NCBI RefSeq assembly: GCF_008087345.1
Contig: NZ_VHIB01000013.1
Location: 1 to 64,000, forward strand
DNA: 64,000 nucleotides
Source: Nocardioides caldifontis
GTDB taxonomy: Bacteria > Actinomycetota > Actinomycetes > Propionibacteriales > Nocardioidaceae
Reading direction: 5' to 3'
Position numbers and translations under genes: made by a program
Shown: one piece after another, positions 1 to 64,000 of the stretch
How positions within the stretch are numbered: the first letter of the stretch is position 1
How the letters are laid out: each line of letters opens with the position of its first letter
The notes under the pieces: generated by a model
The model's database searches: none
What the model saw: the letters and a program-made list of their open reading frames with translations, nothing else
What the model was told of the DNA's origin: nothing

Positions 1-218
1 GCCGTCACAATCAAGGCCTCGGAGAACCCGGCGACTACAGCGCCGGCGGCCATCCATGCCCCGGCCGCAGATCCGACCCGGACGTCGCACTCAACGACTC
101 AACCCACAGCCAAAAGAAAGTTCGAGGCTAACGGGCGACCCGCATATGGCGACGAAAGAGTATCAACGGCCAGACGCCATTTACGTTCAGTCACCGCACG
201 CAGACGTCGAGGCCATGA

Positions 219-1757
219 CTACCCCGCGAAGGTCTTCGCTACCTTGCGGGCGGAATATCCCTCCGACTCGAGCATCCGGAGAGTCGGGTAGTTCTCTTTG
301 TCCTGTCGCAGCCACTTCCTCACAGTCGTCCGCGTCTCTCCGGCCCCGAGCGCGGAGAGGGCGAGGATCCGCCGCGCCTGTGGCGTGCTTGCTCGTTTGA
401 TCCCATCGCGACACGCAGCTCGGCCCTCCGGCGGGTCCCAAGCTGTCAGGCGCTGGGCCGCGAAGGCGAGAAGCGGAACGCTCGTGTTCGAATCGCGAAC
501 TGCAGTCGAGCAGAAGTCCCGAAGCGCTCGACGCGGCCGCCTGGCCGTCGGGAACATGTGGCCGAATCGCGCAACCGACCATTCGTAGGTGGCCCAGTCA
601 CTCGTTGCATAGTCGAGGAACCAGTCCTGCAGACTGGACTGCGTGAAGACCTCCTTCATCAGCTCTGCCCAAGAATCCGCGACGTGCGGCATCCGCTCGG
701 CGGTCGCGGCGATGTCGTCGGCTCGGTAGTGGTGAGAGTGAGCTCGCATTCGTCGTGCGGCGAACTTGATCGAAGATCGCCCTGCGAGTTCCCTTTGGTC
801 GAGTAAGCGGTCGATGAGTTCCTCAAGCGGCTTGAAGTCCCTGCGTTTGTCGATCGCGTCATCAACGGCGCTGTGCTCGATGTCGAGAATCACATCGAGT
901 TGTGGACCCTCAAGAACCTCTGTCTTGGCGTCGTTCAAGTTCAGTCCGAGCGACCGGGCCACCGACTGCAACTCGATCTGGACTTGGCGAGCCGCCGAAG
1001 GCTCCGTCCCAAACCACAGAATGTCGTCCATCCATCGCGTGAAGCTCATCCGTGTGGTCCTGCTCTTGAAGAGTATGGGAATCGCGGTCGCGTGGCTGGC
1101 GAGTACGTCATCGAGGGGCGTGAGGTACATATTCGCGATCGCCGCCGACGCGAACGATCTCTGCGGCAAGCCCGAGCGGCCGGACACGTCGTCGAAGCCC
1201 TCGATAAGGTCGCATAGACGGCTCGTGACCTCGCCCTTCGGTGTCTTGTCCTGAATGGCCTCCTGTACCGGGCCAACCGGCAGGCTGGCGAAGAAGGAGA
1301 CAAGGTCGGTCCGCAGCGCCACGTCATATCGCCAGACGAGCTCCTGGAGGTGCCTCCGGTAGCCCTCCCACTGCTTCTTGTTCTGCGAGTAGACGCCGGT
1401 CTTCGGGTTCAGCGCGGGTAGACGCCATCCGTAGACGTTCGGATCGAGTCCGCCAATGAGCCGAACGCTGAGCCGGTCGACGAGTGCCTGATAGATCAGG
1501 CGGTCCATCAGGTCGAGGACGACAGCCGGCCGCGCCCCCCAGTTCTCTTTAGGTACCTCAATCAACGCTGACTGAAGGCTGCCAGACCCTGAACAGTGCT
1601 GGACCGCCAGCGACGGCTCCTTCTTGACTATGAAGTCGAGCTCGGGCCAGTCCCACGGGTCCCAATGCCAGTCGTTGGACCCCATCTCGAATCGAAGGTT
1701 CGCCGCTGCGCGACTCAGGTCCAACGCCTTCGCCCAGTCGATTGCCACGGCCGACAT
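219..1757 (-). CDS. RNA-directed DNA polymerase, Abi/UG-like, possible defence reverse transcriptase
   Basis: In the 512-residue reading the reverse transcriptase core is clear: motif A DLVSFF with Asp at about 151, motif B GLPQRSFAS at about 196-204, the catalytic RWMDD box with its two Asp at about 244-245, and LNLNDAKTE behind it. After the polymerase core there are about 230 mostly helical residues with no RNase H, endonuclease or maturase domain. This layout is known from Abi-type and other unknown-group reverse transcriptases that act in phage defence. No group II intron structure was seen, and I cannot assign a clade. Start: ATG at 1757 was chosen because residues before it are low-complexity. 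The frame stays open to 1958, and a TTG lies 8 codons upstream of the chosen ATG. Third-codon GC looks lower than in the core genes, which suggests transfer. The defence role is inferred from architecture and neighbours. Confidence 0.8.
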   Translation of the reverse strand: MSAVAIDWAKALDLSRAAANLRFEMGSNDWHWDPWDWPELDFIVKKEPSLAVQHCSGSGSLQSALIEVPKENWGARPAVVLDLMDRLIYQALVDRLSVRLIGGLDPNVYGWRLPALNPKTGVYSQNKKQWEGYRRHLQELVWRYDVALRTDLVSFFASLPVGPVQEAIQDKTPKGEVTSRLCDLIEGFDDVSGRSGLPQRSFASAAIANMYLTPLDDVLASHATAIPILFKSRTTRMSFTRWMDDILWFGTEPSAARQVQIELQSVARSLGLNLNDAKTEVLEGPQLDVILDIEHSAVDDAIDKRRDFKPLEELIDRLLDQRELAGRSSIKFAARRMRAHSHHYRADDIAATAERMPHVADSWAELMKEVFTQSSLQDWFLDYATSDWATYEWSVARFGHMFPTARRPRRALRDFCSTAVRDSNTSVPLLAFAAQRLTAWDPPEGRAACRDGIKRASTPQARRILALSALGAGETRTTVRKWLRQDKENYPTLRMLESEGYSARKVAKTFAG

Positions 1758-2143
1758 GGTGTCAGACGGAATCTTGCTCAACCGGGACGACCAGTTCAGC
1801 GCGTCGGTCGACTTCGGCTGACCCGCCAGGAGCGGTTCACCGCGGATGGCTGCGCCACCAAGACCCACTCGGTTCGACACGCGCTGACCACTAACGTCGT
1901 ACGCCGGCGTCCTCGTTGCGTGACGCGCAGATCCTCGCCAGCCACCCGACCCAGGCACAACTGAGCACTACGACAGAGAACGCGGCACGCACCCTCTCGC
2001 CACGGCCCACTTCCGGCCGACGAACGGATCGATGCCTGGCTGCACCGGTCCCGCCTCGCGTACTGGACGGCCTGACAACGATTCAGCTGCCCGCTCGTTC
2101 CGAGCGCGGCGCGCCGTGAGGCGAACGGGAGCTCGAAGCGCCC
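1758..2143. other. Leader region upstream of the reverse transcriptase
   Basis: No convincing gene is visible here, apart from a possible N-terminal extension of the reverse transcriptase up to 1958. One short perfect hairpin is present (CGCTCG, loop TTC, CGAGCG, 2092-2106). Several defence reverse transcriptases use a structured RNA encoded beside the gene. This space would be the place for one, but I see no strong structure by eye. Confidence 0.3.
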
Positions 2144-2848
2144 TCAGCCGCCGGCGGGCATGACCGATCGATCCTTCGGCCGCCGCCAGCCCTCAGGAAC
2201 CGGGTCGTCGACGATGCCCGCGTTTGGGGATGGCAGGTGCTGCTCTTCCATGCTCACCACGTAGCGGTGCCAACCGACCCCGGCTTGGAATCTCGCCAGC
2301 CAGATCTCCGTCGACCCTTGCCGATCTTGCGGGTCTCGCCGCGCCCGCCCACGGAACCAGATATCTGAAATCCCGTCCGGGAGGAGGAGGTCCTCAACGT
2401 GCTCGGCCGGACGGTCATCGTATGAATCGGAAAGCCGGTAGAAATAGTGGCCCACATCGTGCCCGCGCGCGAAGAGGAACAGGTGCCGCTCCTCTGCCGG
2501 CTGAGCCAGCAGCTTGTCGAGGTTCTGCCTGACCCACTCCGTCGTGAGCATCTCGGTGCACACCTGCGCGAGCTCTCCCAAGCGAGGGTCGAGGCACCCT
2601 TCCTCGCTCTGCGGTCGCCCCTCCCGCTTCGCAGCCGCCCATTCCTTCATCAGCTCTTTCGCTGGCGGGGACGTGATCTCGACAATGCCGCGCCGATCCG
2701 GGTCGTGGGGATACACCCAGGCGCCATCGGGCATCTTGTTGCCGGCACCGGCATCCGCGAGCCGGATGTCCACTCCGAGCACCTCTTCCATCGCAAGAAG
2801 TGCGATCTCCTCTTCTCGGCTTGCCTGCGCACCGGCTGCGTTGCTCAT
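2144..2848 (-). CDS. Hypothetical protein, possible PD-(D/E)XK-like fold
   Basis: A protein of 234 residues if translation begins at the ATG at 2848. The frame is open further upstream, but the extra residues are Arg/Ser-rich and do not look like protein. The N-terminal third contains an Asp-rich segment (PDGAW, then DPDRRGIVEIT) with the spacing of an Asp followed by a Glu-x-Thr/Lys strand, as found in PD-(D/E)XK nucleases. The rest is mixed, with a Trp-rich C-terminal part. I do not recognise a family. It lies between a zinc-motif protein and a reverse transcriptase on the same strand, so a defence role is possible. The nuclease idea is weak and rests on pattern alone. Confidence 0.55.
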   Translation of the reverse strand: MSNAAGAQASREEEIALLAMEEVLGVDIRLADAGAGNKMPDGAWVYPHDPDRRGIVEITSPPAKELMKEWAAAKREGRPQSEEGCLDPRLGELAQVCTEMLTTEWVRQNLDKLLAQPAEERHLFLFARGHDVGHYFYRLSDSYDDRPAEHVEDLLLPDGISDIWFRGRARRDPQDRQGSTEIWLARFQAGVGWHRYVVSMEEQHLPSPNAGIVDDPVPEGWRRPKDRSVMPAGG

Positions 2849-2912
2849 GACGTGGAGAGTAGTTGCCAAGCCGCGCCGGGTGGCGGGGGCGGCGCTGCGG
2901 CGACGTAGGTCG

Positions 2913-3761
2913 TCAAGGGATACGTCCGAACAGGACGACGGGCCCACCTTCCGTGTTGCTGTCGGCGAGCATCTCCACCCAATCGTCCTGCTTCGAGTGC
3001 ATCGGGTGAGCCAGCGCAGGAAACGTCCTCGTCAGGTGTCGCAGATCAACCGAGGTTCGGTCTGGCCCGTAGTGAACCCAATCGCTGGCGTCGACCAGCG
3101 GCTCAGTGACCTCCAAGCCGAGTTGCGGGTCGGCCGCGTCCTCGGCGGGCACCAGGCACCACACGAACGGGTGGAAAACGATGTCGCCGAAGCTGGAGTG
3201 TCGGACCCGCTCCACGAGGACCCGCATCGACCACACCCCGCTCACCAGCAGCCCGTGCCGCTCAAACCTCGGGTGCGTGCGACCGACCTTCAAGACGAGC
3301 CGATCGGGCCACCGCACCGGACCTTCACCGGACCGCTCATGCAGGAGGTCCTGCGCGAGGGCGGGGAACAGGAACCGCAGGCGAGGGTTGATGGCGAACA
3401 TCCCGAACAAGACGCAGCGGGCGACGAGACCCGGAGCGAACCGCGCTCCGGGGGCCTCACCTGGGATGACCGCCATCCGCAACGCTGCGGGAGTCGTTAG
3501 TCGTGCGACCTGATTGGCGAAGTCGGCGTATGCGCGGTCGTACGCACCTCCAGCCAGGTTGTTGCAGGACTCGCACAGGCCACGGACCCACATGCCACCC
3601 GGAGACCATCTACCCGGGCGACGCACACGGTTCTCGTCGACAAGATCCGAGGCTCTCTCCACGAGACCGGTGTTCCCGGCGACCTGAGGTGGCACGTGCG
3701 ATCTCGAGAGCTTCCGGAAGTCCCCACACAGCCCGCACGGTCGCGGCTCGGGCGATCTCAT
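2913..3761 (-). CDS. HNH-like zinc-binding protein of unknown function
   Basis: The 282-residue reading starts at the ATG at 3761, which puts the metal motif directly at the N terminus. Cys9-x2-Cys12, then SRSHVPP with His22, then RGLCESCNN with Cys63-x2-Cys66-Asn67. Paired CxxC motifs around a His, ending in Cys-Asn, resemble the treble-clef core of HNH endonucleases, although the usual second catalytic His is not obvious. The remainder, rich in Arg and Phe/Trp, has no domain I can name. It is the first of three same-strand genes ahead of the reverse transcriptase, 64 bp from the next. Nuclease activity is an inference. Confidence 0.6.
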   Translation of the reverse strand: MRSPEPRPCGLCGDFRKLSRSHVPPQVAGNTGLVERASDLVDENRVRRPGRWSPGGMWVRGLCESCNNLAGGAYDRAYADFANQVARLTTPAALRMAVIPGEAPGARFAPGLVARCVLFGMFAINPRLRFLFPALAQDLLHERSGEGPVRWPDRLVLKVGRTHPRFERHGLLVSGVWSMRVLVERVRHSSFGDIVFHPFVWCLVPAEDAADPQLGLEVTEPLVDASDWVHYGPDRTSVDLRHLTRTFPALAHPMHSKQDDWVEMLADSNTEGGPVVLFGRIP

Positions 3762-4320
3762 GGTCGACCCGATCAGCTCATGACCTGCCACAACACTCCT
3801 CAAACCCCAGCGGCGTTAGTACCCGGCACACCTGACCCTGCGGGCCGGCTGCTCCACCTGCGCCTTCGACAACCCGTCGCCGCGCGCCGACTGGTACGAC
3901 CGCGACGAACGGTACAACTCCCGAGATCGCCCTCACGGCTCGGCGTTAGTCTCACGCCCTCGAGTGCGGGATATGGCCGTGCGAGCTAGGTGTCCGACGG
4001 GTCAAAGCGCGCGCCGATCGTCTCCCAGGTCCGCTCGGATCCGTCCCCGAGTGGGGCGCGCGGCACCGCCGTCGTTAGTCGATGGAAACGGGCGACTGCC
4101 CCGCACGTGCCACATGCACGCTCGTGCGTCACGGCACTTTCATCCGAGTCGAGAATGCCCGGTTCACGGACTCACGGGGCAGGCGTAAGAAGCTGGCTTG
4201 AGAGAGACTCCAGAGCGGCGACCCGTTTACGCTGGTCAGACGCCCTGCAGGTGGGCGTGAGACGCCCTCGCGGAGGGCGCCAAACGCCCACCCATGCGGC
4301 GCCACGCGGGCGTGTGACGC
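3762..4320. other. Gene-poor stretch with a coding-like remnant
   Basis: No complete gene is visible. On the plus strand, about 3835-3935, one frame has high third-position GC and reads like protein (CSTCAFDNPSP followed by ADWYDRDERYN). It opens right after a stop codon and has no start nearby, so it may be the tail of a decayed gene. The rest looks non-coding. Confidence 0.3.
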
Positions 4321-4731
4321 CTAGGCCGACGGACTGTCCGGCCGCCGCTGCCGGACGGGCGGTGGGCGCTGGATCAGCTCCCCGTGATGCGGGCAGGGGG
4401 CGCCGACGTACCCGAGGCCGCCGACAACAGCGTGTCGCGGCACGACCAAGCACCGCGAACCGGACTCCCTCGATAGGAATCCCCGGGTGACGGCTCCACG
4501 GATCGCGCGTTGTACCGAGCCCTTCTCGAGTGGACATACCTCCCCGGTCGCCAGATCCACCGAGCCCAGCAGCCGCCCGATCTCGCCGGCGGCAAACGGC
4601 GCATGCCCGTTCGCCGCGTGACGTCCCAAGGCCAGGGCTGCAACACGGAACCAATAGTCGAACTGGGAGTCGGCTGCTCGCTCACGCCACGGCGCTTGAT
4701 AATGCCGAGCCCAACTTTGGATGGCGGGCAT
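4321..4731 (-). CDS. Small winged-helix-like protein of an integrative element
   Basis: A protein of 136 residues from the ATG at 4731. Its middle part (FAAGEIGRLLGS, then GEVCPLEKGSVQRAIRGAVTRGFL) reads as a helix-turn-helix or winged-helix segment, followed by a conserved-looking strand (RCLVVPRHAV) and a Gly-rich end with a CPHHG motif. From memory, proteins with this pattern are common in actinobacterial integrated elements, but no defined role is known to me. It is transcribed away from the recombinase pair and could regulate it or act in replication of an element. The function is not assigned. Confidence 0.6.
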   Translation of the reverse strand: MPAIQSWARHYQAPWRERAADSQFDYWFRVAALALGRHAANGHAPFAAGEIGRLLGSVDLATGEVCPLEKGSVQRAIRGAVTRGFLSRESGSRCLVVPRHAVVGGLGYVGAPCPHHGELIQRPPPVRQRRPDSPSA

Positions 4732-4966
4732 CAGGCAGCCCCCGCGTCGGCCAACGGCGGCAGGCAGCGGTGTACCCCCGCGCCTGCCCACGAAAGATCA
4801 TCCATGCTTGCGCACGGTCGGGAACCCCAGACGGGAAGCATGGTCGACCACGGCGACTACGACTGGCCTGCGGCCCGTCTCGTCAGAGCTTGTCCCGCCC
4901 TCCATCAATGGGAGGGTATTGCGCCCCTGATCACGCTCCGGACCGTCCCGATTCTCGCTCAACGTG

Positions 4967-5036
4967 GGCGCGAAGGGCACGGGAAGATGTATTCCCTTGC
5001 CCTTCGAAATCAGCCGGATCTTTCCGGCGCGAAGGG
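4967..5036. repeat. Hairpin and 11-bp direct repeats upstream of the first recombinase
   Basis: GGCGCGAAGGG occurs at 4967-4977 and again at 5026-5036. The first copy runs into a 15-bp inverted repeat (4971-4985 with 4992-5006, 14 of 15 positions paired, 6-nt loop), so a third copy of CGAAGGG is present in inverted orientation. The block ends 16 bp before the recombinase start. It could be a recombinase or regulator binding site, part of an attachment site, or a transcript hairpin. The sequence alone does not decide. Confidence 0.55.
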
Positions 5037-5052
5037 ATCTACAGTGCAGTAC

Positions 5053-6336
5053 ATGAGCGCCCTCGGCGCACCCGCCATCCCCAGCACGGACCGGGCCGAC
5101 TACCCCGGCCCGGAGTCGGCGCCGGACCTAGGAACCGATACAGGTGACGGGATCAGCCCGCCGGTGGGCGCCTTCCAAGCTCTCCTCGCTGACGCTAGGC
5201 GTAGGCGCGAACGCGATGCCGAACTGACCGAACGCACGAGCGACTCATCCGGCTCGGAGGTGGAGTGGTGCGAGCCAGACCCGCAGGCGCTGACCCGGCT
5301 CCCGACATGGGAGCACCCGATCACGCGCACCGTAGAGCGGCACGCGGGCAAAAACCAGATCGAGAGCGCTCTGCGGCGTGCCTACGCCTTCTTCCGTGGT
5401 ATCGATCCGGGCCAGGCGAGTTGGACCCACGTACTCGAGTACCCGTGGCATCAGATCACACCCGAGCAGGCGGCTAGTTACCATCGGCACGTTCGCCGGC
5501 GCTACTCGAACCAGGGAAGCCGCAACAACAACGTCCACGCGCTCCGGGCGGTACTGCTCGACTGCTATCGCGCCCGGACGATCAGCGCACTTCGTCACGA
5601 CCGGCTGACCGACGAGCTCACCACGGTCGCCCACGGACGGTCGCGCCGGCGGCGGCGCCTATCCGTCGACGAGTTCGAGCGCCTCATCACCGCTGCCGAG
5701 ACGACGGGCAACGCGTGGGCACGCGCCCGCAACACCGCCATCATTGCGACCTTCCGAACCACGGGGATTCGAGTCAGCGAGTTGGTTGGACTTGATCTCG
5801 CCGACTGGGACCAGGACCAGGACACGCTATTTCTGGGAAAGACCAAGAACCTTCGACCCCACACGGTGTTTGTCCACCCCGAGGCCAAGCCCTATCTGCT
5901 CCGATGGCTCACGCTTCGCGGGGGCCAGCCGGGCCCGCTCTTTATGAGCAGCCGCAAGAAGCGGCCCCTTCTGGAGCGCCGGCTGCACCCGAAGGCAGTC
6001 AACGGCATGGTCACCCGTCGCTCAGCGGACGCCGGCATTCCGCATCTGACCTGCCACGACTTCCGCCGCAACTTCGCTAGCGACCTCTTGAACGAGTTCG
6101 ACCCCGTTCTGGTCAGCCATTTGCTCAACCACAAGTCGCTCGCCAGCACGATCATCTACGACGTGCGGGGTGAAGAAATGCAGCGGTCGGCCGTTTCCAC
6201 GCTGGCCATGCCCGGACTGGACAGGATCACCCCGGGCAGTGACCCAAGCCCCGGAGGGGACACCCATGCACTTCACCCTGCCCTCGGGTCTAGCCCCAGG
6301 CGAACCGGCCACGGCGCCGAAGGTGGGGCGGCATGA
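5053..6336 (+). CDS. Tyrosine recombinase/integrase (first of a pair)
   Basis: A protein of 427 residues from the ATG at 5053. The C-terminal catalytic domain (about 200-380) carries the full tyrosine recombinase set: Arg240 in TTGIRVSEL, His335-x2-Arg338 in CHDFRRNF, His360 in LLNHKS and nucleophile Tyr369 in IIYD. The N-terminal part (about 85-190) fits the SAM-like core-binding domain. The frame is open upstream, and an ATG at 4987 lies inside the loop of a hairpin; I prefer 5053 because the preceding residues are not protein-like. The stop overlaps the start of the second recombinase (ATGA), so the two are probably co-translated, as in paired or triple recombinase modules of mobile elements. 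Intact. Confidence 0.9.
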   Translation: MSALGAPAIPSTDRADYPGPESAPDLGTDTGDGISPPVGAFQALLADARRRRERDAELTERTSDSSGSEVEWCEPDPQALTRLPTWEHPITRTVERHAGKNQIESALRRAYAFFRGIDPGQASWTHVLEYPWHQITPEQAASYHRHVRRRYSNQGSRNNNVHALRAVLLDCYRARTISALRHDRLTDELTTVAHGRSRRRRRLSVDEFERLITAAETTGNAWARARNTAIIATFRTTGIRVSELVGLDLADWDQDQDTLFLGKTKNLRPHTVFVHPEAKPYLLRWLTLRGGQPGPLFMSSRKKRPLLERRLHPKAVNGMVTRRSADAGIPHLTCHDFRRNFASDLLNEFDPVLVSHLLNHKSLASTIIYDVRGEEMQRSAVSTLAMPGLDRITPGSDPSPGGDTHALHPALGSSPRRTGHGAEGGAA

Positions 6337-7404
6337 CGGACGACACGGTAGGTCGCGCGGGGGGCGAGGGTCTCCACGCCGTGACGAAAGAGGAGGCGAC
6401 TCTCCTAGAGGGCCGCGCGGCGGCCCTCACGAGATTCCGGAACACATGGCCCAACCGTTCGTCAACGCAGCGGGCGATGCTGGGGTCCCTGTATCGCATC
6501 ACAACGGCGGCCAGTAACGGGGAGTATGACCCGACCACCTACCCGTGGGAACTGGTCGTCGATGGTCACGTGGCCAGCCAGATGTGTTCCCTGGAGGCAG
6601 CCAGGGGCTATGCGCACAGCACTGTTCAGAAGGACGCCTCCGCCTTGCGCACCATGCTCGCCTGCTGCCACCAAGCTGGTCTCCTCACCCGGACGCAATG
6701 GAAGTCGGCCGCCGCCTTCACCACAACCGCAGGCGAGCAGCGTCCACCGGCAGGCCACCACCTGAGTGAGGAGGACGTCGCGGTCATCATCCGCGCGTGC
6801 GAGCGCGGGTCTGGAGGGGTGAACACGCGCATCCGCGACGTGGCACTGCTGTTGGCACTGGCGACTTCCGGCGCCCGCCGCGACGAGGTGCACCACGTCC
6901 GCATCGAGGATGTTGAGTTGGACCAAGACCGCTTCTGGCTACCGGTGACCAAGAGCGGCGTAGGTCGCTACGCGTGGCTTCACCCCACAGCAGTCACGGC
7001 GCTTCAACGATGGCTAGAGGTCCGCGGATCCGCGCCGGGAGGGCTGTTCGTACCACTCTCAAGAACTGTGAACCGCCCCGGGTTCAGTGGAGGCTGGGTT
7101 CTACCATCTGAACGGTCTCAGACGGCTCGGTCGTGCGGTAGTGGTTGGCTTCGGCCTCGGCCGGGGGGATGTTTCCGAGCGCCTCGAAGAGGCGTCGGTT
7201 GTTGAACCAGTCGACCCACTCGAGGGTGGCGATCTCGACCGCGTCGGGACCCCGCCAGGGGCCTTGGCGGCGGATCAATTCGGTCTTGAACAGCCCGATC
7301 ACCGACTCGGCCATCGCGTTGTCGTAGGAGTCGCCGACCGACCCGATCGAGGGCTTCGCGCCGGCCTCGGCGAGCCGCTCGGTGTAGCGGATCGAGGTGT
7401 ACTG

Positions 7405-9870
<2,466 letters not shown>

Positions 9871-10414
9871 GAGCGCCACCCTTTCGTGGGATCAGCGCCT
9901 CCACCAGACCCGGGACGGTTCACTGGGCGTCCGATGGTCGAACATGGGCACCTCAGCGCCCATCAGATCTGGAAAACGGTGTCCGGGCGCGCCAGAGAAG
10001 CGGGATTCGAAAACATCGCGCCCCACGACATGCGCCGTTTTGTGATCAGCACACTTCTCGAGACCACCGACCCGGTCATGGTGGCGCAGATCGTCGGCCA
10101 CAAGCGTCCGACCACCACGGCGAAGTACGACCGCCGGCCAGCGCGTCGACAGCGTCAGGCGGTGGCCACGATCAGCATGCCGAGGCTTGCGAATCTGCGC
10201 CCAGATCTGATCCGGTGACGCAGCGAGTCGACCACCGCAATAGCTCCTCTGATCTCGCGCTCTCAGCTGATCATGTCGGTGTCGTTGGGGCCGATCCGCG
10301 TTCGTGGCGAATCGGCACCCACCGCATCGGCTGGGAACGTGACGGACCCCGAACCGAGCAGCCCGCGTTCAACCAACCGCCGACTGCCATTGTCGAACCG
10401 TCGGATGACGCCGA

Positions 10415-10678
10415 CTAGATGACTGCCTTGACGGCGCGGGCGTCCCCATCCCGGCCAATCACAAGCCGAGTGCCGTCCGCGTGATCGAGGTATTCCCGCA
10501 CCACAGCTAGGTCCAGTCCCGTAACCGAGGCGATGTCCTCATCCCGGATGGCAACGACCGACTCGCCGTAGCCTGGAGGCGGGGCGAGTTCCTCGTTAGC
10601 ACCGGACTGTGCCTCCTGCCACAACCGACGGATGGTGTTATAGAGGTCAGCTGTACTCGCATCCAGGTCGCTCGTCAT
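10415..10678 (-). CDS. Small hypothetical protein
   Basis: An 87-residue, mostly helical protein with an acidic N-terminal half. The segment IRDEDIASVTGLDLAVVREYLDHADGTRLVIG reads like a helix-turn-helix followed by a short beta hairpin, the pattern of a small winged-helix domain. Upstream of the ATG at 10678 there is a weak purine stretch (GAGGG, 12 nt away). It lies between the broken recombinase and another small gene, so it may belong to the same mobile element. No family is recognised. Confidence 0.5.
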   Translation of the reverse strand: MTSDLDASTADLYNTIRRLWQEAQSGANEELAPPPGYGESVVAIRDEDIASVTGLDLAVVREYLDHADGTRLVIGRDGDARAVKAVI

Positions 10679-11035
10679 GTGTTCTCTGTACCCTCAGCTC
10701 CACGTCCAAGCCGGTACGAGCGATCGATGCTGTCGCCGGGAGCGCGCGTGGCGGCCAGATGGAGACGTTCTTCAGAGCGCCGGGCCGGGGGTGTCACCAC
10801 TGAGAGGCCCGGTGTGACACGGCGGGGCCTCTGGCCGCCAGCCGCCCTTCTCGCCGTCGTAAGCTAGAGCGCTCAGACCGGCGCGGCTCCGTGGGCCGCG
10901 ATGTGGGACGAGATGGCCCGCCGGCCTCGAACCAGGCCGTGGCTCCGACAGGGGCACCGTCTACCACTTCCATCGCCCGGCCGGGGATGGCGGTGGTGAG
11001 CGGATTCTGTCGTGGGCGCGCGACACACTCAGCCC
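10679..11035. other. Intergenic stretch with one hairpin
   Basis: No gene is supported. An 8-bp perfect inverted repeat (AGAGGCCC at 10803-10810 with GGGCCTCT at 10825-10832, 14-nt loop) could form a hairpin. There is no T-rich run behind it on either strand, so it is only a weak terminator candidate. Confidence 0.35.
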
Positions 11036-11512
11036 GTGAATCCACCACGCATACGAGTCCCAGCCCAGCAGCGAGCGCGCACCATCCGCGCCATGCTCAC
11101 CGACTCGCGCCACGGCGTTCTCGGCCCGACCGAGGGGCAGAAACGCGCGCTGGCGGCCATGCGGAAAGAAGCATCGTCATCGCCGATCGAGCTCAGCCCG
11201 GGCGTCGCACTAGCCGCGCCGGATCCGGCTGCGCGGGCGCGGGCGGCGATGGACATCGTCCGACGTCCGAGAATCGACCCCGACGACGCCAGTTTGTGGT
11301 CATTGGCTCTGGCGGCAGCCCGAATCGGCGAGACCGACCCTGTCGCCGCGACGGCCCAGGTTGAGGCGCTCGCCGTGTTGGCTGAACGACACCGGCTCCC
11401 CCCCGCCGTGTTCGAGTGCCTTGCGGCCATCCAGCGCGGCTCAGTAACACCCGATCAAGCCGACGACTTGGCATTCCTCGATCAGTGCCGCCCCGACCCC
11501 GAAGTCTCATAG
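11036..11512 (+). CDS. Hypothetical helical protein
   Basis: A protein of 158 residues from the GTG at 11036; the frame is also open upstream to 11012. It is Ala-rich and helical, with no signal peptide or membrane segment. The second half has two regular amphipathic helices (LWSLALAAARIG, then AATAQVEALAVLAERHRLPPAVFECLAAIQRG). Codon use is ordinary for a high-GC genome but less biased than in the restriction-modification genes next to it. I do not recognise a family. It is convergent with the type I restriction operon. Confidence 0.5.
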   Translation: MNPPRIRVPAQQRARTIRAMLTDSRHGVLGPTEGQKRALAAMRKEASSSPIELSPGVALAAPDPAARARAAMDIVRRPRIDPDDASLWSLALAAARIGETDPVAATAQVEALAVLAERHRLPPAVFECLAAIQRGSVTPDQADDLAFLDQCRPDPEVS

Positions 11513-11667
11513 GGCAGGGCGTCCGTTTGCGCTTCGCGGCGGCAACCGCCTACGCGCAGCGACTGCACGAGCGTGGAACGTCCTCCAGGTCAGGCGCGTG
11601 GAGGGCGGTCGTGCGATGCCCAGATCGCACCTCGCAGCGAACAGTGATCTACGAGCCACGATGGGTG

Positions 11668-14600
11668 TCAGGCGGCGTCGGTCGGGAGGGCGTGTCCCTT
11701 AACGTCGTTGAGGATGCCGACGATGACATCGACGTCGGTCTCGGGGAACACGAAGTCCGGGCCAGTCGGCGCGTGGTCGGTGTAGGGGGACTCGTACAAC
11801 CGGGCGGGCTCGACGACGCCGTTGGACGCGAGCTCGTCGATGATCAGGTTGATGAACCGGATCTGCTCGACGGTTGCCTTGCCTTCGTCGAGATAGGCGG
11901 CGAACTCCTCCGCAGCCGCGGTGCGGTCCAGGCCGACCAGGCTGCGGATGAACAGTCCGAGGCCGCCGTGCTGCTCGGAGGCCCAAGTGATGTCAACCTT
12001 CTCCCCGGCGCCGCTGGCCAGGAGCATCTCCTCCAGCGCCGCTAGGTCGTCGGGGGTGAGCTGCTTGTTGCGGCGCAGCCGGTGGAGTGCGACGTGGTCC
12101 TCGTGCTCTCGGAGGTAGGCGGCGGCCTTGGCGCGGAAGCGTTCCATGTTGGTGCCCGGGGTGGTGCCGGGGAGGTCGACGTAGACCTCTTCGCCGAGTT
12201 CGTCCTTGAAGTCGGTGTAGACGGTCTTCTTCTGGGCCTTGTCGAGGAACTGGACCAGGCCGCGGAGCCGGAGGCGGACGAGCTCGAGCATCGGCACGTT
12301 GACGTCGACCCACCACTCGTCGCTGGCAACTTCCTCGATCCGCTCGGCCTGCGCGGCGACCGAGGGGATGGCGGTCTTGGCGAGGAGTCCGTGGGCGATG
12401 TCCTGGATCGTGGCGCGGAGCCGTTCGGCGGCGACGGCGTCGCCTTCGAGTTGGGCGAGCTGGCGGCGGAGGATGAGGACGTCGAACCGTTTGGCGGTCT
12501 CCTCCTCGTCCTTGACCGTCGAGGGCAGTCCGGCGAGGTGTTCGAGCACCTCGCCGGCGTCCTTCGGGGTAAGTGCGCCCCACGCGTTCCAGTCGGCGTA
12601 CTTCTCTACCCACCGCCGGTGGGGGCGGACGAGGAAGTTGTTGATGTTCATGCCGGCGACGTACTCGTGCAGTGCCTTGGCGGCCGATGTCCGCAGCTCT
12701 GGCTCCTGCCCGGCGTGGTCGAGTGCGCCGACGAGGGCGAGGCGGGTCTCGAAGAGGCGCTGGTTCAGGGACTTCTGGTTCGAGCCCTCGGTGCCGGGGA
12801 GGTCCTGGCTGAAGTACTCCAGGTTGCCGCAGAAGTCGAAGACCAGGAAGTTTTTCTTGTCCTCCCCGGGGCCGAAGAGGTCCGGGCACAGGCGGGTGCC
12901 GCGGCCGATCATCTGCCAGAACTTCGACTTCGACCGGACCATCTTAAAGAAGACCAGGTTCGCGACCTCGGGGACGTCGATGCCGGTGTCGAGCATGTCG
13001 ACGCTGATCGCGATGTGCGGGTCCTTCTCGGGTTGGGAGAAGTCGTCGATCAGGCTCTGGGCGTACGACATGCCGTGGGTGATGACGCGGGCGAAGTGGC
13101 CGGCCTTGTCGGGGTAGTTCGCGTCGAAGCGGTCGGCGATGAACTGGGCGTGGTCGCGGTTCTTGGCGAAGATGATGGTCTTCGCGAGCCGGTCACCGCC
13201 GGCGACCTTGTAGCCCTTGTCCATGAGCGTGGCGAGGACCTTGTCGACGGTGTCCTCGTTGAACAGGAATCGGTTGAGCTCTTCGGAGTCCACGGCGTCC
13301 GGTGGGCCGTCCTCGCCCCAGTCGAGGCTGTCCCACTCGTCCTTCTCCTCCTCCGACAGGTCGGCGTACTTGATGCCGTGGCGGAGGAACTTGGTGCCGA
13401 CCGAGCCCCCGACCGGGGGCACGAGGTAGCCCTCGTTGACGGCCTCGTCCAGGCTGTAAGCGTCGGTGGGGACGCCGTCCTCGAGGTGGAAGAGCCGGTA
13501 GGTGTTGTGGTCGACCTCGTCCTTCGGGGTCGCGGTGAGGCCGAGGAGGAGGGAGTCGAACCAGGCGAAGATCGCGCCGTACTTCTGGTAGACCGAGCGG
13601 TGGGCCTCGTCGATGACGATGAGGTCGAAGTACCCGGGGCCGAACTTCCGCAGCCCGGAGTCGGTGTCGTTGATGAGGTTCATCATCGTCGGGTACGTCG
13701 AGACGTAGACCCGGCCGTCGGCGACCTTGTCGGTGAGGAGGTTGACCGTGGTCGCGGTAGGCAGGTGGGTCTTGAACGCGTTGGTGGCCTGGGTGACCAG
13801 GGCGGTCCGGTCGGCCAGGAATAGCACGCGCTTGACCCAGTTGGCCTTCATCAGCTGGTCGACCAGCGCGATGGTCATCCGGGTCTTGCCCGATCCGGTT
13901 GCCATCACCAGCAGCGCTTCGCGCTGCTTCTTCATCAACGCCTCGTCGACCGCCCGGATGGCGCGCTGCTGGTAGTGCCGGCCGGCGATGTCGGTGTCGA
14001 TGCCGACCTGGTCCAGCGGCAGGCGGGTCTGGCGGCGCTGGATCAGCAGCTCGAGCTCGTCGCGGGTGTAGAACCCCTGGATCTCCCGGGGCGGGTATCC
14101 GGCGGCGTCGTCCCAGATCCAGTGCTGGTAGCCGTTGGTGTAGAAGATCACCGGCCGCCGGCCGTACTGCGTCTCGAGGCAGTCGGCGTACAGCTTGGTC
14201 TGCTGCTGACCGACCTGCGCGGAACGGGTGGTGCGCTTGGCCTCGACCACCGCCAGCGGCAGCCCGTCGGCACCCCACAGGACGTAGTCGACGAACCCCT
14301 TGCCCTCGTTGTTGGGCATGCCGGTGACCTCGTACTCCCGGTCCCGGGAATCGGTCAGCGGCCACCCGGCCTCGCCGAGGAGGACGTCGATGAACAGATC
14401 GCGGGTCTCGGCCTCGGAGTAGTCATGGTCATCGACCTTCGTCTTCGCCGCCTGCGCCGCCGCGATCTGCTCGCGCAACTGCGCGATCTCGGCGTCCTTG
14501 GCGGCGGCGAGCTCTTCCTTCTCCGACAGCGCCTTGGCCAGGGCTTCATCCTGGGCCTTGAACTTCGCCGCGAGCTTCACCAGATCCGCCTGCGACAACG

Positions 14601-15033
14601 GCTGCGCCTTCGCCGCCAACGCGGGGTCGAACTGCGCCTTGGTCGGCACCGCTCCGGGGTCTGCCGAGTGATTGAAGGCGGCCCACACCATCACGTGATG
14701 CAGCTCCCGAAGCACCTGCAGCCCGGCCTGGGCCGGGATCGGCCGTGCCTCGTGGACGGCGGTGTTACCCAGCTTGCGAATCAGGTTCAGCTTCTGGTTG
14801 ATCCCGTTCCCCGTCTTGGCCTTGAACTCCGCGGCGTTGATCCGCGCCGCCAGGTCAGACTGGTACGGCTCCGGGAGGCGAAGGACGTCGTACAGGTGAC
14901 GCACGAGCTCCTCGACCGCGCGGCGGCTGTAGAAGCACGCCGACCGCGGGTCGGACGACAGGTAGGACTCCGCCCGGGCGCAGTCCGCGTGCACCGTCGG
15001 CAGCGTGTCCTTGGTGAACCCAAAGTTGCTCAT
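11668..15033 (-). CDS. hsdR: Type I restriction endonuclease subunit R
   Basis: The motor and nuclease subunit of a type I restriction-modification complex, 1121 residues from the ATG at 15033. In order: an N-terminal helical domain of DUF4145 type (about 10-130), a coiled coil (about 150-200), the nuclease core with Asp249 in DYVLW and Glu264-Ala-Lys in VVEAKR, Walker A ATGSGKT (about 378-384), the IDEAH box, LTATP, and motif VI MIGRGTRL. The C-terminal third matches the EcoEI-type R subunit end. Length and motif set fit a complete, active protein. It is the last gene of the operon, 10 bp after the NucS-like gene. Confidence 0.96.
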   Translation of the reverse strand: MSNFGFTKDTLPTVHADCARAESYLSSDPRSACFYSRRAVEELVRHLYDVLRLPEPYQSDLAARINAAEFKAKTGNGINQKLNLIRKLGNTAVHEARPIPAQAGLQVLRELHHVMVWAAFNHSADPGAVPTKAQFDPALAAKAQPLSQADLVKLAAKFKAQDEALAKALSEKEELAAAKDAEIAQLREQIAAAQAAKTKVDDHDYSEAETRDLFIDVLLGEAGWPLTDSRDREYEVTGMPNNEGKGFVDYVLWGADGLPLAVVEAKRTTRSAQVGQQQTKLYADCLETQYGRRPVIFYTNGYQHWIWDDAAGYPPREIQGFYTRDELELLIQRRQTRLPLDQVGIDTDIAGRHYQQRAIRAVDEALMKKQREALLVMATGSGKTRMTIALVDQLMKANWVKRVLFLADRTALVTQATNAFKTHLPTATTVNLLTDKVADGRVYVSTYPTMMNLINDTDSGLRKFGPGYFDLIVIDEAHRSVYQKYGAIFAWFDSLLLGLTATPKDEVDHNTYRLFHLEDGVPTDAYSLDEAVNEGYLVPPVGGSVGTKFLRHGIKYADLSEEEKDEWDSLDWGEDGPPDAVDSEELNRFLFNEDTVDKVLATLMDKGYKVAGGDRLAKTIIFAKNRDHAQFIADRFDANYPDKAGHFARVITHGMSYAQSLIDDFSQPEKDPHIAISVDMLDTGIDVPEVANLVFFKMVRSKSKFWQMIGRGTRLCPDLFGPGEDKKNFLVFDFCGNLEYFSQDLPGTEGSNQKSLNQRLFETRLALVGALDHAGQEPELRTSAAKALHEYVAGMNINNFLVRPHRRWVEKYADWNAWGALTPKDAGEVLEHLAGLPSTVKDEEETAKRFDVLILRRQLAQLEGDAVAAERLRATIQDIAHGLLAKTAIPSVAAQAERIEEVASDEWWVDVNVPMLELVRLRLRGLVQFLDKAQKKTVYTDFKDELGEEVYVDLPGTTPGTNMERFRAKAAAYLREHEDHVALHRLRRNKQLTPDDLAALEEMLLASGAGEKVDITWASEQHGGLGLFIRSLVGLDRTAAAEEFAAYLDEGKATVEQIRFINLIIDELASNGVVEPARLYESPYTDHAPTGPDFVFPETDVDVIVGILNDVKGHALPTDAA

Positions 15034-15043
15034 GGCTGGTCGG

Positions 15044-16123
15044 TCACTCGTCCTTGTCGATACCGAAGTGATCGGCCAGACGTCCCAATGTGAACTCCTG
15101 GCGGAGCTTGCAGGCGCTGTGAGTGCTCGCGAACAACCCCTTCTCCCAGAATCCCTCGTCGAGCGGTCGAGCTTCGATCCACTCGACGGGGACAATCCAC
15201 TCGGCCTTGTCATCCTCCGTGTCCGGGTCACTGGGGTAGTTGCCCTGAAGGGTCTGTGCTGCCAAGGGGGTCCATGTCCCGCCAATGCGCACCTCGGCGT
15301 TCTCGAACCGGGTCGCAGGCGCTAGGACGCGGCCGACCGCCACGTAGCGCATCGGCGGCACGTTGACCCAGACCCGGGCGTCCTTGGGAAGGGAACGCAT
15401 GCCGTGCGACCAGACCTTGCCGCCCCCGCCCGCTACGAAGCCGAACTTGAGCGCGTCGTCCCACACGCGCTCGCCACCGCCGAAGGAGATGTACCAGTCC
15501 TTGCCGTTCCAGGCAGCGCGCTTGCTCTTCTTGCTTCCGGTGGTCGCGGTCGGCGTCTCGTCATCCGAAGCGGTCAGCCAGGAGCGCGCCAGGTAGCGAC
15601 GCCCGTCGTCCTCGAGATAGGAGAAGAAGACCGCGTTGATCGGGACGCCGAAGTCGCGCAGGTAGCTGACGATGCGCTCCGAGCTGGCGTCGAGCTCAGC
15701 AGCCACGATGGTGAGGTTGAGGTCGCCGTTGAGCTCGTCGGGCGGGGCGCTGCCGAAGACGTCTTCGAACGCGGCCTCGAACGGCTGGTCGAGGTGCTTG
15801 GTAGCGATGTCGATGATGTCGTCGCGGGACAGCGTTGAGGCCCACGAGCCGTAATCGAGCACTTGGGCGACAACCTCGCGTGGGGTCTTGTCGCGCTTGA
15901 GTTCCAGCAGGTTGAGATCGCCCTCGGCGTCGATCGCCAGGAGGTCCAGGCGTGGACCGTACGGCGTGATCACCTCGCTGCCGATGACCAGCAGGCGGTC
16001 GCCGAGCAGCGATGGATCGCGCTTGAGGAACTCGTGCAGGTCCTTCTCAGCGGGGAGCACGGATGTCGCCAGCGGCTTCGGCTCGTCGCCGTCGATCCGC
16101 CACATCCTCATCTCAACCGGCAC
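15044..16123 (-). CDS. NucS/DUF91-like PD-(D/E)XK nuclease embedded in a type I operon
   Basis: A protein of 359 residues. The N-terminal half contains a PD-(D/E)XK core: Asp in PYGPRLDLLAIDAEG and Glu-Leu-Lys in LNLLELKRDK, followed by helices (EVVAQVLDYGSW). This resembles the C-terminal nuclease domain of NucS and DUF91 proteins. The C-terminal half is Trp/Gly-rich (WYISFGGGERVWDDALKFGF) and may bind a nucleic acid or a modified base; that is a guess. The GTG at 16123 has a ribosome-binding site (GGGGAG, 9 nt away) overlapping the end of hsdS. It is not one of the standard type I subunits. Its position between hsdS and hsdR points to an accessory function in the same defence system. Confidence 0.8.
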   Translation of the reverse strand: MPVEMRMWRIDGDEPKPLATSVLPAEKDLHEFLKRDPSLLGDRLLVIGSEVITPYGPRLDLLAIDAEGDLNLLELKRDKTPREVVAQVLDYGSWASTLSRDDIIDIATKHLDQPFEAAFEDVFGSAPPDELNGDLNLTIVAAELDASSERIVSYLRDFGVPINAVFFSYLEDDGRRYLARSWLTASDDETPTATTGSKKSKRAAWNGKDWYISFGGGERVWDDALKFGFVAGGGGKVWSHGMRSLPKDARVWVNVPPMRYVAVGRVLAPATRFENAEVRIGGTWTPLAAQTLQGNYPSDPDTEDDKAEWIVPVEWIEARPLDEGFWEKGLFASTHSACKLRQEFTLGRLADHFGIDKDE

Positions 16124-16126
16124 CGA

Positions 16127-17263
16127 TCACAGCTCCCCTCGGAAGGCGCGGGACTGGAGGGAGGCAAAGAGAGTGTCATCACGCCTGGCGGCCTCACGTT
16201 GAGCGGCCCGCTGGCGGTTGGTGAGCTCCACCCGATCGGCGAACTCTCGCTGCAAGGACAGCTCGGGCACAGCGACCGACGCAGCCTTCAACGATCCCAC
16301 GTTGAAGTGTTGCTGGATCTGTCCCCGGGCCTCTCCGCTAACCATTCGCTTGCCCGTTTCGGAGTTCAGAAGTGCTTCGAGATAGACCGGCAGAGCTACA
16401 TCCGTGTTCGGAGTGGCCACGATGAGGTCGATGGCATTCGCGCCATCAAGTTCCGGTGGAACGATCGCAGTGGTGCCGGCCTTGCCTGTGCGGGCGATGA
16501 CCAGGTCACCGGCGCGCAGTCGAGACTTCGCTAATGGCCCGTTGTTGGACGCTTCGGAGAAGTAGACGAGGTCTTCCAAAACGATCCTGCCTGGTTTCAC
16601 GTTCAGCGTCCGCAGCGCCGGCACACCCGACTCGACGTAGTGGCTCGCGGGCTTGATCACCACGCCGACAGTTACGCGGTGACAGGTTGAAGCAAACGGC
16701 AGCCGATCGCGCTCCATGTCGAACATCTGGTGGAACACTGCATCCACGAGGGAGTCGAGGTGGGCGAGGACCTGGCGGCGCTTGGCGCGGAGGGCGTCGG
16801 CGTGGTCGAGGATTGCGGCGATGCGGCGCTGCTCGGGGAGGGGCGGGAGGGGAATCGGAAACGTCGCCAACACGGTCGGGCTGAGCCGAGGCAGGTTCGC
16901 GCCAGATGTTCGGGACGCGGCGAAGTCGACCATGCTCGGCTGCGCGAGGTAGTGGGCGAGGTAGTTCCGGTCGAGATCCGGGCCCGGGCGAATCGGGAGG
17001 ATGTCGGTGCTGCACACCCCGGCGAAATCAGGCCGGCTGATCTTGCCGAGGTTCGGACGCAGCTTCCCGAAGAGGACGTGCTCCTCCGTGAACGCGAACT
17101 TCGTGCTTGCGAGTTCCGCTCCGCCGACAGTGTCGCGGCCAATGATGCGCCCGCCACGTTCGATGTGCTCGAGGCCGAGGTAGAGGGTCTCCGGTGGGAC
17201 CGAGCTGGGATCCACTCCCTTGCGGTCGATCGTGGCGACGGAGCCAAGCTCGACTGTCTTCAC
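16127..17263 (-). CDS. hsdS: Type I restriction-modification specificity subunit S
   Basis: The DNA recognition subunit, 378 residues. It has the usual two target-recognition domains with conserved helical spacers: the first ends in PIPLPPLPEQRRIAAILDHADALRAKRRQ (about 135-165), the second runs to a similar helix near the C terminus (LQREFADRVELTNRQRAAQ). The variable domains determine the two half-sites of the recognition sequence, which cannot be read from the sequence. The start is a GTG that overlaps the hsdM stop (GTGA), so translation is coupled. Full length for the family, no frameshift. Confidence 0.95.
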   Translation of the reverse strand: MKTVELGSVATIDRKGVDPSSVPPETLYLGLEHIERGGRIIGRDTVGGAELASTKFAFTEEHVLFGKLRPNLGKISRPDFAGVCSTDILPIRPGPDLDRNYLAHYLAQPSMVDFAASRTSGANLPRLSPTVLATFPIPLPPLPEQRRIAAILDHADALRAKRRQVLAHLDSLVDAVFHQMFDMERDRLPFASTCHRVTVGVVIKPASHYVESGVPALRTLNVKPGRIVLEDLVYFSEASNNGPLAKSRLRAGDLVIARTGKAGTTAIVPPELDGANAIDLIVATPNTDVALPVYLEALLNSETGKRMVSGEARGQIQQHFNVGSLKAASVAVPELSLQREFADRVELTNRQRAAQREAARRDDTLFASLQSRAFRGEL

Positions 17264-18717
17264 GCCAGCATCGCCTTCAGTTCGGCGAGCCCCTTGGCGA
17301 TCTCGTCTTCAAGCGACTCGATGTCCGCGATGATCTCCAGCGGCGGGCGGTGCTCGACGTCGTCGTACTGGACCTCCTTGTAGCGGTTGAGGGAGAGGTC
17401 GTAGCCCTGGGCGGCGATGTCGGCCTTGGGGACGAGGAAGGACTGTTCGGTGCGTGTCCGGTCAGCCTCGGCGGCGAGGTTCTGCCACCGGGTGAGGACG
17501 TCGGGGAGGTCGTTGGCCTCGACCGGGTTGCGCTTGTCGTCGAGGGAGAATCCGTCGGCCTGGACGTCGTAGAACCAGACGTTGTCGGTGCCGCCGGAGT
17601 TGGTCTTGGTGAAGAACAGGATGGCGGTCGAGACGCCGGCGTACGGCTTGAAGACACCGGAGGGGAGCTTGACGACGGCGTCGAGCTTCTGGTCCTCGAC
17701 GAGGATCTTCCGCAGGTCCTTGTGGGCCTTGGACGACCCGAACAGCACACCGTCCGGGACGATGACCGCGGCCCGACCGCCGGGCTTGAGGAGCTTGAGG
17801 AAGAGGGCCAGGAAGAGCAGCTCGGTCTTCTTGGTCTTGACGAGCCGCTGTAGGTCCTTGGCGGTGGACTCGTAGTCCAGCGACCCCGCGAAGGGCGGGT
17901 TGGCCAGGATGAGCGTGTACTTCTCCGCGTCCTCGCTGGCTCCCTCGGAGAGGGAGTCCCGGTAGCGGATGTCTGGGGCTTCGATGCCGTGAAGCAACAT
18001 GTTCATGCTGCCGATGCGGAGCATGGTGGAGTCGAAGTCGTAGCCATGGAACATCGACCGGTGGAAGTGCTGCCGCTGGGTGGCGTCGGTCAGCGCCTGC
18101 GGATGGGTGTCGCGGATGTACTCGCTGGCCGCGACCAGGAACCCCGCGGTGCCGCAGGCGGGGTCGCAGATCTCGTCGGTCGGGTGCGGGGCGGTCATCT
18201 TGACCATCAGCTCGATGATGTGGCGCGGGGTGCGGAACTGGCCGTTGACGCCGGCGGCGGCGATCTTGGAGAGCAGGTACTCGTACAGGTCGCCATTGGT
18301 GTCGCGGTCGGCCATGGGGATGTCGTCGAGCATGTCGACGACCTTGCTCAGCAGCGCCGGGGTCGGGATGGTGAACCGGGCGTCCTTCATGTGGTCGCTG
18401 TAGGTCGACTCGTCGCCACCGGCCTTGCGGAGGAACGGGAAGACCTCATCGGCCACGACCCGGTGCATGACGGCGGGGTCGTCGTTCTTGAACCGGCTCC
18501 AGCGCAGGTGCTCCTGCCCGGGGAGGAAGACCGGGTTCACGATGGCGCCGCCGGTGCGGCGGGCCTTGTTCTCGGCCAGGGTCTGCAGGTCGTCGAGGCG
18601 GCGGATGAACAGCAGGTAGGTGATCTGCTCGATGACCTCGAGCGGGTTGGAGATGCCGCCGGACCAGAACGCGTCCCAGACGCGGTCGATCTTGCTCTTC
18701 AGTTCTCCGGTGATCAC
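17260..18717 (-). CDS. hsdM: Type I restriction-modification DNA methyltransferase subunit M
   Basis: The adenine-N6 methyltransferase subunit, 485 residues. The N-terminal HsdM_N helical domain (ELKSKIDRVWDAFW, then ITYLLFIRRLDD) is followed by the SAM-binding motif I DPACGTAGFL (about 187-196) and the catalytic motif IV NPPF (about 275). The GTG at 18717 was chosen because an AGGG lies 8 nt upstream and the protein begins with the conserved N-terminal helix; codons further upstream do not look coding. First gene of the operon hsdM-hsdS-nuclease-hsdR. Intact. Confidence 0.96.
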   Translation of the reverse strand: MITGELKSKIDRVWDAFWSGGISNPLEVIEQITYLLFIRRLDDLQTLAENKARRTGGAIVNPVFLPGQEHLRWSRFKNDDPAVMHRVVADEVFPFLRKAGGDESTYSDHMKDARFTIPTPALLSKVVDMLDDIPMADRDTNGDLYEYLLSKIAAAGVNGQFRTPRHIIELMVKMTAPHPTDEICDPACGTAGFLVAASEYIRDTHPQALTDATQRQHFHRSMFHGYDFDSTMLRIGSMNMLLHGIEAPDIRYRDSLSEGASEDAEKYTLILANPPFAGSLDYESTAKDLQRLVKTKKTELLFLALFLKLLKPGGRAAVIVPDGVLFGSSKAHKDLRKILVEDQKLDAVVKLPSGVFKPYAGVSTAILFFTKTNSGGTDNVWFYDVQADGFSLDDKRNPVEANDLPDVLTRWQNLAAEADRTRTEQSFLVPKADIAAQGYDLSLNRYKEVQYDDVEHRPPLEIIADIESLEDEIAKGLAELKAMLA

Positions 18718-19294
18718 GGGCTTTACCCTAGTGAGCCGCGGGCGTTCGGGGGCCAAGATGGCGTACCTCCTGCTGGACGGTCCTTCCGGCCAGCCGAGGA
18801 GGCTCTCGGGAACATCCGACAGAACGCGCGTCGACACTAATCAACGGCCCAAGCTCCGGGGCCTGGTGCTGGCTCCAGAGGCCGTCGTCCAGTTCCCCGC
18901 CAAGCTCGGCTGCGGTCGTGCGGGGACCCAGCAGAGCGCCAGTCCAGGCACGAGACACGCAAACTTCCGGCGGCAAGACGCGACAGCGTCTTGGGCGCCC
19001 GACGCTGAGACGCGGCGCATGCGTGTGCCGCGCGCCGCGTCCCCCCCAGATCCCCCCATCTGAGCGCCCTATCAACGCCTACTGGACGCCTAGTACTGCG
19101 AGGCGTATCGTCGTCATACCGGCTCTGACCTGCGGAAACGCGTCAGCGAGATTGGTGGAGGTCGTGTATCCGCCTGTACTACGACATCTGACGGTGGCCC
19201 GGGGCTGAACCCCGTGACCCGTGGTCGGCCCCCGACCTGGAAGAGCAGTCTTCCGGCGTCGGGGGCCGATCGGCGTCCTGAGGGCTCGTCTCGC
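18718..19294. other. Divergent intergenic region
   Basis: This stretch separates the restriction operon (minus) from the MerR-controlled exporter (plus). I see no gene with convincing codon bias and no tRNA. Some short inverted repeats occur (for example CCCCCGAC near 19227 with GTCGGGGG near 19257), which could end transcripts or form part of the exporter's upstream region. It is the likely border between the accessory left part and the more ordinary right part. Confidence 0.4.
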
Positions 19295-19324
19295 TTGACC
19301 TTGACGCTGCGTCAGGGTTGCACA
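19295..19324 (+). promoter_or_regulatory. MerR-type promoter/operator of the ABC exporter
   Basis: A 10-1-10 inverted repeat, ACCTTGACGC-T-GCGTCAGGGT (19298-19318, one mismatch), sits inside the promoter: -35-like TTGACC at 19295-19300 and a -10-like TGCACA at 19319-19324, 18 bp apart. Overlap of an inverted repeat with a stretched spacer is the hallmark of MerR-activated promoters. The start codon at 19333 lies only about 8 bp after the -10 box, so the transcript may be leaderless. The likely binder is the MerR protein encoded two genes downstream. Confidence 0.75.
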
Positions 19325-19332
19325 GTCGTCGC

Positions 19333-20112
19333 ATGCCACCGACACCAGCCATCCAGATCGACGGGATCACCAAGTCCTACGGCGGGAACCCAGTGCTCCG
19401 CGGCGTCGACCTCGACGTCGCTCCAGGCACGATCCTCGCCCTGCTCGGCTCCAACGGGGCGGGCAAGACCACTCTCGTCCGGATCCTGTCCACGCTGCTG
19501 AGAGCCGACACCGGCACCGCGGCCGTCCACGGATTCGATGTCACCGGGGAACCCGCGCGCGTGAGGGAGGCGATCAGCCTCACCGGCCAATTCGCCGCCG
19601 TCGACGAGATCCTGACGGGTCGGGAGAACCTCGTCCTGGTCGCCAGGCTCCGTCACCTCGAAGACCCGGGGCAGATCGCGGACGAGCTTCTCGCACGGTT
19701 CTCGCTCACCGACGCCGGTAGGCGACGCGTGGCGACCTACTCGGGCGGCATGCGTCGACGCCTGGACATCGCGATGAGCCTCATCGGCGACCCTCCCGTC
19801 ATCCTCCTGGACGAGCCGACGACGGGACTCGACCCGCAGGCTCGCCTCGAGGTGTGGGACGCCGTCCGGGAGCTCGCCCAGGGTGGCACCACCGTGCTGC
19901 TCACCACGCAGTACCTCGAGGAAGCCGAGCAGCTGGCCGACCGGATCGCCATCCTGCACCGCGGGCGGATCGTCGTGAACGGCACGCTCGCCGAGCTCAA
20001 GGCGCTGCTCCCGCCCGCGAAGATCGAGTACGTCGAGAAGCAGCCGAGCCTCGAGGAGGTGTTCCTCGCCCTCGTCGGCGACGACGCCGCCCCGGCCCAC
20101 GAGCAGGCCTGA
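19333..20112 (+). CDS. ABC transporter ATP-binding protein, drug-exporter type
   Basis: A protein of 259 residues. Walker A GSNGAGKT (39-46), the signature YSGGMRRRLDIAMSL, Walker B VILLDEPTTGLD and the following D-loop are all present. The sequence is of the DrrA/CcmA class, which pairs with ABC-2 type membrane proteins in export of drugs such as anthracyclines. The ATG at 19333 was preferred over an upstream TTG that lies within the operator palindrome. The permease starts 9 bp after the stop. The substrate is unknown; control by the MerR regulator downstream suggests induction by a small toxic molecule. Confidence 0.93.
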   Translation: MPPTPAIQIDGITKSYGGNPVLRGVDLDVAPGTILALLGSNGAGKTTLVRILSTLLRADTGTAAVHGFDVTGEPARVREAISLTGQFAAVDEILTGRENLVLVARLRHLEDPGQIADELLARFSLTDAGRRRVATYSGGMRRRLDIAMSLIGDPPVILLDEPTTGLDPQARLEVWDAVRELAQGGTTVLLTTQYLEEAEQLADRIAILHRGRIVVNGTLAELKALLPPAKIEYVEKQPSLEEVFLALVGDDAAPAHEQA

Positions 20113-20121
20113 GGAGAGCCG

Positions 20122-20886
20122 ATGAACAACCACCTCGTCACCGACACCGTCACCCTGACCGGGCGCTCCTTGCGCCACGTCCTGCGCAGCCCCGACACCA
20201 TCGTCACGACGGCCGTCACACCCGTGGTCATGCTGCTGCTCTTCGTCTACGTGTTCGGCAGCGCGATCGAGACCGGTCAGGACGGCGGCTACGTGAACTA
20301 CCTGCTGCCCGGGATCCTGCTCATCACGGTCGCCTCCGGCGTCGCCTACACGTCGTACCGGCTGTTCCTCGACCAGCAGAGCGGGATCTTCGAGCGGTTC
20401 CAGTCGATGCCGATCGCACGCTCAGCCACCCTGTGGGGCCATGTGCTGACCTCGCTGGTGGCCAACCTGCTCTCGCTCGTGCTGGTCGTGCTCGTCGCGC
20501 TGGCGATGGGCTTCCGGTCAGGCGCGGGCGTGCTCGCCTGGCTCGGCGTCGCCGGCGTCCTCGTGCTGTTCACCTTGGCGCTGACCTGGCTGGCGGTCAT
20601 CGCAGGCCTCGCTGCGAGGTCCGCCGACGGCGCCGGCGGCTTCGCCTATCCGTTGCTGTTCCTGCCCTTCCTCAGCTCGGCGTTCGTGCCGACCGCCGGC
20701 ATGCCCGGCCCGGTTCGCGCCTTCGCCGAGCACCAGCCGGTCACCCCGGTCGTGGACACGCTCCGGAACCTGTACGCCGAGCAGCCGCTCGGCCACGACG
20801 GGTGGCTCGCAGCTGCCTGGTGCATCGGCCTCCTCACCGCCTCATACGGCCTCGCCATGACGGTGTACCGGCGCAAGCTCGCCTAG
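20122..20886 (+). CDS. ABC-2 type membrane permease, drug-exporter type
   Basis: A protein of 254 residues with six predicted membrane segments in the ABC-2 pattern (TTAVTPVVMLLLFVYVF, GILLITVASGV, LVANLLSLVLVVLVALAMGF, GVAGVLVLFTLALTWLAVIAGL, and two near the C terminus). It contains the PLLFLPFLSSAFVPTAGMP loop that is typical of DrrB-like permeases. A ribosome-binding site (GAGGAG) precedes the ATG. It works with the ATPase encoded just upstream; the pair would form a homodimeric exporter. Confidence 0.92.
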   Translation: MNNHLVTDTVTLTGRSLRHVLRSPDTIVTTAVTPVVMLLLFVYVFGSAIETGQDGGYVNYLLPGILLITVASGVAYTSYRLFLDQQSGIFERFQSMPIARSATLWGHVLTSLVANLLSLVLVVLVALAMGFRSGAGVLAWLGVAGVLVLFTLALTWLAVIAGLAARSADGAGGFAYPLLFLPFLSSAFVPTAGMPGPVRAFAEHQPVTPVVDTLRNLYAEQPLGHDGWLAAAWCIGLLTASYGLAMTVYRRKLA

Positions 20887-20932
20887 CCCCGCACACCGGG
20901 GTTGGCACGATCGGGGTCGACGAAGGAGGAGC

Positions 20933-21697
20933 ATGCTGACGATCAGCCAGCTCGCGGCGTACGCCGGGGCGACGGTGCGCGCGGTCCGGCACTACCACGC
21001 GACAGGACTGCTCCCCGAACCACAGCGAGACCACTCCGGCTACCGTCGCTACGACGCCGCCGCGGTCGTCGAGCTCATCAGGATCCGCACGCTCGCCGAC
21101 GCCGGCGTGCCGCTCTCACGCGTCCGGGAGCTGCTCGCAGCCGATGCCAACGCCTTCTCCGACGCGATCGGTCAGATCGACCAGCGGCTGCAGGACGAGA
21201 TCAGGGAGCGGGAGCGGCACCGCCGTCGCATCGCCATGCTCGCCGCCGGTGACAGCCTCGCGCTCCCGCCCGAAGCGGTCGGCTACCTCGAGGGGCTGCG
21301 CGCGGCCGGCGTGTCGGAGGAGATGGTCGAAGCCGAGCGCGACGCCTGGATCCTGGTGGCCGCCCAGCTGCCCGAGCGGATGCCGTTCTTCATGGAGACG
21401 AAGCGCCAGCAGCTGGAGGACCCGCGGGTCCGCGAGCTCTACCGGGACCTCACGGACGTGATCCGTTGGGACGCCGAGGACCCCCGGCTCGACGCCGTCG
21501 CGGACCGCATGGCCGCGGAGTTCGAGGCCGTCCCCGACGACGCCCTCGCTCACGGCGCACTGCCGGACGACCTCGCCGCCTTGCTCGACGGGGTCTTCCT
21601 CGACTCGGTCCCCGGCGCCCGCCGCATCCTGCGCCGGCTCGAGCACCGTGGCTGGACCGGCTGGACCAACATCCGCCGCGTCCGAGCGACCTCCTGA
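20933..21697 (+). CDS. MerR-family transcriptional regulator
   Basis: A protein of 254 residues. The N-terminal winged helix-turn-helix is clear (LTISQLAAYAGATVRAVRHYHATGLLPEP, then SGYRRYDAAAVVELIRI, residues 2-55), followed by the dimerising coiled coil (about 75-105). The C-terminal 140 residues are a helical effector-binding domain without cysteines for metal binding, so a small organic ligand is more likely than a metal. A strong AAGGAGGA ribosome-binding site precedes the ATG. It probably controls the exporter through the palindrome at 19298-19318. Confidence 0.93.
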   Translation: MLTISQLAAYAGATVRAVRHYHATGLLPEPQRDHSGYRRYDAAAVVELIRIRTLADAGVPLSRVRELLAADANAFSDAIGQIDQRLQDEIRERERHRRRIAMLAAGDSLALPPEAVGYLEGLRAAGVSEEMVEAERDAWILVAAQLPERMPFFMETKRQQLEDPRVRELYRDLTDVIRWDAEDPRLDAVADRMAAEFEAVPDDALAHGALPDDLAALLDGVFLDSVPGARRILRRLEHRGWTGWTNIRRVRATS

Positions 21698-21748
21698 GAG
21701 TCCACGCTCCGCGCTGGTCCCCGGACGCCGTCGGGGCCTGAACCCGGC

Positions 21749-21783
21749 TTGACGCGTTCGAACATATGTTCGATCCTAGAGCC
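21749..21783 (+). promoter_or_regulatory. LexA-controlled promoter of imuA-imuB-dnaE2 (SOS box)
   Basis: TCGAACATATGTTCGA at 21758-21773 is a perfect palindrome and matches the mycobacterial/actinobacterial LexA box. A -35-like TTGACG (21749-21754) lies just before it and the -10 region (about 21772-21778) just after, so LexA bound here would block RNA polymerase. The imuA start codon is at 21784, which leaves almost no leader. Confidence 0.9.
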
Positions 21784-22446
21784 ATGTCCACCACCCGCTT
21801 CGCCGAGCTCGACCCGGAGCGGCCGGTGGTCGAGCAGCTGCGCGAACGGATGGCTGCCATGGAGCGTAGGCCAGCGGCCGAACGCGTCCCCACCCTGCCC
21901 GCCCTTGCGGAGGTCGTCCCCCTCCACGCCGGGGCCACCTACGCCGTTGACTCCGCGTCGCTCGCACTGGCGGTGGCTGCGGGTGCGTCCCAGGCCGGCG
22001 AGTGGGTCGGTTTCGCCGGGTGCCCCGACTTCGGGGCCGAGGCGGCGGCCGAGCTCGGCGTCGAGCTGAGCCGCACCGTGCTGGTGCCCGACCCGGGCGA
22101 GCACTGGCTGGAGGTGACAGCGGCGCTGGTCGACGTCCTCCGCCTGGTGGTCCTGCGCCCGCCCGCCACCGTCTCCGAGCGGGCGGCGGGGCTCCTCGAG
22201 TCCCGGCTGCGCACCCGCTCGGCGGTGCTGGTGGTGCAGGGTCCGTGGCCTCGGGTGGAGGCCCGGCTGAGCACCGAACGGTCCGCCTGGAGCGGCCCCT
22301 CGGCCGGCACCGGCCACCTGGAGCAACGGCAGGCGGCTGTCGTCGTGCACCGACGCGGACGCGCGCTGCAACGCGTCGAGCTGAGCTGGCCGGGTGTCCA
22401 CCGCGTCGACCGCCCGCAGCAACACCTCCGGCTCGCGACCGGATGA
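21784..22446 (+). CDS. imuA: ImuA-like RecA-fold protein of the translesion mutasome
   Basis: A protein of 220 residues that begins directly behind the SOS promoter and stops 8 bp before imuB. It is a RecA-like protein of the ImuA type: LHAGATYAVDSASLALAVAAGASQAGEWVGFAG corresponds to the degenerate nucleotide-binding region, and LVVLRPPATV to a core strand. As in other ImuA proteins the Walker A motif is not conserved. The known role is to assist ImuB and DnaE2 in mutagenic lesion bypass after DNA damage. The identification relies mainly on the gene order. Confidence 0.85.
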   Translation: MSTTRFAELDPERPVVEQLRERMAAMERRPAAERVPTLPALAEVVPLHAGATYAVDSASLALAVAAGASQAGEWVGFAGCPDFGAEAAAELGVELSRTVLVPDPGEHWLEVTAALVDVLRLVVLRPPATVSERAAGLLESRLRTRSAVLVVQGPWPRVEARLSTERSAWSGPSAGTGHLEQRQAAVVVHRRGRALQRVELSWPGVHRVDRPQQHLRLATG

Positions 22447-22453
22447 GCCTCCG

Positions 22454-24034
22454 GTGCGCGTGATGGTGGTGTGGTGCCCCGACTGGTCGGTGGTCGCTGC
22501 GCTCGAGGAAGCCGGGGCGCCGCCGCGCTCCCCCGCCGCCGTGCTGCACGCCAACGTCGTCGAGGTGTGCAACGGCCCGGCTCGTTCCGAGGGCGTGCGA
22601 CGCGGACAGCGGCGGCGCGACGCCCAGGGAAAGTGCCCCGAGCTGCTTCTCCTCCCCGCGAACCCGGACCGCGACGCCCGCGCGTTCGAGCCCGTCCTCG
22701 CGACCGTCGAGGAGCTGCGTCCCGGGGTCGCCGCCCTCCGCCCGGGGCTGCTCGCCGTCCGGGCACCGGACCGCTGGTACGGCAACGAGACCTACGCCGC
22801 CGCCACGGTCTCCCAGACCCTGGTCGAGAGCGGTGTCTGGGACGTGCGGCTGGGTGTCGCCGACGACCTCTTCACCGCCGAGCAGGCGGCCCGCACCGCC
22901 GACGCGCAGTCGTGGGTGGTGGTCCCTCCCGGCGGTTCCCCTGCCTTCCTCCGCGGCATCCCCGTCGACGTGCTCCGCGACGACGGCCCACGCGGCCGGG
23001 AGCTGGTCAGCCTCCTGCAGCGCCTCGGGCTCCGCTCGCTCGGCGACCTCGCCGACCTCCCTGGCGAGGCGGTCGAGCACCGGCTGGGCACCTACGGAGC
23101 CGCCGTGCGCCGCCGCGCCCGCGGCGAGGACCGCTCCCTGTTCGCCGCCCGCACCCCGCCGCCCGAGCTCGACGTCCAGGTGCCCTTCGAACCGCCCTTG
23201 GACTCCGTGGAGGCGATCACGTTCAGCGTGCGCACCACCGCCGAGCGGTTCGTCTCGCAGCTCGCCCACCACCAGCTCGTCGCCACCGGCGTCCGCGTCG
23301 AGGCCGAGTCCGACGGCGTCGTCTGCTCGTCACGGCTCTGGCTGCACCCGCGCCACTTCGCCGCCCGCGACCTCGTCGACCGCGTGCACTGGCAGCTCCA
23401 GTCCGCCGACGTCGGAGGTTCGCTCCGCTCGCGCAAGGAGTCCGGCGCGGTGCGCGCACCGATCGAGCTGGTCCGGTTCGTGCCGGAGGTGGTCGAGCCG
23501 GCCGCCGCGCACGGCGAGGCGTTGTGGGGCACGGCGTCCGACGACCTGGTCGAGCGGGGCGTGGCGCGGGTGCAGGGGATGCTCGGGTTCGAGGCCGTGC
23601 TCCGCCCTGTGCTGCAAGGCGGTCGCAGCCCCTCGGCCAGGCAGACGCTCGTGCCGTGGGGCGAGCGTGCGGTCGACCTCCGACCGCTCGACCGTCCGTG
23701 GCCGGGCAAGGTGCCGGGCCCGGCACCGGTCCGGGTGCTCGCCGCTCCCCAGGACGCCGAGGTCGTGGACGACCGGGACCAGGCCGTGGACGTCACCGAG
23801 CGTGGCGTCGTGACCGGGGAGCCGCGGCGGTTCCGGGTGACCGGTCGGGTCGCGGGCGGCGAGCTCCCGTGGCAGCCGGTGAAGGCCTGGGCGGGCCCAT
23901 GGCCCACCGACGAGAGCTGGTGGTCAGGCGGGGTCGGACGGTCGTCCCGGTTCCAGATGGTCGGAGCCGACGGCCGCGCCTGGTTGCTGCTCCGCTCTCC
24001 TGCCGGTTGGTTCCTGGAGGCCGCCTATGACTGA
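22454..24034 (+). CDS. imuB: ImuB, Y-family polymerase-like mutasome protein
   Basis: A protein of 526 residues from the GTG at 22454; earlier codons overlap imuA and are not conserved-looking. It starts VRVMVVWCPDWSVVAA, the ImuB version of the Y-family N terminus, in which the catalytic acids are missing or displaced. Palm and thumb regions follow (LRPGLLAVRAPDRWYG, then RLGLRSLGDLADLPGEAVEHRLG as a helix-hairpin-helix), then a little-finger-like domain. ImuB is known as a non-catalytic adaptor linking the beta clamp to DnaE2. Second gene of the SOS operon. Confidence 0.93.
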   Translation: MRVMVVWCPDWSVVAALEEAGAPPRSPAAVLHANVVEVCNGPARSEGVRRGQRRRDAQGKCPELLLLPANPDRDARAFEPVLATVEELRPGVAALRPGLLAVRAPDRWYGNETYAAATVSQTLVESGVWDVRLGVADDLFTAEQAARTADAQSWVVVPPGGSPAFLRGIPVDVLRDDGPRGRELVSLLQRLGLRSLGDLADLPGEAVEHRLGTYGAAVRRRARGEDRSLFAARTPPPELDVQVPFEPPLDSVEAITFSVRTTAERFVSQLAHHQLVATGVRVEAESDGVVCSSRLWLHPRHFAARDLVDRVHWQLQSADVGGSLRSRKESGAVRAPIELVRFVPEVVEPAAAHGEALWGTASDDLVERGVARVQGMLGFEAVLRPVLQGGRSPSARQTLVPWGERAVDLRPLDRPWPGKVPGPAPVRVLAAPQDAEVVDDRDQAVDVTERGVVTGEPRRFRVTGRVAGGELPWQPVKAWAGPWPTDESWWSGGVGRSSRFQMVGADGRAWLLLRSPAGWFLEAAYD

Positions 24035-24061
24035 GCTGCACGGAGCTCGAGGGGAGGGCTG

Positions 24062-27000
24062 ATGGGTTGGAACAACCCCACGATGAAGTGGGCCGAGCTC
24101 GAACGACGGCTCAGCGGCCTGCCGGGAGCCGACGACGCACCGGTGTCGCGGCGCAAGCGTGCTTCGACGACCGCCCGTCCGATCGAGCGTCCGACCGAGG
24201 TGACGCCGTACGCCGAGCTGCACTGCCACAGCCACTTCAGCTTCCTCGACGGCGCGAGCTCACCCGCCGAGCTCGTCGAGGAGGCCGTGCGCCTCGGACT
24301 GCACGCCCTGGGCATCACCGACCACGACGGCTTCTACGGCGCCCCGATGCTGGCCGAGGCGGCCGCGGCGTACGACCTCCCGACCGTCTTCGGCGCCGAG
24401 CTCTCCCTCGGCCTCACCCGCCCCCAGAACGGCGTGCCCGACCCCGAGGGCAGCCACCTGCTGGTGCTGGCGCGCGGGGTCGAGGGGTACCACCGGCTGG
24501 CCGCCGCGATGACAGACGCCCACCTGCGTGGGGACGAGAAGGGGCGCCCGGACTACGACCTCGACGAGCTGGGCGAGCGCGGCCGCGGTCACTGGGTGGT
24601 GCTGACCGGCTGCCGGAAGGGCTCGGTCCAGCAGGCCCTCGCGACCGGGGGCGAACGCGCGGCGGCCGAGGCGCTCGACCGGCTCACCTCGGTGTTCGGG
24701 CTTGAGCACGTCCTCGTCGAGCTCTCACCCCGCCCCGGCGCGGACGCGACCAACATCGCTCTCGCACGGCTCGCCGCAGTGCACGGCCTGGACGTCGTCG
24801 CGGCCGGCAACGTCCACCACGCCACCCCGCAGCGGCACCGGGTCGCCTCGGCGATGGCGGCGGTGCGGGCGCGGCGCAGCCTGGCCGAGCTCGACGGCTG
24901 GCTCGACCTCTCGGGCTCCGGCCACCTTCGCAGCGGGGAGGAGGTTGCTGCCGCGCTGGCGGCGTACCCCGACGACGTCGGACGCAGGGCCGTCGGCCGC
25001 AGCGTCTCCCTCGCCGACGAGCTCGCCTTCGACCTGCGCAAGGCCTCCCCCGCGCTGCCGAAGCGGCAGATCCCCGAGGGGCACACCGCCGACTCGTGGC
25101 TGAGGGTTCTCGCGGAGCGTGGCTTCGCCGAGCGGTACGCGGGCGTGCCGCACGAGCACGAGGCACGCGAGCGGCTCGAGCACGAGCTGCGGGTGATCGC
25201 CGAGAAGGACTTCGCCGGCTACTTCGTCATCGTGCACGACATCGTCGCGTTCGCCCGCGAGCGCGGGATCCTCTGCCAGGGCAGGGGTTCCGCGGCGAGC
25301 TCGGCGGTCTGCTACGCCCTCGGCATCACCGCGGTCGACGCGGTCTTCTACCGGCTGCCGTTCGAGCGGTTCATCTCCGCCCACCGCGACGAGGAGCCCG
25401 ACATCGACGTCGACTTCGACTCCGACCGGCGCGAGGAGGTCATCCAGTGGGTCTACGACACCTACGGCCGGCGCAACGCCGCCCAGGTCGCCAACGTCAT
25501 CGGCTACCGACCGCGGATGGCCGTCCGCGACGCGGCGAAGGCGCTGGGGTTCTCCCCCGGTCAGCAGGACGCCTGGTCGAAGCAGGTCGACGGCTGGAAG
25601 GAGGTGGTGACCGGCGACCAGGGCGACCGGACGGCGCACGACATCCCGGCGCCGGTGGCCGCGCTGGCCGAGGAGCTGATGGGGGCGCCGCGCCACCTCG
25701 GCATCCACTCCGGAGGCATGGTCCTCACCGAGCGGCCCATCGGCGAGGTCTGTCCCATCGAGCGGGCACGGATGGAGAAGCGGACCGTGCTGCAGTGGGA
25801 CAAGGACGGCTGCGAGTCGATGGGGCTGGTCAAGTTCGACCTGCTCGGGCTCGGCATGCTCGGCGCACTCGACCACATGATGAAGCTCGTGGACGAGCAC
25901 CTCAGCGAGACGTGGGACCTCGCGACGATGCCCAAGGAGGAGCCGGCGGTCTACGACATGCTGTGCCGGGCCGACTCCATCGGGGTCTTCCAGGTCGAGA
26001 GCCGGGCGCAGATCGGGACGCTGCCGCGGCTGCGGCCGCGCGAGTTCTACGACCTCGCCATCGAGATCGCGCTCATCCGCCCCGGCCCGATCCAGGGCGG
26101 CGCCGTCCACCCGTACGTGCGCCGGGCCACCGGCCAGGAGCCGGTCACCTACGACCACCCCGAGCTGGTGCCCGTCCTCGAGCGCACCAAGGGCGTCCCG
26201 CTGTTCCAGGAGCAGCTGATGGCGATGGCGGTGACCCTCGGCGACTGCAGCCGGGACGATGCCGACCTGCTGCGCCGGGCCATGGGCTCCAAGCGCGGCA
26301 TCGAGCGCATCGAGTCCGTCAAGCACAAGCTGTACGACGGCATGCGGCGCCGCGGGATCACCGGGGAGCTGGCCGACTCGATCTACGTCAAGATCCTGTC
26401 CTTCGCGAACTTCGGCTTCGCCGAGTCGCACGCACTGTCGTTCGCGCTGCTCGTCTACGCCTCCTCGTGGTTCAAGCTCCACTACCCGGCGGCGTTCCTG
26501 GCGGGGCTGCTGCGCAACCAGCCGATGGGGTTCTACTCCCCCCAGTCGCTGGTCGGCGACGCCCGGCGCCACGGGGTCGAGGTGCGCCGCCCCGACGTGA
26601 CCCGGTCCGCCGCCCAGGCCGACCTCGAACCCGTCGCCCCGGTCCCCGTCGTCCCCACCGGTCTCGCCCTGTGCCGTCAGCCCCGCTTCGAGCGCACCGA
26701 GTGGGTGCCCGGCACCCCCGACCCCGTGCCGGCGCACCGGCGCGACGGGGCGCTCGCGGTCCGGCTCGGGCTCGACTCGGTGCGCGGCATCGGACCGGAG
26801 GTGGCGCGGAGGATCGTCGCGGCGCGCGACGAGGCTCCGTTCACCGGCGTCACCGACCTTTCCCGCCGTGCCGACCTGACCCCTGCCCAGCTCGAGGCAC
26901 TGGCGACGGCCGGCGCCTTCGACGGCTGGGGGCTCGACCGCCGTGAGGCGCTGTGGCAAGCCGGCTTCGCCGAGAGCCGCGAGCACCTGCCCGGCACCAC

Positions 27001-27472
27001 GCCGGCCCCCGCGGCCCCGGCCCTCCCGGGCATGAGCGAGCCGGAGATCACGCTGGCCGACCTGTGGGCCACCGGCGTCTCGCCCGAGCAGCACCCGGTC
27101 GAGCACCTGCGCGACGAGCTGCGTCGGGCAGGCGTCCTGTCGATCGCCGACCTCGCCACCACCGAGCCCGGTCGTCGCGTCCACGTCGGCGGGTTGGTCA
27201 CCCACCGGCAGAGGCCGGGGACCGCCATGGGGGTCACCTTCCTGAACCTCGAGGACGAGACCGGAATGCTCAACGTGGTCTGCTCGATCGGCGTCATGAA
27301 GGCGCACCGGCAGGCCGCCCGCAACCGCGTCGCGGTCGTCGTCCGTGGACGGCTGGAGCGCAACGAGGGGGTCACGAACCTCGTCGCCGACCGGGTGGAG
27401 GCCATCGACGTCGTCGTGCCAGGCGCGGGGGCAGTGCTGCAGGCGCGGGCGTCGTCGCGCGACTTCCGGTGA
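24062..27472 (+). CDS. dnaE2: Error-prone DNA polymerase DnaE2
   Basis: A C-family polymerase of 1136 residues, the usual DnaE2 length and shorter than DnaE1. The N-terminal PHP domain begins AELHCHSHFSFLDGAS (about 51-66). Catalytic palm motifs are present: GRGSAASSAVCYALGI and PDIDVDFDSDRREEV, which carries two catalytic Asp. A tandem helix-hairpin-helix and an OB-fold (VGGLVTHRQRPGTAMGVTFLNLEDE) end the protein. The ATG has a GGGGAGGG ribosome-binding site. It performs mutagenic translesion synthesis with ImuA and ImuB under SOS control. It ends 4 bp from the end of the convergent gene. Confidence 0.96.
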   Translation: MGWNNPTMKWAELERRLSGLPGADDAPVSRRKRASTTARPIERPTEVTPYAELHCHSHFSFLDGASSPAELVEEAVRLGLHALGITDHDGFYGAPMLAEAAAAYDLPTVFGAELSLGLTRPQNGVPDPEGSHLLVLARGVEGYHRLAAAMTDAHLRGDEKGRPDYDLDELGERGRGHWVVLTGCRKGSVQQALATGGERAAAEALDRLTSVFGLEHVLVELSPRPGADATNIALARLAAVHGLDVVAAGNVHHATPQRHRVASAMAAVRARRSLAELDGWLDLSGSGHLRSGEEVAAALAAYPDDVGRRAVGRSVSLADELAFDLRKASPALPKRQIPEGHTADSWLRVLAERGFAERYAGVPHEHEARERLEHELRVIAEKDFAGYFVIVHDIVAFARERGILCQGRGSAASSAVCYALGITAVDAVFYRLPFERFISAHRDEEPDIDVDFDSDRREEVIQWVYDTYGRRNAAQVANVIGYRPRMAVRDAAKALGFSPGQQDAWSKQVDGWKEVVTGDQGDRTAHDIPAPVAALAEELMGAPRHLGIHSGGMVLTERPIGEVCPIERARMEKRTVLQWDKDGCESMGLVKFDLLGLGMLGALDHMMKLVDEHLSETWDLATMPKEEPAVYDMLCRADSIGVFQVESRAQIGTLPRLRPREFYDLAIEIALIRPGPIQGGAVHPYVRRATGQEPVTYDHPELVPVLERTKGVPLFQEQLMAMAVTLGDCSRDDADLLRRAMGSKRGIERIESVKHKLYDGMRRRGITGELADSIYVKILSFANFGFAESHALSFALLVYASSWFKLHYPAAFLAGLLRNQPMGFYSPQSLVGDARRHGVEVRRPDVTRSAAQADLEPVAPVPVVPTGLALCRQPRFERTEWVPGTPDPVPAHRRDGALAVRLGLDSVRGIGPEVARRIVAARDEAPFTGVTDLSRRADLTPAQLEALATAGAFDGWGLDRREALWQAGFAESREHLPGTTPAPAAPALPGMSEPEITLADLWATGVSPEQHPVEHLRDELRRAGVLSIADLATTEPGRRVHVGGLVTHRQRPGTAMGVTFLNLEDETGMLNVVCSIGVMKAHRQAARNRVAVVVRGRLERNEGVTNLVADRVEAIDVVVPGAGAVLQARASSRDFR

Positions 27473-27476
27473 GCGC

Positions 27477-28280
27477 TCAGGGGTGTCGGTTCGTGCCGCT
27501 CCACGACCAGCCGCGCTCGGCGAGCGCCTCGCCCAGGAGTCGGACCGCGACCGGCCCCACGCCGTGCATCGCCACGAGCTCGTCCTCCGAGAGCTCCCGC
27601 ACCTGCTCCAGCGTCCAGATGTCCTGCGCGCGGAGGGCGCGGGTGGCCGGAGCGCCGATGCGCGGCAACGGGGTCCCGTCGCGCACCTCCCGCTCGCGCA
27701 CCTCGCCCGTCACCGCGTCGAGGACGGCGGCACCGCGCGGGGAGAGCCGGTAGCCGATGTCGAGGGACTCGGTGAGCCCGAGCTCCTTGAGCTTGCGGAC
27801 GTCGCGCTTGAAGCTCGGGGTGTCGCGGCCGAGCTCGGCCGCGAGCTCCGGTGCACGTACGGTCGGGCGGCGGTCGATGATCGCCAGGGTGGCGCGGGTC
27901 CACGGGCCGATCGACGACGCGCGGTCCAGCCGGTCCAGGCGAGCCACGATCGTGGCGATCTCCTCCACCGAGGGAACCGACTCGCGCAGCTCCTCGCGGG
28001 GGTCGCGGCCGGCGTACCGCAGACCGACGCGCCAGACCGGCCTGTCCGCCTTGGGCGCGAGCAGCTCGAGCAGCTCCGCCAGCGACGCGGCACCGGCGCG
28101 GCGGGCGTCGCCGGCGGTGATCCTCGAGAGGGTGACCTGCTCGACGCCGGTCACCTCGAGCAGGCCGACCCGGGTGCGAAGTCGGGTCCCGACCTTCACG
28201 CGCGGTCGGTCCCACCGCCGGAACGCCAGGTCGACCTCGCCCGCCTTGATGGCGACCAGGACGTCGGGCCGGATCATCAT
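27477..28280 (-). CDS. ASCH-like/winged-helix/helix-hairpin-helix protein, unknown function
   Basis: A protein of 267 residues. Three parts can be seen. The first 110 residues (DVLVAIKAGEVDLAFRRWDRPRVKVGTRL, then TGVEQV) resemble an ASCH/PUA-like RNA-binding fold. Residues about 115-190 look like a winged helix (TRATLAIIDRRPTVRAPELAAELGRDTPSFKRDVRKLKELGL). The last 50 residues (IWTLEQVRELSEDELVAMHGVGPVAVRLLGEAL) form a helix-hairpin-helix typical of DNA binding. From memory, similar proteins exist in actinomycetes but without an assigned role. The start is one of two adjacent ATG codons at 28280/28277. Confidence 0.75.
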   Translation of the reverse strand: MMIRPDVLVAIKAGEVDLAFRRWDRPRVKVGTRLRTRVGLLEVTGVEQVTLSRITAGDARRAGAASLAELLELLAPKADRPVWRVGLRYAGRDPREELRESVPSVEEIATIVARLDRLDRASSIGPWTRATLAIIDRRPTVRAPELAAELGRDTPSFKRDVRKLKELGLTESLDIGYRLSPRGAAVLDAVTGEVREREVRDGTPLPRIGAPATRALRAQDIWTLEQVRELSEDELVAMHGVGPVAVRLLGEALAERGWSWSGTNRHP

Positions 28281-28350
28281 GCGCGCCAACGTACCGCCGC
28301 TGGACAGCCGCCGGGGCTCAGCCGTGGTCGCCCGATCTCCCGAGCGACGC

Positions 28351-29946
28351 TCAGATGGGGACTTCGATAAGGGTGGGGACTGAGCGGCCCAGCGCCTGGG
28401 TCACGGCCTTCGCGAGCTCCTCGGGAGTGTGCACCCGCACGCCCTCGCCACCGAGCGCCGTGGCGAGCATCGGGAAGTCGGGACTGCGGACGTCGACCGC
28501 GAGGGGGTCGATGCCCCTCTCCTCCATCCCCTCGCGGATCTCCTGGAAGCCGCCGTTGTTCATGACGACGACCGGCAGCCCCAGACCGAGGTCGACGGCC
28601 GTCGCGAACTCCTGGATCGTGAACATGGTCCCGCCGTCGCCCGCCACGACGACCACTGGTGTCTCGGGGGCGCCCAGGGCGGCACCGATGGCAGCGGGGA
28701 TGCCGTAGCCCAACGTGCCGTACCCGGCGGGGTAGAGGAACTGCCCGGGTCGCACCGCAGGCCACAGGCTCGCCGTGCCGAAGTAGGAGACCTGAGCGCT
28801 GTCCCCGGCGAAGATCGTGGTCTCGGGCAACGCCGCAGCGAGCGCGTCGTGGAAGCCGATGAAGGTGGACCCGTCGCGCTCGATCCCCCGCCGGACGGCC
28901 TCGCGGAACGTCGTGACCTGGCGGCCCGAACGGTTCTGGACCGAGTCGGGAAGCTCGTCGAGCAGCAGAGCGAGCGTCTCCGCCGCGCCGCCGTGCAGCG
29001 GGTGGGTCGCCGTCAGGTTCTTGTGCAGCTGACGCTCGTCGATGTCCACGCGGACCACCACACCCGAAGCCTCGACGCGATGGCCCCACAGCTCGCTGGA
29101 CCCCAGCACGGAGCCGACGACCAGGAGCGCGTCGGCTCCGGCGAGGATCCGGTGGGTCTCGGGGAGACGGATGCAGGCACCCAACGACAACGGATGGGTC
29201 TCGGGGACCACACCCTTCCCGTTGACGGTGGTGACCACCGGTGCGTCGAGGCGCTCCGCGACGGCCAGCACCTGCTCCGAGGCCTGGCGACACCCGCCCC
29301 CGACGACCAGGACCACCGAGGAAGCCTGGGCGAGCGCGTCAGCCGCCGCCCCTACCAGCTGGCGCTCGGGAGTCGGCACCGGACGGTGGACCGGCTCGGG
29401 CCGGGTCAGTGCGGTGTCGTCGTACCCGCCGTCGAGGACGTCGACCGGCACCTCGAGGTGCACCGGACGGGGACGGTTGGTCTGCCAGTGGTCGAAGGTC
29501 TCGTGGATCGCGGCGTAGGCCTCCTCCGCGGACTCGACACGGATGCTGCGCTCCACCATGGCGTCGAGGTGGCCACTCTGGTCCTTGACCTCGTGCAGCC
29601 AGCCCAGGTCCCGGCCCACCATGCCGCGCGGCAAGCCCGGGGAGATCAGGAGCACCGGGACGGAGTCGGCGTACGACGTGGCGGCCGCGGTCGTCGCGTT
29701 GGTGAGGCCCGGACCCGTGGTCGTGATGACGACGCCAGGTCTGTTGGTGACACGCGAGTAGGCGTCCGCGGCGTAGCCGCCACCCTGCTCGTGACGCGGT
29801 GCGACATGGCGGATCCCGTGCGACCGGAGCGCACGGTAGATCTCCAGGTTGTGGGTGCCTGGGATCCCGAACACGAGGTCGACCTCGCGCTCACGCAGGG
29901 CGCGTACGACGGCGTTGCCGCCTCGCGTGGCCGTCGGGCGGGTCAC
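28351..29946 (-). CDS. ThDP-dependent decarboxylase/acetolactate synthase-like enzyme
   Basis: A protein of 531 residues with the three-domain ThDP enzyme layout. The cofactor-activating Glu lies in RHEQGGGYAADAYSR (about 50-64), the central FAD/ADP-like domain contains VLVVGGGC, and the C-terminal domain holds the ThDP/Mg motif GDGGTMFTIQEF ending in NNGG. The N-terminal stretch GIPGTHNLEIYRALR reminds me of 5-guanidino-2-oxopentanoate decarboxylases (AruI) more than of true acetolactate synthases. This is a resemblance, not a proof. The GTG at 29946 has an AAAGGA 6 nt upstream. Last gene of the catabolic cluster; it probably decarboxylates a 2-oxo acid intermediate. Confidence 0.85.
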   Translation of the reverse strand: MTRPTATRGGNAVVRALREREVDLVFGIPGTHNLEIYRALRSHGIRHVAPRHEQGGGYAADAYSRVTNRPGVVITTTGPGLTNATTAAATSYADSVPVLLISPGLPRGMVGRDLGWLHEVKDQSGHLDAMVERSIRVESAEEAYAAIHETFDHWQTNRPRPVHLEVPVDVLDGGYDDTALTRPEPVHRPVPTPERQLVGAAADALAQASSVVLVVGGGCRQASEQVLAVAERLDAPVVTTVNGKGVVPETHPLSLGACIRLPETHRILAGADALLVVGSVLGSSELWGHRVEASGVVVRVDIDERQLHKNLTATHPLHGGAAETLALLLDELPDSVQNRSGRQVTTFREAVRRGIERDGSTFIGFHDALAAALPETTIFAGDSAQVSYFGTASLWPAVRPGQFLYPAGYGTLGYGIPAAIGAALGAPETPVVVVAGDGGTMFTIQEFATAVDLGLGLPVVVMNNGGFQEIREGMEERGIDPLAVDVRSPDFPMLATALGGEGVRVHTPEELAKAVTQALGRSVPTLIEVPI

Positions 29947-29970
29947 GTCCGTTCCTTTCTTCCGATCCGG

Positions 29971-29984
29971 TCTCGCTCGCGAGA
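29971..29984. promoter_or_regulatory. Small palindrome between regulator and ThDP gene
   Basis: TCTCGC-TC-GCGAGA is a perfect 6-bp inverted repeat directly behind the stop of the XRE-cupin gene and 24 bp before the ThDP enzyme start. It could be an operator or an RNA hairpin that sets relative expression. Weak evidence because of its short length. Confidence 0.3.
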
Positions 29985-30587
29985 TCAGATGTCGCCCAGC
30001 GCCGGGGAGATCATCCAGAGCACGACTGCCGGCTCCGACGACTCGTTGTGGAACCGATGACCGATGCGCGGGTCGATGAGCACCGCGTCCCCTGCGCAGA
30101 GGTGGTAGGTCTCCGTCGCCCAGTCCAACGTCAGGGAGCCTTGCACCACGTGGACGCACTCCTCCTCGCCGCCGTGCGTGTAAGGCTCCTCGCCCGAGGA
30201 GTATCCGGGGGCCACCACGCTCTGGTTGACCTGGAGCTTCCTGGCCAGCGGCGGCGTGAGCAGGTAGTGGGCACTGCCGTCAGGGCGGAAGCTCATCCGC
30301 CGGTCCGCGACGCGGACGAGGCGCTGTGGTGCCTGGTCCGAGGTGCTGAGGAACAGGGCGCCCATCGTCTCGTCGAGAGCCTCGCAGATGCGGCGCAACG
30401 AGGCGACCGAGGGGCTCACCAGCCCGCGCTCGACCTGGGAGAGGAAGCTCTCGGAGACCGCCGCCTTCTCGGCGACCGTCTTCAGCGACAGGTGCTTGCC
30501 CTTGCGCAGCTCACGCAGCCGCTGGCCCAGGACCCGGTCGAGCTCGCTCTTCGGGCTCCTGTCGGCGGTGGCTTGGTCACTACTCAC
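29985..30587 (-). CDS. XRE-family regulator with C-terminal cupin
   Basis: A protein of 200 residues. Helix-turn-helix at about 20-75 (LGQRLRELRKGKHLSLKTVAEKAAVSESFLSQVERG), then a cupin at about 115-195 with GEEECVHVVQG, a metal or ligand pocket, and GDAVLIDPRIGHRFHNES. Regulators of this build (PuuR-like) usually sense a pathway compound with the cupin. It overlaps the amidohydrolase gene by 8 bp and sits inside the cluster, so it very likely controls it. A perfect palindrome upstream of the first transporter gene is a possible binding site. Confidence 0.93.
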   Translation of the reverse strand: MSSDQATADRSPKSELDRVLGQRLRELRKGKHLSLKTVAEKAAVSESFLSQVERGLVSPSVASLRRICEALDETMGALFLSTSDQAPQRLVRVADRRMSFRPDGSAHYLLTPPLARKLQVNQSVVAPGYSSGEEPYTHGGEEECVHVVQGSLTLDWATETYHLCAGDAVLIDPRIGHRFHNESSEPAVVLWMISPALGDI

Positions 30588-32244
30588 TGCGGTCCTCTGC
30601 TCGTGTGTTCGGCCCGGCCAGCACCGAAGTCAGCGGGGGGTTCGAGGTCGCGCGCGGGTGGGTGCCCTCGAGCGAGCCGTGGAGGACGTCGCCGCCCACG
30701 ATGGTCGCCAGCGTAGTGATCGACGTCAGCTCGGAGACCTCGATCTCGAACGGATCGCGATCGATCACGATGAAGTCGGCCAGCTTGCCGGCTTCGAGGC
30801 TTCCGCGTACCTGGTCGGCGAACGTCGAGTAGGCCGCGTCCACCGTGAAGGCGCGCAGCGCCGCCTCGAGGTCGATCCGCTCGGAGGGGTTCACAGCGAC
30901 GCCGTTCTTGTTCGTCAGCTCGAGCATGCAACGCATCGTGAACCAGGGATTGGTCGTGAACGGCTGGGCTCCCGCGGTGTCCGAGTTGCCGGGCAGACGG
31001 TGCTGACGCTCGAGGAGGGTGCGCAGGGCGTACTTGCTCGCTCCCTCAGGGAGCCGCCGTGCGGGGTCGTCGGGCTCGGCGATCACGAAGCCGGGGTTGG
31101 GTGCTGCCAGACCTCCGGCTGCGACGAGCCGGTCGAGGAGGTCGGTGCCGTAGCTCTCGTTGAAGAAGTGCTCGATGCGGATCCGGTGGTCCAGGTCGGG
31201 GAACAGCGCCGAGATCCGCTCGACAGCGGACACCGCGAGCTCCTGGGAGAGGTCCCCGATCGCGTGGACGTACACCTGGACCCGTGCGTCGGTCGCCCTG
31301 TAGAGCTCGTTCACCAGCGTCGGGTACAACCGGGTCAGCAACCCCCAGCGTTCGGCCGGAAGATCCAGCTGGTTGCCGCGGAAGGCCCCGTCGCGGCCGC
31401 CGTCCATGAAGATCTTGTAGCCGTGGTACCAAAAACGGTCGGCGCCGGCCGCACCTCCCGCCCGCACCGCGTCGCGCGAGAGGTCCGCAAGCGGCTGGTG
31501 GCCGGGCGCCAGGGTCAGCAGCACGCCCAAGCGCGGCGCGCGCCCTGACCCGGCGAGCTCCTGCAGCACGTCGATGCCCTCACGGGAGTAGCCGATCTCG
31601 TGGACGGTCGTCACCCCGTTGGCGAGGAACAGGCTGCCCAGTGTCTCCTCCAACGCGGCCGACAGCTCGGCTCGGGAAGGCGCGGGGGCGGTCAGGAGGT
31701 CCCATGCCTCTTCCAGCACCCCGTTGAGCGCGCCGTGCTGGTCGCGCTGGGCCCGCATGCCCGGCGGCGCGACGAACGACGCGTCGATGCCGGCGGCTCG
31801 GAGCACCTGCTCGTTCACGACGAACTTGTGCATGGACCACCGGAGCGCCACGCAGTGCTCCGGCGCGACAGCGTCGAGCTCCGCCTTGGTGGGGAGGTCC
31901 TGGCCGAACGTCGCCTGGCCGATGACCCAGCCGCCGGGCGGCTTCCTGCGCACCTCGGCGGCAACCAGCTCCAGCACCGCGTCCCGCGACAAGCCACGCA
32001 CGTCTGTCCACACGTGCCGCGACAGCGCGGTCATCTCCACGTGCGTGTGGGTGTCGATGAACCCGGGCAGGACGGTCCGTCCACCGACGTCGAAGATCGG
32101 CCCACGAGCCCCGACGACTTCCCGGACCTCTTCGTCGGTGCCGACCGCTACGAGGACGCCGTCCTCGACCGCGAGCGCCGTCGCGTCGGGCGCGCCCGCG
32201 GCCATCGTCCGCACGCGCGCACCGACAACGCCGTAGACGCTCAC
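30580..32244 (-). CDS. YtcJ-type amidohydrolase
   Basis: A metal-dependent hydrolase of 554 residues. The N-terminal beta-sandwich strand (VGARVRTM) leads into LPGFIDTHTHVEM with the first two metal His. VYVHAIGD supplies the third, RIRIEHFF the next, and the C-terminal LEAGKLADFIVIDRDPFE closes the sandwich domain as in the N-substituted formamide deformylase group. The chosen GTG (32244) overlaps the stop of the FAD monooxygenase (GTGA); the frame upstream is only the shadow of that gene. The bond cleaved is probably an amide, formamide or imidic C-N bond; the true substrate is unknown. Confidence 0.92.
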   Translation of the reverse strand: MSVYGVVGARVRTMAAGAPDATALAVEDGVLVAVGTDEEVREVVGARGPIFDVGGRTVLPGFIDTHTHVEMTALSRHVWTDVRGLSRDAVLELVAAEVRRKPPGGWVIGQATFGQDLPTKAELDAVAPEHCVALRWSMHKFVVNEQVLRAAGIDASFVAPPGMRAQRDQHGALNGVLEEAWDLLTAPAPSRAELSAALEETLGSLFLANGVTTVHEIGYSREGIDVLQELAGSGRAPRLGVLLTLAPGHQPLADLSRDAVRAGGAAGADRFWYHGYKIFMDGGRDGAFRGNQLDLPAERWGLLTRLYPTLVNELYRATDARVQVYVHAIGDLSQELAVSAVERISALFPDLDHRIRIEHFFNESYGTDLLDRLVAAGGLAAPNPGFVIAEPDDPARRLPEGASKYALRTLLERQHRLPGNSDTAGAQPFTTNPWFTMRCMLELTNKNGVAVNPSERIDLEAALRAFTVDAAYSTFADQVRGSLEAGKLADFIVIDRDPFEIEVSELTSITTLATIVGGDVLHGSLEGTHPRATSNPPLTSVLAGPNTRAEDRSE

Positions 32245-33410
32245 CGATCCAGGACCCTCGGCGAGAGCCCGAGGCGCTCGACGTCGCTCGGCTGGTAGGG
32301 CTCCGGAGCACCACCACGCCAGTAGAACTCCCACCGCTTGCCCAGGGTCGGCGACTTCGCGACGGCCGAGAAGAGCCGGCTGCGCAGCGGCGTCAGCGGC
32401 TTGGGCCAGCGGTACTGCATGACGTCGTAGGCCGTCGTCAGCCGCTGCACCATGTCGATGCGCGGACGTGCGGTCTGCTCCCAGATCGGCAGGGCGTCAC
32501 GGACGTCGTCGAAGGCCGACACCGTTTCAGCGAGCTCCCATGCCGCCGCGATCGACACTCCGGCACCCTGCCCGAGGTTCGGCGGCTGCGCGTGAGCGGC
32601 GTCGCCGATGATGGCCACGCGGCCGCTCACCCACGAGTCGCACACCACGACCGAGTGGCGGTGGTGCACCGACAGCTCCGGGGTCACCTGCTCGAAGTAG
32701 TGGGCGAGGTGCGGGAAGGCACGGCTCCAGTAGTTGACGTCCAGGGGGAGGCGGGTGGCCCGCTTGTCCTTCTCCGGCCCGATGATGAACATGTAGGTGT
32801 ACTCGTCCGAGCAGGGTGCGACGCCCACGCGGAGGTTGCCCGACCAGTGCTCCGTGCTGACGTCCGGCTCGTCGGCGAACCGCGGCACCAGTGTCCGGGT
32901 GGCGCCGTCCCCGAGCGAGTACTTCACCCGGGCGAGGTCCAAGCTGTCGCGGACTCGCGAGTGCAGGCCGTCCGCGCCGACCACGAGGTCTGCGCTGCGG
33001 CTGGAGCCGTCGGCGAAGTGGAGCGTCGCGTCGCGGCCGGCACCGACGACCTTCGCGTCGGTGTGCAGCACCGCCCCGAGCTCGTCGGCCTTCTGCCGCA
33101 GCGCCTGCTGGAGGTCGGCGCGGAGCAGGACGACGAGACGTTCACCCGACACGTCGCGGTTCGCCACGAGGTTCTTCTCCTCGTCGATGATGCGAGCGTT
33201 CGAGATGCGCCGCCCCTTCTTGAGGATGACGTCACTGAGGCCGAGGCGGTCGAGCACCTCGAAGCTGTTCTCCTTGACGTAGATCCCGGCCCCGATCTCG
33301 CGCGGCTCCGGCGTCCGCTCGAAGATGTCCACCTCCCAGCCGTGCGATCGGAACGAGGCCGCAGCAGCGAGCCCGGCGATGCCGGCTCCGGCGATGAGCA
33401 CCTTGGACAT
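32241..33410 (-). CDS. FAD-dependent monooxygenase, salicylate-hydroxylase-like
   Basis: A single-component flavoprotein monooxygenase of 389 residues. The FAD-binding GAGIAGLAAA (residues 7-16), the DG motif (VVGADGLHSRVRDS) and the GDAAHAQPPNLGQGAGVSIA motif are all present. This is the aromatic hydroxylase class, which uses NAD(P)H and oxygen on electron-rich rings, though some members act on other substrates. It lies between the importer genes and the amidohydrolase, overlapping the latter by 4 bp, so it probably performs an early oxidation of the imported compound. Confidence 0.93.
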   Translation of the reverse strand: MSKVLIAGAGIAGLAAAASFRSHGWEVDIFERTPEPREIGAGIYVKENSFEVLDRLGLSDVILKKGRRISNARIIDEEKNLVANRDVSGERLVVLLRADLQQALRQKADELGAVLHTDAKVVGAGRDATLHFADGSSRSADLVVGADGLHSRVRDSLDLARVKYSLGDGATRTLVPRFADEPDVSTEHWSGNLRVGVAPCSDEYTYMFIIGPEKDKRATRLPLDVNYWSRAFPHLAHYFEQVTPELSVHHRHSVVVCDSWVSGRVAIIGDAAHAQPPNLGQGAGVSIAAAWELAETVSAFDDVRDALPIWEQTARPRIDMVQRLTTAYDVMQYRWPKPLTPLRSRLFSAVAKSPTLGKRWEFYWRGGAPEPYQPSDVERLGLSPRVLDR

Positions 33411-33437
33411 GAAAGCTCCTGTTTCTGTTTCTTCTGT

Positions 33438-34529
33438 TCAGTCGGCCATGAGAGTCATGCGGGACGGGGCGATCTCGACGTCGACGGCCGAGCCGAGGTC
33501 CACAGGCGGGGAGGAGCTGACCGGGCGGCGCACCGTCAGTGCGTGCCCCCCCTCGCAGTCGACCTCGACCTGCTCCAGCTCGCCGAGCAGGTCGACCTCG
33601 CGGACGGTGCCGCGCAGGCGGACCGCCTCGGTGGACGCACCGTCTCCGACGATGCTGACCTGGGCCGGCCGGACCGCGACCTTCACCGGTCCCGCAAGTG
33701 TCGTGTCGACCGGCACCCGCTGACCGAGGAGCTCCAGCACGCCGCCCGACACGGTCCCGTCGAGGATGTTCGAGTCGGAGAAGAAGGTCGCGACGAACGA
33801 GTTCTCCGGTCGGGTGAACAGGTTCATCGGCGTGTCGAGACCTGCGAAGACACCGTGGTTCATGATCGCCACACGGTCGGAGAGGACGAGCGCCTCCTCC
33901 TGGTCGTGGGTCACGTAGATGACGGTCGTCCCCGTCTCGCGGTGGACCTGCTTGATCTCCTGCTCCATCTGCAGCCGCAGGCTGCGGTCCAGGGCGCCGA
34001 GGGGTTCGTCCATCAGCAGGATCTCCGGCTCGTAGGCGAGAGCTCGCGCGAGCGCGACGCGCTGCTGCTGCCCGCCGGAGAGCTGGCTCGGGCGCTTGCC
34101 GGCGTGCTGCGTCAGACCGACGACCTGCAGCATCTCGTCGACGCGGGACCGGAGCCGGGCCCGTGCGTACTTGCGCTGCTTGAGTCCGTAGGCGATGTTG
34201 TCGGCGACCGTCATGTGCGGGAAGAGCGCGTAGTTCTGGAACACCATCCCCAGGCGCCGCTCGGACGGCTCCAGCACACCGATGTCGGTGCCGTCGAGCA
34301 GCAGCTGTCCTCCGCTGGCGGCCTCGAAGCCGGCGATGATCCGGAGCAAGGTGGTCTTCCCCGAGCCCGAGGGGCCGAGGAGGGTGAGGAACTCGCCCCG
34401 CTGGACCGTCAGGTCGATCGCCTTCAGCACTTCGACGTCGCCGAACGATTTCGAGAGCTGACGGATCTCGAGCACGGAGTCCGTCGTGGCCCCCCGGATG
34501 GGTCGCTGTGCGGTCATGACTGTACTCAT
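33438..34529 (-). CDS. Polyamine-type ABC importer ATP-binding protein
   Basis: A PotA-like ATPase of 363 residues. Walker A GPSGSGKTT, Q-loop VFQNYALFPHMTV, signature LSGGQQQRVALARAL, Walker B ILLMDEPLGALD and the H-loop VTHDQEEAL are all visible, followed by a C-terminal TOBE domain (VKVAVRPAQVSIV). The start overlaps the end of the permease gene (ATGA). An in-frame ATG four codons later (34517) is also possible. It energises the two permeases encoded upstream; PotA homologues often serve solutes other than polyamines. Confidence 0.94.
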   Translation of the reverse strand: MSTVMTAQRPIRGATTDSVLEIRQLSKSFGDVEVLKAIDLTVQRGEFLTLLGPSGSGKTTLLRIIAGFEAASGGQLLLDGTDIGVLEPSERRLGMVFQNYALFPHMTVADNIAYGLKQRKYARARLRSRVDEMLQVVGLTQHAGKRPSQLSGGQQQRVALARALAYEPEILLMDEPLGALDRSLRLQMEQEIKQVHRETGTTVIYVTHDQEEALVLSDRVAIMNHGVFAGLDTPMNLFTRPENSFVATFFSDSNILDGTVSGGVLELLGQRVPVDTTLAGPVKVAVRPAQVSIVGDGASTEAVRLRGTVREVDLLGELEQVEVDCEGGHALTVRRPVSSSPPVDLGSAVDVEIAPSRMTLMAD

Positions 34530-35341
34530 CGGCCTTCCTTGCGGCGGAGAGTGCTGCTCAGCAGCATGAGGAACGTGACGGCGAACATGAGGAGCGTGGC
34601 GATGGCGGTGATCGCCGGGTCCACGGAGTACTGGACCGAGTCGAAGATGTACTTCGGGAGGGTGACGAGCCCCGAGCCGCCGAGGAAGGTGATGAGCACC
34701 GCTTCGTCGAAGCTGCTGATGAAGCCGAAGAGGAATCCGGAGACGACCGCCGGCAGCAGCAGTCGCAGGGTGATGCCGCCCCACGCACGGAGCCGGGTCG
34801 CGCCCATCGTCATCGCGGCGAGCTCGAGCTCGGTGCGGATCTGCTCGAGCGACGTGCTCAGCACGATCACGACCAGCGGAAGCGCGTGCGTGATGTGGGC
34901 GAGCACCACGCCACGCTGGGTCCCGATCAGGTCGAGCTCGGCGAAGACGGCGTACATGCCGACCGCGTAGGCCGAGATCGGGATGACGACCGGAGCGATC
35001 GCGACCCCTTCGAGCAGCGACCGTCCGGGTAGCCGGCTGCGATTGGCCGCGAACACCAGCGGCAGGGCGACGACGAGAGTCCCGACGGCGGCGTAGAGCG
35101 CGACCTCGAGGGAGAGCAGCAGGGGGCCGCCCCAGCTGCCGGAGGTGAAGACGTCGACGTAGCGGTCGAGCCCCCAGCCCTCCGGTGGGAACCGGACGCG
35201 GGGGTCGGTCCCGAAGGAGAGCACGACGATGAGGATCGCCGGAAGCAGCAGGAAGAGCAGGGAGAAGCCCAGCAGGAGTCGCCCGAGGATGCTCGTGGTC
35301 CGGTCGAGCGCACGGGCCGGGTGGTTGACGTAGGTGCTCAT
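34526..35341 (-). CDS. Polyamine-type ABC importer permease (PotC-like)
   Basis: A protein of 271 residues with six membrane segments and the EAA loop (ELELAAMTMGATRLRAWGGITLRLLLPAV) that docks to the ATPase. It belongs to the PotC/YdcV type of inner-membrane subunits. It overlaps the following ATPase gene and the preceding permease gene by 4 bp each, so the three subunits are translationally coupled. Confidence 0.94.
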   Translation of the reverse strand: MSTYVNHPARALDRTTSILGRLLLGFSLLFLLLPAILIVVLSFGTDPRVRFPPEGWGLDRYVDVFTSGSWGGPLLLSLEVALYAAVGTLVVALPLVFAANRSRLPGRSLLEGVAIAPVVIPISAYAVGMYAVFAELDLIGTQRGVVLAHITHALPLVVIVLSTSLEQIRTELELAAMTMGATRLRAWGGITLRLLLPAVVSGFLFGFISSFDEAVLITFLGGSGLVTLPKYIFDSVQYSVDPAITAIATLLMFAVTFLMLLSSTLRRKEGR

Positions 35342-36246
35342 CCCGCGATCCCACCCTTCAGCGCCTTCGAGCCCACGGCCTTGAGCGCGGTCCCGAGGAC
35401 GACCAGGGCGAGCACGAGGAGGAGCACGGACGAAGCCGCCGCACGTGGGTAGTTGAAGAAGGCGAAGATGTCGTCACCGATCATCGTGGCCATGAACGGT
35501 GTCTCCGCGCCGCCGAGAAGGACCGGCGTGACGTAGAAGCCGATGCTGATCGCGAAGACGATCGCGGCCGCCGCGATCAGCCCGGGCGCCACGATCGGCA
35601 ACCAGACCCGCACCATCGCCGCGGTCCTCGACGAGCCGAGGCTCCGCGCGGAGTTCAAGAACTCGGGCTCGAACCTGCTCATCGTCGGGTTCATCGCCAG
35701 CACGGCGTACGGCAGCATCGTGTAGGTCATCCCGACGACGACCGCGAGGCGGGTGTACAGCAGGGTCATGGGCTCGTCGATGACGCCCGCCTGGTCGAGG
35801 ACCGAGTTCAGGATGCCGTTCTTGGCGAAGATGATGCTCCAGGCGTAGGCCTTGACCACCACCCCCATCCAGAACGGAAGCAGGAGCGCCGCCCACAAGA
35901 GGGCCTTGAAGGCGGCGCTCCTCGCTCGAGCGATCGACCACGAGATGCTCGCGCCCATGACCACGCACAGGACCGTCACCACGAGGGACATGACGATGGT
36001 GTTGACCAGCGAGTTGCGGATCGCTGCCGATTCGAAGACCGCGGCGAAGTTGCTGAAGCCGCCGTCACCCTGGGTGAACGCATCCATCGTCAGCTTCACC
36101 AGCGGGTAGACGATGAACAGCGCTCCGACGACCGCGACCGGCGCGACCATGAGAATGGCAGGCCCGTTCGCCAGGTGCGGTGTCCATCGACGAGTCCGCG
36201 TCGGGGTGGCCGCACGCTCGTGAGGCGGTTGCTGCAGCGTGGTCAC
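35338..36246 (-). CDS. Polyamine-type ABC importer permease (PotB-like)
   Basis: A protein of 302 residues. After a cytoplasmic N terminus come six membrane segments, with the EAA-type loop (FLNSARSLGSSRTAAMVRVWLPIVAPG) between segments 4 and 5. It matches the PotB/YdcU type and pairs with the PotC-like protein. It lies 18 bp downstream of the substrate-binding protein gene. Confidence 0.94.
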   Translation of the reverse strand: MTTLQQPPHERAATPTRTRRWTPHLANGPAILMVAPVAVVGALFIVYPLVKLTMDAFTQGDGGFSNFAAVFESAAIRNSLVNTIVMSLVVTVLCVVMGASISWSIARARSAAFKALLWAALLLPFWMGVVVKAYAWSIIFAKNGILNSVLDQAGVIDEPMTLLYTRLAVVVGMTYTMLPYAVLAMNPTMSRFEPEFLNSARSLGSSRTAAMVRVWLPIVAPGLIAAAAIVFAISIGFYVTPVLLGGAETPFMATMIGDDIFAFFNYPRAAASSVLLLVLALVVLGTALKAVGSKALKGGIAG

Positions 36247-36264
36247 GTGAGAAGCCCTTCAGTC

Positions 36265-37350
36265 TCAGCCGCGCAGGAATTCCTGCCAGCGCTTGTTGAC
36301 CTCTTCGTAGTTCTCCACGTACCAGGCGTAGTTCATGAGGCCGAGCTTCTCGCGGTTCTCGGGGAAGTCCGCGAGGGTCTTCGCCGTCTTCTCGTCGATG
36401 AAGTCGAAGGACTCGGGGTTCGGCACGGAGTAGCCGAGAGCCTCGGCCCAGGCGGCCGCGTTCTCGGGGTGGGAGGCGATCCACTCGACGAACTCCCAGG
36501 CCTCGTCCGGATTGTCGGAGCCCTCGGTGACGTTCCAGAAGCCGGGGTTGTAGAGGCCGTCCTGCCAGATCACCTCGACGGGGGTTCCACTGTCGATGAG
36601 GCCGTAGGCGCGGCCGCTGTAGCTGATCCCGAGCTCGGCCTCGCCGCTCTCGAAGACCTGGAGGTTCTGGTCACCGGAGGACCACCAAGCACCCGAGGCG
36701 TCCTGGAACTCCGTGAGCGTCTCGAAGGCACGGTCGAGGTCGATCTCGTGAGTGGGCAGCTCGTCGATCGTCACACCGTTCGCGATCTCGGCCATCGAGA
36801 GGTTCACCAGCGGCGAGGTGGAGATCGAGGTGCGGCTGCCCGGGAACTCCTCGGTGTCGAACAGCCCGGCTGTGTCGGTCGGGCACGTGTCGACGGCCTC
36901 GGCGTTGCAGGCGCCGACGTACCCCAGCACCGACCAGCTGATGCCGAAGTCGGTCACGGCGTCCTCGGGCAGCTCCTCCAGGAGCCGCTCCTTCACGTCG
37001 TCGGGCATCGTGGCGATCAGGCCCCGGTCGTGGGCGATGTAGGCGTCGGGCCCGGAGGTGGAGTCCAGGAGGTCCCACTCCACGTTGTTCGCCTGGGTCT
37101 GCGCTTCGAGGTTGGCGACGAACTTGCCCGGCGCGTCGACGATGTCCACCTCGTAGCCGGTCTCCTCCGTGAAGGGCTTGACCAGGTGCTCGCGCGTCGC
37201 CGAGGTGAACGGGTCGCCCCAGCTGGCGATCGTGAGCTTCACCGAGCCATCGCTACCGCTGCCGCTGTCGGTGTCGCTGCCGCACGCACTCGCGGTCAGT
37301 GCGAGGGCGCACGCAGCCGCAGCCAGCAGCTTCCGTGGGGGGTGGGTCAT
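36265..37350 (-). CDS. Polyamine-type substrate-binding lipoprotein
   Basis: A PotD/PotF-like binding protein of 361 residues. It has a lipoprotein signal peptide with lipobox LTASAC (Cys at about 23), a Ser/Gly/Asp-rich linker, then VKLTIASWGDPFTSATREHLVKPF, the typical start of the mature fold. It would be anchored on the outer face of the membrane and deliver the solute to the permeases. A purine-rich AGGAAG precedes the start. First gene of the cluster, so the promoter region upstream probably serves the whole set. Confidence 0.94.
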   Translation of the reverse strand: MTHPPRKLLAAAACALALTASACGSDTDSGSGSDGSVKLTIASWGDPFTSATREHLVKPFTEETGYEVDIVDAPGKFVANLEAQTQANNVEWDLLDSTSGPDAYIAHDRGLIATMPDDVKERLLEELPEDAVTDFGISWSVLGYVGACNAEAVDTCPTDTAGLFDTEEFPGSRTSISTSPLVNLSMAEIANGVTIDELPTHEIDLDRAFETLTEFQDASGAWWSSGDQNLQVFESGEAELGISYSGRAYGLIDSGTPVEVIWQDGLYNPGFWNVTEGSDNPDEAWEFVEWIASHPENAAAWAEALGYSVPNPESFDFIDEKTAKTLADFPENREKLGLMNYAWYVENYEEVNKRWQEFLRG

Positions 37351-37402
37351 GAGGTCTTCCTGTTCTCCCGATGGGACCGAGACTTCCTGATTGGCCTGCT
37401 GT

Positions 37403-37421
37403 TCTGCACCAGCGGTGCAGA
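37403..37421. promoter_or_regulatory. Candidate operator upstream of the catabolic cluster
   Basis: TCTGCACC-AGC-GGTGCAGA is a perfect 8-bp inverted repeat, 53 bp upstream of the binding-protein gene. The region just beyond it (about 37450-37500) is the most AT-rich part of the intergenic space and is a likely promoter. The XRE-cupin regulator in the cluster is the best candidate to bind here. Site assignment is inference. Confidence 0.5.
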
Positions 37422-37607
37422 GATCGGATCACGCAAACCGTCCACGCTGAAGAATTGCGCTTGATCTTCATCGTCACTTAAGACGCCCGCTCATTAGAGT
37501 GCATCCGCCAGGTGGTGTCAACGGTTCTGACAGGGGCCGTCCGGATGTGGAGACAGCCCTGTAAAAGTCATGTGCGGGAACAGCGGGGCGCCTCGCAGCA
37601 TGGGGTG

Positions 37608-38654
37608 ATGACCACGGAAGACCTGCAGCTCGAGCCGCTCCGCCACAACCCCCACAACGCGGTGACCGCGTCGGTCGACCGCGTGAGGAGGACGGACGGC
37701 ACCTCGTCGATCCGCAAGGTGCTGCGCGCCGCCTCGGCAGCTCCGGAGCGGACCGACCGGTGGGCGGCTTCGGACGACCCGCGTCACTGGAACTACTGGC
37801 GCCGCGAGGTCGAGGCCTACCAGGACGAGCAGCTGCGCCGGAGCCTCGACGGCACCGGGCTCGACATGCCGGCATGCGAGGTGGTCGAGCACGACGACGG
37901 CGCGACCCTGTGGCTGGAGGACGTCCCCGGAACACCAGGCACGGCGTTCACGCTCGCCGACCACGAGGCGGTCGCCGCGGGGCTGGGGCGGTGGCAGGCG
38001 CAGGGGCCGCTGCGCGCGGCGTGGAGTTTCGCCGGCTTCCTGCGCGCGTACTCCGCAGGCCAGACCCGCCCGTCGGTCGGCCTCGTCGAGGACGACGACG
38101 CGTGGCGCCGGCCGCTGGTCCGGGACACCTGGCCCGACGGGCTCCGCGAGGGGTGGCGCCGCCTGCTCGCGCACCGCGACGCGCTGCTCGACGTCATGGA
38201 GCGGCTCCCCCGGACCCGCAGCCACCTCGACGTCTGGGCGAGCAACGAGATCCGTCGTACGAGCGGCGAGGTCGTCCTGCTCGACTGGGCCTTCGTCGGC
38301 GACGGAGCCGTCGGCGAGGACCTCGGCAACCACGTGCCGGACGCCGCCTTCGACCTGTTCTGGCCCGCCGCCGAGATCAGCGACCTCGACGACGCGTGCT
38401 TCGCGGCGTACCTGGCGGGGGTGCGCGAAGCGGGGTGGCGCGGGCGGGACCACGAGGTGCGGCTGGGGGTCGTGGCGTCGTGCGTGAAGTACTCCTGGCT
38501 CCTGCCGCTGATGCTCGAACAGGCCCACCGCGACGAGCACCGCGCCTACCACGAGGTGGTCGACTCGGCACACCTCTACCAGCAGCGCGGGCTGATCCTC
38601 ACCCACCTCGTCGGCTGGTGCGACGAGGCGCTGCGCCTGGTCGCACAGCTCTGA
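37608..38654 (+). CDS. Aminoglycoside-phosphotransferase-like kinase
   Basis: A protein of 348 residues from the ATG at 37608; the frame upstream is open but not coding-like. The catalytic loop HLDVWASNE fits the HxDxxxxN Brenner motif of APH-type kinases, and VVLLDWAFVGDG supplies the metal-binding Asp. The N-terminal lobe is short. Members of this family phosphorylate small molecules such as antibiotics, choline or sugars; the genome context here does not reveal which. It stands alone, divergent from the catabolic cluster. Confidence 0.85.
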   Translation: MTTEDLQLEPLRHNPHNAVTASVDRVRRTDGTSSIRKVLRAASAAPERTDRWAASDDPRHWNYWRREVEAYQDEQLRRSLDGTGLDMPACEVVEHDDGATLWLEDVPGTPGTAFTLADHEAVAAGLGRWQAQGPLRAAWSFAGFLRAYSAGQTRPSVGLVEDDDAWRRPLVRDTWPDGLREGWRRLLAHRDALLDVMERLPRTRSHLDVWASNEIRRTSGEVVLLDWAFVGDGAVGEDLGNHVPDAAFDLFWPAAEISDLDDACFAAYLAGVREAGWRGRDHEVRLGVVASCVKYSWLLPLMLEQAHRDEHRAYHEVVDSAHLYQQRGLILTHLVGWCDEALRLVAQL

Positions 38655-38810
38655 GGAGCGCACCCGACCGCCCAAAGGCGTCGGGGGCCCGTCCTTCCTG
38701 CTGACCAGTAGGCCGAGTTGGTGGCTAGCGGCGAAGCCGCGACCCCGAGTCCCGGACGACAGTGGCGTGGTCCACCCCATCCCGGGCACCCCACCAGAAC
38801 GGAGCCGGAC

Positions 38811-39503
38811 ATGATCCACCGCAGCCTCTCCCTCCCCCTCGTGGTCGCCGTGACGGCGCTGGCGTTGGCGGCGGGCCCTGCCACCGCAGCCGTCACGTCC
38901 ACCCCTGGACCCTCATCCGGTGTCGCCGGCTCGTCGACGGCACTCGCGGTCTCGTCGAGCCCGCTCAGCAAGGCCCAGGCGACGCTGACGAAGGCAGCCG
39001 CGCGGCTCCGCGCGGGCCGACGCGCGAAGGCGGTCCGCGCGCTGACGGTCCTGAGCAGGCAGGTGGTCGAGGCCCAGCGCGCCGCGGTCCGACAGATCGG
39101 CAAGCCACCGGCGGACCCGGAGAGCGACGAGCCGCCCGGCCCCGGCGCCGTGCTCGCGGTGCTCGGGCTCGACCACCGCGTCACCTCCGCCCTGGTCCCC
39201 CAGCTCGCGAGCCAGAAGGGGCCGCGGGTCGTGGGCCGCCTGGGGCGCGCCCTGCAGCGCACCCACGTCAGCCGCAACCGCATGATCGGCAAGGTGGTCG
39301 GACTGCCCCCGGCCAAGGGCGACGACTACGCGGACGGCATGTCCGACGTGCTGGGCCAGTTCCCGGCCGAGCTCCGCCAGATCAGTACCGCTCTTGCGTC
39401 GAAGACCCTCACCAAGCGCTCACGCGCCGCCCTCGTCAAGGCGCGGGCCCGGGTCGCTCGCGCCAACCGGCTCATGCTCGGCGAGTACGGCGGGGGCGAG
39501 TGA
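38811..39503 (+). CDS. Secreted Ala-rich helical protein
   Basis: A protein of 230 residues with a clear Sec signal peptide (SLPLVVAVTALALAAGPATAA). The mature part is rich in Ala, Arg and Lys and mostly helical, with two similar helical stretches (LSKAQATLTKAAARLRAGRRAKAV near 55-80 and LTKRSRAALVKARARVARANRLM near the end). No lipobox or catalytic motif is visible. A GGAG sequence precedes the ATG. The function is unknown. Confidence 0.75.
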   Translation: MIHRSLSLPLVVAVTALALAAGPATAAVTSTPGPSSGVAGSSTALAVSSSPLSKAQATLTKAAARLRAGRRAKAVRALTVLSRQVVEAQRAAVRQIGKPPADPESDEPPGPGAVLAVLGLDHRVTSALVPQLASQKGPRVVGRLGRALQRTHVSRNRMIGKVVGLPPAKGDDYADGMSDVLGQFPAELRQISTALASKTLTKRSRAALVKARARVARANRLMLGEYGGGE

Positions 39504-39592
39504 ACCCCAGACGACGTACCTTCCGGGAACCGGACCGCTCCACCGACCGGCACGGAGGCGCAAGAGCTCCTTCGGGGCGCATAATCGTGGCG

Positions 39593-40294
39593 ATGACGCA
39601 GCCCGTCCCGAGCACCGCCGCCCGTCTGGACACCGACCAGGCGGGCGGCTCGCGCGTCGTCGTGGCCGAGGACGACGTCCTGCTGCGTGCCGGACTGGTC
39701 ACCCTGCTCCAGCGAGGTGGCTTCACCGTGGTCGGCGAGACCGGTGACGCAACGAGCCTCCTGCAGCTCGTGCGGTTCGAGGTCCCGGACGTCGTGGTGA
39801 CCGACATCCGGATGCCCCCGACCCACAGCCTCGAGGGGATCGAAGCAGCCACCACGATCCGCCGCGAGCTGCCCGAGGTGGCGGTGCTCGTCCTCTCGGC
39901 TCACGTCGAGGTGGCGCACGCGATGGAGCTGCTGGCGGACGGCAAGGGGATCGGCTACCTGCTCAAGAGCCGGGTCGTCGACGTCGACGACTTCCTGGAC
40001 TCGGTGCGCCGGGTGACCCGAGGCGGCTCGGTCGTCGACCCGTCGCTGGTCCAGGACCTCATCAGTCAGCAGCGCCGGGACGACCCTCTTGCAGCGCTGA
40101 GCCCTCGCGAGCTCGAGGTGCTCGCACTGATGGCCGAGGGACGCTCCAACATGGGCATCAGCCAGCAGCTGTGGGTCACTCCCGGCACGGTCGAGAAGCA
40201 CGTCAAGAGCATCATGCACAAGCTCGACCTGCAGGAGGACGTCGCGGACCACCGCCGCGTGAGGGCGGTCGTCGCCTACCTCGACGCACGCTGA
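39593..40294 (+). CDS. NarL/LuxR-type response regulator
   Basis: A protein of 233 residues. Receiver domain at about 20-140 with the acidic pair in VVVAEDD, the phospho-acceptor Asp in PDVVVTDIRMPP and Lys in YLLKSR. The LuxR-type helix-turn-helix is at about 165-225 (LSPRELEVLALMAEGRSNMGISQQLWVTPGTVEKHVKSIMHKL). ATG at 39593 was chosen because the frame upstream is a shadow of the secreted protein gene. No kinase is adjacent in the same direction; the histidine kinase ending at 41226 is a possible partner. Confidence 0.94.
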   Translation: MTQPVPSTAARLDTDQAGGSRVVVAEDDVLLRAGLVTLLQRGGFTVVGETGDATSLLQLVRFEVPDVVVTDIRMPPTHSLEGIEAATTIRRELPEVAVLVLSAHVEVAHAMELLADGKGIGYLLKSRVVDVDDFLDSVRRVTRGGSVVDPSLVQDLISQQRRDDPLAALSPRELEVLALMAEGRSNMGISQQLWVTPGTVEKHVKSIMHKLDLQEDVADHRRVRAVVAYLDAR

Positions 40295-40326
40295 GCCCGC
40301 GTCTCTACCCGACCGGGGCGCGGCCC

Positions 40327-40341
40327 CTTCCTGCCAGCAGG
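40327..40341. promoter_or_regulatory. 15-bp element CTTCCTGCCAGCAGG, copy 1
   Basis: CTTCCTGCCAGCAGG contains the inverted repeat CCTGC-CA-GCAGG. An identical 15-mer occurs on the other strand at 48434-48448, and a looser version (CTTCCTGC, then CAGTAGG) begins at 38694. All lie upstream of genes in the signalling-rich block, which suggests a shared regulator site. Confidence 0.45.
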
Positions 40342-40361
40342 TAGCGGCGAGGGGTCGCTCG

Positions 40362-40379
40362 CGGGAACCACGGTTCCCG
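40362..40379. promoter_or_regulatory. Palindrome upstream of the receiver gene
   Basis: CGGGAACC-AC-GGTTCCCG is a perfect 8-bp inverted repeat about 80 bp ahead of the start at 40458. The short 2-nt loop suits a protein binding site better than a terminator. Confidence 0.4.
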
Positions 40380-40457
40380 GCTGTCCGCGACGCGGAGGAC
40401 CGGCCTTCCTCGCAACCCTGGGACGGTCCGAACCGCACGTCTTCGCGAGGAACCGTC

Positions 40458-41267
40458 ATGGTGGCAGCTGCAGCAGCACGACCCCCGGCCTGGACATCGA
40501 TCCGCCCCCGGGAGCGCGGCACCACGCTCGCCGGCACGATCGTGCTGCTGGTGCGGGTCGTCGAGCAGCAGCTCGCCGGGGAGGCCGTGACCCGCCTGCT
40601 CGGCTCGATCGCGGCACGGGCCGGGTTCGGCCCGGACCTCTGGCCGTCCTCGGTGGCCGCCCCGGTGCGCGGCGTGCTCGACGCGCTGGAGACGACAGTC
40701 GGCACCGTCGACGGCTGGACCTCGGGCGCCGCACAGCTCCTGCTCCTCCTGCTGCTGCCCGTCGGCGGGCCGTTCTGGGCCGGCGTGGTCCCGGTCGCGA
40801 CGACCCTCCGGGCAGCGAGGAGCGGGGCGCGCTGGGCGCGTGACCGAGTTCGGGTTAGCCGCAATGCCGGACGGCGTCCTGCCCTGCACCATGGAGCCGT
40901 GCGCACCACGATCTTGATCGTCGACGACAACCCCACCTTCCTCGACCAGGCCCGTCAGCTCCTCGCCCGCCACGACTTCGACGTCGTCGGTACGGCCCGC
41001 AGCAGCGCCGAGGCGGTGTCCAGCGTGGCCCTGCGACGACCCGACGTGGCGCTGGTCGACGTCCACCTGGGCCCGGAGAGCGGCTTCGACCTCGCGCGGC
41101 ACCTGGCGCGGGACGACCAGGGGCCGCCGGTGACGACCGTGCTGATGTCGACGCACTCCGAGGAGGACCTCGCCGACCTGGTCGCGGCGAGCCCTGCCGC
41201 GGGCTTCGTGGCGAAGGACCGGCTCTCAGGCCCGGCCCTCCGCGCGGTCCTCGCCGGGCGCGGCTGA
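40458..41267 (+). CDS. Receiver-domain protein with an in-frame N-terminal hydrophobic segment
   Basis: The C-terminal 122 residues, from the GTG at 40899, are a complete stand-alone receiver: ILIVDDNPTF, phospho-acceptor Asp in PDVALVDVHLG, and GFVAKDR with the conserved Lys. There is no output domain. The frame continues upstream without a stop to an ATG at 40458 that has a GAGGAA ribosome-binding site, adding 147 residues with one Leu-rich membrane-like segment (AAQLLLLLLLPVGG). Third-position GC is high through most of this extension but falls in about 20 codons just before 40899. So there may be two genes, one having lost its stop, or a true fusion. The end overlaps the convergent histidine kinase gene by 42 bp. 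Confidence 0.7.
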   Translation: MVAAAAARPPAWTSIRPRERGTTLAGTIVLLVRVVEQQLAGEAVTRLLGSIAARAGFGPDLWPSSVAAPVRGVLDALETTVGTVDGWTSGAAQLLLLLLLPVGGPFWAGVVPVATTLRAARSGARWARDRVRVSRNAGRRPALHHGAVRTTILIVDDNPTFLDQARQLLARHDFDVVGTARSSAEAVSSVALRRPDVALVDVHLGPESGFDLARHLARDDQGPPVTTVLMSTHSEEDLADLVAASPAAGFVAKDRLSGPALRAVLAGRG

Positions 41268-42797
41268 GTCCGCGACCAGGACGGGAAAGGTGGCCACGAG
41301 CGTGGTGCCGGCGCCCGGTGGGCTCGTCAGCTCCAGCCGACCGCCCAGCGCCTGGACCCGGTCCTCGAGCCCGGTGAGCCCGGAGCCGCCGTCGCGGTCG
41401 GCGCCCCCGACGCCGTCGTCGTCGATCCTCAGCTCCAGGACGGAGCCGGCCAGCCGCAGCGTCACCCGGACCACGGACGCGCGTGCGTGCTTGGCCACGT
41501 TCGTGAGTGCCTCGGAGGTCACGTAGTAGACACCGACCTCGACGGGGCTGGGAAGCCTGCCGATGTCCCCCACCTCGAGCTCGACGGGGACGGCGGAGCG
41601 GCGGGCGAGGACGGCGAGGGCGGGCCTGAGCCCGCCCTCGGTCAGGATCGCCGGGTGGATCCCGCGGGAGAGCTCCCGGAGCTCGTCCAGGGTGCCGGTG
41701 AGTGCCGTGGAGATCTCGTCGAGCCGCGGCACCACGTCGGCGCCGTCCGCGGCGTCGTCCCGGACGAGCCGCACCCCCAGCGCCAGCGACACCAGCCGCT
41801 GCTGGACCCCGTCGTGCAGGTCCCGCTCGATGCGGCGCCTGGCCTCGTCGGCCGCGGCGACCAGCCGGGTGCGTGAGGCGAGGAGGTCCACCCGGGCCTG
41901 CGCGTTGTCGATCGCCGTGGCGATCAGGTCCGTGAAGTCGCTCAACCGGGTCTCGACCGCTTCGTCGACCGGCTCGGTCGATCGGGACGCGACGACCACC
42001 GCTCCCCAGACGGACCCGTCGACGGTGATCGGGCACCCGGCCGCGGAGCGCACGCCGAGCTGACGCAGCGTGGCGGCCCACGACCCGGCGGCGCCCTGGA
42101 AGCTGTCCACCCTCGCACCGCGTCCGGTGCGGAAGACCTCGCCGGTGACGTTCAGCCCTTCGAGCGGGTACCGCCACCCGACCTCGAGGCTCGGTCCGGA
42201 AGCGCTCCAGCTCGCCACGACGCTCGCAGTGCCGTCCGGGTTGAACCTGCTCAACGTGGCCACGTCGGCACCCAGCTGCCTGCCGATCTCCTCGGTCACC
42301 GCCGCGAACACCGCCTCCGGCGGCGGTTGCCGCGCGACGATCGTGGCGACCCGTCGGAGCGCCGCCTGTTCCTCCGCGAGACCGGCGCGGGCACTTTCGG
42401 CCTCCACCGCGGTCCGGCGGGCGCGCACCGCCAGCTCCCCCAGGAGCGAGGCCATCAGCAGGTACGTGACCAGCGCCAGGGAGTTCCGGGCGTCGGGCAG
42501 CTCGAGGGCATGGGTCGGAGGGATGAAGTACCAGTCCAGTGCCACCACGCTGGCGACGCCGACGGTGACCGCGTAGGGGATGTCCCAGTACCGGGCGGTC
42601 AGGAGCACGACCACGACGTCGAGCGTGATGACTGCCACCGCGGTCGCCGCGGACTCCGGCAGCGGCTTCGCGAGCAGGACCGTGACGGCCGCGAACCAGC
42701 CGGCGCCGACGATGAACGCAGCGGCCATCTCGAGGGCGGCGGCTTGCCGGAGACCTTCGGGAACCGCTGCCCGGCGGAGGAAGGGCGGGGGTCTCAT
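41226..42797 (-). CDS. GAF-containing sensor histidine kinase (DUF4118, HisKA_3)
   Basis: A protein of 523 residues. The N terminus has four membrane segments of the KdpD-like DUF4118 type (about 20-120), then a GAF domain (about 150-290), then the NarL-class dimerisation helix with phospho-His in RRRIERDLHDGVQQRLV (about 325-340) and an ATPase domain with N box (SEALTNVAKHA) and G box (DDDGVGG, GSGLTGLEDRV). The ATG overlaps the stop of the antiporter gene by one base (TGATG). It faces the receiver gene end to end and could phosphorylate it or the LuxR-type regulator at 39593. Confidence 0.93.
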   Translation of the reverse strand: MRPPPFLRRAAVPEGLRQAAALEMAAAFIVGAGWFAAVTVLLAKPLPESAATAVAVITLDVVVVLLTARYWDIPYAVTVGVASVVALDWYFIPPTHALELPDARNSLALVTYLLMASLLGELAVRARRTAVEAESARAGLAEEQAALRRVATIVARQPPPEAVFAAVTEEIGRQLGADVATLSRFNPDGTASVVASWSASGPSLEVGWRYPLEGLNVTGEVFRTGRGARVDSFQGAAGSWAATLRQLGVRSAAGCPITVDGSVWGAVVVASRSTEPVDEAVETRLSDFTDLIATAIDNAQARVDLLASRTRLVAAADEARRRIERDLHDGVQQRLVSLALGVRLVRDDAADGADVVPRLDEISTALTGTLDELRELSRGIHPAILTEGGLRPALAVLARRSAVPVELEVGDIGRLPSPVEVGVYYVTSEALTNVAKHARASVVRVTLRLAGSVLELRIDDDGVGGADRDGGSGLTGLEDRVQALGGRLELTSPPGAGTTLVATFPVLVADSAAPGEDRAEGRA

Positions 42798-44002
42798 CAG
42801 GGTCCCTCCTGTCGGCCCCACACCGCCCGGAGCATCGGGCGCACCGTTCGGCGCCGGGACAGCAGCAGGTCGATCGCGAACACGAGCAGGATGAAGGTGG
42901 CCGCGAGCCGGAGCAGCGCCACCGGGTGCAGCAGCTGAAGGACGAACAGCACCGTCACGAGCACCACGTCCACCCGTTTCGGCTCGAGCGTCGCCAGCGC
43001 CGCGACGGCGAACAGGGTCATCGCGATCGTGAACGACAGCTCGAGCTGCTCGCGCGGAGCCAGCGGCATGACCGGCCCTCCCCCGCCTGCGAAGTAGGCC
43101 AGCGGCAGCGCGCCCATGCCCAGGGTCCACTGGCTCACCGACGAGGCGAGGAACAGCGCCATCCCTTGCGCGGGACGGTGGTTGGCGATCAGGACCGCGA
43201 CCACGACGAACTCCGGTGACTCGGTGGCCGCGGGAACCACCGACTGGATCAGCAGGTACGGATCGACGCCGAGGGACGCCCCGGTCGTGAGCAACGCGTC
43301 CGCGAACGGGTTGGCGATGAGGAGGACCACCGCGCCCGGGCCGAGGATCATGCCGAGGACAGCGAGCCGTCGGCGCTGCTCCGGGAGGGCGACGAGGGCG
43401 GAGGCAACCCCCACGACGGCCGGCTGCTCGCCGTGCGTGCCCTGCACCCGACGCGCGTACACCACGTAGAGCGCGACCAGGACGGCCGAGTCGACGACCG
43501 AGAGGTTGCCGCGCACGGTGATCTGGATGGCGAAGATCGAGGTGAGGAGCAGGATGCCGAGCTCGAGCCGGCGGTTCTCGGCGAGCCGCACGCGGGTCGC
43601 CACCCCCTCGCGCGCCTGTGCCGTCAGCAGCACGACCAGCGGCAGGGCCAGGGCTCCGGCCAGCAGGAGCCGGGTGGCGCCGGTCAGGTTGGCGGTGACG
43701 AGCTCGGCGGCCTGGATGAAGGCGAACCGGATCTCGATGACGAACTCCGGCAGGACCGTCACCAGGGCCACGACCGCCAGCACCAGGCCGCCGGAGAAGA
43801 CCGCTTCCCCGGCGTCCGCGGCCCAGGCGAGCATGAAGGCAGCCCCCACGACACCGATGCCCAGGCAGACAGCCTCGATCTGCACGGGGAGTGCACCGCC
43901 GGCGACGTGGACGGCCACGCCGAGGAGCGAGCAGAGCACGGCCACCACGACAGGACGCCGCCACGTCGGCGCGGTCGTGGTCCGGGGCGCGGCGCCGGTC
44001 AC
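42797..44002 (-). CDS. Sodium/calcium exchanger-like (CaCA) membrane protein
   Basis: A protein of 401 residues with about ten membrane segments in two halves. Each half has an alpha-repeat-like motif: TVLPEFVIEIRFAF, then NLTGATRLL in the first, and VVPAATESPEFVVVAVLIANHRPAQG in the second. Glu residues at the centre of these motifs are the ion ligands in known CaCA exchangers. The ion is probably Ca or another divalent cation exchanged for H or Na. It overlaps the large UPF0182-type gene upstream (GTGA) and the kinase downstream, so the three are probably co-expressed. Confidence 0.85.
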   Translation of the reverse strand: MTGAAPRTTTAPTWRRPVVVAVLCSLLGVAVHVAGGALPVQIEAVCLGIGVVGAAFMLAWAADAGEAVFSGGLVLAVVALVTVLPEFVIEIRFAFIQAAELVTANLTGATRLLLAGALALPLVVLLTAQAREGVATRVRLAENRRLELGILLLTSIFAIQITVRGNLSVVDSAVLVALYVVYARRVQGTHGEQPAVVGVASALVALPEQRRRLAVLGMILGPGAVVLLIANPFADALLTTGASLGVDPYLLIQSVVPAATESPEFVVVAVLIANHRPAQGMALFLASSVSQWTLGMGALPLAYFAGGGGPVMPLAPREQLELSFTIAMTLFAVAALATLEPKRVDVVLVTVLFVLQLLHPVALLRLAATFILLVFAIDLLLSRRRTVRPMLRAVWGRQEGP

Positions 44003-47000
44003 GAGGGCTCCCGCACGCGCACCGTGACCGAGGTCTGGGTCACTCCGGCGTCCCCGCGGGCGACGACGGTCAGCACGACCTCACCAGCGGTCGTCGGGGT
44101 CCAGGTGATCTCGGCCGGATCCCCCGTGCAGGCGAACCTCCACTCCTGGAGGAGCTCGCCCCCGTCGTCGCTCAGCGCCGCAGTCCCCGCCCGGCAGCCC
44201 TCGGCGAAGAACTGCACGGCGACCGGCTCCCCCACGGTCCCGCGCCGGGGCGAGCTGGTCACGGTCAGCGTCGGCGGCGTCACCACCCTGCGCGGCCCGA
44301 CCTCGACGGTGAGCCCTCGACGGACCACCCAGCCGTCGGTCCCGCGCACCTCCAGGACGAGCCGGGCCGTCCCCGTGCTCTCCGGGACCCACTCCACGAC
44401 CCCGCGACCGTCCTGGATCTCGAAGTGCCGGGTGAACGCGATGCCGGAGCGGGTGACGACCTCGGCGATCTCGTGCACGCCGTTCGCCACGTCGAACCGC
44501 ACCCGCAGCGGACGACCCACTTCGGCCGTCTGCGGCCGGTCGACGAGCCGGAGCCGTGGCGGCGGCCCCTGGACCTCGATCGCGGCGAACGCCGAGGTGC
44601 TGGTCCCGTCGAGACCGGCCACCGTGACCCGGACCCGAGCGGTGCCGGCCCGGGTGGGCACCCAGGTCACCGTGCCGCGGCCCGACTCGAGCCGGAGCGT
44701 CGATCTCACCCGGTGGTGCGCCGAGGTGATCGTCACGGTCTCGCGCCGCGCGTTGTCGACCCGGAACGCGATCTCCGCCGGCCGACCGACGACGAGCGGC
44801 TCGTCGGGTCGCAGCACCTCGACGTACGGCGGTTCGTTCAACGCCTGGCGCACGGCCGACGGCACGTCCGGCCCCAACCCGGCTCGACCGTTGACGAACG
44901 CGGTCACGCCCAGCAGCCGCGCGGCACCCGGCCCCCGCGACCCCTCGTAGAGGCTCTGGACCTGGACGATCCCGCCCGGGAGGAACATGACCCGCGGTCG
45001 ACCCAGCATCACCGCGTCGATCGAGGACTTGTCGAGGTCGCGGATCTCGAGGTTGCGCAGCCCCAGCAGGTTGCTGACCCGGGGGGTGGCGAACACGAGC
45101 CGGCTCACCTGGGCAGGTCCCAGCGTCACCGGCTCCCGCGGCAGCGCCCGTGCGACCAGCCGGGCCCGACCGCTGCCGTCCACCCAGCCGTTGAGGGTCC
45201 CGACGAGGTTCTGCCCGCGTTGCGGCGAGTAGTACGTCGTCAGCACCAGCCGCGGGTCCTCCTCGTCCGGCGGCGGCACCCAGATGTAGATCGGCGGCAT
45301 CGTGAGCCGCAGGTCGTCCTCGTCGGACTCGTCGAAGTCGATGTCGCCCGCGACCTCGATCGGCCCGGAGAGCGCCAGCGGGCGGGCCCAGGTGTCGGCG
45401 CCACTGACGAAGACGTCGGGGCGCGTGGTGTGGAACCGCTCATAGGCAGTGGACTGGGCGTGGAAGAGCTCCGCCGGGTACCGCAGCCGGCCGTCCAGCT
45501 CGTCGGGGAGCGCTTCGAACGGCGTGAACAGATCGGGGAAGACCTCGCGCCACGCCCGCAGGACGGGCTCGTCCTCGTCGGTCACGTAGAGCTCGACAGC
45601 CCCGGTGAACGCGTCCACCGTGGCGAGCACCGATGCTCGGGCGTAGCTGACCCTGGCGTCGCCCAGTGCCACGCGCTCGGCGTACGGGTAGTGGTCGCTG
45701 GTGGTGTAGCCGTCGACGACGAAGAGGACCCGATCGTCTGCGGTGAGCGGGACGGCCTCGGCGTCCCAGTGGATGAACGGTGCGAGCGTCTCCAGCCGGT
45801 CGTGCACGTCACGGTGGAGCAGCAGCCGCGACTCGGTGGTGATCTCGTCCGAGAGCAGCAGGTCGATGCTCCCCAGGGCCAGCGCGAAGATCGCCCGGCG
45901 GGGCCAGCTCGACAGCGCGATGCCCCCGTCGCCGTCGTAGTGGTAGGGCTCGTCGTCACCGCCCGCCGTGGTGGGGATGTCGACCTCGGGCCGCCGCGTG
46001 TTCGCCACCACCCACTGCGAGTCCGCGACGGCCTCGTCCAGCGTGGGCGTGAGCAGCCGGACCTCCCGTCCGACAGGGTCCTCGGGCGCCGGGCTCGGCA
46101 GGTCACCGAAGTACAGGCGCGGCTCCGGCACGTCGAGACCGGAGTCCATCAGCCGCGGCTGCCGGTGGGCGCCCACGTCGTTGCTCGAGAAGCGGACCAG
46201 CCCCAGGCCGTGGGTGTAGGAGAGCCGGTCGCTCACCCACTCGTTCCCCTGGTCCGGCACGCGGGCGAGGTCCAGCTCGCGGGCGCTGACGAGGGTCAGC
46301 TCTGGACCCTTGCGGGTCTGCACGACGTCGGGGACCGGGTCCGCGGGGCTGAAGTACGGCGGTTCCGTCACGAGCTGCCGCATGCGGGCCCCGATGACGT
46401 AGCCGTCCCAGGCGGGAAGCCGCTCGAACCGCTGCCGCGACTCGGCGAAGTCGGCCGCGTCGAACTCGCTGCCGGGGTCGTAGCGCTGGACGTCCACCTC
46501 GTCGAGCCCCAGCGCCGCCCGGGTTCCCGCGATGGACCACTCGAGGTACGGCTCCTCCGACAGAAGGGGGTCGGGGTCGACGACGTAGCGCTGGACCAGG
46601 TGCGGCACCAGCGTGAGCGCGAGCACACCCGCCGCCGCCGCACCGACGACGCCGCCGCCCACGACCAGCCGCCCGAGCCGGGCCAGCCGCGTCCTCGCGA
46701 CCAGCGGTGAGAGCAGGCAGATCACGGCGAGCACGAGCACGGCCACGATCCCGCCGGTCAGGAGGGGCGAGGTGACGTGGACCTCGACGTACCCCGCCCC
46801 TGCGAACGACTCGGTGCGGGTCGGTCCGGGTTGCCGGAGCTCGAGCCGGTACTGCTCGAGCCGGAAGCGCCAGGCCAGGACCACGAGGAACGCGGCCGCG
46901 AGCACCGCGAGGTGTGCGTGGGCGCCGGTCCGGGCCCGCAGGGGGCGGAAGCCGACGGCGCCGCGCACCCGGTGGACGAGGGTGACGAGGGCGAACGTGA

Positions 47001-47934
47001 TCGCGAGCAGCGTCAGCAGCCAGACCGACAGCGTGAGGAGGAACGGCAGCGAGAACACGAAGAACCCGACGTCCTTCCCGTGGATCGGGTCCACCTCGCC
47101 GAAGGGCTGGCGGTGCTGCCAGAGCAGGTAGCGCTGGAGCGCTCCGGCCGTGGCCGAGGCGAAGAGGGTGCCCACCACGAGCGCGGCAGCGGCGATCCCG
47201 AGCACGCCGCCTGGTCGGCGGGTGAGCGCGCTGCCCCGACAGGCGACAGCCAGGTTGACCCCGACGACCACGCTGACCGCGACGAGCACCCGCAGGTGGA
47301 GCTCGACCTGCGCCTCCAGCACTCGGCGGAAGAGCTGCAGCTGCCCCAGCTCCTGGAACCAGAGTGCCCCGGGCACGAGGCGGGCGTAGAAGTACGCCGC
47401 CAGCAACGGCACCCCGACGACGAGCACCACGACCGTGGCGCGCCCCCGCACCCGCAAGAACCACGGGAGCCTGCGGCGAGGACGTTCGCGGGCCGTCGGC
47501 GCCTCGCCGTCGATGCGCGTCCGTGCGTCCTCGTCGACGGACTCGCTCGCGGAGGGTCCGGCCAGCATCTGCGAAAGGACCCAGCCGGAGGGCTCGTCGA
47601 ACGGATCAGGTTTCGGGACCGGGAGCGGGTCGTTCAGCTGCGGACCAGGGTGCGGAAGGCCGGGGACGGGCACGAGGACGGGTGGCGAGCTGGGAGCGGG
47701 GCGGGCGTCGCGACGTCGCCCGTCGAGCCGGCCGAACTCAGCCAGGAAGGCGTCGAGCGCGGACTCGGGCACGACCCAGACCGAGCGAGCACCCCACGGC
47801 CTCCGCTCGCCGCCGAGCTCGCCCTTCCGCAACAGGGTCCGGACCGTCTGTGCGCTCGTCCCGAGAGCGTCGGCGACCTCGGCCACGGAGAGCTCCCTCT
47901 CCACCCGGTGACCGTACCGTCCTGGAACCCGCAT
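43999..47934 (-). CDS. UPF0182 membrane protein with N-terminal DNA-binding-like domain and C-terminal Ig-like repeats
   Basis: A protein of 1311 residues with an unusual architecture. Residues about 12-66 read as an excisionase/MerR-like helix-turn-helix (ELSVAEVADALGTSAQTVRTLLRKGEL, then VWVVPESALDAFLAE). A Pro-rich linker follows. From about 165 to 460 there are seven membrane segments, then a large extracytoplasmic domain with the UPF0182 (COG1615) pattern (PYLEWSIAGTRAALGLDEV, RLMDSGLDVPEPRLYFGD, QRGQNLVGTLNGWVDG). From about 1000 to the end there are three repeated beta-rich units ending in TWVPT, EWVPE and TWTPT, which look like Ig-fold domains. Ordinary family members lack both end modules. 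Function of the family is not established. The antiporter gene overlaps its stop. Confidence 0.88.
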   Translation of the reverse strand: MRVPGRYGHRVERELSVAEVADALGTSAQTVRTLLRKGELGGERRPWGARSVWVVPESALDAFLAEFGRLDGRRRDARPAPSSPPVLVPVPGLPHPGPQLNDPLPVPKPDPFDEPSGWVLSQMLAGPSASESVDEDARTRIDGEAPTARERPRRRLPWFLRVRGRATVVVLVVGVPLLAAYFYARLVPGALWFQELGQLQLFRRVLEAQVELHLRVLVAVSVVVGVNLAVACRGSALTRRPGGVLGIAAAALVVGTLFASATAGALQRYLLWQHRQPFGEVDPIHGKDVGFFVFSLPFLLTLSVWLLTLLAITFALVTLVHRVRGAVGFRPLRARTGAHAHLAVLAAAFLVVLAWRFRLEQYRLELRQPGPTRTESFAGAGYVEVHVTSPLLTGGIVAVLVLAVICLLSPLVARTRLARLGRLVVGGGVVGAAAAGVLALTLVPHLVQRYVVDPDPLLSEEPYLEWSIAGTRAALGLDEVDVQRYDPGSEFDAADFAESRQRFERLPAWDGYVIGARMRQLVTEPPYFSPADPVPDVVQTRKGPELTLVSARELDLARVPDQGNEWVSDRLSYTHGLGLVRFSSNDVGAHRQPRLMDSGLDVPEPRLYFGDLPSPAPEDPVGREVRLLTPTLDEAVADSQWVVANTRRPEVDIPTTAGGDDEPYHYDGDGGIALSSWPRRAIFALALGSIDLLLSDEITTESRLLLHRDVHDRLETLAPFIHWDAEAVPLTADDRVLFVVDGYTTSDHYPYAERVALGDARVSYARASVLATVDAFTGAVELYVTDEDEPVLRAWREVFPDLFTPFEALPDELDGRLRYPAELFHAQSTAYERFHTTRPDVFVSGADTWARPLALSGPIEVAGDIDFDESDEDDLRLTMPPIYIWVPPPDEEDPRLVLTTYYSPQRGQNLVGTLNGWVDGSGRARLVARALPREPVTLGPAQVSRLVFATPRVSNLLGLRNLEIRDLDKSSIDAVMLGRPRVMFLPGGIVQVQSLYEGSRGPGAARLLGVTAFVNGRAGLGPDVPSAVRQALNEPPYVEVLRPDEPLVVGRPAEIAFRVDNARRETVTITSAHHRVRSTLRLESGRGTVTWVPTRAGTARVRVTVAGLDGTSTSAFAAIEVQGPPPRLRLVDRPQTAEVGRPLRVRFDVANGVHEIAEVVTRSGIAFTRHFEIQDGRGVVEWVPESTGTARLVLEVRGTDGWVVRRGLTVEVGPRRVVTPPTLTVTSSPRRGTVGEPVAVQFFAEGCRAGTAALSDDGGELLQEWRFACTGDPAEITWTPTTAGEVVLTVVARGDAGVTQTSVTVRVREPS

Positions 47935-48009
47935 CGAGGAGTGCTTTCCGAGCCCCTTTCGGAGCCCTTTCCGAGGTACGGCACGCCAGTGGCGTCCTGC
48001 GTGCGCGCA

Positions 48010-48396
48010 TCAGGCCTCGCCGTCGCCCGCCCCGCCCTCGTCGGGCTCGTTCTCGTCGCCCTCGTCGTCGTCCTCGTCCCGCTCGTTCTCGTTCTCGTCG
48101 CGCTCGTTCTCGTCGCGCTCGTCCGCCCGTCGGTCGCGTGCGTCTTCACGGACGTCCTCGCGCCTGTCGCGGGCGTCCTCGCGTGCGTCTTCCCGTTCGT
48201 CCCTGTGCTCGTCACGTGCGTCTTCACGCTCCTCGCGCGCGTCTTCATGCTCCTCGCGCGCGTCTTCGCGCAGCTCGCGCTGGTACTCGATCCGCTCGGG
48301 GTCGGCCTCGTCGGCGAGGGACACGCCGCAGCCGGTGAGGACCGAGGCGGTCAGGAGGGAGGCGGCTGTCAGTCGGAGGAATGTCGTTCGTCTCAT
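48010..48396 (-). CDS. Arg/Asp/Glu-repeat lipoprotein
   Basis: A protein of 128 residues. The signal peptide (MRRTTFLRLTAASLLTASVLTGCG) has a lipobox LTGC. After about 20 further residues, the remaining 85 consist almost only of Arg, Asp, Glu, some His, Asn and Ala in heptad-like blocks (REDAREEHEDAREEREDAR and variants), probably a long charged single helix or coiled coil. The opposite strand has a hydrophobic open frame, which is a shadow. Expected location: outer face of the membrane. Role unknown; a spacer or metal/polyelectrolyte function is possible. Confidence 0.75.
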   Translation of the reverse strand: MRRTTFLRLTAASLLTASVLTGCGVSLADEADPERIEYQRELREDAREEHEDAREEREDARDEHRDEREDAREDARDRREDVREDARDRRADERDENERDENENERDEDDDEGDENEPDEGGAGDGEA

Positions 48397-48433
48397 GTCG
48401 CGAGCGTAGAAACGGGCGGGACCTCGGCACATC

Positions 48434-48448
48434 CCTGCTGGCAGGAAG
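48434..48448. promoter_or_regulatory. 15-bp element CTTCCTGCCAGCAGG, copy 2 (minus strand)
   Basis: The plus strand reads CCTGCTGGCAGGAAG, the exact reverse complement of the copy at 40327-40341. It lies 38 bp upstream of the charged lipoprotein gene (minus strand) and in the shared region with the YiaA/B-like gene (plus strand). Confidence 0.45.
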
Positions 48449-48489
48449 CCACAGGTGGGGTCGTCCCCCGGGGCGGTCCGGTCCCGGAG

Positions 48490-48515
48490 CCTGGTGAGTA
48501 GCGGTACTCACCAGG
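48490..48515. promoter_or_regulatory. Perfect 11-bp inverted repeat upstream of the YiaA/B-like gene
   Basis: CCTGGTGAGTA-GCGG-TACTCACCAGG, arms identical over 11 bp, ends 51 bp before the start at 48567. It lies between divergent genes, not behind one, so an operator is more likely than a terminator. The inner AGTA/TACT half-sites suit a NarL/LuxR-class regulator, of which three genes lie nearby. That link is inference. Confidence 0.6.
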
Positions 48516-48566
48516 TTGAGCACCCGCCCGGATCCCTGGCGGCTCCGCAGCGACGAGGGTGGAGCC

Positions 48567-48851
48567 ATGAGCACTCCAGGCACCTCTCGCACCACGACCG
48601 CCTTCTACGCCCAGGCCGCCCTGTCGTTCGGCATCGCGCTGCTCGCCGTCGTCCTCGGCATCTGCTACCTGCCGGTCGACCCGTGGCAGCGCGCCTTCCT
48701 CGCCATGGGCGCGCTGTTCCTCGTCAGCTCCTCGTTCACGCTCGCGAAGGTCGTGCGCGACAACCAGGAGCAGACCCAGGTGGTGGCCCGGCTCGACGAG
48801 GCCCGCGTGGAGCGGCTCCTCGCCGAGCACGACCCGTTCAAGGCCGCGTGA
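48567..48851 (+). CDS. YiaA/YiaB-like two-helix inner membrane protein
   Basis: A protein of 94 residues with two hydrophobic helices (FYAQAALSFGIALLAVVLGICYLPV and RAFLAMGALFLVSSSFTLAKVVRD) separated by a short loop, the YiaA/YiaB domain pattern. A charged cytoplasmic tail follows. Function of this domain is not known. The upstream region carries a perfect palindrome. Confidence 0.85.
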   Translation: MSTPGTSRTTTAFYAQAALSFGIALLAVVLGICYLPVDPWQRAFLAMGALFLVSSSFTLAKVVRDNQEQTQVVARLDEARVERLLAEHDPFKAA

Positions 48852-48869
48852 CCGGCACGACCGACTCGG

Positions 48870-49520
48870 TCAGCCCGAGTGCACCAGCCCGGACTCGTAG
48901 GCGTGCACGACCGCTTGGACCCGGTCACGCACGCCGAGCTTGGTCAGGATCCGCGCCACGTGGGTCTTCACGGTGTTCTCGGTGACGTAGAGCTGCGCGC
49001 CGATCTCCGCGTTCGAAAGGCCGCGCGCGATCAGCCGCAGCACCTCGGTCTCGCGCTCGGTCAATCCCGAAGCCGGCAACGGTGTCGTCGGCCGGCGGCG
49101 GGAGAACTCCTCGATCAGCCGCCGTGTCACGCTCGGTGCGAACATCGACCCGCCCTCCGCCACCACTCGGATCGCGGTGACGAGCCGCTCCTCCGGTGCG
49201 TCCTTGAGCAGGAATGCGGACGCACCGGCGCGGAGTGCGTCGTACACGACCTCGTCGAGGTCGAAGGTGGTCAGGACCAGCACGCGCGGCGGTCGCTCGG
49301 CCGCCGTGACGATCCGCGTCGCCTCGAGACCGTCGGTCCCCGGCATCCGCACGTCCATGAGCACGACGTCGGGCTCCTCGACACGGCACAGCTCGACGGC
49401 CTCTTCCCCATCGGCCGCCTCTCCGACGACCTCGATGCCCTCCTCCTCGGAGAGGATCATGCGCAGCCCGGTCCTCACGAGTGGCTGGTCGTCGGCGAGG
49501 ACGACCCGGATCGCGGTCAC
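48870..49520 (-). CDS. NarL/LuxR-type response regulator
   Basis: A protein of 216 residues: receiver at about 1-120 (VVLADDQPLVRTGLRM, phospho-acceptor Asp in PDVVLMDVRMPG, Lys in FLLKDAPEERL) and LuxR-type helix-turn-helix at about 145-205 (LTEREREVLRLIARG-like, then NAEIGAQLYVTENTVKTHVARIL). It starts with a GTG overlapping the kinase stop (GTGA), so it is translated together with its partner kinase. Convergent with the YiaA/B-like gene, 18 bp apart. Confidence 0.95.
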   Translation of the reverse strand: MTAIRVVLADDQPLVRTGLRMILSEEEGIEVVGEAADGEEAVELCRVEEPDVVLMDVRMPGTDGLEATRIVTAAERPPRVLVLTTFDLDEVVYDALRAGASAFLLKDAPEERLVTAIRVVAEGGSMFAPSVTRRLIEEFSRRRPTTPLPASGLTERETEVLRLIARGLSNAEIGAQLYVTENTVKTHVARILTKLGVRDRVQAVVHAYESGLVHSG

Positions 49521-50689
49521 GGGACCTCGAGCACGTAGGGAAGTCGGGCCCGGACCTCGAACCCACCGCCGTCCACCGGCGCGGCGGTCACCTCGCCACC
49601 GACGACCGCGACCCGCTCCCGGATGCCGAGCAGCCCGTGGCCCGAGCTCCGCCCCTGCCCGCTGGCGTTGCCGTTGTCCTGCACGCTGACGAGCAGCTCC
49701 TGCGGGCCGAAGACGAGACGGACCACGGCGGTCGCCTGCTGGCCGGCGTGCTTGAGCACGTTCGTCAACGCCTCCTGCACGATCCGGTACGCCGACAGGT
49801 CGACGCCTGGCGGCACGTCGCCCGGCTCACCGTCCAGCGCCAGCTCGACCTGGACCCCCGACGCGCGGACCTCGTCCACCAGCTGGCTGATCCGAGCCAG
49901 CGAGGGCGTCGGCTCGTGCAGCGCCGCCGCACCGTCGAGCCCCTCGGTGTCGCGGAGCACCGCCAGCAACCGCCGCATGTCCCCCAGTGCCGCGGCGTTC
50001 GTCTGCTCGATCGCGTCGAGCGCGGCCCGGACGGCCGCGTCGTCCTGCCCGAGCTTGCGCCGCGCTCCCCGTGACTGGAGCACCGTGACCGCGATGGCGT
50101 GCGAGACCACGTCGTGGAGCTCCCGGGCGATGCGGGATCGCTCCTCGGCGACGGCCCGCCGGGCCGCCTCGACCTGCTCCCGCTCGAGCCGGGCATTCTC
50201 CTCCTGCAGGGCCGTGACGTGGTGCTGCCGGAGCCGGACGAAGAGCCCGACGGCCCAGGGCAGCAGCGAGATGCTGACGAAGTACGCGAGGTCGGCCGTG
50301 CCCGACACGACGACGTCGTCCCACCCGAGCGTGACCCCCGCGGCCACGGCGACGGCCGGAGCAGACCAGGCGACGAGACCGTCGCTCCACCGCCCCAGCG
50401 CGTAGTGCGCGACCAACCACGTGGCCAACCAGGCGAGCCCGCCCTCCTCGTTGAACGTCGGGTCGATCTCCTCGCTGACGACCCAGGTGGCCACGCACGC
50501 TGCGAGGGCCAGGAGCGCCACCCGACGACGGACCCAGAGGATGAAGACCACCAGCGGCGTGAGGGTCAGCAGCGGGACCATGCGCTCGCCGCGGACGAAG
50601 ACCTCCGCGACGTACACCGCGGCTACACCCGCACCGAGGGCGGCGTCCGAGTGCCGGCGGAGAAGAGCGAGCGCGCGCACATCCGGCAC
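49517..50689 (-). CDS. DesK/NarX-class sensor histidine kinase
   Basis: A protein of 390 residues with about five membrane segments (residues 15-150), a short coiled coil, and the HisKA_3 helix with phospho-His in RSRIARELHDVVSHAIAV (about 190). The ATPase domain has N box (VQEALTNVLKHAG), DNG and G box (GHGLLGIRERV). No extra cytoplasmic sensor domain, so the membrane part probably detects the signal. Overlaps its response regulator by 4 bp. Confidence 0.94.
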   Translation of the reverse strand: MPDVRALALLRRHSDAALGAGVAAVYVAEVFVRGERMVPLLTLTPLVVFILWVRRRVALLALAACVATWVVSEEIDPTFNEEGGLAWLATWLVAHYALGRWSDGLVAWSAPAVAVAAGVTLGWDDVVVSGTADLAYFVSISLLPWAVGLFVRLRQHHVTALQEENARLEREQVEAARRAVAEERSRIARELHDVVSHAIAVTVLQSRGARRKLGQDDAAVRAALDAIEQTNAAALGDMRRLLAVLRDTEGLDGAAALHEPTPSLARISQLVDEVRASGVQVELALDGEPGDVPPGVDLSAYRIVQEALTNVLKHAGQQATAVVRLVFGPQELLVSVQDNGNASGQGRSSGHGLLGIRERVAVVGGEVTAAPVDGGGFEVRARLPYVLEVP

Positions 50690-50816
50690 GCTAGCCCTGT
50701 GCCGGGCCCCGTGCCGTCATTCCTGAGGACGACACGGGCGGTCGCCCGCGAGGGCGGCGGTGAGCCGCTCCTGCGCCGGATGTGCGAACCCCGGCGCCAC
50801 AGCGAGCGTTGGTCCC

Positions 50817-51329
50817 ATGAACACTCTCTCCCGCACCGCAGTCGGTGCCACCGCCTTCGGTCTCGCCGTCGCTGTCTCCGCGTGCTCCACCCAGGAGGGC
50901 GAGGCCGCGGCCCCCGTCACCAGCAACTCCCCCTCACCGACCGCCGAGGCCACGGTCCTCGAGCTGACGATGGACCCGGCCCGGTCCGAGCAGGAGATGG
51001 TCGACGTCGGCAAGAAGGGCGACTCGACCGGGGACCGGAACCTGGCCGCGACCACGCTCCTGGCCGACGGCGAGGTCGCCGGCCGGCTCCAGGGCGACTG
51101 CGTCACCCTCGACAACGAGTACGAGGGGCACCTCTGCTCGATGGTGGTCGTCGTCGAAGGCGGCACGATCACGCTCGTCGGCGGCGGCACCCACAAGCCG
51201 GTCGGCCCCGTCGCGCCGACCGGGGACGTCCTCGCCGTGACCGGCGGCACGGGCGAGCATGCCGGTGCGTCCGGAGAGGTCACCGTCGGCGACGACGGCC
51301 AGACCCTGACCATCACCCTGCTGCCGTGA
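50817..51329 (+). CDS. Small lipoprotein, possible allene-oxide-cyclase/dirigent-like barrel
   Basis: A protein of 170 residues. The signal peptide ends in the lipobox AVSAC (Cys at about 23), followed by a Ser/Thr/Pro-rich linker. The mature part is all beta: LELTMDPARSEQ, LAATTLLADGEVAGRLQGDC, CSMVVVVEGGTITLVGG, DVLAVTGGTGEHAGASGEV. The GG-T-G-y-ga-GEv type ending is typical of the calycin-like barrel in dirigent/AOC-type proteins. Role unknown. Confidence 0.75.
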   Translation: MNTLSRTAVGATAFGLAVAVSACSTQEGEAAAPVTSNSPSPTAEATVLELTMDPARSEQEMVDVGKKGDSTGDRNLAATTLLADGEVAGRLQGDCVTLDNEYEGHLCSMVVVVEGGTITLVGGGTHKPVGPVAPTGDVLAVTGGTGEHAGASGEVTVGDDGQTLTITLLP

Positions 51330-51336
51330 GCCGTCC

Positions 51337-51720
51337 TCAGGACGGCTGGTAGCTGCCGAACGACCACTGGTTCCCCTCGGGGTCCGTGACGCTCCCGCCG
51401 CGGCCGCCGTAGTCCTGGTCCGCCATCTCCCGGACGACCGCGGCTCCGGCGGCCACCGCCTTGTCGAAGTGGGCGTCGGGGTCGTCGCAGATCAGGTACG
51501 CAGCGGAGCCGCCGGCGTTGTGGACGATCCCGTTCGTGTCGGCGCCGAACATGATCCCACCGCCGTACGGCCAGAGCCACTCGGCGTGCACGACCTCCCC
51601 CCGCTCGTCGCGGTAGGTGGCGTGCTCGGTGAACCCGATCGCGGAGAGCCAGGACATCATCGCGTCGCAGTCGCGGAACGACATCGCCGGCCAGAGCTTC
51701 ACATCGCTTGCACTCGTCAT
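51337..51720 (-). CDS. VOC-fold protein (glyoxalase/bleomycin-resistance type)
   Basis: A protein of 127 residues with two beta-alpha-beta-beta-beta units. FRDCDAMMSWLSAIGFTEHATYRDERGEVVHAEW is the first and YLICDDPDAHFDKAVAAGAAVVREMADQDYGGRGGSVTDPEGNQWSFGSY the second. The second type ends in the DPEGNxW signature of PhnB-like members. Substrate not predictable. It starts 4 bp after the AraC-type gene and probably shares its transcript. Confidence 0.9.
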   Translation of the reverse strand: MTSASDVKLWPAMSFRDCDAMMSWLSAIGFTEHATYRDERGEVVHAEWLWPYGGGIMFGADTNGIVHNAGGSAAYLICDDPDAHFDKAVAAGAAVVREMADQDYGGRGGSVTDPEGNQWSFGSYQPS

Positions 51721-51724
51721 GCCG

Positions 51725-52516
51725 TCAGCGTGGCTCGTCGGGCTCCGTGCGGTCTTGAAGGAATGGGAACTCCTCCCGCAGCCACGTCGTCGGGGTGCAC
51801 CCGGCAAGGCTCGTCCACTCGCGGGTGAGGTGCGCCTGGTCGGCGTACCCGCACCGGGCGGCGACCTCCGCGAGCGGGCGCCGGCCGAGCCACCGGCGCG
51901 ACCGCTCGAACCGCGCCACGCGCTGGTAGACCTTCGGCGCCAGGCCGCACTCCGCCGTCACGAGGTCGCGCAACCGGCGGCGGCTGAACCCGACCTCGGC
52001 CGCGACCTCTTCGACCGCCTCGCCGCGGATGAGCCCCGCGAGGGCCCGCCCCACCTCGGCGCGCAGCCGTGGCTCCCCGTGGCGGGCCACGGCCGCCACC
52101 AGTGCGGCCTCGACGACCCGACCGGCCGACGGCAGCGGAGTGGACTGCAGCCGTTCCGGCAGGTCGCGCAGTGCCGGCACCACGTCGTCGACCGTGAGCA
52201 GCTCGCCGCTCACCGCGGCGGCCGGCACCCCGAGCAGCGCACGCGCGCCCCGCACCGTGAGCCCGAGCTGCACGCCGCGCTGGACGCCGTCGTGGTGGAT
52301 CTCGGCAGGTGCGGCGTGCAGCCCCGACACCGAGGACCACGCCGTCGTCACCGAGCCCGCCTCGCCGGCCCAGCCGACCGTCAGGGGCTCGCCCACCGGC
52401 AGCACGAGTGTCAGGGCCGTGCCGGGCAGCCCGCGGTGGATGCCCGGGCCGCCCAGGTCGACGTCGTACACCACCAGCGAGGAGACGTACGGCGACAGCA
52501 CCGGAGCCACGTGCAC
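51725..52516 (-). CDS. AraC-family transcriptional regulator
   Basis: A protein of 263 residues from the GTG at 52516. The C-terminal 100 residues hold two helix-turn-helix units: VEEVAAEVGFSRRRLRDLVTAECGLAPKVYQRVARFER, then LAEVAARCGYADQAHLTREWTSLAGCTPTTWL, the AraC signature. The N-terminal part is a beta-rich ligand domain. The gene is followed by a VOC gene after 4 bp, so it may control that gene. Confidence 0.92.
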   Translation of the reverse strand: MHVAPVLSPYVSSLVVYDVDLGGPGIHRGLPGTALTLVLPVGEPLTVGWAGEAGSVTTAWSSVSGLHAAPAEIHHDGVQRGVQLGLTVRGARALLGVPAAAVSGELLTVDDVVPALRDLPERLQSTPLPSAGRVVEAALVAAVARHGEPRLRAEVGRALAGLIRGEAVEEVAAEVGFSRRRLRDLVTAECGLAPKVYQRVARFERSRRWLGRRPLAEVAARCGYADQAHLTREWTSLAGCTPTTWLREEFPFLQDRTEPDEPR

Positions 52517-52554
52517 GCCACCACCGTATGACCTCGAGGTGGTCGCGGCGAGGC

Positions 52555-53658
52555 TCAGCCGACGGCGTCGAGGAGGGCGTGCAGCCCGAGGTAGCTGAGG
52601 TCGCGTGCCTGGCGGTCGACCCAGGCGTCCTCGTAGGGCCACAGCGACGTCTTCACCACCACCGCGCCCGTACGGCGGTCCGCCGCCGCGAGCTGCCCGC
52701 GGCTGCCGTCCGCGGTGACCCGGTGGCCGGCGTCGTCCATCGGCCACCAGTGGTAGCCGAACCCGGCGTGCGTGGTGATCGTGCTGGGCAGCCGGCCGAC
52801 CGCGAGGAACGGGTAGGCGGGGCGAGCAGCGGCGGCGACCCAGTCGGCGGACAGCAGCCGCTCGCCGCGGGCGGTGGTGCCGTCCACGGCGAGCGCCGCG
52901 ACCTTGGCCCAGTCCCGGGCGGATGCGGCCAGGGCACCGCCGGCCAGGGCCGCTCCCCTGCCGTCGACGGCGACTGCGGCGTCCCCGGTGCAGCCGAGCG
53001 AGGCCCAGAGCCGGGCGACGTCGTCGGCGTACGACAGGCCGGTCGCGCGCTCCCGGACCCAGTCGAGCACCTGCGAGTCCGCGGTGCAGTAGGAGAACCG
53101 GGTCCCGGGCGCCACCCCCGGTCGGACCGCGGCGAGGAGCGCCCGCGAGTCGCCCCCCGCGAAGAAGCAGCCCAGCAACCGGGAAGCGAGGCTGTCGGGG
53201 TCGCGGTGGTCCTCCACCCAGTCGACGCCCGTGGTCATCGTCAGCAGGTCGAGGAGCGTCGTGCCGTCGTACCCCGTGCTGGCCAGCTCCGGGACGTGGG
53301 CGACGACCGCGTCCGCCAGCCCCAGCGCGCCGTCGCGGACCGCCCGGCCGACGACGTGCGCGAGCACCGACTTGGTCATCGACGCGCCGAGGAAGAGCGT
53401 GTCGGGGCCGAGCCCGTCGGCGTACCACTCCTGGACGACCCGGCCGCCCCCGAGGACGAGCAACGACGTCGTCCAGGTCTCCTGCGACCACTCGGCGAGG
53501 CCTCGGGAGCGCCCCGCACCGGCCACCTCGACCGTCAGCGCGCGGGGCTCCGACGCCAGGGGGCGCGGGTCCTCGGCAGGGACCACCACGTGGCGCCACC
53601 CCGGCTCGTGCTGGGGGTCGGTGAAGCCGAGCGTGGCGAGCAGGGGGCGCTCGGGCAC
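52555..53658 (-). CDS. Serine hydrolase, class C beta-lactamase/NylB-like
   Basis: A protein of 367 residues. The catalytic Ser-x-x-Lys is in GASMTKSVLAH (about 98-104), the Tyr motif is YCTADS in place of the usual Y-x-N, and the C-terminal HAGFGYHWW resembles 6-aminohexanoate-dimer hydrolases and EstB-type esterases. No signal peptide is evident, so it may act inside the cell. The GTG at 53658 lies 5 bp after the stop of the peptide ABC ATPase, so the enzyme may cleave imported amides or peptides. That link is inferred from position. Confidence 0.88.
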   Translation of the reverse strand: MPERPLLATLGFTDPQHEPGWRHVVVPAEDPRPLASEPRALTVEVAGAGRSRGLAEWSQETWTTSLLVLGGGRVVQEWYADGLGPDTLFLGASMTKSVLAHVVGRAVRDGALGLADAVVAHVPELASTGYDGTTLLDLLTMTTGVDWVEDHRDPDSLASRLLGCFFAGGDSRALLAAVRPGVAPGTRFSYCTADSQVLDWVRERATGLSYADDVARLWASLGCTGDAAVAVDGRGAALAGGALAASARDWAKVAALAVDGTTARGERLLSADWVAAAARPAYPFLAVGRLPSTITTHAGFGYHWWPMDDAGHRVTADGSRGQLAAADRRTGAVVVKTSLWPYEDAWVDRQARDLSYLGLHALLDAVG

Positions 53659-53663
53659 GGGTG

Positions 53664-55469
53664 TCAGTCGATCCTCGGGCTGTTGGAGAGCAGCTTGCGG
53701 GTGTACTCCTCGCGGGGGTCGTCCATCACCTCGACGACCGAGCCGGACTCGACGACCCGTCCGGCCTGGAGGATCTGCACCCGGGCCGCGATCGAGCGGA
53801 CCAGGGCGAGGTTGTGGGTCACGAACAGCATGCTGATCCCGCGCTGCTGTCGGAGCCCCTCGAGCAGCGAGACGATCGAGCCCTGCACGGAGACGTCGAG
53901 CGCCGAGGTGATCTCGTCGCAGATCATCACGTCGGGCTCGGCGGCCAGCGCGCGCGCGATGGCGACGCGCTGCCGCTCGCCACCGGAGAGCCGGCTGGCC
54001 TGGTAGTGCAGCATCCCGGAGCCGAGCGCCACCTGCTCCATGAGCTCGACGACGCGGTCGGTCGCGTCCTTGCCCTTCGCGAGCCCGAAGAGCTCCATCG
54101 GCCGCTTGATGATCTGCTCGATCGTCAGCCGCGGGTTCAGCGACAGGTAGGGGTTCTGGAAGATGTACTGCACGCGGCGGCGGTCCTCGGCGCTGCGCTT
54201 GCGGGCGCTCGTCGCGAGCGACCGGCCCTCGAACGCGATCGTGCCGGTCCACTCCTTGTGCAGCCCGCCCACCGATCGGGAGATCGTCGTCTTGCCGCTG
54301 CCGGACTCGCCCACGAGGGCGACGACCTCGCCCTTCGCCACGTCGAACGTGACGTCGTGGACGATGTGCTTGCGGCCGTAGAAGACGTCGAGCCCCTCGA
54401 CCGACAGGATGACGTCGCGCGCCTTGTCGGGGTCGGCGTCAGGGACGGTCCCGAGGTTGATGTCCCAGGCTCCGATCTCGTCGACGCGGACGCAGCGCAC
54501 CTCGTGGTCGGGCGCGACGGTGAGCAGGGGCGGCACCTGCTGGCGGCACTTGTCCTGGGCGTAGGCGCACCGGTCGTTGAACCGGCACCCCTCCGGCCGC
54601 GCGCCCGGCGCGGGCGTGCGGCCGGGGATCCCGCGGAGGGCGCGAGCGTGGCTGAGGTGCGGGATCGAGTCGAGCAGCGCGCGCGTGTAGGGGTGCGAGG
54701 GGTTCGCGAAGATCGTGTCCTTCGGGCCGAGCTCGACGACCTGGCCGGCGTACATCACGGCGACGCGGTCGGCGATGTTGGCGACCACCGCGAGGTCGTG
54801 GGTGACGTAGAGGGCGCTGACGCCGTGGCTGCGGCAGAGCGCCGCCATCGTGTCGAGCACCATCTTCTGCGTCGTCACGTCGAGCCCCGTCGTGGGCTCG
54901 TCGAGGACGAGCACCTTGGGCTTCGGCAGGAACGCCATCGCCAGCGCCACCCGCTGCACCTGGCCGCCGGAGAGCTGGTGGGCGTACCGCCTGAGGAACT
55001 CGTCGTCGTTGGGGAGCCCCACCTCGGCGAGCCCCTCGCGGGCCGCCTGGAGCCGCGACTCCGCCGTGCCGACACCGCGCAGCTCCTGGAGCTCGACGAG
55101 CTGCTTGCCGATGCGGATGCTCGGGTTGAGCGCGGAGGCGGGATCCTGCGGGACGTAGGCGATCTCCTCGCCGCGGATCTGGCGGACCTCCTTCCACGGC
55201 ATCTTCAGGACGTCGCGCCCCTCGAGGAGCACCTTCCCAGCCGAGATCAGCGCGCCCGCCCTCGCGTAGCCGAGCAGCGAGGTGCCGACCGTGGTCTTGC
55301 CCGACCCCGACTCCCCCACCAGACCGACGACCTCGCCGGGGTGGAGCACCAGGTCGATGTCGTCGACGACGTCGACGGGGCGCCCGGTGAGCATCACGCC
55401 GAGGTCCTCGACGACGAGCCCCCCGCGCGGGGTCTCCTGCTGCTTGGCGTCGGGTCGTGTGGCGGTCAT
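53664..55469 (-). CDS. Oligopeptide-type ABC importer ATPase, two domains fused
   Basis: A protein of 601 residues with two complete ATPase units in one chain, as DppD and DppF joined. Each has Walker A GESGSGKTT, a signature (LSGGQVQRVALAMAF and LSGGERQRVAIARAL) and Walker B (VLVLDEPTTGLD and VMICDEITSALD). Between them lies the Cys-rich oligopeptide ATPase C-terminal domain (GCRFNDRCAYAQDKCRQQ), which often carries an iron-sulphur cluster. The start overlaps the stop of the permease gene by one base (TGATG). Confidence 0.96.
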   Translation of the reverse strand: MTATRPDAKQQETPRGGLVVEDLGVMLTGRPVDVVDDIDLVLHPGEVVGLVGESGSGKTTVGTSLLGYARAGALISAGKVLLEGRDVLKMPWKEVRQIRGEEIAYVPQDPASALNPSIRIGKQLVELQELRGVGTAESRLQAAREGLAEVGLPNDDEFLRRYAHQLSGGQVQRVALAMAFLPKPKVLVLDEPTTGLDVTTQKMVLDTMAALCRSHGVSALYVTHDLAVVANIADRVAVMYAGQVVELGPKDTIFANPSHPYTRALLDSIPHLSHARALRGIPGRTPAPGARPEGCRFNDRCAYAQDKCRQQVPPLLTVAPDHEVRCVRVDEIGAWDINLGTVPDADPDKARDVILSVEGLDVFYGRKHIVHDVTFDVAKGEVVALVGESGSGKTTISRSVGGLHKEWTGTIAFEGRSLATSARKRSAEDRRRVQYIFQNPYLSLNPRLTIEQIIKRPMELFGLAKGKDATDRVVELMEQVALGSGMLHYQASRLSGGERQRVAIARALAAEPDVMICDEITSALDVSVQGSIVSLLEGLRQQRGISMLFVTHNLALVRSIAARVQILQAGRVVESGSVVEVMDDPREEYTRKLLSNSPRID

Positions 55470-56314
55470 CAGTCCTCACCCCTCTGGCTGATCTGCGCGA
55501 GGCCGTCGGCCATCAGGTTGGTGGCGATGGTGAAGATCGCGATCATCAGCACCGGCGCCAGCACCGCCCACGGCTGGGTGGCGAGGCCGAGCCGGTTCTC
55601 GTTCATCATCTGCCCCCAGTTGGCGGCGCCGGGATCGGCGGCGAAGCCGAGGAACCCCAGCGCGGCCACGAGCCCGATCGAGTAGGTCAGCCGGAGCCCG
55701 GCCTCGGCGAGGAGCGGACCGACCATGTTCGGCAGCACCTCGGCGAGGATCACCCGCGACCGCTTCTCACCCAGCGCCTCGGCTGCGACCACGAAGTCGC
55801 GGGAGACGATGCCGAGGGCGACACCGCGGGCCACGCGGGCCACGCGTGGCGCGTGCGAGGCGCCGACGAGCACCACGATCACCCAGGCGGACGGGTTCTG
55901 CAGGGCGGTCAGCACCACGAGCGCCAGCAGGATCTGCGGGAAGGCGAGCAGCACGTCGTTGAACCGCATCAGCACCTCGTCCCACCAGCCGCCGGCGTAG
56001 GCCGCGACGACCCCGATGAGGATGCCGAGGACCATGCCGAGCAGGGTGGCGAGGACCGAGATGACCAGCACGCCCTGGCCGCCGTGCATCAGGCGGCTGA
56101 GGACGTCCTGCCCGAGGTAGTCGGTCCCGAAGAGCCCCGCCTTGGAGTACGGCGACCCAGCGGTCTCCTGCTCGCCGTACGGAGAGAAGAACGGGGCGAA
56201 GATCGCGAACGCGACCACCAGCAGCGTGACGACGAAGCCGAACGCGAACCGCTTCTGGTTCATCGCCCGCCGGAGGAACGACGGGGCGGCCGGGGCGCTG
56301 GCAGTGGCACTCAT
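55469..56314 (-). CDS. Oligopeptide-type ABC importer permease (DppC/OppC-like)
   Basis: A protein of 281 residues from the ATG at 56314. It has an N-terminal membrane helix, a periplasmic loop (GTDYLGQDVLSRLMHGGQ, typical of OppC) and five further segments with the EAA loop (VVAAEALGEKRSRVILAEVLPNMVGPL). Overlaps the DppB-like gene by 4 bp (ATGA). Confidence 0.95.
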   Translation of the reverse strand: MSATASAPAAPSFLRRAMNQKRFAFGFVVTLLVVAFAIFAPFFSPYGEQETAGSPYSKAGLFGTDYLGQDVLSRLMHGGQGVLVISVLATLLGMVLGILIGVVAAYAGGWWDEVLMRFNDVLLAFPQILLALVVLTALQNPSAWVIVVLVGASHAPRVARVARGVALGIVSRDFVVAAEALGEKRSRVILAEVLPNMVGPLLAEAGLRLTYSIGLVAALGFLGFAADPGAANWGQMMNENRLGLATQPWAVLAPVLMIAIFTIATNLMADGLAQISQRGED

Positions 56315-57345
56315 GAGCTGATCGCCGTCCTCGCTCGGGGGGTCAGCAGGATCGAAAGGACGTCGGCGACGAGGTTCACCACGATGTAGACCCCCGCGAT
56401 GATCATGCTCAGCGCCTGCACCATCGGCACGTCGTGGTTGCGGACCGAGTCGACCAGCTGCCGGCCGACGCCCGGGTAGGAGAACAGCGTCTCCACGAGC
56501 ACGACGCCACCGGCGAGCCAGGCGAGCTGCAGCGCGACCACCTGGATGCCGGGGACGATCGCGTTGAGCAGCGCGTGCTTGCGCATCACCACGGGCTCGG
56601 GGATCCCCTTGAGCCGGGCCAGCTCGACGTAGTCGCTGTCGAGCACCTCGAGCAGCGTCGCGCGGACGATGCGGGAGACGTACGGCGTCACCGCCACGAC
56701 CAGGGTGGCGACCGGGAGGACCATCCCCTCGGGGCTGTCCCAGGGCCTCGTGCCCGGCGACACCAGGGTGACCGCCGGGAAGATGTTGAACACCGACGTC
56801 GAGAAGAGCGCGACGAGGAGGATGCCGGTCACGAACTCCGGCACGCCGGCGAGCGCCAGCAGGATCGTCTGGATCACCGTGTCCGGACGGCGGCGGCGGA
56901 AGTGCGCGGAGATCATCGCGATGCCGAACGCCAACGGGATCATCACCAGCGCCGCGAGCAGCACCAGCACCAGCGTGTTGACCACCGTGTCGGAGATCTG
57001 CCCCCACACCGGCTGCTGGTTCGCCAGCGAGGTGCCGAGGTCACCGGTGAGCAGCCCGCCGAGCCAGTCGAAGTACCGCGTCACGATCGAGTCGCCGACA
57101 CCGAGCTGGGCCTCGAGCTGCTCGCGGCGGCCGACGTTGGTGTCGTAGTCCCGGCCGAGGATGGCCCGGACCGGGTCTCCGAGCGCCGCGGTGGCGAGGA
57201 AGACGAGGACCGAGACGAGCCAGAGCGTCAGGACGGCGAGGCCGAGGCGACGCAGCAGCCACATGGCCCAGGCTGTTGCGCCACCACGGCCCCGAGGAGG
57301 TGCGACCTCCTCGAGCGGATCATGGAGGGTCGCCACCTCGGTCAT
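56311..57345 (-). CDS. Oligopeptide-type ABC importer permease (DppB/OppB-like)
   Basis: A protein of 344 residues. The first membrane helix is followed by the OppB-type N-terminal domain, then five segments with the EAA loop (DYVELARLKGIPEPVVMRKHALLNAIVPG) and the typical ending (RNHDVPMVQALSMIIAGVYIVVNLVADVLSILLTPR). It directly follows the binding protein gene. Confidence 0.95.
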   Translation of the reverse strand: MTEVATLHDPLEEVAPPRGRGGATAWAMWLLRRLGLAVLTLWLVSVLVFLATAALGDPVRAILGRDYDTNVGRREQLEAQLGVGDSIVTRYFDWLGGLLTGDLGTSLANQQPVWGQISDTVVNTLVLVLLAALVMIPLAFGIAMISAHFRRRRPDTVIQTILLALAGVPEFVTGILLVALFSTSVFNIFPAVTLVSPGTRPWDSPEGMVLPVATLVVAVTPYVSRIVRATLLEVLDSDYVELARLKGIPEPVVMRKHALLNAIVPGIQVVALQLAWLAGGVVLVETLFSYPGVGRQLVDSVRNHDVPMVQALSMIIAGVYIVVNLVADVLSILLTPRARTAISS

Positions 57346-57346
57346 G

Positions 57347-58936
57347 TCAGACCGAGACCTTGTGGAACTTGTACTGCCCGAGCGGGAGGTACTTGCTCGG
57401 CTCGAGCCCCTGCACGTTCGAGGCGTAGGCGTCGACCTGCTGCCGGAAGCCCCAGATGATGAGCCCGCCCTCCTCGTACTCGATCTCCTGGGCCTGGTGG
57501 AGCAGGTCGTTCCGCTTCACCTCGTCGACCTCACGCGCTGCTGCGCTGACGAGCTCGCGGTGCTTCTCGTTGTCCCAGTGGGTCTCGTTGTACGTGCCGC
57601 CCTGCTCCGGCGGGAACGTGCCGACGACCGCCTGCGGGATGTAGTTGCGGGTGTTCCAGAAGTCCTGCGCGAACGTGTACGACAGGTAGTCGTCGTCGTA
57701 GAACGGCGTCTTCTTCGTGACCTTCACCTGGACACCGGCCTGCTTGGCCTGCTCGGCGAAGAGGTTCGCGGCCGGGACTGCCACCGAGCCGATGTCGTCG
57801 CCGGTGAAGAGCTCCACCTGGAGCCCCTCCGCGCCGGCCGCCTTCAGCAGCGACTTGGCCTGGTCGATGTCCTGCTCGCGCTGCGGGAGGTCGTCGGCGT
57901 AGGCCGTGTCGAGCGGCGCGTAGAGGTCGTTGCCCAGGGAGCCGTAGCCGCTCAGGGTCTGGTCGATCATCGCCTGGCGGTCCACGATGAGCCGGAACGC
58001 CTGGCGCACCCGGACGTCGTCGAACGGCGCCTGGTCGACCCGCATCGTGAACGGCACCCACTGGCCGCCCTCGGCCACGAGCACACCGCCACCGGCCCCC
58101 TCGATCGTGTCGACGAGGTTGTAGGGCAGGTTGTCGAGGGTGTGGATCTGGCCGGCCTGCAGGGCGTTGACCTTGGCGTTGTCGTCGGCGAAGTCCTGGA
58201 TCTGGAGCTCGTCGACGAACGCCGGGTCGCCCCAGTAGTCGGCGTACTTGGTGAAGGTGCTCGTCTTGCCGACCTCGAACGACTTGAAGGCGAACGCGCC
58301 CGTGCCGACCGGGTTCTGCGGGTCGAACTCGCCGTCGGGGATGATCCCGAGCGTGTACTCCGCGAGCAGGGTGTCGAGGATCGCGTAGGGCGTGTTGAGC
58401 ACCAGCTCCAGCGTGGTGTCGTCGACCACCTTGCTCGACTGGAAGTCGATGATCTGGGAGAGCTGGCCGCCTGCGGAGAAGGGCGCCTTGGGGTTGGCCA
58501 CCCGGCGGATGCTCAGCCAGGCGTCGTTGGCGGTGACGGTCTTCCCGTTGTGGAAGGTCACGCCCTCGCGCATCTTGATCGTCCAGGTCTTGGCGTCCTG
58601 GGACGGCTCGACGGTCTCGGCGAGCGCCGGCTCCAGCTCGAAGTTGTTGTTCCAGAACAGCAGCGGCTCGTAGAGGTTGCAGCACCGTGCGATGTCGGCC
58701 GCCTGGACCGGCTGGTGCGGGTCGAGGGTGTCCTTGCTGCCACCGCCCGTCGCGCCGTGGATGAGGATGCCGCCGGTGCGCTGCTCGCCGCCGCCGCCAC
58801 CACCGCCGCCCCCGCCGTCGTCACCGCCGCAGGCGGAGAGGAAGCCGCTCCCGGCCACCGCGGCGACCCCGAGCCCGGAGTACCTGAGCAGCTGACGGCG
58901 GGAAAGTCCGGGGTTCGGGCGCTGGTTCCGGTTCAC
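57347..58936 (-). CDS. Oligopeptide-type substrate-binding lipoprotein with Tat-like signal
   Basis: A family 5 solute-binding protein of 529 residues. The signal peptide has a twin-arginine motif (LSRRQLLRYSG) and a lipobox (FLSACG), so it may be a Tat-exported lipoprotein. A Gly/Asp run of about 15 residues links it to the mature domain, which begins TGGILIHGATGGGSKDTLDPHQ. The conserved LWKIKM-type region is seen as TWTIKMREGVTFHNGKTVTANDA. The GTG at 58936 has AGGGAG upstream. First gene of the operon. The substrate may be a peptide or other amide compound. Confidence 0.94.
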   Translation of the reverse strand: MNRNQRPNPGLSRRQLLRYSGLGVAAVAGSGFLSACGGDDGGGGGGGGGGEQRTGGILIHGATGGGSKDTLDPHQPVQAADIARCCNLYEPLLFWNNNFELEPALAETVEPSQDAKTWTIKMREGVTFHNGKTVTANDAWLSIRRVANPKAPFSAGGQLSQIIDFQSSKVVDDTTLELVLNTPYAILDTLLAEYTLGIIPDGEFDPQNPVGTGAFAFKSFEVGKTSTFTKYADYWGDPAFVDELQIQDFADDNAKVNALQAGQIHTLDNLPYNLVDTIEGAGGGVLVAEGGQWVPFTMRVDQAPFDDVRVRQAFRLIVDRQAMIDQTLSGYGSLGNDLYAPLDTAYADDLPQREQDIDQAKSLLKAAGAEGLQVELFTGDDIGSVAVPAANLFAEQAKQAGVQVKVTKKTPFYDDDYLSYTFAQDFWNTRNYIPQAVVGTFPPEQGGTYNETHWDNEKHRELVSAAAREVDEVKRNDLLHQAQEIEYEEGGLIIWGFRQQVDAYASNVQGLEPSKYLPLGQYKFHKVSV

Positions 58937-58985
58937 TGTGCTGCTCCCTGCTGCCGACGTGAGATGGGCTGAGCGTGGTCTGCGC

Positions 58986-59015
58986 AACATAGGGCGGGCT
59001 AGGTTGGCAGGTCAA
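58986..59015 (-). promoter_or_regulatory. Promoter of the oligopeptide ABC operon
   Basis: On the minus strand, TTGACC (59015-59010) and TATGTT (58991-58986) are separated by 18 bp, a good match to a housekeeping-sigma promoter. It lies 49 bp upstream of the binding-protein start codon. Confidence 0.65.
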
Positions 59016-59320
59016 CGAACCCGCCGCAGAGACACCCGTTTGTGATCTAGGCCCTGTTCCTCCGCGTGCGGAGGAAGCTCGGCAGCCTCGTCTCGACAGG
59101 ACGTTCGACCCCCGGCTGCGGTGCGACCGCCTCTTGTGGGGCCGGGTCGCCTGCTGCGAATTGTGACTCAGACAATTACACCGGGGCCTGCGACGACGGG
59201 AGGGACCCGAGCACCCGGAGGTTCGCGCGATGTACGTCGAGGTCGGCTGGTGGTCCAGCAACGCGGTCATCCGCGCGGCCCACAGCCCCGTCGCGGTGTC
59301 TGAGCCCGCTCGCGGCCCCG
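59016..59320. other. Intergenic stretch with a perfect 9-bp palindrome
   Basis: No gene is visible. TTCCTCCGC-GT-GCGGAGGAA at 59057-59076 is a perfect inverted repeat upstream of the promoter at 58986-59015. It could be an operator for the peptide importer. It is about 245 bp from the end of the dehydrogenase gene, so a terminator is unlikely. Confidence 0.45.
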
Positions 59321-60382
59321 TCACCAGGCGCGGTACAGGAGCTCCCCGAGCGACGCCGCGTCGACGGGCCGGGGGTTCGGGTACGGCGACGCCACGACCC
59401 GTTCGACGATGCCGGCCAACCCTTCGCGCGGCACCCCCAGGTCACGGAGCCGGGTCGGCCCGTCGTGGCTGCCGGCGAGCCGGGCGACCACCGCGACGGG
59501 GTCACCGTCCACGCACGAGGCGAGCCGCTCCGCGGCGGACGGCGCGTGCGGGAGGTTGTGCTCCATGACGTGGGCGAGCAGCAGCGCGTGGAGCTCGGCG
59601 TGCGGCAGGTCGAAGGTGCCGCCGAGGGCGTGCGCCAGCTGGTGGTGCAGCCCCATCGTCGTACCGGCCAGGCAGAGCCCCGCGAGCCACGCCCCGGACT
59701 GCAGCCGGCTCCGGGCGTGGATGTCCCCGGGAGCCTCGAGCGCGTCCGGGAGCGCATCCAGGAGGTGGCCCACGGCCTCGGTGGCGAGGGCGTCGGTGAC
59801 CGCCACCGCATCGGGCGCCCAGAGCGCCTCGACGGCGTGGGCAACCGCGTTCAAGGCGCTGGTGAGGGTCAGCCCGGCCGGCATCGCAATGGTGAGCTCG
59901 GGGTCGTAGACCACGGTGCCCGGGGCCAGCGCCGGGTCACGTCGCGTCGTCTTGACCCCCTCGTCGGTCTCCCCGAGCACCGGCGTGACCTCCGAGCCGG
60001 CGTAGGTGGTCGGGACCGCGACCTGGGGCACCCCGGTGCGGGCGCTGACCGCCTTCCCCAGCCCCACGGCCGACCCGCCCCCCACGGCGACGACGGCGTC
60101 GACCGACCGCGCGGCCACCAGCTCCATCGCCTCGGCCGTGACCGAGACCGGGGTGTGCACGACCGGGCCGTCGAACCTCGCGGCCAGCCGCCCGCCGAGC
60201 TCGGTCGCCAGCTCGTCGGCGGCGGCGGACGCCGAGCGTGTCGCGACGAGCAGCACCCGCTCGGCGCCGATCCGGGTCACCTCGTCCACCACGTGGTGGC
60301 GCGCCCCGACGCCGGTCAGCACGCGCGCCGCGAGCGAGCGGTGGACGCGGACGTCGTCGGTCACGGCGGTCGGCAGGCTCAT
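59321..60382 (-). CDS. Iron-type alcohol dehydrogenase, maleylacetate-reductase-like
   Basis: A protein of 353 residues. The NAD(P)-binding part contains AVVAVGGGSAVGLGKAVSARTGVPQVAVPTTYAGSEVTPV, and the metal-binding part NAVAHAVEALW with HHQLAHALGGTFDLPHAELHALLLAHV. These match maleylacetate reductases better than other iron-type dehydrogenases, from memory of the family. Such enzymes end aromatic ring-cleavage pathways, but no partner dioxygenase is in the window. It overlaps the glycosyltransferase gene by 4 bp. Confidence 0.88.
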   Translation of the reverse strand: MSLPTAVTDDVRVHRSLAARVLTGVGARHHVVDEVTRIGAERVLLVATRSASAAADELATELGGRLAARFDGPVVHTPVSVTAEAMELVAARSVDAVVAVGGGSAVGLGKAVSARTGVPQVAVPTTYAGSEVTPVLGETDEGVKTTRRDPALAPGTVVYDPELTIAMPAGLTLTSALNAVAHAVEALWAPDAVAVTDALATEAVGHLLDALPDALEAPGDIHARSRLQSGAWLAGLCLAGTTMGLHHQLAHALGGTFDLPHAELHALLLAHVMEHNLPHAPSAAERLASCVDGDPVAVVARLAGSHDGPTRLRDLGVPREGLAGIVERVVASPYPNPRPVDAASLGELLYRAW

Positions 60383-61851
60383 GACCCGAGCAGCTCGCCG
60401 AGGAGCTCGACGTACTGGATGAGGTGCCGGTCGCCGAGGTAGGTGGTCCGCACCCGTTCCCGGGCTCCAGACCCGAGCCTAGCGGCGAGCTGGTCGTCGG
60501 CCAGCAGCTCGCCGACGAGCGAGGCGAACGCGCCCAGGTCCCGCGGGTCGTCGAGCAGCAGGCCGCTGCGGCCGTCCTCGACCTGGTCCGCGATCCCGCC
60601 GACGCGGGACGCGACGACCGGGCGCCCCTTCCACATCGGTTCCGTCACCGTCAGCCCGAACCCCTCGACGAGGCTCTTCTGCACCACCACGGCGGCGTCG
60701 TGCTGCAAGGCGTTGACGAGGTGCGCGTTCTCCTCGAGGTCGCCCATCGGGAGCGCGACGAGCCCGATCCGCTCGCGGACCGCGGACGGCTGCTCCTCCC
60801 AGAGCGCACAGCACTCCCCCAGCACCTCGGCGCCCTCGGGGTCGTCGCCGACCCCCGCCACCTCCGGCCCGACGAGGAGCAGGTGCGCGTCGTCGCGGAA
60901 CCGGTCGACGTGGTCCGCGAACGCCCGCAGCACGCCCGCCATGTCCTTGAGCCGGTCCCACCGGCTGACCTGCAGCACCACCTTCGCCCCGGGGCGCGGC
61001 GGTGCGCCCGCGGCGAAGAGCCCGGCGTGGCGACGGACCACTCCGGTGGAGCCGTCGCGGCGGCCGAAGGTCGCGCTGCCCCCGGCGTCCCCGTCGGCGC
61101 GCAGCCCGGAGCGGTGCAGGGTCGCCCGGACGTCGGCCTCGGGGAGCTGCAGGTTCTTGGGGCTGAACGGGTCGAGCGAGGGCGGGATGACCCGGACCGT
61201 CGACGGGTCGACCCAGTCGGGCGCGTAGACCGCACGCGACCAGATGGTCGCCTCCGCCTGCTCGACGTACGGGCGGAGGAAGGCCCAGCCCGCCTCGGTG
61301 TGCTCGTCGGGAGTGTCCCGGCCCACGTGGCACCGCCACAGGACCCGGGCGCCGGCCTCGCGCAGCCCTGGCACCAGCCCGGCCGTCTGCGGGTCGTGGA
61401 GCAGGACCACGTCACCCGGACGGACCCGCTCGAGCAACGCCTCGAGGTTCACTGCCAGCACCCGCTCGTACTCACCGCGCTGCTCCTCCCCCAGCGGCCC
61501 GCCGTCGCCCGGCGAGCCGTGCAGGTAGTTGTGCAGCCGCTTGGTGAGGGTGAAGAACGCCGGCTCGCCGCTGAGCACGAGCCACCGGGAGTCGACGCCG
61601 GCGCCGCGGGTGTACGCGAGCAGGGTGCCGAGCATCTCGGCGACGCCGCCGCCGCTCGCGGTCGCGTTCACGTTCCAGACGGTGCGATCGCCGAGCAGCG
61701 TACGCGCGGCGCCGGCGGCCGAGACCAGCCGCGCTGCACGCTCCTCCCCGACGAGCGGGAAGAGCCGGTCGAGAGGCGTCGCGGCCACCTCGACCTCGGT
61801 CAACGACGGGGGCGGCAGGTCGATCGACGCCTGTGCAGGTGCTGCTGCCAC
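60379..61851 (-). CDS. GT4 glycosyltransferase, TreT-like trehalose synthase/phosphorylase
   Basis: A protein of 490 residues with two Rossmann domains. N-terminal signature VWNVNATASGGGVAEMLGTLLAY and the middle WRCHVGRDTPDEHT resemble trehalose glycosyltransferring synthases (TreT), which couple a nucleotide sugar and glucose. The C-terminal half has LVEGFGLTVTEPMWKGRPVVASRVGGIADQ, the GT4 donor-binding motif with Glu. Substrate not proven. The overlap with a maleylacetate-reductase-like gene is an unusual pairing. Confidence 0.88.
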   Translation of the reverse strand: MAAAPAQASIDLPPPSLTEVEVAATPLDRLFPLVGEERAARLVSAAGAARTLLGDRTVWNVNATASGGGVAEMLGTLLAYTRGAGVDSRWLVLSGEPAFFTLTKRLHNYLHGSPGDGGPLGEEQRGEYERVLAVNLEALLERVRPGDVVLLHDPQTAGLVPGLREAGARVLWRCHVGRDTPDEHTEAGWAFLRPYVEQAEATIWSRAVYAPDWVDPSTVRVIPPSLDPFSPKNLQLPEADVRATLHRSGLRADGDAGGSATFGRRDGSTGVVRRHAGLFAAGAPPRPGAKVVLQVSRWDRLKDMAGVLRAFADHVDRFRDDAHLLLVGPEVAGVGDDPEGAEVLGECCALWEEQPSAVRERIGLVALPMGDLEENAHLVNALQHDAAVVVQKSLVEGFGLTVTEPMWKGRPVVASRVGGIADQVEDGRSGLLLDDPRDLGAFASLVGELLADDQLAARLGSGARERVRTTYLGDRHLIQYVELLGELLGS

Positions 61852-61867
61852 GTGCCCTCCCGATGCG

Positions 61868-62494
61868 TCAGGAAGGCCCTTGCCGGCCTTCGGACTCGCA
61901 CTCGTGCCCAGGAAACACCACCTGGAGCGAGCGGCGGTCGAGCCGGGGCGGCGTGCCGGCGTACCTCGTCACGTCGCGGCAGCGGAGCACCACGCGCTCG
62001 CCGGGCTCGACGAGCCGACCGGCCGGGCCGGCGGACCGGCAGCGGGCGCGGTACCCCATCTCCGTGGCGCCGCGGAACGTGCCGGTGACCGTGACCCCGA
62101 TCGGACGCTGGGCGCCGGCGCCGCCGTTGACGAGCCGGAACCACGTCCGGGTGCCGTCGGTGGTCCTCGCGACCCGCACCGGACCCACGACCCGCCAGAC
62201 GTCGGGCCGCTCGCCGTCGTCGCGTGCCGCGTCGTCGATCGACCGGGCCAGCGGCTCCGAGAGGGCGGGGGCGTCCGCTGCGGCGGCGTCCGGCTGGGCC
62301 TCGGTCTGCCCGGGCCAGTTGACGACCGCGGTGACCCCGGCAGCGACCGCCACCACGGCGACCGCGACCCGGGCGGGGACGGACGCCATCCGACCGGCGA
62401 GCAGGCGACGCACGCGGCCAGGGGCACGCTCGTCGTCGAGCCACTCGACGTCGTGGCGCTCGGGGTCAGGACGCTCGGGCCCTGCGCCGTCCAT
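61868..62494 (-). CDS. Single-pass membrane protein of unknown function
   Basis: A protein of 208 residues: an acidic cytoplasmic N terminus, one membrane helix (VAVAVVAVAAGVTAVVNW, about 45-62) and an extracytoplasmic beta-rich domain with two to three Cys (RARCRSAG, LRCRDV, GHECES). It ends 16 bp before the glycosyltransferase start and may be co-transcribed with it. The layout is like that of an anti-sigma factor, but no zinc motif is present. Not recognised. Confidence 0.65.
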   Translation of the reverse strand: MDGAGPERPDPERHDVEWLDDERAPGRVRRLLAGRMASVPARVAVAVVAVAAGVTAVVNWPGQTEAQPDAAAADAPALSEPLARSIDDAARDDGERPDVWRVVGPVRVARTTDGTRTWFRLVNGGAGAQRPIGVTVTGTFRGATEMGYRARCRSAGPAGRLVEPGERVVLRCRDVTRYAGTPPRLDRRSLQVVFPGHECESEGRQGPS

Positions 62495-62540
62495 GGGGCA
62501 ACGCCACCACGGGGGTGACGTGCGGTCAACCCCGGAGCTG

Positions 62541-62888
62541 TCAGCGCAGCAGCGCGTCGAGCCCGGTGACGGCGAGCAGCCGGTCGAGGTACGGGTTCCG
62601 GTCGTAGAGAACCCGGAGGGAGCCCTCCTCGGCCTCGACCTTCCGCTTCGTGCGCAGCAGCAGCCCGAGCCCGGACGCGTCGGCGAAGGTCACCCCACTG
62701 AGGTCCACCACCAGCTCCGTGCGCCCCTCGGCCACGAGCTCGTCCAGGCACCGCACGAGGTCGGGTGTGCCCGCGACGTCGACGTCTCCGGCCACCACCA
62801 CGTCGGCACCACTGTCATCCCTGTGTGCGACCGTCACCCGGAGGGGTCGTCGGGACCCCGAGGGCGGCGGCGCGTGTCGTCCAGACAC
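62541..62888 (-). CDS. STAS-domain protein (anti-sigma factor antagonist-like)
   Basis: A protein of 115 residues from the GTG at 62888, chosen because GGGAGG lies a few bases upstream; a GTG at 62837 and the frame up to 62993 are alternatives. The STAS fold is clear: VVVAGDVDVAGTPDLVRCLDELVAEGRTELVVDLSGVTFADASGLGLLLRTKRKV. The ADASGLG motif carries the Ser that anti-sigma kinases phosphorylate in this family. No partner kinase or sigma factor is in the window. Confidence 0.85.
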   Translation of the reverse strand: MSGRHAPPPSGSRRPLRVTVAHRDDSGADVVVAGDVDVAGTPDLVRCLDELVAEGRTELVVDLSGVTFADASGLGLLLRTKRKVEAEEGSLRVLYDRNPYLDRLLAVTGLDALLR

Positions 62889-63160
62889 CGTTCCTCCCAG
62901 CGCGGACGAAGGCGCAGCCTCCCAAGCGACGAGTCCGTCCGCAGCCTCCACGGTAGGGAGATGTGGTTGTACCTCCCAAGGGCCGACCGGCACCTCCGGC
63001 GGGACCCTCGGACCGTCTCCCCACCCCGTTGCCGAAGGTCCCGGCTCACCCGGCGAAACGAAAAGTAAAAAGTCGCGCTCGATACTGTTCAGGACCTATG
63101 TCCCCATCCAGACTGGGTCCGTGTCGGGAGGGACCTGACACACACTCGGGGAGGTGCAGG

Positions 63161-63364
63161 ATGTCGCTCGTCATCGCCATCCTGGCAGGCTGGTTCGTGC
63201 TGAGCCTCGTCGTCGCGCTGGCCTTCGGCCGCGCCGCCCGTCTGGGCTCCGACCAGACCCGCCTCCCCGGCGGCCCCGCCGACCCGGCGCACGTGCCCGC
63301 GCCTGCGTACTCTCCTCCGACCGCTCCCCAGCAGCGCCGCCACCACGGCCCCGCCGCCGCCTGA
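63161..63364 (+). CDS. Small membrane protein
   Basis: A 67-residue protein: one N-terminal membrane helix (LVIAILAGWFVLSLVVALAFG) and a Pro/Ala/His-rich tail. A good ribosome-binding site (GGGGAGG, 6 nt away) precedes the ATG. Function unknown. The frame upstream is open but not coding-like. Confidence 0.6.
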   Translation: MSLVIAILAGWFVLSLVVALAFGRAARLGSDQTRLPGGPADPAHVPAPAYSPPTAPQQRRHHGPAAA

Positions 63365-63373
63365 CCTTTCCAT

Positions 63374-63455
63374 GTTGAACCGCCCTTCGTGGCGTGCCCC
63401 TTCGCGTTGAACCGCCCTTCGTGGCGTGCCCCTTCGCGTTGAACCGCCCCTTGCG
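63374..63455. repeat. Tandem 32-bp repeat array, orientation A
   Basis: Two identical 32-bp units (63374-63405, 63406-63437) and the start of a third (63438 on). Each starts GTTGAACCGCCCTTCGTGGC. The core is the reverse complement, with two differences, of the units in the second array. Confidence 0.85.
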
Positions 63456-63558
63456 TCGTACGACGGCACGCGAACGAGCTCAGTAAGTTCGATCAGCACC
63501 GGATCGACGTCCGAGCTGTGCGGATCGAACTAGATGCGACTCGGGCCGCGGCCGACCC

Positions 63559-63680
63559 GCGCCACGAGGGGCGGCTCAACACCCAGACGCGCGCCACGAG
63601 GGGCGGCTCAACACCCAGACGCGCGCCACGAGGGGCGGCTCAACACACCCCCCGGCCGCCACGAGGGGCGGTTCGACAGA
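63559..63680. repeat. Tandem 32-bp repeat array, orientation B
   Basis: Units start at 63559, 63591 and 63623 with a diverged fourth near 63655. The core is CGCCACGAGGGGCGGCTCAAC-like and faces the first array across about 100 bp. Both arrays have the same 32-bp period, so they come from one repeat family laid out as an inverted pair. No gene is seen in 63456-63558 or in 63681-63890. Confidence 0.85.
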
Positions 63681-63890
63681 CCCACGACACGCCCGGGATT
63701 GCAGGAAGTTGCATTACACCCTCGCGCACGGCGGCGCTCTGTTTGGGGCCTGGACGCCTCGCCATACTGCAACTACCGGGACGCACCGCTGGTGACCCCC
63801 ACCCCACCCACCCCTCGGTCCCAGCGAGACCCTCCCCCACAGGGCGCGCCCCGGTGCGAGGAGCGGAGGACATGGATCCTTCGCGGTGGG

Positions 63891-63921
63891 CTTCCCTGGC
63901 GCGCTGGAGGCGCCAGGGAAG
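63891..63921. terminator. Strong hairpin behind the gene at the window edge
   Basis: CTTCCCTGGCGC (63891-63902) and GCGCCAGGGAAG (63910-63921) pair perfectly over 12 bp with a 7-nt loop. It lies about 40 bp beyond the stop of the partial minus-strand gene. A T-rich tail is missing, as is common in actinobacterial terminators. Confidence 0.55.
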
Positions 63922-63960
63922 TCCACGTCCCCGGCGCGACCGGCGCCCCGGGTCAGCGCG

Positions 63961-64000
63961 TCACTGCATGCCGAGCCCGGCCACCACGTCTTCCCGGGGC
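63961..64000 (-). CDS. C-terminal end of a gene cut by the window edge
   Basis: One frame on the minus strand gives PREDVVAGLGMQ and a stop at 63961-63963. Nearly all codons end in G or C, as in the coding genes of this window, and a strong hairpin follows. The fragment is too short to name a product. Confidence 0.35.
   Translation of the reverse strand, partial: PREDVVAGLGMQ

Follow-up and report, generated by a model that had tools for sequence, protein, structure and literature searches.

A UG33-class reverse transcriptase gene and its neighbours in an accessory region of Nocardioides caldifontis

Three genes standing together at the edge of a Nocardioides caldifontis contig, encoding a reverse transcriptase (RT) and two proteins with nuclease-like motifs, raise the question of whether they form a single new defence system. 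The window, by which we mean the whole stretch of DNA analysed, comprises 64,000 nucleotides (NCBI RefSeq assembly GCF_008087345.1, contig NZ_VHIB01000013.1, positions 1 to 64,000). As the original prediction had claimed, three same-strand open frames are present at 219-3761 on the minus strand, and the two genes upstream of the RT are referred to here by their products, proteins A and B:

219-1757, minus strand: RT, a UG33-class UG/Abi (DRT) reverse transcriptase, 512 aa from its ATG, identified by PADLOC, RVT_1, motifs and mostly synonymous change
1758-1814, minus strand: short stretch upstream of the RT that can still be aligned with Pimelobacter (58 columns, 74 % identity)
2144-2848, minus strand: protein B, 234 aa, a possible D...E-x-T nuclease by its motif, with no family match
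2913-3761, minus strand: protein A, 282 aa, an HNH-like CxxC...H...CxxCN protein, identified by its motifs and with plasmid relatives

The gap between A and B is 64 bp, that between B and the RT 386 bp, and the RT frame can be extended via a GTG to position 1958. Since the three-gene stretch sits at the first bases of the contig, only 218 bp are visible 3′ of the RT gene. On the other side lies a 156-aa open frame (4321-4791) with no credible match in Pfam, PADLOC or NCBIfam.

The surroundings are those of an accessory region, as had been proposed, with recombinase genes, a transposase and type I restriction-modification genes close by. The tyrosine recombinase gene at 6333-7205 covers only positions 3-89 of 172 in the Phage_integrase profile and terminates at transposase genes. 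There, an HTH_38 transposase (7412-8845) seems to interrupt a second transposase (7084-7431 and 8861-9541), which from reading its translations we take to be IS3-like, giving nested insertions. The type I restriction-modification genes, with HsdM, HsdS and HsdR domains, occupy 11668-18837; an extra 359-aa frame between HsdS and HsdR (15044-16123), which overlaps the HsdR frame as listed, has a weak match to NucS_C (20.7 bits against a cut-off of 24).

The RT matches the PADLOC profile RT_UG33 (PDLC03772) with 634.6 bits (E-value 3.1e-191) over profile positions 1-489 of 490, about five times the score of the next class (UG23, 123.5 bits; then UG21, 111.8, and UG9_large, 101.7). Being a full-length match to this profile, it can be placed in UG33, a catalogued UG/Abi (DRT) class, and the expectation of a UG/Abi-type enzyme is thus confirmed; no feature was found that distinguishes it from the class. 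Its match to RVT_1, the sole Pfam family that it matches, exceeds the Pfam cut-off, and no other RVT_1 match occurs in the genome. The catalytic motifs are intact, as had been noted, with GLPQ at residues 196-199 and WMDD at 242-245, both invariant across three aligned homologues. Two other kinds of RT were considered and rejected, the group II intron enzymes (52.7 bits with group_II_RT_mat, whose cut-off is 300) and the retron enzymes (retron_St85, 24.3 bits against a cut-off of 235). Searches of solved structures with an RT profile gave weak matches to a reverse transcriptase (8ub7, E-value 1.5e-4) and to an RNA-directed DNA polymerase (8bgj, E-value 3e-4). The predicted helical C-terminal extension is weakly supported by an AlphaFold model that is poor overall (two-row alignment, mean pLDDT 41), in which helices span residues 427-498 and ten-residue pLDDT means are 61-80 over residues 431-500.

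UG33 is already catalogued in PADLOC, under DRT, and the RT of the window adds a new member to it. Searches of the literature, which did not take in the class-defining paper (doi 10.1093/nar/gkac467), found no study of UG33, and the word is absent from the main texts of PMC8934634, PMC12632851 and PMC13174585.

Among the sampled genomes UG33 is a rare class. In samples that overlap with one another, the RT_UG33 profile finds 8 of 396 genomes of the phylum at E ≤1e-20, that of the window included (the other seven score 74-106 bits against 635); an RT alignment at the same threshold finds 1 of 394 genomes of the class, which is the window's own; and the RT protein at E ≤1e-30 finds 2 of 245 genomes of the family, again counting the window's own. 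A pattern-based scan of contigs, which detects close relatives only, located an RT in Pimelobacter simplex 3E that is 92-93 % identical to that of the window; the second genome of the family sample, with an RT of 92 % identity, is almost certainly this same one, as the coordinates on the contig coincide. Five plasmid records of Mycobacterium intracellulare carry an RT with 54.5 % identity, and ten further plasmid records match 42-51 % of the query, with identities of 23-28 %. No match to the RT was found among phages at E 1e-5, and in viral contigs no relative of any of the three proteins could be confirmed, the scans there being pattern-based and the negatives correspondingly weak.

Comparison with Pimelobacter by blastn yields a single block of similarity, at window positions 219-1814, so that the DNA common to the two genomes stops at the RT stop codon on one side and roughly 57 bp before the ATG on the other. 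Within the gene 172 of 1539 bases differ, 134 of them at third codon positions, and the changed codons comprise 120 that are synonymous and 40 that are not, a pattern that indicates selection on the RT protein. Of the family-matched genes around the Pimelobacter RT, UPF0158 and PRiA4_ORF3 are nearest on the upstream side and an HNH_2 / SAVED-HNH-like gene on the downstream side; NERD, nucleotidyltransferase, Nmad3 and FRG genes lie farther away. On the strength of the frames scanned in this locus (2131-17279; ten of the 18 picked against Pfam, eight of those ten against PADLOC), the neighbourhood looks like a defence-related island. On the M. intracellulare plasmid, in the one record opened of the five, the RT gene has a recombinase gene on one side and a hypothetical gene on the other.

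Neither A nor B was detected by tblastn at the Pimelobacter or the M. intracellulare RT locus, nor in the whole genome that carries the 92 % RT, nor in the M. intracellulare plasmid record (the plasmid, as distinct from the host chromosome). The B search had an internal positive, since the genome holding the one relative of B was matched; the A search gave no positive in its three genomes or records, and its sensitivity rests on the same query having matched in genomes of the phylum. The two genes upstream of the RT in the window were thus not seen with other copies of UG33. We do not take an RT plus an HNH gene as a recurring pattern, because what follows the Pimelobacter RT is an HNH_2 gene, a kind of HNH distinct from A, which matches no such family, and because the opened Mycobacterium plasmid locus has no HNH-annotated gene.

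The motif described for protein A is present (C9-x2-C12, H22, C63-x2-C66-N67). Six homologues all retain C63, C66 and N67, and H22 is found in all four rows that cover it, the other two starting later as annotated. The label HNH-like refers to the resemblance of these residues to the HNH motif. A matches no family in Pfam, PADLOC or NCBIfam at E-values up to 1, curated HNH families included; it has a weak match to a PHROG of unknown function (E-value 0.01), no credible match among solved structures and none among phages at E 1e-5. Counting the window's own genome, A occurs in 4 of 396 genomes of the phylum and in 2 of 58 relatives, the second at an E-value of 7e-4. Its relatives are also found on 12 plasmid records (five of Streptomyces, five of Rhodococcus and two others), seven of which were opened, five for tblastn and two judged by annotation. 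At eight loci searched by tblastn (the five plasmid loci and three genome loci that match the N-terminal part of A only) B was found at none and there was no credible match to the RT (one hit of 28 residues with an E-value of 0.64); at the two further plasmid loci an RT is absent from the annotation. A is thus probably a stand-alone HNH-like protein, a neighbour in the island and not a partner of the RT.

The residues of the possible nuclease core proposed for protein B are present, D41 followed by E57-I-T59, and the only relative found keeps the D and has EVT. B matches no family in Pfam, PADLOC or NCBIfam at E-values up to 1 or in PHROGs up to 0.1, has no credible match among solved structures, and finds nothing among phages at E 0.01 or plasmids at E 1e-5; a structure model from the single sequence, made with a possible PD-(D/E)xK-like fold in view, is poor (mean pLDDT 38). 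With the window's own genome counted, B is present in 2 of 396 genomes of the phylum, from which its sole relative comes, and in 1 of 58 relatives; in the genus of that relative it is present in 1 of 2 genomes, namely that same genome. The relative aligns in two frames, with a frame shift after residue 59, and as two stops were also counted in the match range it is either frame-broken or mis-sequenced; the aligned pieces, unlike the match range, contain no stop. Upstream of it lie two HsdM genes and one HsdS gene, with a 1017-residue frame between, and neither RT nor A was found by tblastn in the 17 kb fetched. From this sample of one, B looks like another defence-island passenger, and in the window this possible nuclease is probably a neighbour of the RT in the island and not its partner.

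How, then, are the three genes to be read? The proposal of a three-gene module, in which the RT would make DNA and the nuclease-like proteins would act as effectors or regulators, draws on their contiguity on one strand, the 64 bp gap between A and B and a similar base composition by codon position. However, A and B are absent with both the 92 % and the 54 % RT, so that neither accompanies any of the two independent RT relatives; the tested loci that hold a relative of A or of B lack the RT, the block of DNA common with Pimelobacter consists of the RT only, and 386 bp intervene between B and the RT. As far as the RT, A and B loci reach, homologues of the three genes are rarely adjacent, and because RT relatives stand elsewhere without these neighbours it is improbable that the three make up a single new defence system; we regard the module as very unlikely. 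A linkage specific to this lineage may remain, since only two independent RT relatives were available, but that a UG33 RT has here taken on two nuclease-like proteins, from families not yet described, as its effectors, to make a new composite DRT system, strikes us as highly improbable. A and B could instead be a two-gene nuclease unit of their own beside an independent RT, being on one strand, 64 bp apart and similar in composition; yet no examined locus except the window has both, B is missing from all eight loci with A relatives, and the genome with the B relative gave no match to A (in a search with no internal positive), which leaves this an unlikely arrangement. The reading that we prefer, and consider reasonably probable, is that the RT is a solitary, horizontally moved UG33 UG/Abi (DRT) defence gene, with A and B as further accessory genes carried by the same island.

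A separate question is whether the RT copies an RNA. PMC12632851 and PMC13174585 describe the class 2 enzymes studied so far as copying a non-coding RNA, which serves as their template, and UG33 might likewise copy a nearby RNA into repetitive DNA. The RT of the window has its core in common with the class 2 systems DRT2, DRT9 and DRT10, which consist of an RT and a non-coding RNA, although it scores only 23 bits against the Drt2 cut-off of 390 and differs in that no conserved RNA element was detected beside it. The 218 nt downstream of the RT (positions 1-218, on the RT strand) are mildly unusual in folding better than shuffled sequences (z -2.0, 8 of 200 shuffles as good), but the best similarity to Pimelobacter on this side is an unconvincing 27 bp (E-value 0.07), and no flank is conserved beyond about 57 bp upstream. 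Upstream, neither the 386-nt stretch of the window (z 0.97) nor the stretch of the same length in Pimelobacter (z -0.27) folds better than shuffles. Rfam gives no match in window positions 1-4500 at E-values up to 1, and for this, and for want of a conserved flank, a known RNA partner was rejected. A terminator-like site lies downstream of the RT at 181-165, one of two such sites in 1-4500, where 2.4 would be expected. It may be that a template RNA has diverged, is short or lies within the open frame; on balance we think a class 2-like mode of action rather doubtful.

Since the RT matches only RVT_1 in Pfam and lacks a conserved RNA-sized flank, a solitary enzyme like those of class 1 is our first choice. 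PMC12632851, PMC13174585 and PMC13275509 report that class 1 UG/Abi enzymes make DNA that is template-free and protein-primed, and that class 3 enzymes, which bear nitrilase or phosphohydrolase domains, also synthesize DNA without a template. The likeness to the class 1 enzymes AbiK, AbiA and AbiP2 lies in the RT being apparently a solitary gene; similarity in the RT domain is 29, 29 and 30 bits respectively, far below that to UG33. Under our preferred reading of a solitary defence gene, phage infection would trigger the RT to make DNA, in a synthesis that may need no template and be primed by protein, like that of the class 1 (Abi) enzymes, and the DNA, or an adduct of the RT and DNA, would halt growth of the infected cell in abortive infection. 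Template-free priming seems likelier than the copying of a dedicated RNA, since no flank of a size to encode one is conserved alongside the gene. That the RT serves in defence, is primed by protein, uses no template RNA and acts by abortive infection is what we infer.

The tempting reading of A, B and the RT as an operon is corrected by these comparisons, and the RT of the window enlarges a rare class of reverse transcriptases for which our literature searches found no study. Because the part in common with a near-identical copy is the RT alone, it is a clean single-gene candidate for the mechanism of UG33.
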